DNA from: a virus
Virus record (IMG/VR): IMGVR_UViG_3300037502_000305
Coordinates: 1 to 31,139 of that record
Reading direction: 5' to 3' (one strand)
Length of the DNA stretch: 31,139 nt
Part shown: positions 1 to 31,139 of the stretch, piece by piece
Position numbering within the stretch: position 1 is the stretch's first letter
How the letters are laid out: the number at the start of each line of letters is the position of its first letter
Position numbers and translations under genes: made by a program
Notes under the pieces: model-generated
Database searches by the model: none
What the model was told of the DNA's origin: nothing
Seen by the model: only the letters and a program-made list of their open reading frames with translations

Positions 1-127
1 AAGGTTAACTTGGAAAGGCTCTACCTCAAGAACACGGTCAGTCAGGGTCAGCGTAGACGTAGCGTCAAAGTCGCAAGTAGCGTCACGAACGATAGAGTCG
101 GTGTTGACTTTCTGAAGGGTGGTGCGG
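1..127. repeat. Terminal direct repeat, left copy (circular overlap)
   Basis: Positions 1-127 are identical to 31013-31139. The capsid gene reads through the junction without a break when the copies are merged, which shows the window is a circular or circularly permuted genome of 31,012 bp. A length of exactly 127 is the usual largest k-mer of a common short-read assembler, so the repeat is probably an assembly overlap and not a physical terminal repeat. Confidence 0.95.
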
Positions 128-255
128 TAGTTTACGTTGGGAAGAATCTCAATGAGTCCCTTGTCCAGCGTGTCTGCGCTCAAAAGAGCAGCAGAGATGT
201 ACTTGCTGGCAAATTGTCCAGCGTACGAAGTAGTGATTGAAGTTGTAGTAGGCAT
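1..255 (-). CDS. Major capsid protein, N-terminal 85 codons (continues at 31012)
   Basis: First part of a gene cut by the arbitrary opening of the circle. The ATG at 255 begins MPTTTSITTSYAGQFAS and the frame is open to base 1, giving 85 codons; it continues at 31012 down to 30341 for a total of 308 residues. The role is the shell subunit of the capsid. The call rests on length, on position directly after the scaffold-like gene (13 bp gap) and after an XkdF-like protease, and on typical capsid phrases in the second half. The start has no Shine-Dalgarno; the leader is A-rich (AATAAAAACCGAAG), as usual for Bacteroidota. HK97-fold membership is inference. Confidence 0.8.
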   Translation of the reverse strand, partial: MPTTTSITTSYAGQFASKYISAALLSADTLDKGLIEILPNVNYRTTLQKVNTDSIVRDATCDFDATSTLTLTDRVLEVEPFQVNL

Positions 256-267
256 CTTCGGTTTTTA

Positions 268-864
268 TTATTTGTTAAGACGTGCAAGGACTCGGTCAAT
301 CGCCTTTGAGGGGCGGTTAAATTCTACCTTGTTGACTTGCTTTTTTTCGGGGTTGTGTTTGATGGGCTTCGCAGCAGGTGCAGCAGAAAGCTCGGCTTTA
401 ACCGCAGCCATCTCCTCCTTCTTGGCGTAGCCGCCCATCTCCTCACGCATTGCTTTCATCTCCTCACGCATCATTGCAATCTCCTCAAGGACTTTCTCCA
501 CGATGGCTGCAACGGCAGGAGCTTCTTCTTTTACTTCGACCTCTGCGAGTTCGGTTTCGGTAGACTCTTCGGCTGATGCTTCAACCTCAATCTCTACCTT
601 CTCCTCTACTTCTTCAGCCTTCTCTTTAATTTCAGCGATAACGCCTTCTTCGGTGATGACCAATACACGGCCATCAGCAAGAAGATGCTCACCAACAGGA
701 GCAGGAACACGGTCTTCGCCACTAACGACAAATACCTCGTTTCCTGCTTCAAATACTTCAGCCTCAAGAACGGCTCCGTTCTCAAGGGTCATTTGCTCAA
801 ACTTAACCTCACGGATGGAGCTAAGTTCAGCAAGGATGCGGTTAAGGATATTATTTGCTTTCAT
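268..864 (-). CDS. Scaffold-like capsid assembly protein
   Basis: A 198-residue, highly charged protein directly upstream of the capsid gene. Residues 1-75 look folded (for example NEVFVVSGEDRVPAPVGEHL). Residues 80-165 are a long acidic, Glu/Val/Ala-rich helical or coiled-coil stretch (EEIAMMREEMKAMREEMGG). The C-terminus is basic (KPIKHNPEKKQVNKVEFNRP, ending RVLARLNK). An acidic coiled middle with a basic capsid-binding tail is the usual build of phage scaffolding proteins. The order protease, scaffold, capsid supports this. The start ATG at 864 has the TTATTTAG leader 7 nt upstream. It might also be a decoration or internal core protein, but position makes scaffold the better call. Confidence 0.68.
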   Translation of the reverse strand: MKANNILNRILAELSSIREVKFEQMTLENGAVLEAEVFEAGNEVFVVSGEDRVPAPVGEHLLADGRVLVITEEGVIAEIKEKAEEVEEKVEIEVEASAEESTETELAEVEVKEEAPAVAAIVEKVLEEIAMMREEMKAMREEMGGYAKKEEMAAVKAELSAAPAAKPIKHNPEKKQVNKVEFNRPSKAIDRVLARLNK

Positions 865-903
865 ATCTAACTAAATAAAAGATGGTTGGTTGTTTGTTAC
901 ATT

Positions 904-1065
904 TTATGGATTGATGATTACATCACCCTGACCTACTAAAGAGCCTATCCCTTGAGCAGGAAGTGACCCATCGCAGCATTTACGTGAGTAGGTGTTATCC
1001 TTGCAGAGACATCCTCTGTTGCCGCCTCTTGGTGAGGCTACGGGTAGCTTTTGTGGTCGTATCAT
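904..1065 (-). CDS. Cysteine-rich small protein in the head module
   Basis: A 53-residue protein whose ATG overlaps the stop of the upstream protease gene (ATGA). It has four cysteines in a compact core, CLCKDNTYSRKCC (residues 19-31), followed by DGSLPAQGIGSL. I recognise this CLCKDxTYSRKCCDG pattern from small proteins beside capsid genes of Bacteroidota phages, but no function is known to me. The clustered cysteines suggest a zinc knuckle or disulfide knot. Its place between protease and scaffold suggests a minor head component. The 39 bp after its stop carry no gene. Confidence 0.72.
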   Translation of the reverse strand: MIRPQKLPVASPRGGNRGCLCKDNTYSRKCCDGSLPAQGIGSLVGQGDVIINP

Positions 1066-1994
1066 AGTTTGCCCAGTTCTTTAAGTTTAGATTCAGACCA
1101 ACGCTTTGCAGCAAGTCCACCCCATAGCAGGTAGCTGATAGTGCCGCAAGCGGTAGTGTCGTTCTCATCGTAGTATTCTTCGGCTCTTGATAAGTACGAG
1201 TACATCCGAGTGATTGTTTCTACGCTCACGGGCTTGCCTTGCGCCAACTGCTGCGCTCTTACTTTACCAACAGGTGTAGCACATTTGTTGCCGTTCTTCT
1301 CATTCAGCACAATCCCACGCTTGGCGTTGTTGCGTACCGCTTGGGGATAGTCAGAGTAGGATTCCAATTCCATACGCTTTCCGCCTTTCTTGCGACCATC
1401 CTTTTTGATGATGGCTACAATCTGCGACAATAGCAGAGCCGCCTCTTGCTCCTCAAGACGCTCCATCTCTTGCTTGGCAAAGTTCATCTTGTCCACGAAG
1501 TAGCCCTCAATGGAGAAGCCCTTGACCTTGCCTGTCTTTACGAAGCCATCCCATATCTCTGGGTTATTGACCTTCATAGAAACCATCCACGTACCAACAG
1601 GCAACTCAAAGCCGTACTTCTTGCTCTTGTCGTGAACTTCATCCTCAATAATCCAAGACTCTACAACCGTGAGGCCGTTGATGCCCACCTCGTGTTCAAG
1701 TGTAGCGTTGTTTTGCTTGGCCTTCTGGAAGAACATCTCACTCGCTTTGCGGATAGTGTCTTGGCTGAAGTACACATAAAATTCATTCTCGCCATCCACT
1801 CGGTAGATGGGTTTGTTGGGAACGAGTGCTGCTCCCATTAGGATGCGCTTCTCGTTATCCTGTGCAGCGAACTCCACACGCTCTGACTTGAGCGCAATAA
1901 AGTCCTCCTCAATGGCTGGATGTTCCACAAGGCTGATGGCATCAATCCCCGTGAGTGCCATCGTTTCATCTAAAATAAGTTCTATCAGTTTCAT
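1062..1994 (-). CDS. XkdF-like head maturation protease with C-terminal extra domain
   Basis: A 310-residue protein. Residues about 45-180 match the XkdF-like (PBSX) family: IYRVDGENEFYVYFSQDTIR, then LEHEVGINGLTVVESWII, GTWMVSMKVNNPEIWDGF and KGFSIEGYFVDKM. This family is regarded as the head maturation protease and is found beside scaffold and capsid genes, as here. A Lys-rich linker (KKDGRKKGGKRME) leads to a second domain of about 100 residues, from ESYSDYPQAVRNNAKRGI through RAQQLAQGKPVSVETITRMY to SKLKELGKL, known to me from other phage head proteins but of unknown role. The first ATG at 1994 shares its last bases with the tape measure stop. The protease role is inference from family; catalytic residues were not assigned. 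Confidence 0.72.
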   Translation of the reverse strand: MKLIELILDETMALTGIDAISLVEHPAIEEDFIALKSERVEFAAQDNEKRILMGAALVPNKPIYRVDGENEFYVYFSQDTIRKASEMFFQKAKQNNATLEHEVGINGLTVVESWIIEDEVHDKSKKYGFELPVGTWMVSMKVNNPEIWDGFVKTGKVKGFSIEGYFVDKMNFAKQEMERLEEQEAALLLSQIVAIIKKDGRKKGGKRMELESYSDYPQAVRNNAKRGIVLNEKNGNKCATPVGKVRAQQLAQGKPVSVETITRMYSYLSRAEEYYDENDTTACGTISYLLWGGLAAKRWSESKLKELGKL

Positions 1995-3610
1995 TATCCG
2001 AATGTTGCGGTTCTTACTCGTCTGCGGTCAAGCTCTGTTCCTGAAATAACCTCGCCACTAACCACATAAGCCTTTATGGGCTTTTGGAATTGTGAGGCAA
2101 GGCTTTCTACCAAGATATTCCCACCGCTGCTTGATACGATGTTAAAGTTCGCAGGTCGTGATGCTGCGCTAAAGTCTGATTGCTGAGGAGTTTCAGAATC
2201 TGCTTTAAATCTTGTTTTTGCTATTGTTGCAATCTGAGCAGTACCTGACGCAGCAATGATTGCTGACTTTGCAAAGGCAACTCCTGATGCAACATCAACA
2301 GGGTTAGAATATGCGCTAACAATACCCGATGCAGTATTTACAATTGCATTAGCAAGTTGTAAGGCTTTGTTTGTTTTAAATGCTTGTTCAGCATCCTTCT
2401 CCTCGTTTGTGGCAAGTGCATAGTACAAATCCGAAAATGCAACAAATGCCTGTTGAGCGAGGTCTAACGACTGAAGGAATGCTTCAAGTTCTAATTGATT
2501 TGATTCTTCGGTATTGCCTTTCTTGAAATCAATATATGCATTATCTAAATCCTGTCTTTGAGATAGCAACTGCTTGTATAGTGCAGTTTCCGTTTTGCCT
2601 TGTCGCTCAAGTTCTGAAATCTGCAAATCAATAGCCTTTCTTCGTAGCTTATAGGCATCCTCATAGTATTTGGCCTCAATTTTAAGACGCTCACGAGCAG
2701 ACAATCTTGTGGCTACATCAACATCGTAAAGGACTGTTTCAGCGTTAGATTTAAAATTATCAAACAACTGACCTGTGCGCTCAAGGCTTACGGCATCAAG
2801 TTCCGTTTGTTGATTTGTAATATCAAGACGCTCTTGCTGAAGACCTAATATGTTTGCTTGATATTCCGACTGCTGACCTAAAACTCGCTCTTGAATATCC
2901 AACAACTCTATTGACTTGGATTGATATGCAAGTTCATTTTCTTGAGTTGGTTGGAGTTTTCTCTTTAGGTCTAAATAATCTAATTGTATTTTAACTTGCT
3001 TTTCTTCGTCAACTATTTGCTGCTTTAGGATGGAGTTCAAGCGATTGTTGGCCTTTTCTCGCTCAGTAAGGTTTTTATTTATGTCATCACGCTTTTGACG
3101 CTCAATCTCTGCATTCTTCTGACCCGCTAATTGAATACGCTGACGTTCTACCTCTGCGGCATTTGCTGCTTTCTCAAGTTCAGTTAGTTTTTCTGATTCG
3201 GTATTTACATCGGCAATTGCTTTGATTAATCCCTTGAATGAAGTAATATCTCCGCTTAATGCCTTAAACACCACTCCAATCAACCCTGTTACTCGGTTGA
3301 GTGAGGTATTTAAAAAATCAACTGCCTGCTGACTTGATAAGAACGCATCACCAATCTTGTCAATAGCAAGCGCACCAATGGCGAGTGTTTTTAATGAACC
3401 CGCAAGATTCTTGATTTTGCCTTCCGATTTAGATACTTCTTTTGTGGCCTTGTCAGCACTTTTGGCGGCCTTTGAGAATGCTTTGGATGAATCGTCACCA
3501 AACTCATTGACCGCTGACGTTAAATCATCAACTTCTTTGTTGGCCTTTTCAACCTCCTGAACAAAGTCAGAACTATCGCCTTCAATTTTTACCGTTTCTA
3601 CTACTGACAT
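1994..3610 (-). CDS. Tail tape measure protein
   Basis: A 538-residue protein, Lys/Glu/Gln-rich and mostly helical. It has coiled-coil stretches at roughly 10-75 and 140-400, a hydrophobic Ala/Ile segment near 425-475 (NAIVNTASGIVSAYSNPVDV) and the C-terminal phrase AYVVSGEVISGTELDRRRVR, a common ending of tape measures in Bacteroidota phages. The protein fills the tail tube and sets its length; at about 0.15 nm per residue it predicts a tail near 80 nm, short for a siphovirus (inference). Its ATG overlaps the previous stop by one base (TAATG). It lies at the end of the tail block, before the head protease. Confidence 0.85.
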   Translation of the reverse strand: MSVVETVKIEGDSSDFVQEVEKANKEVDDLTSAVNEFGDDSSKAFSKAAKSADKATKEVSKSEGKIKNLAGSLKTLAIGALAIDKIGDAFLSSQQAVDFLNTSLNRVTGLIGVVFKALSGDITSFKGLIKAIADVNTESEKLTELEKAANAAEVERQRIQLAGQKNAEIERQKRDDINKNLTEREKANNRLNSILKQQIVDEEKQVKIQLDYLDLKRKLQPTQENELAYQSKSIELLDIQERVLGQQSEYQANILGLQQERLDITNQQTELDAVSLERTGQLFDNFKSNAETVLYDVDVATRLSARERLKIEAKYYEDAYKLRRKAIDLQISELERQGKTETALYKQLLSQRQDLDNAYIDFKKGNTEESNQLELEAFLQSLDLAQQAFVAFSDLYYALATNEEKDAEQAFKTNKALQLANAIVNTASGIVSAYSNPVDVASGVAFAKSAIIAASGTAQIATIAKTRFKADSETPQQSDFSAASRPANFNIVSSSGGNILVESLASQFQKPIKAYVVSGEVISGTELDRRRVRTATFG

Positions 3611-3750
3611 TATCTGCGAATCTTTAGGAACTCATCCCACGTCTTAGGAATTGCGTACTTGCCTTTGGCGATGTCAATCGCCTCTGACTGCTTGCGCCAC
3701 TCGTCTAACTGCAAGAGTTCAATTAAATAACCTAAATAACTTGGCTTCAT
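3610..3750 (-). CDS. Small hypothetical protein between tail hub and tape measure
   Basis: A 46-residue frame (MKPSYLGYLIELLQLDEWRK, ending WDEFLKIRR) fills the gap between two large tail genes. Its ATG overlaps the upstream stop (ATGA) and its TAA overlaps the tape measure start (TAATG), which strongly supports real translation. It is helical and amphipathic. Genes placed immediately before the tape measure often encode assembly factors, but I do not recognise this one. Confidence 0.75.
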   Translation of the reverse strand: MKPSYLGYLIELLQLDEWRKQSEAIDIAKGKYAIPKTWDEFLKIRR

Positions 3751-5915
3751 ACTACGTTAAGGAGTTCAAATGTTGCTTTGCCTGTCGTAAGATTGACCTG
3801 TGCGCTGTTCACTATGTACTTGTTGTTGTTCCAGATTATCGCATCATTCAAGTCCAAGTTGATTAGCGCACCTAATGGAAGCACCGCATCCACTTGCAAA
3901 ATCCTACGCTTTGAATTGTATAGGTCGGTGATGTAGTCAAGCCAATACTCATTGTATAGGTTCTTGCTTACGCTTTGCAAATGGTATGGGTCAATGTCTG
4001 CTCCAAAGCAGATGGTGTGTGATGCTCCTGCGCTTGTTGGTAGATTAGACGTATTGGCGTACCAGCAAGTAGTAACCTCACGGCTTGTCACATTGTCTGA
4101 GTTTACAAAAGCGACTGAATTGGAGCTAATATCATAATCTCCAAACGCACCATAAAAAACAACAGGTGCGCCTAAGTACATATTAAACGTACCATCTTCA
4201 TTTGCATTTTGCGTGATGCTTTTGTAGACGAGTACGTTTGTGACCGTGTTTGTATGCTCGTCAGTTAGGCGCTCAAACAAAGGACATTCAAAAGGTGTCT
4301 CTACAATAAACTCCTCACCATCAAAAGTCAAGAATGCACGTAGGTCGCCATAGCCCGTGTTGTTGGTCTGCCGATAGACATATCCTAATATCTGCTCTGT
4401 GTCTTGGTACTTAAACTCAATCTCTCGGTATAGCGTTGGTCGGTTTACCGCATACTCCGTGATGTCAAAATAGGTCTGGTAGTCTTTGTCGCTTCCTGCT
4501 GCGTACCAATCATCCAACGGCTGAAGCAAGAAACTTGTACCACTTGGTACGATGACCATATTGTACATCTTCAAGATACCAGCAAGGAAGTCCTTTACCT
4601 TAATCTCAGGCATCAGGTCGGTAACAACCACTGTGAAGGTGTACACCGCAGCAAGCGTTTGGTCTACCGAGAATGATACTGCGCTTGTTGATGCGTCAAC
4701 GCCCGAATAGTCGGTACATTGATAGTTCATCTGCGCTGCTACCTGCGGCCTGATGAACAACTGAATCTCATCCCCAGCAACATAGTTAAGAGCAGCCATC
4801 GTGCTTGTCACCGATGTGGAAGGATGTGCGTCAACTAAAATAGAATAGTCAAACACACCATTTCGGAACACGCCAAGCTCATAGGGTTGGTCTACGTTGT
4901 TCATCGTGATGTCAAGGTCATACGCCTTGCTATCTACAACTGTCCACGTTTCGGTGGTTAGATTGAATTGGCTACCGCTACCTGTATTTCGGTTGAAGTT
5001 AATCAGCCTCCATTCAATGTCGTTACCACTTGAGAACATATACCCCTCAAAGCGGTGAAGCCATAGCGATAAGTCTACAAATGGATTAGCAGATAAGAAC
5101 GAGCCTGTGAAGGTGATTCCGTATTTTACTTCTATTGCGTTAAGAATAGCCGTTACTTTGAGCGCAGGCTTAAGCTCGTAGTAATGGCATCCGTGCATTT
5201 CATTGACCCCCTTGTAGTGCAGGTTGGGGTCAAACTTGTCACCGCTATCTGAATCGTAGTACCAATTCTTTACAGGACTCATCAACGGATAGAACAACGG
5301 AGCATACGTATCTTCAGTGAGCCTTTCAAATACCGCATTGTCAGTATATGCGTGGTTGTACTCGCTGAAATCAAGGTCATACAGATAGTCATCGCCAAAC
5401 AAATCAGATAGATTTACCAACCCCCCATAGAAGGTAATTGTATATGCGTATGGTTGCGTGCCTTTCAACTGAACGCCCTCAAGTTCAACAACACCACTAC
5501 GGAATGGGATAGAGTTGATTTCTATTTGTGCGTCTTGCCGTAACCGCCCATCAAAAGAGGTTTGGTATGTGGTGCTTGAATAAGAGCCACCCAAGTCATC
5601 TAACTTATCAGCACAACAAGAGCCAGCCTCTACAACCCCACCATCTTTCAGTACTCGGAACTTGTACTGCAAAAACAAAGACTCGCCATTTAAGAGCGTA
5701 TTCTTTGTCAAGGTAGACGAGTCTATGTCTGTGCGATAATAGTGGCTGAAAATGGCGTTATTCCAAGCCGTAGCAGGTACGGTGAAGCTCTGCGTGAAAT
5801 CCGTGAACACCTTGCTGATGTCTTGGATATTCTGCACCGATAGATTGATGCTGATTTCCTCGTCATCAAACAGGTCAAGCCGAAAGTCGTTGATGTAGAT
5901 GTCTACCTTGTTCAT
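3747..5915 (-). CDS. Large tail protein (baseplate or tail hub candidate)
   Basis: A 722-residue, Tyr/Asn/Ser-rich, beta-dominated protein with no signal peptide. It begins MNKVDIYINDFRLDLFDDEE followed by ISINLSVQNIQDISK and TDFTQSFTVPAT, a start I know from large tail proteins of Bacteroidota phages. Near the C-terminus it has ILQVDAVLPLGALINLDLND followed by a nucleotide-free beta segment ending FELLNVV, resembling the tail hub (gp27/gpD-like) end of baseplate proteins. It sits between another tail structural gene and the tape measure region, which fits a distal tail or hub role. The specific function is inference. Confidence 0.65.
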   Translation of the reverse strand: MNKVDIYINDFRLDLFDDEEISINLSVQNIQDISKVFTDFTQSFTVPATAWNNAIFSHYYRTDIDSSTLTKNTLLNGESLFLQYKFRVLKDGGVVEAGSCCADKLDDLGGSYSSTTYQTSFDGRLRQDAQIEINSIPFRSGVVELEGVQLKGTQPYAYTITFYGGLVNLSDLFGDDYLYDLDFSEYNHAYTDNAVFERLTEDTYAPLFYPLMSPVKNWYYDSDSGDKFDPNLHYKGVNEMHGCHYYELKPALKVTAILNAIEVKYGITFTGSFLSANPFVDLSLWLHRFEGYMFSSGNDIEWRLINFNRNTGSGSQFNLTTETWTVVDSKAYDLDITMNNVDQPYELGVFRNGVFDYSILVDAHPSTSVTSTMAALNYVAGDEIQLFIRPQVAAQMNYQCTDYSGVDASTSAVSFSVDQTLAAVYTFTVVVTDLMPEIKVKDFLAGILKMYNMVIVPSGTSFLLQPLDDWYAAGSDKDYQTYFDITEYAVNRPTLYREIEFKYQDTEQILGYVYRQTNNTGYGDLRAFLTFDGEEFIVETPFECPLFERLTDEHTNTVTNVLVYKSITQNANEDGTFNMYLGAPVVFYGAFGDYDISSNSVAFVNSDNVTSREVTTCWYANTSNLPTSAGASHTICFGADIDPYHLQSVSKNLYNEYWLDYITDLYNSKRRILQVDAVLPLGALINLDLNDAIIWNNNKYIVNSAQVNLTTGKATFELLNVV

Positions 5916-7105
5916 CGGATTAGGCTGCGTTGGTCAAAGGCCAAGTTGAATGTCATCGTGTAGTTGATGAGCTTTTGGTTGACGTGCTTTTGGTATTCAA
6001 TCGTTCCACGCTCTGGAACAACGGCATACCAAGTGCCATTGATTAGGATGGTCACATTCTCACTCATCAAGATGTCTTCAATCACATCGTTATGGTCTTC
6101 CCCTACGAAACCTGTATTAAGTGTGTAGGAGTTGCGTGAGTTTACGTTGAACGAGGTGTATTTGCCTATGCTTGCAGTTGGGCTTGTGAAGGCATCGTTG
6201 TAGATACTCTTTTCATACGAATCTTGCACGAACGCACCACGCTCATCGCTTCGCTTGAAGAATGTCAAGTAGTCCAACACACCATAGCGGTTGATGAATG
6301 ATACCTGATATGGAGTGTATCTTGGCTCGCACGTCAAGATAAACCTTTGGCTGAACAAAAGCGTAGATGAAGAATTGTAAACCTCTACATCGTAGTAGTC
6401 ACCCGTATCGTGTGTTGATGGCTTGATGCTATTGTCAAGGTACGGATTGTTCTGAAGGTTCTGAGGGTAAACTGCTGCGTAGATTACCGAAGTATTAGTG
6501 CTTGTGCCTGCCGCTGGAATGGTAGAAGTTGAGGTAGCATAATAGAAGAAATCCTCATCACCATTGTTCCAACTGATTTTGATGTAGTCAATAGCTTGAA
6601 GATTATTCAAGGCGAGTAGACCATACTGACTTGCTAATACATATCGGTCACGACTTACTGACAAACTTGCGCTTGTGATAGCCGTGCTTGCAAGACTGCT
6701 ATTCCATCCATCAGCAGCCAAGAACGAATAGGTGTTTGAGTTTGACCATACCGCAGTTGAGGGTGCTGCTCCGTTATCAGAGTACGTCCAATCACCTCGT
6801 GGTGTTACCCATAGAATTTCGCCTGTTGGTGAGTTGACATATCCAGACGCATCATAGATGGTGAAGTCGTGGGTGAACTGGTCACGAACAAGGTCGCTGA
6901 TTTCAAAATTGATTACCTCGTCAACCGAGTAATCCTTACTCAACGAGTAGTCGGTAGTCGTTGGCAATGATGGTGAACCAATCAACAACGAAAGCGTCAT
7001 TGAGTCCAATGAATCGTTTGCAAGGGTGTTGTTCTTTCCCGTGATAAAGATTGGGCTGCGAGCCATCATTAGGCTTGATGGATAGCCGAGCGTTGGTGTA
7101 CTCAT
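5912..7105 (-). CDS. Tail structural protein
   Basis: A 397-residue, Ser/Thr/Asn-rich beta protein overlapping both neighbours by 4 nt. Distinct phrases are LGYPSSLMMARSPIFITGKN near the N-terminus, LVRDQFTHDFTIYDASGYVN, YIKISWNNGDEDFFYYAT, and ILTCEPRYTPYQVSFINRYG in the second half, which continues VLDYLTFFKRSDER. I know this last pattern from conserved tail proteins of Bacteroidota phages. No catalytic motif is visible. Position directly before the large hub-like gene suggests a distal tail or tail tip component. Confidence 0.62.
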   Translation of the reverse strand: MSTPTLGYPSSLMMARSPIFITGKNNTLANDSLDSMTLSLLIGSPSLPTTTDYSLSKDYSVDEVINFEISDLVRDQFTHDFTIYDASGYVNSPTGEILWVTPRGDWTYSDNGAAPSTAVWSNSNTYSFLAADGWNSSLASTAITSASLSVSRDRYVLASQYGLLALNNLQAIDYIKISWNNGDEDFFYYATSTSTIPAAGTSTNTSVIYAAVYPQNLQNNPYLDNSIKPSTHDTGDYYDVEVYNSSSTLLFSQRFILTCEPRYTPYQVSFINRYGVLDYLTFFKRSDERGAFVQDSYEKSIYNDAFTSPTASIGKYTSFNVNSRNSYTLNTGFVGEDHNDVIEDILMSENVTILINGTWYAVVPERGTIEYQKHVNQKLINYTMTFNLAFDQRSLIR

Positions 7106-7611
7106 TGGAAGTCTGTTGGGTCTATTTTAAAAGCATTAAGCAAATCAGGCGGCAAGCGATTAAATGCTATCCCGAATGGTGTGCTGAAGAATTTGGTTGC
7201 AGGAATACCTTGTCTATATACGGATTCTCTAACCGCAAATGGATTCAGTCCTTTGCTTTGCGCCCATTGTTTAAACGCAGATACAGGTGGCTTTTTGTTT
7301 TTGAATTGAAATGGACTATTTGGGGCTTTTTGCTTCCAAATCTTTCCCTTGTTGTTTTTCCTATTAAATGAACTCGTAGACTTTCTTGTGCCTCCTGCTC
7401 CTTTGACACCTTTGTCTTGATATTCACCATAGTCCTCCATTGAGAAAACCAATTCAAACTTGTTTCCTGTAAAGTAGATATTGTATTTAATAGAACTATA
7501 TAGCTCCTTGCTGAAGTTGTGTTTTCCTTTGGTGAGGTTGCTTCTCGCCTGTTGGACTACATACTTGCCGAACTTAATAAGCACCGCAGAAATCAACTCC
7601 TCTCGTGCCAT
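7102..7611 (-). CDS. Head-tail joining / tail completion protein (HK97 gp10-like)
   Basis: A 169-residue basic protein. The N-terminal helix (ISAVLIKFGKYVVQQARSNL) is followed by SKELYSSIKYNIYF and the phrase YGEYQDKGVKGAGG, then a basic, Asn/Lys-rich loop and RKSTSSFNRKN. The pattern of an early helix, a beta hairpin and (E/D)(Y/F)G(V/T)(G)-like motif is typical of HK97 gp10-like tail completion proteins. Its partner upstream (8079-7612) looks like a tail terminator, the usual pairing. Assignment is by pattern and context. Confidence 0.55.
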   Translation of the reverse strand: MAREELISAVLIKFGKYVVQQARSNLTKGKHNFSKELYSSIKYNIYFTGNKFELVFSMEDYGEYQDKGVKGAGGTRKSTSSFNRKNNKGKIWKQKAPNSPFQFKNKKPPVSAFKQWAQSKGLNPFAVRESVYRQGIPATKFFSTPFGIAFNRLPPDLLNAFKIDPTDFQ

Positions 7612-8079
7612 TTAGCAAACGCTGATTTCAGTGTTAGCAAGCAACACATCAAACGTAGCAGTCCATCCTGCAAGCAGGTTCTCATAACGCTCGCTGAAAG
7701 GCGTAGCCGTTGCAGTACCATCCAACTGATAAAGGTCGGTGTACAACGTACCTCTGCGTAGTTCCGTGATGACATCGTTGATTACCGCAAGCTGGGTGTT
7801 CAGAATGTCCTGCTCGTTGCTCGTTCCATAGAACGGCTCTGCCTGCGCTCGTGGGTTCTCTTTGGTTTCATCTACCAAGTCCATACATACGAGGCTTACG
7901 TTCATCCGAACGATTTGGCCTTCAAATGTTGCTTGGTTGACAATGATATGGCTAAGCGGAAAGATGGTCTGCTTGTTCAGGTCAATGTCAAAGATGTCAC
8001 CTGTGGTGACCACGTTCACTTGGCTATGCGCTTCAAGGGTGTCCTTGAGCTTGGTCGTGATGTCGTAAAACTGCCTCAT
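7612..8079 (-). CDS. Tail terminator-like protein
   Basis: A 155-residue protein of alternating helix and strand: MRQFYDITTKLKDTLEAHSQ, then VVTTGDIFDIDLNKQTIFPL, SHIIVNQA, MNVSLVCMDLVDETKENPRA and LAGWTATFDVLLANTEISVC at the end. A short alpha/beta protein with this order next to a gp10-like gene fits the tail terminator (gpU-like) fold. Its ATG at 8079 overlaps the stop of the -1 frame of the upstream chaperone gene (ATGA), while the 0-frame stop lies 14 nt away; this bears directly on the frameshift finding. Confidence 0.5.
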   Translation of the reverse strand: MRQFYDITTKLKDTLEAHSQVNVVTTGDIFDIDLNKQTIFPLSHIIVNQATFEGQIVRMNVSLVCMDLVDETKENPRAQAEPFYGTSNEQDILNTQLAVINDVITELRRGTLYTDLYQLDGTATATPFSERYENLLAGWTATFDVLLANTEISVC

Positions 8080-8806
8080 TTTTTTAGTTTTTCTAATTGC
8101 TTTCGCTCAAGGTCATTTCGCTCTTTGTCAAACGTGAGAAGGGTGAGGCATTGGTGAACACCAATTCTTCCCACTTCGTCAAACCTTGTGACATCTCCTT
8201 TAGCAAGATGGTAGAATGAAGAATACCATCCCCACTTCCTTCCGAACTGTGCTTCCCCTGAGTATTCGTTTTCTGCTTCTCCAAATAGTTCATTGTAGCG
8301 ATTAGTAAGTCGCTTCCTAAACGATAAAAAAAAAGTGTTGCGCCTAATACAACATCCATAGGAGCTTGCTTCATTAGGTCGCTATACTTCTCTGCCGATT
8401 CGTATGGCTCAATGCTGTATCGCTTGCCTGCTCGCTCTGTGATCGGTCGGTACAGGATTGCCATCGTGCTATGTAGTTGTTGTTGGTCGGACATATAATT
8501 GTCCAAGTCAACATACTCTCCAAAGGTGATGTCCTCAAGATTTGGTATGAATCCAAACGTAAGGCCACCAATGGTGAACTCTTGTTTGAGTGATGGCTTG
8601 GTAGCAAACATACTATTCAGGCGATGCACGATGTTGCTTAGGCTCTTAAACTTTACATTCGGCAGCTTGCTCAATGGCACATTGCAGAATATCTCCAACA
8701 TCTTATGCGTGAGAAACTCCTCATCGCCATCCAACCGCACAAAGCGCTGGTACTGCTCAAGGGTAATCTCAGAGAGGTCGGTTGGTACTACTACTCTTAG
8801 TTCCAT
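8076..8806 (-). CDS. Tail assembly chaperone, long form by -1 frameshift at T9
   Basis: If ribosomes slip back one base on the T7 heptamer inside T9 (8326-8334; 0-frame codons CTT TTT TTT), residues 1-160 are joined to 83 further residues: LSFRKRLTNRYNELF, then FGRKWGWYSSFYHLAKGDVT, RFDEVGRIGVHQCLTLLTFD and a charged helix ending LEKLKK. The KWGWY...LAKGDV pattern is one I know from C-termini in this gene position in related phages. The frame ends at 8076 in an ATGA overlap with the next gene. A 5-bp inverted repeat (8310-8314 with 8297-8301) lies 12 nt after the slip site and could stimulate it. The product is about 243 residues, parallel to lambda gpG/gpGT. Confidence 0.68.
8093..8806 (-). 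CDS. Tail assembly chaperone, short (0-frame) form
   Basis: A 237-residue protein. Residues 1-157 carry the family pattern: DLSEITLEQYQRFVRLDGDE, LEIFCNVP, TFGFIPNLEDITFGEYVDLD, MAILYRPITERAGKRYSIEP and MDVVLGATLFF. After a run of nine T (8326-8334) the 0 frame continues YRLGSDLLIATMNYLEKQ and, after a loop, GDGILHSTILLKEMSQGLTK. Chaperones of this kind coat the tape measure before the tail tube polymerises. The ATG at 8806 is preferred to the TTG before it; the leader is GGTTATTTTATTG. The gene follows the large terminase after 19 bp. A longer product by -1 frameshift is given separately. Confidence 0.72.
   Translation of the reverse strand: MELRVVVPTDLSEITLEQYQRFVRLDGDEEFLTHKMLEIFCNVPLSKLPNVKFKSLSNIVHRLNSMFATKPSLKQEFTIGGLTFGFIPNLEDITFGEYVDLDNYMSDQQQLHSTMAILYRPITERAGKRYSIEPYESAEKYSDLMKQAPMDVVLGATLFFYRLGSDLLIATMNYLEKQKTNTQGKHSSEGSGDGILHSTILLKEMSQGLTKWEELVFTNASPFSRLTKSEMTLSESN
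8297..8335 (-). promoter_or_regulatory. Candidate programmed -1 frameshift signal
   Basis: C-T9-A on the minus strand (T9 at 8326-8334) read as CTT TTT TTT TAT. After 12 nt, AGCGA (8314-8310) and TCGCT (8301-8297) can pair as a short hairpin with an 8-nt loop. T-runs of this length can also slip during transcription, which would give the same product. Confidence 0.6.
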
Positions 8807-8827
8807 CAATAAAATAACCTTTAGAAT

Positions 8828-9985
8828 TTAACGTATGGCATACCTGCCGTAGTTCGGCTTGGATAGCTTGTTGTATGTTGCGTAGCGCATTGCATCAATG
8901 GCGTGGTTGAATGCATCTATGGGCTTGTTTAAGAGGTTACCGTTCTTGTCCTCTACCCATTTGTAGTTCTGCATCTCTTTGATTAGGTTGTTGCTTCGTG
9001 GGGTAACGAATAGCTTGTGTCGCTTCAGTACGTCAATACCAACTATAACGCTATCTGCTCCCTTCTGCGTGGGTTTTACGTTCCATCCCATACGATGTAG
9101 CTCCTCAATAGATTTGGGTTCAGCAGAGTCCGCAAATACCTCCGTGCGCCTGTCAATGTTTAGGTCTTTTAGCCTGTTGCTGATATCAGGGTTGGTGAGG
9201 CCTGTTTGGTAGATAAGTTCATCGGCATACAGGTTGTCACCCGATTTATACACCGCAACAAGCGAACTCGGGTCGTTCGTGTAACCGAAGTCAAGTCCGT
9301 ATGCGAGCAGGGTCGCATCAGCAGGTATCTCATTCATCCCGAATTGGAAGATAGTAGCACGGCTCATACCACGCTCACCCAAGCCGTAGATACGCCAATA
9401 GTCATCATCCGTTTCCTTCAGGCGTTCAATCTCTGCCTTTACTGCTGAATCAAGGAACGGGTTATCAAGGTAGGTGGTCTGATAGAAGTCGCAGTCATCA
9501 CGGGTAACCACCTTATCATATATCCAATGGAACGCATCCGATGGGTTGTAGTCAAGGATTGCCCTACCTTCGGTACGCAGGATAAGTTGCTGCCAATCCT
9601 CATACGTTAGCTCGTTAGCCTCGTTAATGTACAACAGGTCACGCTTGCGGCCTCGTATCTTTTGCGGTTGGTCAAGGCTGATGAACTCTACGAGGTTGCC
9701 GTTGAGGTAGTATTCGTGGTTTGACTTGTTGTGGTACTCCTCACGGTACAGGTCGTGGCTACGCAGGATATCAAAGAAGTCACGCATCACCGAAGCACGA
9801 AGCGATGGGAATGTCTTACGGCAGATGGTGATGGTCTTGTCCGTATGTTGGTCGGTATAATAGAAAATCACCCAAAGCAGGATGTTGTATGTCTTCCCAC
9901 TCCGAGTACCGCCCTGCTCAACGACTATCTTCTTGTCGCTGCGCTTTAGGTGGTTGAATACCTTATTGGTCTGAATCTTCCCCAA
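8828..9985 (-). CDS. terL: Terminase large subunit
   Basis: A 385-residue packaging motor. The Walker A motif is GGTRSGKT at residues 25-32, a Walker B-like RDLLYINEAN follows near 115-124 with the catalytic Glu, and the coupling region has ILDYNPS. The nuclease half has GLDFGYTNDPSSLVAVYKSG, ADSAEP and the C-terminal DAFNHAIDAMRYA, giving the Asp residues of an RNase H-like nuclease. The size is slightly below the usual 400-450. The frame opens with TTG (9985) after an in-frame TAG, and no ATG occurs before the Walker A, so a TTG start inside the end of terS (23 nt overlap) is the most likely. Confidence 0.93.
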   Translation of the reverse strand: MGKIQTNKVFNHLKRSDKKIVVEQGGTRSGKTYNILLWVIFYYTDQHTDKTITICRKTFPSLRASVMRDFFDILRSHDLYREEYHNKSNHEYYLNGNLVEFISLDQPQKIRGRKRDLLYINEANELTYEDWQQLILRTEGRAILDYNPSDAFHWIYDKVVTRDDCDFYQTTYLDNPFLDSAVKAEIERLKETDDDYWRIYGLGERGMSRATIFQFGMNEIPADATLLAYGLDFGYTNDPSSLVAVYKSGDNLYADELIYQTGLTNPDISNRLKDLNIDRRTEVFADSAEPKSIEELHRMGWNVKPTQKGADSVIVGIDVLKRHKLFVTPRSNNLIKEMQNYKWVEDKNGNLLNKPIDAFNHAIDAMRYATYNKLSKPNYGRYAIR

Positions 9986-10310
9986 GCACCTCTATTTGGA
10001 ACATCTTGCCTGATGCCACCTCTACCTCTTGGCGTTCTATGTACCCACGCTTCTTGCCCTTTGTTTTGAGGAAGAAGATGGTGGCGGTTGAGTTTCCTTC
10101 CTTTATCTGCTTGTGCAGTTGGCTTTCTGCGAAGTCAAGGGCAACGTCTGATAGCCCTTCAACTGCTGCCCGATATTCTGCGTCCTCCTGCATCCAAAGG
10201 TAGTGAGTGGTACGTCCTATGCCTACGGCCTTGCAAGCGGCTGTAACAACGCCTAATGACTTCTCAAGGGCATCAAGCATCGCTCTTTTATGTTGTTCAG
10301 TTTTGTCCAT
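9963..10310 (-). CDS. terS: Terminase small subunit-like DNA-binding protein
   Basis: A 115-residue protein with a helix-turn-helix at residues about 15-45 (LGVVTAACKAVGIGRTTHYL), followed by acidic and helical segments (AVEGLSDVALDFAESQLHKQ, EGNSTATIFFLKTKGKKRGY). This is the phBC6A51/terminase small subunit pattern: DNA recognition plus an oligomerisation helix. It lies directly upstream of terL with 23 nt overlap and starts 14 nt inside the end of the methyltransferase gene. Confidence 0.82.
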   Translation of the reverse strand: MDKTEQHKRAMLDALEKSLGVVTAACKAVGIGRTTHYLWMQEDAEYRAAVEGLSDVALDFAESQLHKQIKEGNSTATIFFLKTKGKKRGYIERQEVEVASGKMFQIEVLGEDSDQ

Positions 10311-11511
10311 ACGGCTTGCCGTTTATTTTGATTTCAAGTGATGGGTCAAGTTTCTGCATTCGGTCTACAATCACTTGGCAGTACTTCGGGTCAAGTTCCA
10401 TACCATAGCACTTGCGGTTGAGTTGGTGTGCTGCTACCATTGTGGTTCCCGTTCCAATGAATTGGTCTAAAACAATATCACCTTGATTTGTGAATTGCAT
10501 TGCCCATTCAGGTAGGTCTATTGGGAATGTTGCTGCGTGGACTGATGAAAATTCATTGTTTCGTTGAGGTTTTCCACGATATATGTTTGGGACATTTCCT
10601 CTAAACTTTGCATTTGGTATTGCCCGTGATGCATTTTCTTTTGATGAAATAAAGAACATATACTCCCAAGCAGAGTTCATAACACTTTCCGCCATTTGAG
10701 GCGCACCGTGACCTTTATCCCATATTGCAACATCAATAAAATTGTTTCGGTATTCGTACAGGTATTCTATAAGCGCAATCTTATTACCTGCCAAACTTTG
10801 AATGTTGCAGATTAGATATTCTGAATTTAAGATGGCGTTATTTGTGAATCCAATCAAAAGGTCAAGATATTCTGATTTGCTTTGATTGTCATTGTACTCG
10901 TTGTATTTGTTGTCGCCCGTATGAGTGTTGCCACTTAAAGCCTCGCTTTTTCCTGCATTGTATGGTGGACTTGTGAAAGCCATCGCTGCACGATTTCCGT
11001 TCATCAATTTTGCAATCGCATCTGAATCCGTAGAGTCCCCACATAGCAGTCGGTGTTGGCCTATCTCTATCAGGTCACCTAATACGATGTCCGTTTGTAT
11101 TTCGCTTGGTGCTTCGTAGTCATCCTCCTCCGCTTCAAGTACAGGCGTATTGTCAAACGGAAGCTCAAGACCCCAATCCTCTAACGCTTCTACATCCCAT
11201 TGGTTGGCGAGTAAGTCCCAATCCCATTCTCCGAAGCCTACGTTGTCTTTGATGATGAACTCCGCCTGTTGCTGCTCGGTCAGGTTATCCGCTACGATGA
11301 TAGGCACTTCTTTGAGTCCTGCTGCAATGCAAGCCTTCAGGCGCATATTGCCCCCAAGCACCACCATATTGCTATCTACTACGATTGGGCGTAGCTCAAG
11401 CATTTCAGGGAACTCTTGGATGGACTTCGTTAGCTTCTTGAACTTGTCATCCTTGATGATTCGTGGGTTGGTCGGATTAGGAATAACCTGCGAGATGGGT
11501 ACTCGTTTCAT
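10297..11511 (-). CDS. ParB-like / DNA methyltransferase fusion (probable N4-cytosine or N6-adenine)
   Basis: A 404-residue two-domain protein. Residues 1-90 are ParB/Srx-like (ISQVIPNPTNPRIIKDD, VVLGGNMRLKACIAAGLKEV), a domain often joined to phage methyltransferases. Residues about 135-395 form a SAM-dependent DNA methyltransferase: GDLIEIGQHRLLCGDS, catalytic TSPPYNAG, and near the C-terminus DQFIGTGTTMVAA (the FxGxG-like SAM site). The order catalytic then SAM motif is the beta class; SPPY in place of DPPY favours N4-cytosine, but N6-adenine is possible. It may protect phage DNA from restriction. It starts with a GTTATTTAATT leader that overlaps the end of the HNH gene. Confidence 0.85.
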   Translation of the reverse strand: MKRVPISQVIPNPTNPRIIKDDKFKKLTKSIQEFPEMLELRPIVVDSNMVVLGGNMRLKACIAAGLKEVPIIVADNLTEQQQAEFIIKDNVGFGEWDWDLLANQWDVEALEDWGLELPFDNTPVLEAEEDDYEAPSEIQTDIVLGDLIEIGQHRLLCGDSTDSDAIAKLMNGNRAAMAFTSPPYNAGKSEALSGNTHTGDNKYNEYNDNQSKSEYLDLLIGFTNNAILNSEYLICNIQSLAGNKIALIEYLYEYRNNFIDVAIWDKGHGAPQMAESVMNSAWEYMFFISSKENASRAIPNAKFRGNVPNIYRGKPQRNNEFSSVHAATFPIDLPEWAMQFTNQGDIVLDQFIGTGTTMVAAHQLNRKCYGMELDPKYCQVIVDRMQKLDPSLEIKINGKPYGQN

Positions 11512-11513
11512 AA

Positions 11514-11774
11514 TTAAATAACTCTTTTAGAAAGGTGGTGGTTGTGGACTGCCTTCAGCATCTCCTTGTGTTGAGTCTTGTCACCGAATGCGTTGTGGCA
11601 TTTGCGGCATAGCCCCATCAGGTTTTCTATGGTGTCCGCCTGTTTGCTCCCTCCCATACCACGTGCTTCAATGTGATGGATGTCTACGGCCTGCGCTTGG
11701 CATACTTCACAACAAATGAAGTCGGTTACATCGTAACCCATTCCATCAAGATAAACTTTTGTATGTTTTTTCAA
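11514..11774 (-). CDS. HNH endonuclease, N-terminally disturbed
   Basis: An HNH nuclease of about 86 residues: CCEVC at about 21-25, then [34 protein letters not shown] and HLSKRVI. The CxxC pair, HH and the final CRKCH give the zinc and metal-binding core. Phage HNH proteins beside terminases nick DNA and assist packaging; this one lies upstream of the methyltransferase and terminase genes. No ATG is available before residue 11. TTG at 11774 aligns with the ATG of the remnant copy at 12346, so I place the start there. The frame is open as far as a TTG at 11822, but those codons overlap the homing endonuclease gene. Confidence 0.75.
11722..11774. repeat. Imperfect direct repeat flanking the homing element, downstream copy
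   Basis: Second copy of the 53-bp repeat described at 12294-12346. It serves as the 5' end of the surviving HNH gene and also codes, in another frame, for the last residues of the homing endonuclease. Confidence 0.8.
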
Positions 11775-12252
11775 TTGCCTTGTAGTTTTTATAGAATCCT
11801 TGCTTTTTGATTTTAGCAGCAACGCAAGAATAGCATTCGTTGAGGTGCTTTGCTAAATCTTTAGCGGTTGCAAATGTTTCAAGACCATCATCGCTGACAA
11901 TCGTATATGTCATCCTTCCGAGCTTACCATTGTGCATAGCGTGAATTGAGTTCTCTGATGCGGTTACCCATTCAAGGTTTGATGCCCTGTTATCTCGCTT
12001 GTCTAAATTCTTGTGGTTTACGAATGGCTTGTTGCTCGGATTAGGTATAAACAATTCAGCAACGAGGCGATGTACCCTTTTGCGAAATGACGTGGTTGGG
12101 TTTACTGAAATGTACCCATCCTTTGTTTTTTGCAGCTTGAGCATTTTGTATTTCTCGCATCTTGGGTCTTTATTGACTCTGCGTACATTACCCATATTGC
12201 TGCACTCGTATTTGCCATCAAGTTCAGGTATGGCTTTCCAAATCTCCTCCAT
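11746..12252 (-). CDS. Homing endonuclease, NUMOD4 and HNH type
   Basis: A 168-residue selfish nuclease. Residues 1-55 match NUMOD4 ([27 protein letters not shown]), residues 60-110 an HNH_3-like core ([40 protein letters not shown]), and the C-terminus is a DNA-binding helix region ([20 protein letters not shown]). It starts with its own GTTATTTAG leader. The last ten codons run through a duplicated copy of the 5' end of the neighbouring HNH gene (11722-11774), in another frame. The element is thus inserted in the HNH gene; see findings. Confidence 0.85.
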
Positions 12253-12262
12253 ACCTAAATAA

Positions 12263-12346
12263 CTACATATTATTACATTTGTTCCAATATGTATCGGTGG
12301 TATCGTAGCCCATTCCTTTGAGGTAGACTTTGGTGTGGTTCTTCAT
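12263..12346 (-). pseudogene. 5' remnant of the HNH gene, displaced by the homing endonuclease
   Basis: A 27-codon frame whose ATG overlaps the upstream methyltransferase stop (ATGA). It reads [18 protein letters not shown], then diverges and stops. The intact downstream HNH begins [18 protein letters not shown], so this is the original start of that gene. It retains the translational coupling that the surviving copy has lost. It could still be translated as a short peptide. Confidence 0.75.
12294..12346. repeat. Imperfect direct repeat flanking the homing element, upstream copy
   Basis: 53 bp aligned without gaps to 11722-11774 with 14 mismatches (39 of 53 identical). Both encode HTKVYLxGMGYDxTD of the HNH protein. 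Divergence is mostly at third codon positions, so this is an old duplication or two alleles brought together. Confidence 0.8.
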
Positions 12347-12870
12347 TTCTTGTAGAGCCAGCAATCATCAATGAACGTGGCGTGTGGGAGTAGCTCGTCT
12401 ACTGCTTGGATTACTCCCTTCCAATTTTCGTGGTAGTCATCTCCTGCTATGTAGCCTCCCTTCTTTACTTTGGGTAGCCATAGTTGGATGTCCTCCTTTA
12501 CCGCTTCATACGTGTGGGTTAGGTCTATGAATACCACATCCAGTGATTCGTTCTTGAATTTCTTGGATGCTGCTTTGGATGTTGCTCTGATGGCCTTGTA
12601 TTTGCGCTCTCCCATATTCTCAACGAACAGGTCGTAGATGTCTACCTCCGTTGCGAGCTTGTGGGTGGTGGTGAGTTCGTTTGGTGAGCCTTTCCACGTG
12701 TCAACGATTGTGATATCTATTCCGTGAGCGTTATCACATAAATAGGCAGATGACTTACCGAGCCACGCACCGAGTTCTACGAATGAGCCTCCTTCAGGGA
12801 CTTGCTTTATCAGGAAGTCGTATGCTGCTTGGTGGTTGAACCAACCTTCAATTTGTTTGTAGTTTTTCAT
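12343..12870 (-). CDS. Class I SAM-dependent methyltransferase (Methyltransf_24-like)
   Basis: A 175-residue methyltransferase. SAM-binding motif I is FVELGAWLGKSSAYL (about residues 31-45), an acidic motif II is ITIVDTWKG, and SLDVVFIDLTHTYEAVKEDI with WLPKVKKGGYIAGDDY gives the Methyltransf_24-like end. Such enzymes modify small molecules, sugars or proteins and not DNA bases. It overlaps the upstream glycosyltransferase by 4 nt, so the three probably act together on a glycan. Confidence 0.8.
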   Translation of the reverse strand: MKNYKQIEGWFNHQAAYDFLIKQVPEGGSFVELGAWLGKSSAYLCDNAHGIDITIVDTWKGSPNELTTTHKLATEVDIYDLFVENMGERKYKAIRATSKAASKKFKNESLDVVFIDLTHTYEAVKEDIQLWLPKVKKGGYIAGDDYHENWKGVIQAVDELLPHATFIDDCWLYKK

Positions 12871-13394
12871 CGTAAAGCGTTATAGTAGCAAAGGTAAGCA
12901 TCTACGCAGATGAGCGTTCCTCGTTTGGATGCTGCTTCAGCGAATAGCCCATCAGCTTCGTATGCCATCTGAAAACGTAGTTTTGGAAGATGGTATGGTT
13001 TGAACATATAACAAGCGGTGTCTATGTTACCGACTCTTGGTTGTTCGGTAGGGCGTAGCCTACCTTCCTGTCCCCACGTCACGATAGAGCAGTCAAGGTC
13101 GTGAATGGTTGACCATTGCTCGTTAAACTTCGGGTGCAGGATATTATCGTCATCAAGAAAGTACACCCAATCGTCTTGCGTGAATTGGTCTTGGTAGAGG
13201 TCAAGGAACTCGTTGCGTAGAGGGTTGCCCATATTCCCTGTCTTTTTTGAATAGTGGGTTACGTTTGCGCCTGTTGCTTCCTTGAAGTCGGTAGAGGCAT
13301 CCATCATCACTACCCACGTAGCCCATTCAGGGATGTGCTGCTTGATGTACTTGAGGTTTTGTGGGCGTGAGCAAGGGGTTACAATGTAAAGCAT
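12867..13394 (-). CDS. GT-A fold glycosyltransferase
   Basis: A 175-residue enzyme. The N-terminal beta strand and nucleotide loop are MLYIVTPCSRPQNLKYIKQH, and the metal/nucleotide-sugar motif is WVYFLDDDNILHPKF (DxD as DDDN). A later acceptor-side acidic motif is AYEADGLFAEAASKRG. At 175 residues it is a minimal catalytic domain of the GT2-like group with no membrane segment. The ATG at 13394 overlaps the end of the GT4-like gene by 16 nt; a longer open frame to 13508 lies within that gene and is unlikely. The substrate is unknown. Confidence 0.78.
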   Translation of the reverse strand: MLYIVTPCSRPQNLKYIKQHIPEWATWVVMMDASTDFKEATGANVTHYSKKTGNMGNPLRNEFLDLYQDQFTQDDWVYFLDDDNILHPKFNEQWSTIHDLDCSIVTWGQEGRLRPTEQPRVGNIDTACYMFKPYHLPKLRFQMAYEADGLFAEAASKRGTLICVDAYLCYYNALR

Positions 13395-14320
13395 CGTAGT
13401 TCGTTTATTTTGTCCATTGTGTAGTCTTGCACGTATTCGTATAACGAATCTGCAAGGTCTTGGACTTGGTTGGGGTTTTCGTTTAGCCTCTTGATTGCTC
13501 CTGCCCATTCACTTGGGTGGTTGATAGCAATGCAGTTGTCTTTGGTGATATATGGTGTGTATGGATGCGTGTTGCTCACTATTAGAGCGCACTTGCTGAA
13601 GCCCGCCTCAAGCATCTTTAGATGCGATTTACACTTGGCGAACTCACTTCCTGTTAACGGAACAAGGCTAACGTCAAAGAAGTCGTACAGGCGATGATAG
13701 TGCGTTGGGAGCATCGTTGGTAGCTTGTATGCTGCCTTCATCATATCGGGATAGCCATCTACCTCCGCCACGTAGGATTCGTAGCCTGATAGGTCAATGG
13801 TGCTATCTCGGATGTCTGCTTGGTGGTGGTTGCCTCCGATGTAGCCGAAGCGAACCTTCTCTGATGGCTCTCGGTTTATCTGCCACGTTGGTACGCTGAT
13901 AGCGTTGGGGATGATTCGGATGTTGGTGTTGTACTTCTTCACCTTTGAGGCAAGGTGCTTGTTGGTTACCCATACCTCATCTGCTGCTTTCATAGACCGT
14001 ATGATGCGGTCTTTCATCTGCCGACCATAGAATCCATTGAGGGGATGGTTAGGCGGTAGCACCCACCAGTCATCATTGTCTACGATTAGCTTGATTCCTT
14101 CCTTACGGCAGAGCTTCACAAAGTCATCAAATGGCTCAACAGGGAATGCACGACTTGCAAAGATGTGCGTGACCTTTGCCCACATATCTGGTTCAACATC
14201 CGTGATCTTCTCAATGAACATTACATCTGCCTCTTGGTGGCAGATCAGAGGAGCGAATACTCGGTGGTAGGTTACTCCAGAATTAGGCTTATGAAAGGCC
14301 ACTACAAATGGCCTACTCAT
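13379..14320 (-). CDS. GT-B (GT4-like) glycosyltransferase
   Basis: A 313-residue enzyme of two Rossmann-like halves. The N-terminal half has VVAFHKPNSGVTYHRVFAPL and KLIVDNDDWWVLPPNHPL. The hinge has IRIIPNAI, then the C-terminal half opens with RFGYIGGNHHQADI and carries the donor-binding loop FAKCKSHLKMLEAGFSKCAL (E/AG motif), NTHPYTPY and SEWAGAIKRL. This is a GT4-type retaining transferase. It heads a three-gene cassette with a GT-A enzyme and a methyltransferase. Candidate targets are phage DNA, capsid or tail proteins, or host surface polysaccharide; the sequence does not decide. Confidence 0.8.
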   Translation of the reverse strand: MSRPFVVAFHKPNSGVTYHRVFAPLICHQEADVMFIEKITDVEPDMWAKVTHIFASRAFPVEPFDDFVKLCRKEGIKLIVDNDDWWVLPPNHPLNGFYGRQMKDRIIRSMKAADEVWVTNKHLASKVKKYNTNIRIIPNAISVPTWQINREPSEKVRFGYIGGNHHQADIRDSTIDLSGYESYVAEVDGYPDMMKAAYKLPTMLPTHYHRLYDFFDVSLVPLTGSEFAKCKSHLKMLEAGFSKCALIVSNTHPYTPYITKDNCIAINHPSEWAGAIKRLNENPNQVQDLADSLYEYVQDYTMDKINELRCFTL

Positions 14321-14519
14321 AGTGTTCTCCCGTGTTTCCGTTCTGCCCGATGATGTCCATACGTTTATTCATTTCTTCCTCGTTACGCTCCCACTCACGT
14401 TTAGCGTAGCGTTCAAGATACTGCACCCACATCTTCGCAGCTACGGCTCTGCGTTGGGGTTTGAACGGATAGGTGCTGCGTAGCCTCGCCATTGCGATAC
14501 GCATAAATTGCTCTCTCAT
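14313..14519 (-). CDS. Small basic helical protein, unknown
   Basis: A 68-residue, Arg/Met-rich protein (MREQFMRIAMARLRSTYPFK, then RRAVAAKMWVQYLERYAKRE). It overlaps the GT4-like start by 8 nt and the previous gene by 4 nt. It is probably one amphipathic helix pair; I do not recognise it. Confidence 0.6.
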   Translation of the reverse strand: MREQFMRIAMARLRSTYPFKPQRRAVAAKMWVQYLERYAKREWERNEEEMNKRMDIIGQNGNTGEHYE

Positions 14520-14737
14520 AGGGTTAGTTCGTTTTCGTTTAGGATGCGGTGAAGGGTGGTGCGAATCTTCTCGTAGGTTTCGTGTTCCATATCAGGCATT
14601 GAATCAGGAGCGTACTTGGTCAAGGCTCGCAGTTCGTTATCCATTACCCACATAGCGTATTTCCATTTAGCACCATTGACTGCATCTTGGAACTCCTCTT
14701 GCTCATCGGGTAGGTTGTATACGAGTGTTGCTTTCAT
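14516..14737 (-). CDS. Small conserved phage protein, unknown
   Basis: A 73-residue protein: MKATLVYNLPDEQEEFQDAV, then NGAKWKYAMWVMDNELRAL and EKIRTTLHRILNENEL. The opening strand followed by LPDEQEEF and a W..AMW.MD..LR helix is a pattern I recall from small proteins of many Bacteroidota phages, with no known role. Spacing to both neighbours is a 4 nt overlap. The leader is ACAAGAA-ATG. Confidence 0.7.
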   Translation of the reverse strand: MKATLVYNLPDEQEEFQDAVNGAKWKYAMWVMDNELRALTKYAPDSMPDMEHETYEKIRTTLHRILNENELTL

Positions 14738-14952
14738 TTCTTGTACTCGTTATCAAAAGCATCTGCAATCTGACGGGTGGTCAAATCTCCATACTTAAAA
14801 GCAAAGTCAACCATCTGCTCCTTCTCTTTGTCAAGGTAATCTTGCTCAATAGCACTTTTGACAAAGTCTAATGCTTCTCTAAAATCTACGTTTATAGAAG
14901 ATTCTCTTTCTGATATTACTTCTTCAAGCAACTCTTGCATTGCTGTTTTCAT
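14734..14952 (-). CDS. Small acidic protein of the duplicated-leader cluster
   Basis: A 72-residue acidic helical protein (MKTAMQELLEEVISERESSI, then FREALDFVKSAIEQDYLDKE, KEQMVDFAFKYGD). It shares the leader ACACCAACAAGAA with two upstream genes and the MKT/MKQ start. It resembles a family of small phage proteins with MKQTAVEWL-type starts. It lacks the YYNETFNTN ending of its relatives. Confidence 0.68.
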   Translation of the reverse strand: MKTAMQELLEEVISERESSINVDFREALDFVKSAIEQDYLDKEKEQMVDFAFKYGDLTTRQIADAFDNEYKK

Positions 14953-15194
14953 TTCTTGTTGGTGTTAAAGGTTTCGTTGTAGTATTGTTCTGACGCTTCT
15001 TTAATAATATCTCCAAGTTTTGGACTTGCTTCAATATAGGTATTAAGAATCTGATGCATCTCCATCTCTTTGGCGGGGTAGAAAAGGTTGTGCTTCATTA
15101 TCAGAAACTCAATTTTTGAAATTTCTTTATTCTCATATTTATCAAATAAAGCATTGATTTCATTTTCATACCACTCTACTGCTGTCTGTTTCAT
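14949..15194 (-). CDS. Small conserved protein ending YYNETFNTNKK
   Basis: An 81-residue protein starting MKQTAVEWYENEINALFDKY, with AKEMEMHQILNTYIEASPKL and the ending EQYYNETFNTNKK. The MKQTAVEW start, the central helix and the YYNETF end belong to a small-protein family widespread in Bacteroidota phages, function unknown. Its stop is in a 35-bp repeat shared with 15387-15421, which also contains the start of the following gene. Confidence 0.75.
   Translation of the reverse strand: MKQTAVEWYENEINALFDKYENKEISKIEFLIMKHNLFYPAKEMEMHQILNTYIEASPKLGDIIKEASEQYYNETFNTNKK
14950..14984. repeat. 35-bp direct repeat at a gene junction, copy 2
   Basis: Second copy of the repeat at 15387-15421 (34 of 35 identical), here coding for YYNETFNTNKK, the stop and the start of 14734-14952. 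The pair brackets a 437-bp unit of two genes that could be gained or lost by recombination. Confidence 0.9.
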
Positions 15195-15209
15195 TTCTCG
15201 TTGGTGTTA
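15192..15209. repeat. 18-bp partial copy of the junction repeat
   Basis: Matches the start-codon half of the 35-bp repeats (ACACCAACGAGAA-ATG on the minus strand) but here it lies outside the coding sequence of the preceding gene, which ends SNFFND. Its conservation as non-coding leader suggests a role in translation start, or a recent duplication end-point. Confidence 0.85.
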
Positions 15210-15389
15210 GTCATTAAAAAAGTTTGAAATCAATACAATTAACCATATAGGCGAACTGCAAATTAGTCCCAAAGCAATGCTATCAGCCAAAGGTTTGGTG
15301 ATATATGAGTAGGCAAAAAAGGATAACGCAATACCAATAGCAAGCGGTAGCCCTGCGTGATTCTTCAATCGTGAAAAGTAGTTTTTCAT
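15207..15389 (-). CDS. Small membrane protein
   Basis: A 60-residue protein with a basic N-terminus (MKNYFSRLKNHAG) and two hydrophobic helices, LPLAIGIALSFFAYSYI and IALGLICSSPIWLIVLI, ending SNFFND. It would sit in the host inner membrane. It lies between two soluble paralogous proteins in the tiny-gene cluster. An accessory lysis or superinfection role is possible; nothing in the sequence decides. Confidence 0.65.
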   Translation of the reverse strand: MKNYFSRLKNHAGLPLAIGIALSFFAYSYITKPLADSIALGLICSSPIWLIVLISNFFND

Positions 15390-15607
15390 TTCTCGTTGGT
15401 GTTAAAGGTTTCGTTGTAGTAGGTTTCGCCCATCCATTGCACAAGACCTTCTTCATTGTAATCCCAACCTTGTTTAACTGCATTCTCAATCTCGTCCTTG
15501 TGCATTGCTTTGGCTTGTAGCAAAATTGCTCCAATGACAAGTTGATTACCACTTGGGATTAGTTTTTCCAATGAGGTAACTGCAAATTCAATACTGCTCT
15601 GTTTCAT
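15386..15607 (-). CDS. Small conserved protein ending YYNETFNTNEK
   Basis: A 73-residue protein: MKQSSIEFAVTSLEKLIPSG, then LVIGAILLQAKAMHKDEIEN, and the end GETYYNETFNTNEK. It is a paralogue of the gene at 14949-15194, with the same MKQ start and YYNETFNTN ending. The ATG at 15607 was chosen over an upstream extension that overlaps the exonuclease gene, because of the MKQ start and the AAAACCAATTA leader 15 nt upstream. Confidence 0.72.
   Translation of the reverse strand: MKQSSIEFAVTSLEKLIPSGNQLVIGAILLQAKAMHKDEIENAVKQGWDYNEEGLVQWMGETYYNETFNTNEK
15387..15421. repeat. 35-bp direct repeat at a gene junction, copy 1
   Basis: One mismatch against 14950-14984. On the minus strand it codes for YYNETFNTNEK, the stop and the ATG of the next gene. 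A shorter 18-bp version is at 15192-15209. Confidence 0.9.
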
Positions 15608-15668
15608 TTCTCTAAAATTTAATTGGTTTTGTTTGCCATCATTTAACCGCATCAGGCTTCTCGGTTTT

Positions 15669-16439
15669 TTAAAGCTCCCCGAAGATGGTGTATGAGTCCA
15701 AGTCCTCACCCAAGATGAAGAACTGCTTGTACAATTCTATTGCCTCAAGCGTTTTGCGTTCGCCCTCTGCTACAAATTCAGGAGTGATGGAGTAGATACC
15801 CACATCTAAACTTGCCTTGTCGATAGCGATGAAGTAGAACTTGTCAATCGGCACACCAAACAATCGGGTGTAGATGAACGCCTGTACATCGTAGCCGTAC
15901 TTCTTTGCCGAGTAAGGGAACGCCCGTAGGTCGGTTGTTGTTTTCAAGTCAGCCAAGAAGCCATCAGCGATGATGTCTGCCTTTGCTCGGAACGGGATGC
16001 CCTCTATCAATCCGATTGCAGGTTGCTCAAACTCGCAGCCTTGAATCATTGACAGGAAGTATTCGTTGCGCAGTAGGGCATCAGCGATGCGCTGCGCTTC
16101 ATCCATCTCCTTACGGGTGCAGATATTGCGTTGGCCTTTTGCTTCTTGCCACGCCTTTGCGTTCTTGCTCTGGACTTCAATCACGTTGTACTCCTCCACA
16201 CGATGCGGCTCAAGAGCCATCAGGTGAACGAGCCTACCTACCGAGAAGGCATCGGAATCCTCGCTGCCGTACTTGGTAACGTAGTGGTAGGTCTTTGGTG
16301 AGGTTAATAATAATTTACAAGCTGAAGATGACAGAGCATTCTTTGAAAGGTTGCCGTAGTAGAAGTCATCATCGTGCATACGGCTCTTTAGGGTTTCTAA
16401 ATCCCAAGTGCTGCCATCAAGTAGTTCTATAATTTTCAT
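15669..16439 (-). CDS. RecE/DUF3799-like PD-(D/E)XK exonuclease
   Basis: A 256-residue nuclease. Residues about 30-75 carry LSSSACKLLLTSPKTYHYVT and DAFSVGRLVHLMALEP, the helix and GxxxH pattern of the RecE/YqaJ group. The core motif is GIPFRAKADIIADG followed by FLADLKTTTDLRAF (Asp and DxK of PD-(D/E)XK), then YDVQAFIYTRLFGVP with the conserved Gln. It should degrade one strand of duplex ends during recombination, working with the SSB-like protein and RusA-like resolvase; no beta- or RecT-like annealing protein is seen. It has the AAAACCAATCA leader just before ATG. The last 60 bp before the next gene are non-coding. Confidence 0.8.
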   Translation of the reverse strand: MKIIELLDGSTWDLETLKSRMHDDDFYYGNLSKNALSSSACKLLLTSPKTYHYVTKYGSEDSDAFSVGRLVHLMALEPHRVEEYNVIEVQSKNAKAWQEAKGQRNICTRKEMDEAQRIADALLRNEYFLSMIQGCEFEQPAIGLIEGIPFRAKADIIADGFLADLKTTTDLRAFPYSAKKYGYDVQAFIYTRLFGVPIDKFYFIAIDKASLDVGIYSITPEFVAEGERKTLEAIELYKQFFILGEDLDSYTIFGEL

Positions 16440-16461
16440 TTGATTGGTTTTGTTAAAGATA

Positions 16462-17139
16462 CTAAATTATTCTTAATTGTATTGTTGGTTCGTACGAAGC
16501 ATCATATTTTTTGTTTTCTCCCTTTGGATATTGTTTAGATTCAAATCTTGCTTCTTTCATAATATGCTGCTTTTGCTTTTTAGAAGCACACAAGTACACA
16601 TACCGATGCTTAGGTTGACGTTCCTCTTGATACAACAGGTCACCATATTTCTCCTTGAGCTTGGCAATCCTGTCCTTTTGAAATGCAAACTCATCCATAA
16701 GGGTTCTGCTATGTATGTGTTCCATCCCACGAATCTTCCAATCAAGTTGAGTATGACTCAATCCTGTGTAGGTAAAATTGCAGGCTTGATAGATATACCC
16801 CGTATGTCCGAATGCTTTGTCAGCGTAGCTCACAACGATTGTAGGCTTTGGCAGTTGCTTTAAAGATTGAGAAACAAAAAACGATTGAGCATTCTTTTGA
16901 AGATTGTCATTGGTGATTAGCCTGTTGAGTTCGTACACAATATCCATATACTTATCACCGAATAATGATTTCTTCATTGTAAGTGGTACGGCATTCCCAA
17001 AGGTGCAAACTCCAACAAGAATATCATCATCAAACAATCCAAAGGAATAAGTGAAGGAGGTCATTCGCTTTAGATAGTGCTTCTTCAGAATCCACTCCTT
17101 ACACTCACCCTTTGATATTGTCTTAACGGACAAACTCAT
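16462..17139 (-). CDS. Mom-like DNA modification protein (GNAT fold)
   Basis: A 225-residue protein: HYLKRMTSFTYSFGLFDDD, ILVGVCTFGNAVPL, then IVYELNRLITNDNLQKNAQS, FFVSQSLKQLP, TIVVSYADKAFGHTGYIYQA, NFTYTGLS. The central ELNRL, SYAD...GHTG.IYQA.NF.YTG pattern fits the Mom family of GNAT-like proteins, known from phage Mu for adenine methylcarbamoylation that blocks restriction. I recognise the family by pattern only and cannot confirm catalytic residues. An ordinary GNAT acyltransferase is the alternative. It overlaps neighbours by 4 nt and 22 bp separate it from the exonuclease gene. Confidence 0.6.
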   Translation of the reverse strand: MSLSVKTISKGECKEWILKKHYLKRMTSFTYSFGLFDDDILVGVCTFGNAVPLTMKKSLFGDKYMDIVYELNRLITNDNLQKNAQSFFVSQSLKQLPKPTIVVSYADKAFGHTGYIYQACNFTYTGLSHTQLDWKIRGMEHIHSRTLMDEFAFQKDRIAKLKEKYGDLLYQEERQPKHRYVYLCASKKQKQHIMKEARFESKQYPKGENKKYDASYEPTIQLRII

Positions 17140-17324
17140 ACTTCATAAAATTCATTAAAGAAGTCCTCGCCTGACCTTTTGGTATCGTTACTAACCGTGC
17201 CTACGAAGTACGCTGATTCTATTTGCCTACGCTCAATGTGAATGAAGCACTCTTTAGTGTGTTCACTAAATTCAGGGTGCTGCTCAAAAAAGAGAGCCAT
17301 TGCGGATTTGATTTTAGTATTCAT
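17136..17324 (-). CDS. Small hypothetical protein
   Basis: A 62-residue protein (MNTKIKSAMALFFEQHPEFS, then CFIHIERRQIESAYFVGTVS, ending DFFNEFYEV). The ATG at 17324 overlaps the previous stop by 11 nt; a longer open frame upstream is in the shadow of that gene. An alpha-beta start and an acidic aromatic end are visible; no family recognised. Confidence 0.62.
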   Translation of the reverse strand: MNTKIKSAMALFFEQHPEFSEHTKECFIHIERRQIESAYFVGTVSNDTKRSGEDFFNEFYEV

Positions 17325-17628
17325 CTGCTGCGACTTCAGTTGCCCAGTTAATCCACTTGTAGTACAATTCAATATCCATCTTGGTAGGTGGATTGCTGAT
17401 GTGTGAGGTTGGGTAGCTCGTGGTATTGGTGTAGCCATCCTCGTTGTAGGATTCCTCCTTGTACTCAATAATCATCTCGTATGTGTACATCTTCATTGGT
17501 GATTCATAGCCAAGCCATTCCGCAAGGTATTCTTGGTCGGTTCCTGCTTCTACGGCATCCCAATAAGCCTGTGGCATCTCGTGAGAGTCATCAAGCCACA
17601 TCTGAAGGTCATCAATTTCAAATAGCAT
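17314..17628 (-). CDS. Acidic hypothetical protein
   Basis: A 104-residue protein, acidic and aromatic (MLFEIDDLQMWLDDSHEMPQ, then WLGYESPMKMYTYEMIIEYK, ending WINWATEVAADEY). The start at 17628 is chosen because it follows the stop of the upstream peptide gene by one base (TAAGATG); nine more in-frame codons upstream would overlap it. A low isoelectric point and DNA-mimic-like charge are visible, but no family is recognised. Confidence 0.65.
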   Translation of the reverse strand: MLFEIDDLQMWLDDSHEMPQAYWDAVEAGTDQEYLAEWLGYESPMKMYTYEMIIEYKEESYNEDGYTNTTSYPTSHISNPPTKMDIELYYKWINWATEVAADEY

Positions 17629-17629
17629 C

Positions 17630-17749
17630 TTACATTCCTGTGATAAATTCAACAATAGCCATAGAACCCATCAGAGTTCCGATGATAACGATAGAGGCAA
17701 TGAGCTTCGCAAAGAAGACCTTGACTTGGTGTGCAGATATTTGTTTCAT
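17630..17749 (-). CDS. Single-pass membrane peptide
   Basis: A 39-residue peptide, MKQISAHQVKVFFAKLIASI followed by VIIGTLMGSMAIVEFITGM. It has one transmembrane helix (about residues 12-35) and a basic N-terminus. Translation is supported by a strong promoter (17773-17802) with a 17-nt leader holding AAAACCAATCA, and by its stop next to the following ATG. It opens the accessory operon. Function unknown. Confidence 0.68.
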   Translation of the reverse strand: MKQISAHQVKVFFAKLIASIVIIGTLMGSMAIVEFITGM

Positions 17750-17772
17750 TTTGATTGGTTTTAAATGATACC

Positions 17773-17802
17773 CAAATGTACACAAAGCATTGACACCCAC
17801 AA
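17773..17802 (-). promoter_or_regulatory. Bacteroidota-type promoter for the accessory operon
   Basis: On the minus strand TTG (17802-17800), 19 bases, then TACATTTG (17780-17773), an exact match to the Bacteroidota -33/-7 form TTG-N19-TAnnTTTG. It follows the terminator at 17833-17857 and its expected start is about 17 bases before the ATG at 17749. Confidence 0.78.
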
Positions 17803-17832
17803 CGCTATGGGTAAAAATGGATATTCATTGCA

Positions 17833-17857
17833 TAAAAAAGAGGGCTATTTGCCCTCT
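17833..17857 (-). terminator. Rho-independent terminator of the replication operon
   Basis: Stem GAGGGC (17856-17851) with GCCCTC (17845-17840), loop AAATA, then TTTTTT. The TAG stop of 17845-17982 falls at the loop-stem border, so coding ends inside the hairpin. Confidence 0.85.
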
Positions 17858-17982
17858 CTCCATTGTGTGTAGCAAACTGCTACCGCTTGGTCTTTGTCTG
17901 GGTACTCGCTTCCGATAGCCTCCAAGCAGCGTTGGATGTATTCGGATTGCTTCTCACCACTTGTTGGTTTGGGGATTGGCAT
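17845..17982 (-). CDS. Small MPIPKP..GE..YI..C family protein
   Basis: A 45-residue protein, MPIPKPTSGEKQSEYIQRCL, then AIGSEYPDKDQAVAVCYTQW and REGK. The MPIPKPxxGE, YP..DQ.vAvCy..W pattern is one I know from short phage proteins and from ends of portal and head proteins in other phages; no function is established. Here it stands apart from the head genes, closing the replication operon. It overlaps the nuclease gene by 29 nt and its stop lies in the terminator hairpin. Confidence 0.78.
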   Translation of the reverse strand: MPIPKPTSGEKQSEYIQRCLEAIGSEYPDKDQAVAVCYTQWREGK

Positions 17983-18457
17983 ACTTTAGGATTTTAAATG
18001 AAACTAATTTTTCAAGGTCGGTCAACTCAAGGCGGCTGATTACATCTTGCCTACCTGCTCGCTGATACCATTTTCTTGTAGCCTCTTGCTTTGTCACAAA
18101 CACAGGCTCTACAATCTTCTCGGATAGCCTCGCAAGCTCTGAGGTGCGTACCATTACAAACCCACCGACCTCTGGCATATCAAAGGCGATGTACTCCGCC
18201 TTACCATATAGCCATCCAGCATCACCGTTTACGTTCTTGAACTCCACCCATATTGTATTGGGATGGTTGCCTCCTTTCACGTCTACCGATGTTTCATCGT
18301 TAATGCGTGTGACAAAGTAGTCAATGTGGTCGTAGATGTCGGTGTTGCGGTCTGACTTGGTACAGGAATACCCAATCGCCTCACAAGCCTCCACGAAGCG
18401 TTGTGCGGTGATGTCACCTACCTGATTGGAGTATTGCCTGCGCTCCTTACTGACCAT
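17954..18457 (-). CDS. PD-(D/E)XK-like nuclease
   Basis: A 167-residue protein. After MVSKERRQYSNQVGDITAQR and FVEACEAIGY, the core is DIYDHIDYFVTR (Asp), SVDVKGG and IWVEFKNVNGDAGWLYGKAE (E-x-K), followed by YIAFDMPEVGGFVMVR, the build of a restriction-like nuclease fold. A role in DNA recombination, degradation of host DNA or branch cleavage would fit; the context is replication. The ATG at 18457, 11 nt inside the previous gene, is preferred to one 13 codons earlier that would overlap more. Confidence 0.68.
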   Translation of the reverse strand: MVSKERRQYSNQVGDITAQRFVEACEAIGYSCTKSDRNTDIYDHIDYFVTRINDETSVDVKGGNHPNTIWVEFKNVNGDAGWLYGKAEYIAFDMPEVGGFVMVRTSELARLSEKIVEPVFVTKQEATRKWYQRAGRQDVISRLELTDLEKLVSFKILKYANPQTNKW

Positions 18458-18860
18458 AGGCGTTGTATAGTGCCTCAAGCTCTTGCAACCTGCCACGCAT
18501 ACAACTACCGCACGAAGTGGGCTGCACGTTGTCCTTAAATACTCGGTTGTAGATTTTATTCAATTCGGTCTGCTCAAACGCAGTTACCACATTGCGGCCT
18601 TTCATCTTTCCGATGAACTCGTACTCGGTTTGCGTCAAGCATTCAGGCTTGCGGTAACGGAAGATTTTGTTGAGCTTCTCCTTGCGGGCATCGCATCCGC
18701 AGTCAATGCCTGTTGCTTCGCTGAACCAATCTACGGCAGCCTTGATGCCTGTGACGGTGGTGATGGCTTCAATGGTGTCGCCAAGACCTTCACTCCTCTT
18801 TGGCTTCCTTCCACGCTTGGTAGGTGTCGTTGCAATCGGTTTGGATTCGTTCTCTTGCAT
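18447..18860 (-). CDS. Basic protein with AT-hook-like tail and cysteine motifs
   Basis: A 137-residue protein. Near the N-terminus it has TKRGRKPKRSEG, an AT-hook-like RGRKPKR. Then comes AAVDWFSEATGIDCGCDARK and KLNKIFRYRKPECL, with CGSCMRGRL near the C-terminus. The CxC and CxxC pairs may bind zinc. I recall similar proteins in this position (after the sigma factor) in Bacteroidota phages, but no function. It overlaps the end of the sigma factor gene by 71 nt; no later ATG would preserve the domain. Confidence 0.65.
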   Translation of the reverse strand: MQENESKPIATTPTKRGRKPKRSEGLGDTIEAITTVTGIKAAVDWFSEATGIDCGCDARKEKLNKIFRYRKPECLTQTEYEFIGKMKGRNVVTAFEQTELNKIYNRVFKDNVQPTSCGSCMRGRLQELEALYNAYGQ

Positions 18861-19326
18861 TTTTTAGGGTATTAAAGATTGAACGTGCTGAAATTTTTGT
18901 TTTGTCTGCGAGCGTTCTGATGCTCATATCGGTGTTGTGGTACAGGTCAAATATCTTTCGGTCGTACCAATGCCAATCGGATGCCTGCTCCCATATCTCA
19001 TCATAGAGAGCAACCATCTGGGTTTCGGCTTCTTCGTTGGCCTCCTCAAAGATTAGCTCATCTTCTAATTGGCTTACATCTACGAACTCAATGCGGCTCT
19101 TTGCCTTCATCAAGGTTGCGTACATATTGCGAAGGGTAACGTACACGAAGAAGGTATTGACCTCCTTCTCGTTGTACATAATTTTCTCAGGCTCTCCCAC
19201 ATATTTGTACAGGCGAACGTACATCTCTTGGACTATGTCGTTGGCAAGGTCTTGGTCTGCGCCAAAACTCTTGACCATCCGAATCCAATCGGTGTGTCGT
19301 TCAGCAAGTACGTTTAGGAGTTCCAA
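18790..19326 (-). CDS. Sigma-70 family (ECF-like) RNA polymerase sigma factor
   Basis: A 178-residue protein. Region 2 is seen at about 8-75: HTDWIRMVKSFGADQDLAND, IVQEMYVRLYKY and VNTFFVYVTLRNMYATLMK. Region 4 is at about 130-170: DRKIFDLYHNTDMSIRTLAD and KTKISARSIFNTLKNARERI, a helix-turn-helix. The two-domain size matches an ECF-type factor. It may direct host RNA polymerase to late phage promoters. The first start is TTG at 19326; the first ATG is 16 codons later and would cut the first helix of region 2, so TTG is preferred. Confidence 0.8.
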   Translation of the reverse strand: MELLNVLAERHTDWIRMVKSFGADQDLANDIVQEMYVRLYKYVGEPEKIMYNEKEVNTFFVYVTLRNMYATLMKAKSRIEFVDVSQLEDELIFEEANEEAETQMVALYDEIWEQASDWHWYDRKIFDLYHNTDMSIRTLADKTKISARSIFNTLKNARERIQTDCNDTYQAWKEAKEE

Positions 19327-19463
19327 GATATTTCAAGCATAAATATGCCGAGTGCTACCTGAACCTGTTGGATTGTTTCTTCTTCATCAAGGTATTCGGT
19401 CTTTGACCAGTTAACACCAAGAACCAAGCCGTAGATAGGGTAGAAGCCTACGTTAAAATTCAT
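19314..19463 (-). CDS. Small conserved protein between DnaA-like and sigma genes
   Basis: A 49-residue protein, MNFNVGFYPIYGLVLGVNWS, then KTEYLDEEETIQQVQVALGI and FMLEISWNS. It overlaps the end of the DnaA-like gene by 11 nt and the start of the sigma gene by 13 nt. The MNFNxGFYPIxGLxLGxNW opening is a pattern I recall from tiny phage proteins near sigma factors. No role known. Confidence 0.68.
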   Translation of the reverse strand: MNFNVGFYPIYGLVLGVNWSKTEYLDEEETIQQVQVALGIFMLEISWNS

Positions 19464-19872
19464 CAAATGTCTTTTTCAGGGTTAAATATAGTTCTTTATA
19501 CTTAATTAACTCGGTTACAATTTCGTTAAGCCTTTTGATTTCATCCTCAAGGGACTTAATATCTACCGCATCCAACACATCAATCGGGTACTCATCTCGT
19601 ATCTCGCAGGCTACTTTATATGCCCATCGGTAGTCTTTGTAATTGAGTCTTGATTTGTGTTCCTTCTGGGCGTGTACTACGGATGAGTGGTCACGGTCAA
19701 TGATGCTACCAAGTTCCATTAGGGTAGCCTTGTGTCGGTATGCGTTGATGAATGCGCCTCTTGCGAGCGTGTATTCCCTTTTGCGTGTGTCCTTGTCATC
19801 AAGACCCAGACGTGTCATCAATGCGTTCTTCGCTCGCTTGAGTTGTTGTAGTTCAAAGGCTCTCATTTGCAT
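19453..19872 (-). CDS. DnaA domain IV-like DNA-binding protein
   Basis: A 139-residue protein. Residues about 33-78 resemble the C-terminal DNA-binding domain of DnaA: TLARGAFINAYRHKATLMEL, then GSIIDRDHSSVVHAQKEHKS. IxRDHSSVvHA corresponds to the DnaA signature GRDHTTVLHA that reads the DnaA box. The C-terminus (IKSLEDEIKRLNEIVTELIK) is a coiled coil, probably for dimerisation. There is no AAA+ ATPase. It may mark an origin, possibly the palindromic region 22997-23053, or regulate transcription. The first of two close ATGs is used. Confidence 0.78.
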   Translation of the reverse strand: MQMRAFELQQLKRAKNALMTRLGLDDKDTRKREYTLARGAFINAYRHKATLMELGSIIDRDHSSVVHAQKEHKSRLNYKDYRWAYKVACEIRDEYPIDVLDAVDIKSLEDEIKRLNEIVTELIKYKELYLTLKKTFDEF

Positions 19873-20093
19873 TTGCAGAGTGTTGCTCTGCCCTCTTTAG
19901 TGGTTTCTATTATTTTGGTGATTGGCACTTCAAAGTGCTTGTGGTCGGATAGCCTCTTGAATTTAAAGTAGCTGCACCAATCCACAAGTTTATCCTCCCA
20001 ATCTTGGATGATTTGGTAGTCTAAGCAGATGTAGTCAACGCCATCCACACGGAAGCATTCGTACTGCTGAAACGGAGAAAATATCTGCTTCAT
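19863..20093 (-). CDS. Hypothetical protein in the replication operon
   Basis: A 76-residue protein, MKQIFSPFQQYECFRVDGVD, then YQIIQDWEDKLVDWCSYFKF, and at the end RATLCKCK. It looks like a beta hairpin followed by an aromatic helix. It overlaps both neighbours (4 nt upstream, 10 nt downstream). No family recognised. Confidence 0.65.
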   Translation of the reverse strand: MKQIFSPFQQYECFRVDGVDYICLDYQIIQDWEDKLVDWCSYFKFKRLSDHKHFEVPITKIIETTKEGRATLCKCK

Positions 20094-20404
20094 AGATTGT
20101 CCTCAATAATCCGTTGCAGTCGCTCTATCTCCATAATCATCTCCTCGTTATTGACTCGCAGTTGTGCGTTGGCGAGCATCACCTCGTTGAGTTTGCGGTT
20201 GGCGAACAATCGGTAGTCAATAAACTGCTGAAGGAGTTGGTCTGCGTTGTGGCAGTTCATCACGTGGTCAAGGAGTTCATCTTGCACTTCCCTTCCGTTG
20301 GATTTGTCTGCTGCTTGATGGGCAAGCCATATCGCAGTACCAGATAGCATCAGTTGCTTCTCCCTGATGTACAGGTCGTGGAGTTCTTCAGAAGGGTACA
20401 TCAT
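20090..20404 (-). CDS. Helical hypothetical protein overlapping the helicase end
   Basis: A 104-residue acidic helical protein (MMYPSEELHDLYIREKQLML, then AIWLAHQAADKSN, LLDHVMNCHNADQLLQQFID, and a coiled-coil end ANAQLRVNNEEMIMEIERL). Its first codons overlap the last 17 nt of the helicase gene in another frame, so the helicase tail and this start constrain each other. Function unknown; a helicase partner is a possible guess from position. Confidence 0.65.
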   Translation of the reverse strand: MMYPSEELHDLYIREKQLMLSGTAIWLAHQAADKSNGREVQDELLDHVMNCHNADQLLQQFIDYRLFANRKLNEVMLANAQLRVNNEEMIMEIERLQRIIEDNL

Positions 20405-21332
20405 CGGGGCTTATTAGTTCAACAGGCTCATCTCTCTTTTGAGTCAACAAATTACGCCCATTTATTTTGAATCCTACGTTCCCAATCATTGACTGAAGAA
20501 CAAGAGGCGTGTCAAGCGGAGTTACCCTACCGCCCGTTTCCATCTCCTTTACCTTGCGAACGTGTATGTGTGTGTAGACCCAATCTGTTTCGTGCTGGCT
20601 ATATCGGTGGATGATGACTACCGCATCGGCACGGTTGCCCCACTTACCGCCTCCTTCAATATCAGAGGTCATCGGAGGCATCGGCATACCCTCGTATGGA
20701 TGGCCTTTGTAGTGTGTTCTTCGCATCGCCTCCGTTACGGGGTGGGTATTTACAATGGTGGTCACGTTGTTCTTGTGTGCGTACACCCGAATCGCTGATG
20801 CTACCTCGTAGTGGTATTCGTGCATCCCTGTCTTTCCAAGTTTTTTTTGGTCGGTGGTCAGAGAGTTGTATGGGTCAATGAGCGCACCTGTATAGTCCCA
20901 TTCGTTCTTGATGGACTCCATTACGTCAATCAGGTCAAAGGCGTTGAATAGCCTGTTGCCGTCAATGAACTGGAAGTACTCGTTTATCCAATCCAACTTG
21001 CGGTGCATCGTGAGTTCATCAATTCCTTGAATGGGCTTGCATACCATAAACTCAATAAGCTTGCGCTTGAGGCTGGCAACTTCATTCTCTGCCGAGTAGA
21101 TGAGCCACTTCTTGCCCATATTGTACGACTGAAGAAGCATCAGGTACATCAGTGTATGGGTCTTGCCAACGTTGGCGTGGCCCGTGACTACGATGAACTC
21201 GCCATCCTTGAAGCGGACATACTCATCAAGTTCGTAGACACCGAGCTTGCCTGTGTCAAAGTATTTACCCTTCAACGCCCTTTGAAGGTAGGGAAGCGAG
21301 GCTTCGTTTGGTAGTAAGTCTGGATGTTTCAT
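20388..21332 (-). CDS. RecA-fold replicative helicase/ATPase (DnaB-like)
   Basis: A 314-residue ATPase. Walker A is GHANVGKT at residues 51-58, preceded by a short N-terminus with no primase-binding domain. Later come IYSAENEVASLKRKLIEFM, the Walker B-like TGALIDPYNSL near 147-156, VTTIVNTHPVTEAMRR, DIEGGGKWGNRADAVVIIHR, and the arginine-finger region HIHVRKVKEMETGG. The closest fit is a DnaB-like hexameric helicase or RepA-like ATPase. The last residues are SPDDVPF, much like the C-terminal tip of bacterial SSB (see findings). The start at 21332 has a CACCAATCAGAAT leader and lies below a terminator; a longer frame through the terminator is rejected. Confidence 0.78.
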   Translation of the reverse strand: MKHPDLLPNEASLPYLQRALKGKYFDTGKLGVYELDEYVRFKDGEFIVVTGHANVGKTHTLMYLMLLQSYNMGKKWLIYSAENEVASLKRKLIEFMVCKPIQGIDELTMHRKLDWINEYFQFIDGNRLFNAFDLIDVMESIKNEWDYTGALIDPYNSLTTDQKKLGKTGMHEYHYEVASAIRVYAHKNNVTTIVNTHPVTEAMRRTHYKGHPYEGMPMPPMTSDIEGGGKWGNRADAVVIIHRYSQHETDWVYTHIHVRKVKEMETGGRVTPLDTPLVLQSMIGNVGFKINGRNLLTQKRDEPVELISPDDVPF

Positions 21333-21356
21333 ATTCTGATTGGTGATGCTAATATA

Positions 21357-21364
21357 CAAACATA
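21357..21364 (-). promoter_or_regulatory. Candidate -7 element upstream of the helicase
   Basis: TATGTTTG on the minus strand, 24 nt before the ATG and just after a terminator. No good TTG lies 17-21 nt upstream, so only the -7 box is supported. Confidence 0.4.
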
Positions 21365-21371
21365 ATTGAAA

Positions 21372-21396
21372 TAAAAAAGCCTCCCGAAGGAGGCTC
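21372..21396 (-). terminator. Rho-independent terminator after the SSB-like gene
   Basis: Stem AGCCTCC (21395-21389) with GGAGGCT (21384-21378), TTCG-type loop, then TTTTTATTT. Seven base pairs ending in a T tract on the minus strand. Confidence 0.85.
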
Positions 21397-21420
21397 TTAC
21401 GCAACGCCCGAAGAAACCAA

Positions 21421-21849
21421 TCAGAACGGGCTATCGTTGCGTGAAGCAAAATGCTCTTGGTGAGTGGCGGTTGATTGGTTACCGTTCATCCACTCATTGA
21501 ATGTTGCTGCGTTAGCCAAGATGGTATTGACATCGTGACCTGCGGCACAAGCGTACTCAACCGCAGCCTTCAAAGCTACTTGGCGGATAATGGAGGCGGA
21601 GCGTTCATCACCTGACACTTTTGAAGTATTGGCGAAGCTGCCTCCCGAACCTCCACTAAATCCAAACGGCTTGCTGATTTTGATAGTACCCTTTTCGTTC
21701 TTGGTGTAGTCCACCTCATCGCCTACGGCATAAGATGGGGTTGGTGATTTGGCGAAGGCCGTCCCGAAGTCTCCGTTATCAAAGCGGAGTTCTAACTTGA
21801 ACAGGTCTTGCCATTGCCCTTTTGGGGTGATGCTTACGATTTTAGCCAT
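21421..21849 (-). CDS. SSB-like protein (OB fold candidate)
   Basis: A 142-residue protein. Residues 1-62 have a strand-rich build (IVSITPKGQWQDLFKLELRF, then FGTAFAKSPTPSYAVGDEVD, KGTIKISKPFGF), like an OB fold. A Gly/Ser linker (SGGSGGSFA) leads to helices (SASIIRQVALKAAVEYACAA) and a flexible tail ending NDSPF. The -PF end recalls SSB C-terminal tips. It is next to a coiled-coil peptide and the helicase, and its ATG has an AAAACCAATCA leader. I would call it ssDNA-binding with moderate trust; general nucleic acid binding is the alternative. Confidence 0.55.
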   Translation of the reverse strand: MAKIVSITPKGQWQDLFKLELRFDNGDFGTAFAKSPTPSYAVGDEVDYTKNEKGTIKISKPFGFSGGSGGSFANTSKVSGDERSASIIRQVALKAAVEYACAAGHDVNTILANAATFNEWMNGNQSTATHQEHFASRNDSPF

Positions 21850-21863
21850 TGTGTTGATTGGTT

Positions 21864-22004
21864 TTAAATGAATAGAATTGCTTGCTGCTCCAGTACTTCA
21901 ACCTTCGCTTGTAGCTCGGTTACCTTTTCTTGAAGTGCTTTGATTTGCGCCTGCTGCACTTGCAGGGCTTGGGTGTAGGTTTCTTGAGAGAGTGAGAGTG
22001 TCAT
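21864..22004 (-). CDS. Coiled-coil peptide
   Basis: A 46-residue peptide, MTLSLSQETYTQALQVQQAQ, then IKALQEKVTELQAKVEVLEQ and QAILFI. Leu, Ile and Val recur in heptads from residue 14 to 41, the signature of a dimeric or trimeric coiled coil. A strong promoter (22026-22056) lies directly upstream with a short leader holding AAAACCAATCA, so it is the first gene of that transcript. It ends 15 nt before the SSB-like gene. A scaffold or oligomerisation role is possible. Confidence 0.72.
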   Translation of the reverse strand: MTLSLSQETYTQALQVQQAQIKALQEKVTELQAKVEVLEQQAILFI

Positions 22005-22025
22005 TGTGATTGGTTTTTAGTTTGA

Positions 22026-22056
22026 CAAATATACTCAACTTTGATTAACTACCAAA
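22026..22056 (-). promoter_or_regulatory. Bacteroidota-type promoter for the coiled-coil and SSB-like genes
   Basis: TTTG (22056-22053), 19 bases, TATATTTG (22033-22026), a full match to the Bacteroidota form. The box overlaps the last codons of the RusA-like gene. The start is expected about 15 nt before the ATG at 22004. Confidence 0.78.
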
Positions 22057-22421
22057 CCTTGAAAGGTAATTTCTGCGGTGTCTGGGTAAATGTCTGGGTC
22101 GTGTTCCATCTTCAGTTTGCGGACATAAGCCTTTGAGTCATCCTTTACGCCTCCCCATTTGCGGAATGCGTCAAGCGCAAACTTCACCGCCATTATGGAA
22201 TTGTCAATGTCGTAGCGGTAGTTGACCTTGCAGGTGATGTAGACGTGCTGGATGGGTACGCAGTCGTATTCTTCAAGCTGCGCCATCACCTCTGCGGTAT
22301 GTTTGTCTTTGGCCTTTGCACGTACTGTCCAATGCTTTGAGGCATAAAACATATTGAGGCTTGGGACTTTGCCCACGACCACGTGGTAGGACTTTAGTTG
22401 TCCTGTTGCAGGAAACCACAT
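22035..22421 (-). CDS. rusA: RusA-like Holliday junction resolvase
   Basis: A 128-residue nuclease. It starts MWFPATGQLKSYHVVVGKVP and contains SLNMFYASKHWTVRAK. The core is YRYDIDNSIMAVKFALDAFR followed by KWGGVKDDSK: the DxDN pair, the Lys and the DD of RusA. The end is a strand (IYPDTAEITFQGL). RusA enzymes cut four-way junctions in recombination and can resolve branched DNA before packaging. It sits with other replication genes and overlaps the previous gene by 28 nt. Confidence 0.8.
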   Translation of the reverse strand: MWFPATGQLKSYHVVVGKVPSLNMFYASKHWTVRAKAKDKHTAEVMAQLEEYDCVPIQHVYITCKVNYRYDIDNSIMAVKFALDAFRKWGGVKDDSKAYVRKLKMEHDPDIYPDTAEITFQGLVVNQS

Positions 22422-22642
22422 TGGATAGCGAAGTGGTAGTCAATCTTGGCTATCTCTGCGAGTAGCTCTTGCTCTTTGTATTTCGCCTCTTGGCGAGCCT
22501 TGTAGGTGGAGTCGCAGTTAGCGAACAGGGAAGCACACTCCTCAAGGATGAAGTCAATCTTTCTTCGTTTGGCAGGGTTAGTATAGTACTGCATACTTGA
22601 CATTGATTGTTTCGCTTGTTGTGCTAACTCCTGATTGCTCAT
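22394..22642 (-). CDS. Helical hypothetical protein, early region
   Basis: An 82-residue helical protein, MSNQELAQQAKQSMSSMQYY, then AKRRKIDFILEECASLFANC, RQEAKYKEQELLAEIAKIDY. Its start lies 65 nt inside the DUF3310 gene; internal ATGs 13 and 16 codons later would shorten the overlap. A long coiled or helical bundle is visible; no family recognised. Confidence 0.58.
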   Translation of the reverse strand: MSNQELAQQAKQSMSSMQYYTNPAKRRKIDFILEECASLFANCDSTYKARQEAKYKEQELLAEIAKIDYHFAIQCGFLQQDN

Positions 22643-22862
22643 CGTGTATCTCTTGTTTTCTTTGGCGGTCTAATTCAAACTCAAGATGGGCGATAGCCTT
22701 CTTGATGTCTTGAGTGATGGGGTTGTTTGGCTTCTTACCTGCCCTCATCAGGTAGGTCAGCGCAGTCCCGATGTTGTAATTGTCGGGCTGGAAGTCCATC
22801 ACCACATCCTTCGCCTCTATTCCGAGAGTCTTGCCGATGTAGTACGTTGGTGTCTTGCTCAT
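22578..22862 (-). CDS. DUF3310 family protein
   Basis: A 94-residue protein matching DUF3310 by MSKTPTYYIGKTLGIEAKDV, VMDFQPDNYNIGTALTYLMR, AGKKPNNPITQDIKKAIAHL and EFELDRQ. The same domain is in phage T7 gp1.7, reported as a nucleotide kinase; in other phages its role is undefined. It is the first gene after the 322-bp non-coding region. A GAAACCA leader precedes the ATG directly and a TACCTTTG box lies 17 nt upstream. Its C-terminal 30 residues are polar and variable. Confidence 0.82.
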   Translation of the reverse strand: MSKTPTYYIGKTLGIEAKDVVMDFQPDNYNIGTALTYLMRAGKKPNNPITQDIKKAIAHLEFELDRQRKQEIHDEQSGVSTTSETINVKYAVLY

Positions 22863-22878
22863 TGGTTTCCGATTTGCT

Positions 22879-22886
22879 CAAAGGTA
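22879..22886 (-). promoter_or_regulatory. Candidate -7 element of the early operon
   Basis: TACCTTTG on the minus strand, 16 nt before the DUF3310 ATG. The -7 box is right, but the nearest TTG lies only 13 nt upstream, so this promoter is weaker or differently built. Confidence 0.4.
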
Positions 22887-22996
22887 ATTCATCCCAGTAC
22901 AAGAAAATATAGTCGCTCACTATTTAGAATGATTAAAAATTAGCATAATCTATGCATAGGTACTTGCGTATGTCAAGATTATTTTGTTTTTTATAC

Positions 22997-23053
22997 AACT
23001 TACTTAACTTACTTGAGTCAAGTATACAAGTATACTTACTTACCAAGTACTTG
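22997..23053. repeat. Linked palindromes built from ACTTG/CAAGT
   Basis: Tandem AACTTACTT twice (22997-23014); TACTTGA-G-TCAAGTA (23010-23024); AAGTATAC-AA-GTATACTT (23020-23037); CAAGTACTTG (23044-23053). The dyads overlap and share the half-site CAAGTA. This is the look of an operator or iteron array. Confidence 0.75.
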
Positions 23054-23085
23054 AAAGAAAAAGAAACTTGACAAAGAAAAAGAAA
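23054..23085. repeat. 13-bp purine direct repeat
   Basis: AAAGAAAAAGAAA at 23054-23066 and 23073-23085, separated by CTTGAC. One strand is nearly all purine, typical of easily melted or unusual-structure DNA near origins. Confidence 0.75.
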
Positions 23086-23096
23086 GGAATCTTTGA

Positions 23097-23121
23097 TTTA
23101 AGCGACTTTTATACGCTTAAA
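23097..23121. repeat. 8-bp inverted repeat with 9-nt loop
   Basis: TTTAAGCG (23097-23104) and CGCTTAAA (23114-23121) are perfect complements. There is no T tract, so an operator, an origin hairpin or a transcript end stem is more likely than a standard terminator. Confidence 0.7.
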
Positions 23122-23184
23122 CATATAACCACTCCACTTTGGGTAGAAAGTGCATTAGAACGCATATAAATAGCCTCTATTGAC

Positions 23185-23604
23185 CTATTCAGTCAGTTTG
23201 TCTATCCACCGCTTGATGAGGTAGGCAAACGTCAGGATGAACGCCAATGCTCCGATGTACATATCAAAGTTCCACTTCTTGACCTTCGGCTCTTGCTTGG
23301 CGAGTATCTTGGTTTGGGTGACACGCACCGTATCGGGCAGGCACGTAGCCTCAACCACGACCTTTCGGTCTATGTACTTGAGCTGAAGGCGTACCTTGTC
23401 TTGGTAGATGGTCGTGTCCTTTAGCACCTCCAGCGTGTCCAGTAGGTACTTTGTTTCGGTTACAATCACCGTGTCCTTGACAATTACACTCTGCAGGATA
23501 GGTTGAGCAGTACGGCATCCGCTAACTGCCGCAAGAGTCACACTCAGGATTGTCAATGCTGCAAACGGGAACTTCTTTTTCTTCAAGTTGGTTAAGCCAT
23601 TCAT
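23185..23604 (-). CDS. Unimolecular spanin (u-spanin) candidate
   Basis: A 139-residue protein with a lipoprotein signal and a C-terminal membrane helix. The N-terminus is basic (NLKKKKFPF), then hydrophobic (AALTILSVTL), with lipobox AVSGC and Cys at residue 30. The middle is periplasmic and strand-rich (VIVKDTVIVTETKYLLDTLE, YIDRKVVVEATCLPDTVRVT). Near the end WNFDMYIGALAFILTFAYLI crosses the inner membrane, followed by KRWIDKLTE. Lipid anchor out, membrane helix in is the topology of u-spanins such as T1 gp11, which fuse the two membranes in the last lysis step. The ATG at 23604 overlaps the endolysin stop (TGATG). Confidence 0.7.
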   Translation of the reverse strand: MNGLTNLKKKKFPFAALTILSVTLAAVSGCRTAQPILQSVIVKDTVIVTETKYLLDTLEVLKDTTIYQDKVRLQLKYIDRKVVVEATCLPDTVRVTQTKILAKQEPKVKKWNFDMYIGALAFILTFAYLIKRWIDKLTE

Positions 23605-24032
23605 CAAAATTGGAGGTATTTGGTTTTGCCATTGACTTTTACTGCCTTTAGTTTTTGTTTTCGGTTCTTGCCCTCTGAATAACTAACGTGTACCCACGAT
23701 GGTACTCCGTTAGCATCTGGATACTCGTTTATGATTTGGTCATACTCCACGTTCTCAAGTAGCCATTCAAGCAGCACGTCATTACCACCCGAATACTTGA
23801 GGTCAGCCGCCTGTGCCTGCACGTGCTGCGAGGTCTTGCTACCGCCTACGGCTTTGTTTACCGCAGGTGAACGATACGCACTCGTTACCTCAATCGCTCC
23901 TAGCGCATCTCTCGCAGGTTGTAAGACGTTTTCTGCAAGCGCACGAAGGTTGGGTTCCAAACGCTTCGGAAGTTCGTTAGGAAGGCCTGTATTCGTTTTG
24001 GTCAGTTCAGCAAGACTAAAGTTCTTGGTCAT
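23604..24032 (-). CDS. Endolysin, peptidase M15-like
   Basis: A 142-residue peptidoglycan peptidase of the M15_3 type. It begins FSLAELTKTNTGLPNE, then EVTSAYRSPAVNKAVGGSKT, zinc ligands SQHVQAQAAD (His70, Asp77) and WVHVSY (His115), with Glu103 in INEYPD as likely catalytic base. There is no signal peptide, so it needs a holin; candidates lie directly upstream. It cuts the peptide stem of murein (D-Ala-D-Ala or L-Ala-D-Glu, undecided). An AAAACCA leader directly precedes ATG. Confidence 0.85.
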   Translation of the reverse strand: MTKNFSLAELTKTNTGLPNELPKRLEPNLRALAENVLQPARDALGAIEVTSAYRSPAVNKAVGGSKTSQHVQAQAADLKYSGGNDVLLEWLLENVEYDQIINEYPDANGVPSWVHVSYSEGKNRKQKLKAVKVNGKTKYLQF

Positions 24033-24046
24033 TGGTTTTGATTTTG
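24031..24046. repeat. 16-bp direct repeat at the endolysin start, copy 1
   Basis: ATTGGTTTTGATTTTG, identical to 24064-24079. On the minus strand it is CAAAATCAAAACCAAT, the leader directly before the endolysin ATG. Confidence 0.9.
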
Positions 24047-24063
24047 TTAAAATCTTGCTCGTT

Positions 24064-24079
24064 ATTGGTTTTGATTTTG
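24064..24079. repeat. 16-bp direct repeat upstream of the endolysin, copy 2
   Basis: Identical to 24031-24046, 33 bp apart. Here the minus strand reads ACCAATAACG where the functional copy reads ACCAATGACC, so the start codon is absent. Confidence 0.9.
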
Positions 24080-24106
24080 ATAAACCGACTTTACACTTTG
24101 AAGCCT

Positions 24107-24238
24107 CTACACTTTACCTTGTGAGGCGTAGGGCTTCTTGTAGTTCTTGCTTCGCTTGTTGCTGCTTGCACTCTTTGAATGCTTGCCTCGCTTCTTGCTC
24201 TTGCTGATGAACTTACTTACCGCTTGTTGCTTTGCCAT
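24107..24238 (-). CDS. Very basic 43-residue protein
   Basis: MAKQQAVSKFISKSKKRGKH, then SKSASSNKRSKNYKKPYASQ, ending GKV; about one third of residues are Lys or Arg. The H-[AS]K-x-SS-x-KxSKNYKKxYxxQG pattern is one I recall from tiny proteins of Bacteroidota phages. A nucleic acid-binding or structural role is a guess. Its ATG overlaps the end of the upstream membrane protein gene by 26 nt. The 74 bp after it hold only the 16-bp repeats. Confidence 0.7.
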   Translation of the reverse strand: MAKQQAVSKFISKSKKRGKHSKSASSNKRSKNYKKPYASQGKV

Positions 24239-24401
24239 CGTTAGGGTCTTTTAAAAACATAAGTGCAAACGCTCCCATCAAGAACGCAGATACCTCCGTA
24301 AGGGTCGCACGCTCGTAGAAGACAAGCACGAAGCATAGCCCAATAATAAGAAGTCCTAAGATGGTGGTCTTGGGATTCTTAAAGAGTCGCTCAATCAACA
24401 C
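24213..24401 (-). CDS. Small membrane protein, holin candidate
   Basis: A 62-residue protein with two helices, TTILGLLIIGLCFVLVFY and EVSAFLMGAFALMFLK, and a polar tail. It is the second of two small membrane proteins directly upstream of the endolysin. Two-helix size fits a class II holin. The start is GTG at 24401 (overlap of 11 nt with the upstream gene). Confidence 0.6.
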   Translation of the reverse strand: MLIERLFKNPKTTILGLLIIGLCFVLVFYERATLTEVSAFLMGAFALMFLKDPNDGKATSGK

Positions 24402-24564
24402 GATTCTTCTCCTTTAGCCAATCCCTGCGCCACTTCCATAAGGTGTAGGCAAGAGAAGCCAATAATACCAAAAGACCAAGCGCTTGGTGAACGTAGCCTA
24501 CAAGCAGTCCTGCGCCTGTCAAAGACCAAGACGTGATTACTGAATCAGCAGATTCCTTTGTCAT
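24391..24564 (-). CDS. Small membrane protein, holin candidate
   Basis: A 57-residue protein, MTKESADSVITSWSLTGAGL, then LVGYVHQALGLLVLLASLAY, and a basic end TLWKWRRDWLKEKNRVD. Hydrophobic residues 13-43 could form one long or two short helices, with a cytoplasmic positive tail as in holins. It overlaps the previous stop by 4 nt. Which of the two small genes is the holin and which the antiholin cannot be told. Confidence 0.65.
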   Translation of the reverse strand: MTKESADSVITSWSLTGAGLLVGYVHQALGLLVLLASLAYTLWKWRRDWLKEKNRVD

Positions 24565-24941
24565 TGCTCAACAGGAGGTACAGGGGGTTGGCAGTATGCT
24601 GCTTCGGGGTTAGCCTTGCAATATTCTTCTGCGTATGCTTGCTCCCATCCTGCGAAGATGTGAACACCACAGGGGTCAGGCCATACAACGTAAGAGGCAA
24701 AAGACGTAGCAAGAGGCTCATTAGTCCACAGGATGTCAACTGCGTACTTCGGTGAGGTCTTCAAGCATACTTGGTTGCCTTCTTCATCCGTACCCCATTC
24801 GGTGCAGAGGTAGCCCAACTCAACTACTGCCGTAACCAGCTCGGAGTTCCAAGAGGTGTTGCCTTCGGCATCGGTAGTTTCAATCTTGGGTTTTGCCGCA
24901 GCCCACTGACTGGGCGTGAATTCGTATTTAAGGAATTTCAT
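24561..24941 (-). CDS. Conserved protein downstream of the receptor-binding protein
   Basis: A 126-residue acidic protein (MKFLKYEFTPSQWAAAKPKI, then SELVTAVVELGYLC, VCLKTSPKYAVDILWTNEPL, VVWPDPCGVHIFAGW). The start FTPSQW and the PDPCGVHxFxG phrase are features I recall from proteins next to tail fibres. The Pro-rich end (YCQPPVPPVEQ) suggests a flexible tail. A tail-associated or chaperone role for the fibre is inference. Confidence 0.62.
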   Translation of the reverse strand: MKFLKYEFTPSQWAAAKPKIETTDAEGNTSWNSELVTAVVELGYLCTEWGTDEEGNQVCLKTSPKYAVDILWTNEPLATSFASYVVWPDPCGVHIFAGWEQAYAEEYCKANPEAAYCQPPVPPVEQ

Positions 24942-24952
24942 AATTGAATTGA

Positions 24953-26695
24953 TTAAAGTTGAGTCAGTCGTGCAAGGGTACTATTTGACAAACGGGTCTT
25001 GAATAGTAGGGCTTGGTTTACGCCACCAGCAATCTGAAGGGAACCGCTTGGGTCATAGCCCAAATAAAATTCACTTGTAGCGGGTACGCTTCCGCTTGTA
25101 TCAGTACCGACAAGCGTTCCGTTAAGGTATGCCGCAAAGTCATTCGCTTTGTATGCCAAAGCCATCTTCACGTTTCCTTGCGGGTTAGCTATGGTAATGC
25201 TTGCTTGGGTTGAACCGCTCGCAACAACAAGAAATTGCAATAAATTGGTGCTTGTTATTCGCAGCGACATATAATTATTTAAGTCTGTATATAGTACAAT
25301 GCCTCGTCTTGCCTCCGATAAGTTAGATATATTCGCATCCAAAAACAAAGTCCCCTCCGTCTGCCCGATAAGGCTAGAGATACCCGTCTTAGAACAAGCG
25401 TCAGCAACTCTGGTAACGCTTGTGGATAGGGTGTTGATGTAGGAAGTTGCGTAGGCTCCAAGTTCTGCTTGAAATCCGTACAAATAGCACCCTTTACCAG
25501 TTCCAACATAGCTCGCAGTAGCAAATCCGTCATTTGTTGGGCTTGCTGAAGGCGAAAGCCAAGCCATTATACCAGCATTACCTGCGGGGCTTGTTCCCGT
25601 AATTCTTAATCGGTACCACCCATTTCCTACTGAAGTAACGTCATAAGACAAATTCGCAATAGTTGCACCGCTTGCCAAAGTGCTTGTAATTGCTCCCGTT
25701 TGTAAATCTACGACAATAGAAAAACGACCTACATCCGTTCCGTTAGTTGGGACAAATAAACGGAAACCAGCGTAACGTATATCCTTGTCTTTGTAGTAAC
25801 CACTTATCGTTATTGCCTGCGATGAGGGTACAGATATTGTTGTTTGCTGTGTAACGTGACCTGAGAGGGTTGAGTTGTCAACCAATAAATCAGCGTTGGT
25901 GTATCCGTCTGGGCTTACTGCTTGGTTTGCCGTTACAGTAGCTTGTGTTTTACTCCAAGCCGCATTATCTAACTGCTCCGAGAACGTAACCAAGTTCGTG
26001 CGCTGCGGCTCAAGCAACAGGCGAGGGCAAGAACTATTAAGGTAGTCCAAACGGGGTAACCCACTAACAGGGCCAACGCTTACTGCTGCGCTGGTGGTGG
26101 CGATGTAGTCCGTTGCGATATCCGAAGCCTCTAATTGAGCAAAAGCGATATAAGCAATTTCCCCAGTTGTAAACGAAAGACCTCCGCCTAAGTAGCACAA
26201 AATGGTAGTAGCGTTGCTATTTAACGTAATGCTAAAACGTTGCCACGAAGTAGTCAACGCCATATTGGCTTGGGCAAAGTTTCCGTTATTATTATCCAGT
26301 CGGATATTAACGCTCGTTGCTGAATCGGATTTTGCCCAAAATGACCAAGTGTAGGGAACTCCACTTGAAACGCTCAAAGTTTGAATTACGTTTGAATTCG
26401 CTCCCGTAGCGGTAAACTTTGAAGCCGTAGTGCCTCCGTTTGGGTCGGTCTGCGAATCTACCCGTGTAGTGGTAGAAGTAACCCAAGTTGCCGTTTGGCT
26501 AAAGTTTTGACTGTACAAAGCAAGATTCGTCCGCACCTTCTCAATAAGGCCGTTTGAGGCCACTCGGGTGGCGTTGCTGGCACGGGTAAACGTGAGGTCT
26601 CCGCTTCCGTCTGTTGGTTTCTCGCAGTAAATCTTTGCGTTCTTGTAACCGCTTGGAATCATCACAAGCGATGCGTCATCGTAAAAGCTGCTCAT
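24953..26695 (-). CDS. Receptor-binding tail protein with carbohydrate-binding and lectin-like domains
   Basis: A 580-residue, Ser/Thr/Asn-rich beta protein. The N-terminus has DASLVMIPSGYKNAKIYCEK and LTFTRASNATRVASNGLIE, a module common in Bacteroidota phage fibres. Two jelly-roll-like, carbohydrate-binding units follow (about 60-200: NFSQTATWVTST, WSFWAKSDSA, AQLEASDIATDY; about 230-440: QLDNAAWSKTQATV, ISGYYKDKD, FQAELGAYATSYI). The last 130 residues are LamG/concanavalin-like (EGTLFLDANIS, YKANDFAAYLNGTLVGT, FYLGYDPSGSLQIAGGVNQ). The repeat pattern suggests duplication of the unit. It likely binds host polysaccharide. Confidence 0.7.
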   Translation of the reverse strand: MSSFYDDASLVMIPSGYKNAKIYCEKPTDGSGDLTFTRASNATRVASNGLIEKVRTNLALYSQNFSQTATWVTSTTTRVDSQTDPNGGTTASKFTATGANSNVIQTLSVSSGVPYTWSFWAKSDSATSVNIRLDNNNGNFAQANMALTTSWQRFSITLNSNATTILCYLGGGLSFTTGEIAYIAFAQLEASDIATDYIATTSAAVSVGPVSGLPRLDYLNSSCPRLLLEPQRTNLVTFSEQLDNAAWSKTQATVTANQAVSPDGYTNADLLVDNSTLSGHVTQQTTISVPSSQAITISGYYKDKDIRYAGFRLFVPTNGTDVGRFSIVVDLQTGAITSTLASGATIANLSYDVTSVGNGWYRLRITGTSPAGNAGIMAWLSPSASPTNDGFATASYVGTGKGCYLYGFQAELGAYATSYINTLSTSVTRVADACSKTGISSLIGQTEGTLFLDANISNLSEARRGIVLYTDLNNYMSLRITSTNLLQFLVVASGSTQASITIANPQGNVKMALAYKANDFAAYLNGTLVGTDTSGSVPATSEFYLGYDPSGSLQIAGGVNQALLFKTRLSNSTLARLTQL

Positions 26696-26913
26696 CAGTT
26701 AAAATTTAATGCGTCAATACTAGCAACAAGGCAAGAGTAACCCTCTACAATACCACTATCAGCCAACACGCGAGCAGCGTAATCAGCAGCATACGTGTAA
26801 GCATTTTGAAAGCAAGCAGGCACGCCATCAAAGTCAAGGCTACGGGTGTTGTAGTCCTCGTCTCCCCACTCCGATGAGCAGTAAATAGCACCCCAGTTTA
26901 TATTATTGCTCAT
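26695..26913 (-). CDS. Small hypothetical protein upstream of the receptor-binding protein
   Basis: A 72-residue acidic aromatic protein, MSNNINWGAIYCSSEWGDED, then SLDFDGVPACFQNAYTYAAD and IVEGYSCLVASIDALNFN. The stop overlaps the next ATG by one base. A TTATTTA leader is 16 nt before its ATG. No family recognised; association with the tail fibre by position. Confidence 0.6.
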   Translation of the reverse strand: MSNNINWGAIYCSSEWGDEDYNTRSLDFDGVPACFQNAYTYAADYAARVLADSGIVEGYSCLVASIDALNFN

Positions 26914-26984
26914 TCTTTTCTTTGTCTTTTAAATAACTTTTCAGCTTAAGTATATTGCCCTTCTTAGGTTCGTATTGCTTCTTG

Positions 26985-27485
26985 CTACAATACCCAGCTT
27001 GAAAAGTTCGCGTCCGTATCGGGGAAGACATCGGCATTTGAGTTTTGATAGTATTCAGGGAATGTCGCTTGGTTGTAGCTCATATAGGTGATGAAGCGGT
27101 CAGTATAGTACTGAGCAATGTTGCGCTCCTTCTCCACCAAAAAGTCAACCTCGTTCTTTTCTACGCTTGTTGAGTTCTCACTTGTGTGCTTGTACACACC
27201 GCCATTGGCGATAGTGTACGCAGCAAAAGGCAAGTACTCCACCATTGCGTAGTGAATCAGCATCGGCTGAAGGTAGTCGTTCACCAACGCCAAGTATGGA
27301 TTGGCAAGCGTTCCCGCGATGATGTCATCGCTAATCTTGTCGTAGAGCTTCGTGCCTGTGTAGTTTTGGATGTGGATTTCTTGGGCAATCTTGATGAACT
27401 GGATGAACTTATCCGTGTCCACGTTACCACCCAATGCGGTCTGCCGCACCAAATCCTCTCGCTTAATCCAAAGTGCCGTTGCCAT
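26985..27485 (-). CDS. Head-tail connector (DUF6712-like adaptor)
   Basis: A 166-residue helical protein, MATALWIKREDLVRQTALGG, then DKFIQFIKIAQEIHIQNYTG, TKLYDKISDDIIAG, YLALVNDYLQPMLIHYAMVE and TYMSYNQATFPEY. Bundles of this kind after the portal are adaptor proteins joining portal and neck (DUF6712-like in Bacteroidota phages). The start overlaps the portal stop by one base. The 71 bp after it carry no gene. Confidence 0.72.
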   Translation of the reverse strand: MATALWIKREDLVRQTALGGNVDTDKFIQFIKIAQEIHIQNYTGTKLYDKISDDIIAGTLANPYLALVNDYLQPMLIHYAMVEYLPFAAYTIANGGVYKHTSENSTSVEKNEVDFLVEKERNIAQYYTDRFITYMSYNQATFPEYYQNSNADVFPDTDANFSSWVL

Positions 27486-29290
27486 TATTGTAGGTGTTTC
27501 GGGGTTTTAGGGATGCCGTGCTTTTGTGCGTAGTCAGCCGTGTACCCTGAATAGTCCATATCAGCAGGGCGTTTAGCAACATCCTTTGCATTAGTTTCTA
27601 AATCTACTCCTGCTCGCTTGGCTTGGTTCACTGTTACCTCTGCGTTTGGGTTGCCCACGTCAGGCGTTACTCCTTCGGCTTTTGCGAGGTACGTCTTACG
27701 CATCCAAAAATGCTTGCAGCGTGCGCCACCTTTGTAGAGCCAAATTGAGTAGGTAGAAGAACCATCTTTACCGAATCCTGCGTTGACTGCTTGGCTGCCC
27801 ATTCGCTCAATGTCCTCCTTGCGGTAGACCTTGTTTGCTGCTACCATCTTCTTGCAAAACTCACGGCTATTAGCCTTTGTAGCGTTTGGAGTATAAGCGT
27901 AGCGCACCTTGTATTGACGACCTTCTTCAGTCACGCCATCTTGCGAGCTTTTAGCGTTTGGGAATGCGCTGCCTGTTGATGCGAAAGCGTACTTGCTCAA
28001 CGCTTGCTCTGCCTCGTAGTCAACGGGTCGCTCATCTACAAGTTCCCACTCATCCTCGTTGATGACCTCACCTACTTCTTCCAAAGCAGCGAACACCTCA
28101 TCAAAATGCTCATCGCTCGGCTCTTGGCTGGATAACTTCACTCCAGTTTCTTCCTCACGTGTTTCAGCATCCATTGGCGTTTCAATGTCGCTCGTGAACT
28201 CAAGCGGCTGAAGCGTCTTGAAGTACAGGTTGAGGTTGATATCGTTGTAGATAAGAATCTTCTCAAAGCCGTCAAGCAGCGTTTCTTGCATCGGCTTGAT
28301 AACGATGTTCTCAAACAACACGGAAGCCGTTTTAAGCTCCTCTGCGTTGTTTCCTAATCCTGAGTTATCCTTGATACCCATCAGCATCGGAGAAGTGATG
28401 CGATGAGCCACCATCAGCTTCTGCATTGCCTCATTGGACAAGAACTGATATTGGTTATGGGCATCCGATAGTTGTACTGTTTCAAGTGTTGCTTTTGATT
28501 CAGCATTGTCGTTAAACGCCAAGATAAACTTGCCTGCATTGCTGCTACCGCTAAACTTATTTGCAATCTGCATCTCAATAGCCCTACGCTCCTCCTCGCT
28601 CGGTACTCCGTTGTTGAAGTTGATGAGCATTGAAGGGTTGAGGCCGTTCTGGATGTTGTTGATGTGGAAATTTGCAATCTCCTCCTCAAGTTCTGCGTAA
28701 GGCAATCCGCCTTGATAGTCTACGGGTGAGTAGTAGTAGAATCCTGCTCGGTAGGGTTTGATGTACAACACCTCAAGACCTTCACGGCTCGTTCCAAACG
28801 CAGGGATGCGTACAGGCGTTTCTTTGCGTTGTGCTACCGCAGTCCAGTCCTTTGCGTAGTAGTAACCCTTAATATCGCCATCCTCATCGCACTTCTCCGC
28901 ACGGAGCGTTTCAATGGGGATGTGAGCAACCTCTACAATGGAGTTGTGGTCTTGCGAGTAGATGACTTGGATGGCACATTGACCCATCATCTTGTAGTCG
29001 GCAACAAGCTGCTTTACGCAGTCCTTACTGAACAATCCCCTCATCGCTGCGTACTCACTCGGCTTGCGAGCAGAGTCCGTAGCATCCAATCCCTTGCCGT
29101 AGATAAAGTCCACCACGCCATTGACTAAGGCGTTGTTGGTAGGACTTCCGTTGTATCGGTCAATAAGGTATTGGAAGTAGTTATTGTCATCGCCATACTG
29201 CACCCAATCCTTACCCTGCACCTCGCTGATATTTGGTGTGGTATAAGAGGATAAGTTTACAACGTGGACTTTAGATGATGATGTAGTCAT
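27485..29290 (-). CDS. Portal protein with C-terminal extension
   Basis: A 601-residue protein. Residues 1-430 or so have the portal build: VQYGDDNNYFQYLIDRYNGS, VDFIYGKGLDATDSARKP, VYSQDHNSIVEVAHIPIETL, then EEEIANFHINNIQNGLNPSM and LMGIKDNSGLGNNAEELKTA. An acidic linker leads to an extra domain at about 480-560 (GRQYKVRYAYTPNATKANSR, EFCKKMVAANKVYRKEDIER, STYSIWLYKGGARCKHFW). This is well over the usual 450-500. The ATG at 29290 is chosen; ten more codons upstream (29320) would deepen the overlap with the previous gene. Confidence 0.82.
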   Translation of the reverse strand: MTTSSSKVHVVNLSSYTTPNISEVQGKDWVQYGDDNNYFQYLIDRYNGSPTNNALVNGVVDFIYGKGLDATDSARKPSEYAAMRGLFSKDCVKQLVADYKMMGQCAIQVIYSQDHNSIVEVAHIPIETLRAEKCDEDGDIKGYYYAKDWTAVAQRKETPVRIPAFGTSREGLEVLYIKPYRAGFYYYSPVDYQGGLPYAELEEEIANFHINNIQNGLNPSMLINFNNGVPSEEERRAIEMQIANKFSGSSNAGKFILAFNDNAESKATLETVQLSDAHNQYQFLSNEAMQKLMVAHRITSPMLMGIKDNSGLGNNAEELKTASVLFENIVIKPMQETLLDGFEKILIYNDINLNLYFKTLQPLEFTSDIETPMDAETREEETGVKLSSQEPSDEHFDEVFAALEEVGEVINEDEWELVDERPVDYEAEQALSKYAFASTGSAFPNAKSSQDGVTEEGRQYKVRYAYTPNATKANSREFCKKMVAANKVYRKEDIERMGSQAVNAGFGKDGSSTYSIWLYKGGARCKHFWMRKTYLAKAEGVTPDVGNPNAEVTVNQAKRAGVDLETNAKDVAKRPADMDYSGYTADYAQKHGIPKTPKHLQ

Positions 29291-29606
29291 TGTCGTAGCT
29301 TGTTTCTTCCGTGTAGACATTTTGGTTTACCGTGAATTTATCGTATTCGGTCTGTGAAGTTACAAAGACCCTATCACGATAGATGAGGTTTCCTGCGTTA
29401 AAAACCTTCAAACCATAGAATCGGTTGTTCACCAACGAGAAAGTGCCTGTAAGGGTCATAAAACCATTCGCAGAGGCAGCAGTTACCGCAGGTGTTGCCG
29501 TTGTGTTTGTTGATTCGTCAATCAGCGCAATCGTTACGCTCGCAGGGAAGCTGCGTGGGATGATTGTAATTGATTGAGGCGAAGCCGATACTTGTAGAAT
29601 GTGCAT
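29271..29606 (-). CDS. Small beta protein upstream of the portal
   Basis: A 111-residue beta protein, MHILQVSASPQSITIIPRSF, then SVTIALIDESTNTTATPAVT, GTFSLVNNRFYGLKVFNAGN and RVFVTSQTEYDKFTVNQNVY. A single Ig-like or jelly-roll domain is likely. It could be a decoration or neck protein; no family recognised. The ATG at 29606 lies after a terminator and has the GGTTATTTAGTTGAG leader; a longer open frame runs back through the terminator and is rejected. Confidence 0.65.
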   Translation of the reverse strand: MHILQVSASPQSITIIPRSFPASVTIALIDESTNTTATPAVTAASANGFMTLTGTFSLVNNRFYGLKVFNAGNLIYRDRVFVTSQTEYDKFTVNQNVYTEETSYDNDYIII

Positions 29607-29640
29607 CTCAACTAAATAACCTCCGCCTAAACTTTTGTAT

Positions 29641-29668
29641 AAAAAAAGAGGGGCTTTCGCCCCCCTCT
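29641..29668 (-). terminator. Rho-independent terminator before the portal block
   Basis: Stem AGAGGGG (29668-29662) with CCCCTCT (29653-29647), loop GGCGAAAG, then a run of seven T on the minus strand. Very strong. Confidence 0.88.
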
Positions 29669-29682
29669 CTCCATCAAGAGCT

Positions 29683-29698
29683 CCACTCCGTTCAGTGG
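29683..29698 (-). other. Small hairpin between promoter and terminator
   Basis: CCACT (29698-29694) pairs with AGTGG (29687-29683), loop GAACGG. It lies at the expected 5' end of the transcript from the promoter at 29706-29735. Confidence 0.55.
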
Positions 29699-29705
29699 CG
29701 CAGTG

Positions 29706-29735
29706 CAAATATACGTTAAGAATTGCTACCTACAA
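29706..29735 (-). promoter_or_regulatory. Bacteroidota-type promoter ahead of a terminator
   Basis: TTG (29735-29733), 19 bases, TATATTTG (29713-29706). It overlaps the last codons of the presumed tail tube gene. The terminator begins about 30 nt after the expected start. Confidence 0.75.
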
Positions 29736-30264
29736 CGATGGTGTCCGTAGCGTTAGCAAGTCCTGCAAACGGATTCGCTAACGTAGCACCTGCGATGAAG
29801 TTAGCAGGAAGTTGTTCCTGAGCCTCCATTACAAGCGTGTAACCAGAAAGGTCACCCATAGCAGCACCAGTTACGATAGTACCGCCTGTTACCTCTGCTC
29901 CGTAGTTCTTACCCATCAAGAAGGCGTTGCCGTTGTAGTCCTGTACGATTACGTAAGGGCGACCATAGGCCAAGAGCTTCAGCTCCTTATTGTCTTCTTT
30001 GGTGAGCTTGGTCAAGGTCAGGTTCAACGTCTGCGTGAAGAAGGTAGTACCATTCTCACGGCTTGAGTTGAAGGTCTGCTCAAATGATGAGTTTCCTTTT
30101 ACCAAGTATTGGTAGGCGGAGAAAGTTCCGCTGATGTCTGTTACCTCGTCATTGGTGAGTGTAACACTTGAAAAGTCACCGAAATCAACGAAATAGACAG
30201 CATAAATGCCACCTACTACGTCTTTACACGGTACTGCACGCCCTTTAGTTAAATCGCAAGCCAT
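29716..30264 (-). CDS. Major tail tube-like protein
   Basis: A 182-residue beta protein directly after the capsid gene and terminator. It begins MACDLTKGRAVPCKDVVGGI, then YAVYFVDFGDFSSVTLTNDE, AYQYLVKGNSSFEQTFNSSR, TQTLNLTLTKLTKEDNKELK, LLAYGRPYVIVQDYNGNAFL and DLSGYTLVMEAQEQLPANFI. The LNLTL strand, the RP.VIVxDxNG hairpin and the GY-strand with xEQLP are features of tail tube-type proteins. A decoration protein is the alternative. Confidence 0.58.
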   Translation of the reverse strand: MACDLTKGRAVPCKDVVGGIYAVYFVDFGDFSSVTLTNDEVTDISGTFSAYQYLVKGNSSFEQTFNSSRENGTTFFTQTLNLTLTKLTKEDNKELKLLAYGRPYVIVQDYNGNAFLMGKNYGAEVTGGTIVTGAAMGDLSGYTLVMEAQEQLPANFIAGATLANPFAGLANATDTIVVGSNS

Positions 30265-30280
30265 TGTTTGTTGTTTGAAT

Positions 30281-30318
30281 TAAAAAAGGGGATGGGGCTT
30301 TGAAACCACCACCCCCTT
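30281..30318 (-). terminator. Rho-independent terminator after the capsid gene
   Basis: Ten-base stem: AAGGGGGTGG (30318-30309) with CCATCCCCTT (30295-30286), including one G-U pair, then TTTTTT. It ends the capsid transcript before the tail tube-like gene. Confidence 0.88.
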
Positions 30319-30340
30319 ATGGTTTAACTTATTGCTCGGA

Positions 30341-31139
30341 TTAAGAGTAGAGAACTACGTCAGTACCGATACCGTATTGTACACCTGCGAAGAAGCGCAA
30401 GATAACACGGATGTTGTCAGAGCCATCAAGGTCAGCCATATCAAGGACACGAACCTCGTTACGCTCGTTCAGCAGACCAGTTCCGAAGAACAGGTTAGAT
30501 GCTTGAGCAGCAACCATCTTGTTTGAAGGAAGTCCGTTTGCCATAGCAACTTTGATTCCGTCAAAGTACAAGGGTTGGTCGCCGTACCACATCGTGCCTT
30601 TGTTCTCAACACCATTAGCACCAAGACCTGAAGCACCGAAGCCACCAAGCGCACGTACGTAAGCCTTAGCTACGTTCTGCGGTACGTAGATGGTCAAGTC
30701 CTCCTTGCCGTAAAGGGCAGCGGGGATAGCGTCAACAACCTTACCAAGCTCGGTAATTACGTTGGCAGCCGTTACTGTGGTAGCGGTTACGTCAACTACG
30801 TCAGCGTCAGCGGTCATCAAAGAAAGGAATCCAGAGAACTCACCAGCAGAAGCAGCGTTACCATTCCAGATGTTCTGCTCAATCTTCTGGGCAGTCTTGG
30901 CAGCAACGTGAGCAATCAAGAAGTCAGCGAAAGAAGCAGGGATGCTATCGTAAGCAGAGAAGCCCATTTGACCACCAATCCAAGAATCGTAGTAGTCTTT
31001 CTTACAAAGCTGAAGGTTAACTTGGAAAGGCTCTACCTCAAGAACACGGTCAGTCAGGGTCAGCGTAGACGTAGCGTCAAAGTCGCAAGTAGCGTCACGA
31101 ACGATAGAGTCGGTGTTGACTTTCTGAAGGGTGGTGCGG
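30341..31139 (-). CDS. Major capsid protein, C-terminal part (5' end at 255 across the junction)
   Basis: Continuation of the capsid gene. From 31012 the frame encodes residues 86-308, ending with the stop at 30341; bases 31013-31139 duplicate 1-127. The protein carries segments such as DYYDSWIGGQMGFSAYDSIP, a long helix (AAKTAQKIEQNIWNGN), LTIYVPQNVAKAYVRALG in the middle, and near the end RVLDMADLDGSDNIRVILRF, all resembling capsid proteins of Bacteroidota phages. A strong terminator follows at 30281-30318, which fits a heavily expressed gene ending a transcript. An internal ATG at 30967 is not the start: the upstream codons are in frame and complete the conserved N-terminus. Confidence 0.82.
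   Translation of the reverse strand, partial: RTTLQKVNTDSIVRDATCDFDATSTLTLTDRVLEVEPFQVNLQLCKKDYYDSWIGGQMGFSAYDSIPASFADFLIAHVAAKTAQKIEQNIWNGNAASAGEFSGFLSLMTADADVVDVTATTVTAANVITELGKVVDAIPAALYGKEDLTIYVPQNVAKAYVRALGGFGASGLGANGVENKGTMWYGDQPLYFDGIKVAMANGLPSNKMVAAQASNLFFGTGLLNERNEVRVLDMADLDGSDNIRVILRFFAGVQYGIGTDVVLYS
31013..31139. repeat. Terminal direct repeat, right copy (circular overlap)
   Basis: Exact copy of 1-127. It lies inside the capsid gene on the minus strand and repeats its codons 43-85 or so. Merge with the left copy before counting genes or bases. Confidence 0.95.

Follow-up and report, generated by a model that had tools for sequence, protein, structure and literature searches.

Results

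The dual-tail gene and its neighbourhood

The window, a stretch of 31,139 nt of viral DNA, carries on its minus strand a gene with two alternative C-termini (8806–8093), referred to below as the dual-tail gene. Its start is the ATG at 8806, and the ORF caller also allows an alternative TTG at 8809. An N-terminal body of 160 codons (8327..8806, minus strand), supported by the ORF reading, a PHROG match, and AlphaFold2, is common to both products, with PHROG 32199 (unknown function) matching residues 4–178 of the 0-frame product (E = 2e-22). The body runs into nine T (8334–8326, minus strand; U9 in the mRNA), read in the 0 frame as cTT TTT TTT Tat. Beyond this slip run the 0 frame stays open for 77 further codons to a TAG at 8095–8093 (0-frame tail, 8093..8326, minus strand), while the -1 frame continues past the slip for 83 open codons and closes at a TGA at 8078–8076 (-1-frame tail, 8076..8327, minus strand), which forms an exact ATGA with the overlapping start codon of the next gene (ATG 8079–8077). 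The initial annotation had described the run and both open frames, and each was confirmed in the sequence, though the distance from the 0-frame stop to the next ATG is 13 nt and not 14 nt. The -1-frame tail, defined by its ORF, its relatives, and AlphaFold2, includes a conserved KWGWY..LA.GD region; the 0-frame tail is defined by its ORF and by the selection tests described below. Shortly after the run, the hexamer TTTAGG (8316..8321, minus strand) encodes Leu-Gly in the 0 frame and Phe-Arg in the -1 frame and supplies a TAG stop (8319–8317) in the +1 frame.

The dual-tail gene sits in the tail block, between the terminase and the tail genes, and apparently not directly 5’ of the tape measure gene. 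The terminase large subunit (8828..9985, minus strand; Pfam Terminase_3, 6e-23) is encoded immediately upstream, and the next gene downstream (7612..8079, minus strand; 155 aa) starts inside the ATGA overlap, and its product resembles a tail completion or terminator type protein. A probable tape measure protein (1994..3610, minus strand; 538 aa), with a weak match to PHROG 1506 (E = 0.0043 and 3.8e-5), lies five genes downstream. It is followed by a head maturation protease-like protein (1062–1994, minus strand), which raises the possibility that the tail genes precede the head genes here. Also on the minus strand, a ParB_N and N6_N4 DNA methylase fusion (10297–11511) adjoins the small terminase gene. 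In several clades a terminator-like G+C hairpin followed by T9 occurs between the terminase and the dual-tail gene, ~525–540 nt upstream of the slip in contigs L457, L461, L465, L467, and others, and may separate transcription units. The other T9 runs at these loci were considered as a second slip site and rejected, as most of them are terminator-like runs in this position.

Relatives and family spread

A protein search of viral contigs recovered 80 close relatives, all of which have T9 where the contig is long enough to show the site, and in which both tails remain open in the same arrangement as in the window. Widening the search with a DNA pattern of the slip region, and with the bodies of distant members as queries, yielded a large and diverse set with both frames open in hundreds of relatives, many from aquatic-looking samples. 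Where complete, the -1 tail is almost always ~74–96 codons long, while the 0 tail varies between 24 and 88 codons. The only cultured relatives in the phage collection are the Nonlabens phages P12024L and P12024S (Inhavirus; 31% identity), which suggest that the family probably infects Bacteroidota; a scan of bacterial genomes for prophage relatives returned none. Both cultured phages have the same T9 and TTTAGG context and retain the -1 tail with its KWGWY/KWSWY motif, and the two ORFs are annotated directly after the terminase as hypothetical proteins, but their 0-frame tail extends for only ~25 codons, compared to 77 in the window.

The length of the T run is conserved and its register is not

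Among 221 unique members, found with a search that asked for TTTAGG and six or more T in a row, the run was at least nine T long in all but one. The sole exception, contig L329 (minus strand, near 279–306), has only T8 and its body, 0 tail, and -1 tail fall in three different frames, which is best read as an indel, either a sequencing error or real. A second set was found from the body protein alone, with neither the T run nor TTTAGG required for inclusion, and here T9 or T10 occurred in 140 of 140 unique sequences and TTTAGG in 136. A separate tally that admitted only runs of nine T was left out of the evidence on run length. Counting from position 0, where the codon that follows the two Phe codons begins, the run in the second set occupies six registers between -11 and +2 and is shifted to -11..-2 in 23 of the 140 sequences, a slide of as much as 3 nt against the sequence that follows. 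Scans aimed at T7 and T8 variants returned members with the run at -7..+1, -7..+2, and -9..-1, besides the common -8..0, again with nine or more T, and recovered no in-frame member with T7 or T8. As the positions beside the run accept many different residues (L, V, I, F, G, S, D, A, and Y before it; Y, W, L, F, and Q after it), protein constraint is not the reason that the shorter runs are missing. Genomes in which a T10 run joins body and -1 tail in one frame were also sought and none were found; members with T10 or T11 stay split, the extra T having arisen by substitution. A stop in the +1 frame is present within three codons in all 140 sequences, mostly the TAG inside TTTAGG, and is kept where TTTAGG is altered.

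From the conservation of run length without conservation of codon register we infer a transcriptional step. The retention of a homopolymer of about nine or more in any register, together with the invariant +1 stop, favors slippage by the polymerase, under which all frames would be made and a third-frame stop would be useful, whereas a ribosomal -1 shift alone would leave that stop without a use. In a large share of bacterial genomes, selection against slippage can first be seen at runs of nine (PMC1088944), and slippage in bacteria on stretches of 9 A/T has been documented (PMC5009743). Based on these patterns, it is somewhat probable that the switch is programmed transcriptional slippage rather than ribosomal slippage. 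Most mRNAs would carry the templated U9 and yield the 0-frame product of 237 aa with its selected 77-residue tail, while RNA polymerase slipping on T9 would produce a minority of mRNAs with one extra U, whose normal translation would give the -1 product, the body joined to a helical tail of 83 residues that finishes where the next gene begins. Translation of U8 or U11 transcripts, which fall in the third frame, would stop within three codons, and these transcripts would be discarded.

Two considerations weigh against polymerase slippage: longer runs might slip better on the ribosome too, and the +1 stop lies in TTTAGG, a hexamer that both coding frames hold in place as well. A -1 ribosomal frameshift of the classical programmed type, at T_TTT_TTT and with the same dual coding, is a less likely alternative. 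T9 in any register includes an in-frame heptamer of the X_XXY_YYZ type (T_TTT_TTT), which is therefore present in every in-frame member. In genes of this kind a ribosomal -1 shift is the rule in lambda, P2, and most long-tailed phages (PMC5009743), and two phage tail chaperone shifts have been measured at 6–7% (PMC3711429). Seven T would suffice for such a shift, yet no in-frame T7 or T8 occurs even though single neutral-looking changes would create them, and the run slides against the sequence downstream. There is also no conserved stimulatory structure. The downstream hairpin proposed in the initial annotation can be drawn in the window sequence but is unsupported as a stimulator: across 45 diverse members the folding energy downstream of the run is no better than in shuffled sequence (mean z 0.15 vs. 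0.16 in the control) and the hairpin is thus not a conserved feature, and upstream of the run there was no folding signal for a conserved RNA structure. The programmed frameshift of that annotation stands as a change of -1, while its ribosomal nature is doubtful since at least nine T are kept in any register. It is possible that transcriptional and ribosomal slippage act together.

Both tails are under selection

Third codon positions of the -1 frame coincide with second codon positions of the 0 frame, and any change at the former is also a change at the latter. Synonymous change along the -1 tail, determined from independent sequence pairs against an amino-acid-corrected expectation, was 0.21 of that expected over codons 1–12 and 0.56, 0.61, 0.51, and 0.37 over the following segments, compared to 1.00 in the body, with the terminase and the next gene resembling the body. 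The window’s own clade gave the same picture when taken alone (0.16, 0.61, 0.54, 0.50, and 0.30). The constraint that the initial annotation had proposed to look for is thus present, at 0.2–0.6 of expectation across the overlap. The cleanest control for selection on the 0 frame is the contrast between members with the 0 frame open and closed at matched codons, and for the -1-tail codons 13–27 before the stop the ratio was 0.44 (0.33–0.59) with the 0 frame open and 0.85 (0.71–1.00) with it closed. Over its final 12 codons (~8079–8114 in the window) the -1 tail is constrained even with the 0 frame closed (0.53), and these codons, being constrained in both groups, were left out as evidence for dual coding; the constraint so near the next gene probably has another cause in the start signals of that gene.

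Stops are suppressed in the 0 frame as well. A null was built by reshuffling the synonymous codons of the -1 tail under each phage’s own usage, keeping the -1 protein intact. Over 81 clusters, the mean open length of the 0 frame was 61 codons compared to 13 in the null, with 324 stops observed in the tail and 536 expected, though the clusters are related to one another and a combined P-value is not to be taken literally. For the window alone, the 0 frame was open this long in 0.6% of the reshuffling trials (P = 0.006). Further, each of the four segments of the tail showed more 0-frame identity than the -1 protein would impose (0.42 vs. 0.19, 0.19 vs. 0.13, 0.375 vs. 0.30, and 0.29 vs. 0.19; 37 clusters below 55% identity). 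Homologues therefore conserve both frames and not just one of the two. An antisense gene was rejected as the source of the constraint, as the antisense frames carry stops, and an internal start for the -1 tail is unlikely, with an ATG within the first 30 codons in only three of 71 members.

Evolutionary evidence, combining reduced synonymous change with a second frame open beyond the null, indicates that both long tails are real and under selection, in support of the -1 change at T9 and the long dual coding first put forward in the initial annotation. That only the -1 tail is functional, with the 0 frame held open by codon bias or an RNA element, is very improbable. The highly variable end of the 0 frame, its early stop in P12024L and P12024S, and the low confidence with which the distal 0 tail is predicted (see below) would fit this explanation, but stops are suppressed against each phage’s own codon usage, the matched open and closed groups differ in synonymous change, 0-frame identity is in excess, no RNA structure is detected, and the antisense frames are not open, such that it is already strongly disfavoured. 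A homopolymer sequencing or assembly error in a true single-frame gene, for which the error-prone nature of long T runs and the out-of-frame body of contig L329 could be cited, is extremely improbable, as hundreds of independent contigs and the cultured P12024L and P12024S carry at least nine T, and both frames are under selection.

Predicted structure and function of the two products

With the family alignment, AlphaFold2 modeled the body with a pLDDT above 90 over most of its length. The last helix of the body (150–184) crosses the slip point (residue 160) into the 0 tail, the proximal part of which is thus predicted to extend that helix, followed by a weaker helix (194–209) and a low-confidence end (distal pLDDT ~50–65). 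Modeled alone, the -1 tail forms a confident helical domain (pLDDT 90). Foldseek searches matched only unnamed phage proteins in BFVD, that of P12024S among them, and returned no match in the PDB, and hhalign comparisons of the family profiles with lambda G and T were likewise negative. As tail chaperone families diverge strongly, the missing homology is weak evidence. Our best guess, and a likely one, is that the two products are a G/GT-like tail chaperone pair, judging from the position in the tail block, the probable tape measure downstream, and a common body with two ends. The tail assembly chaperone named in the initial annotation accordingly stays plausible by position and two-product layout, although neither the sequence nor the fold searches linked it to lambda G or T. 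By analogy with lambda G/GT, the position and layout suggest that the pair may bridge the tape measure and the tail subunit.

Discussion

In the textbook account of tail length control, a chaperone is made as two products, the ribosome sets their ratio, and the short form ends at the slip. For the family described here, we see about an even chance that uncultured phages have replaced the G/GT ribosomal switch with programmed transcriptional slippage at nine or more T in a three-frame design, in which two long selected C-termini are combined with a third-frame stop and RNA polymerase would set the ratio of the two proteins. If true, the ratio of two tail-assembly proteins would be controlled by RNA polymerase and no longer by the ribosome. 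What appears to be new, at the level of sequence, is a family with 24–88 selected dual-coding codons and evidence for polymerase slippage. The maintenance of two different long ends in one DNA stretch over hundreds of phages provides a clear comparative case of long dual coding among DNA phages, and the conservation of run length makes the question of ribosome or polymerase directly and cheaply testable in the cultured Nonlabens phage P12024.

As in lambda G/GT and P2 E/E+E’, a small gene of the tail block appears to encode a short product and a -1 fusion with a second domain, and the -1 ORF closes where the next gene starts; the lambda-type pattern of two products with a common N-terminus and a -1 change is seen here in sequence and selection. 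The short form closes a few codons past the slip in those phages (5 in lambda G and ~6 in P2 E), as the initial annotation had stated for the lambda type, and the shifts annotated by SEA-PHAGES that were used for PRFect training average 26 nt to the 0-frame stop (PMC10885494). In contrast, the slip is not near the end of the first frame here, with 77 codons remaining in the window and 24–88 in the family, the slip sequence differs, the gene is apparently not directly upstream of the tape measure gene, and it is without detectable homology to lambda G or T.

A search of the open-access literature found no phage tail chaperone described as transcriptional slippage. Outside the tail chaperones, polymerase slippage opens an overlapping frame in potyvirus PIPO and paramyxovirus P/V, though these are RNA viruses with viral polymerases. 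Slippage on A9/T9 in Thermus dnaX, Shigella spa13 and mxiE, and IS elements is similar in using about nine A or T in any codon register and, for Thermus dnaX, in having stops nearby in other frames. Those are cellular or IS genes, whereas the window holds a phage gene in which slippage at a comparable run would give access to two long selected tails.
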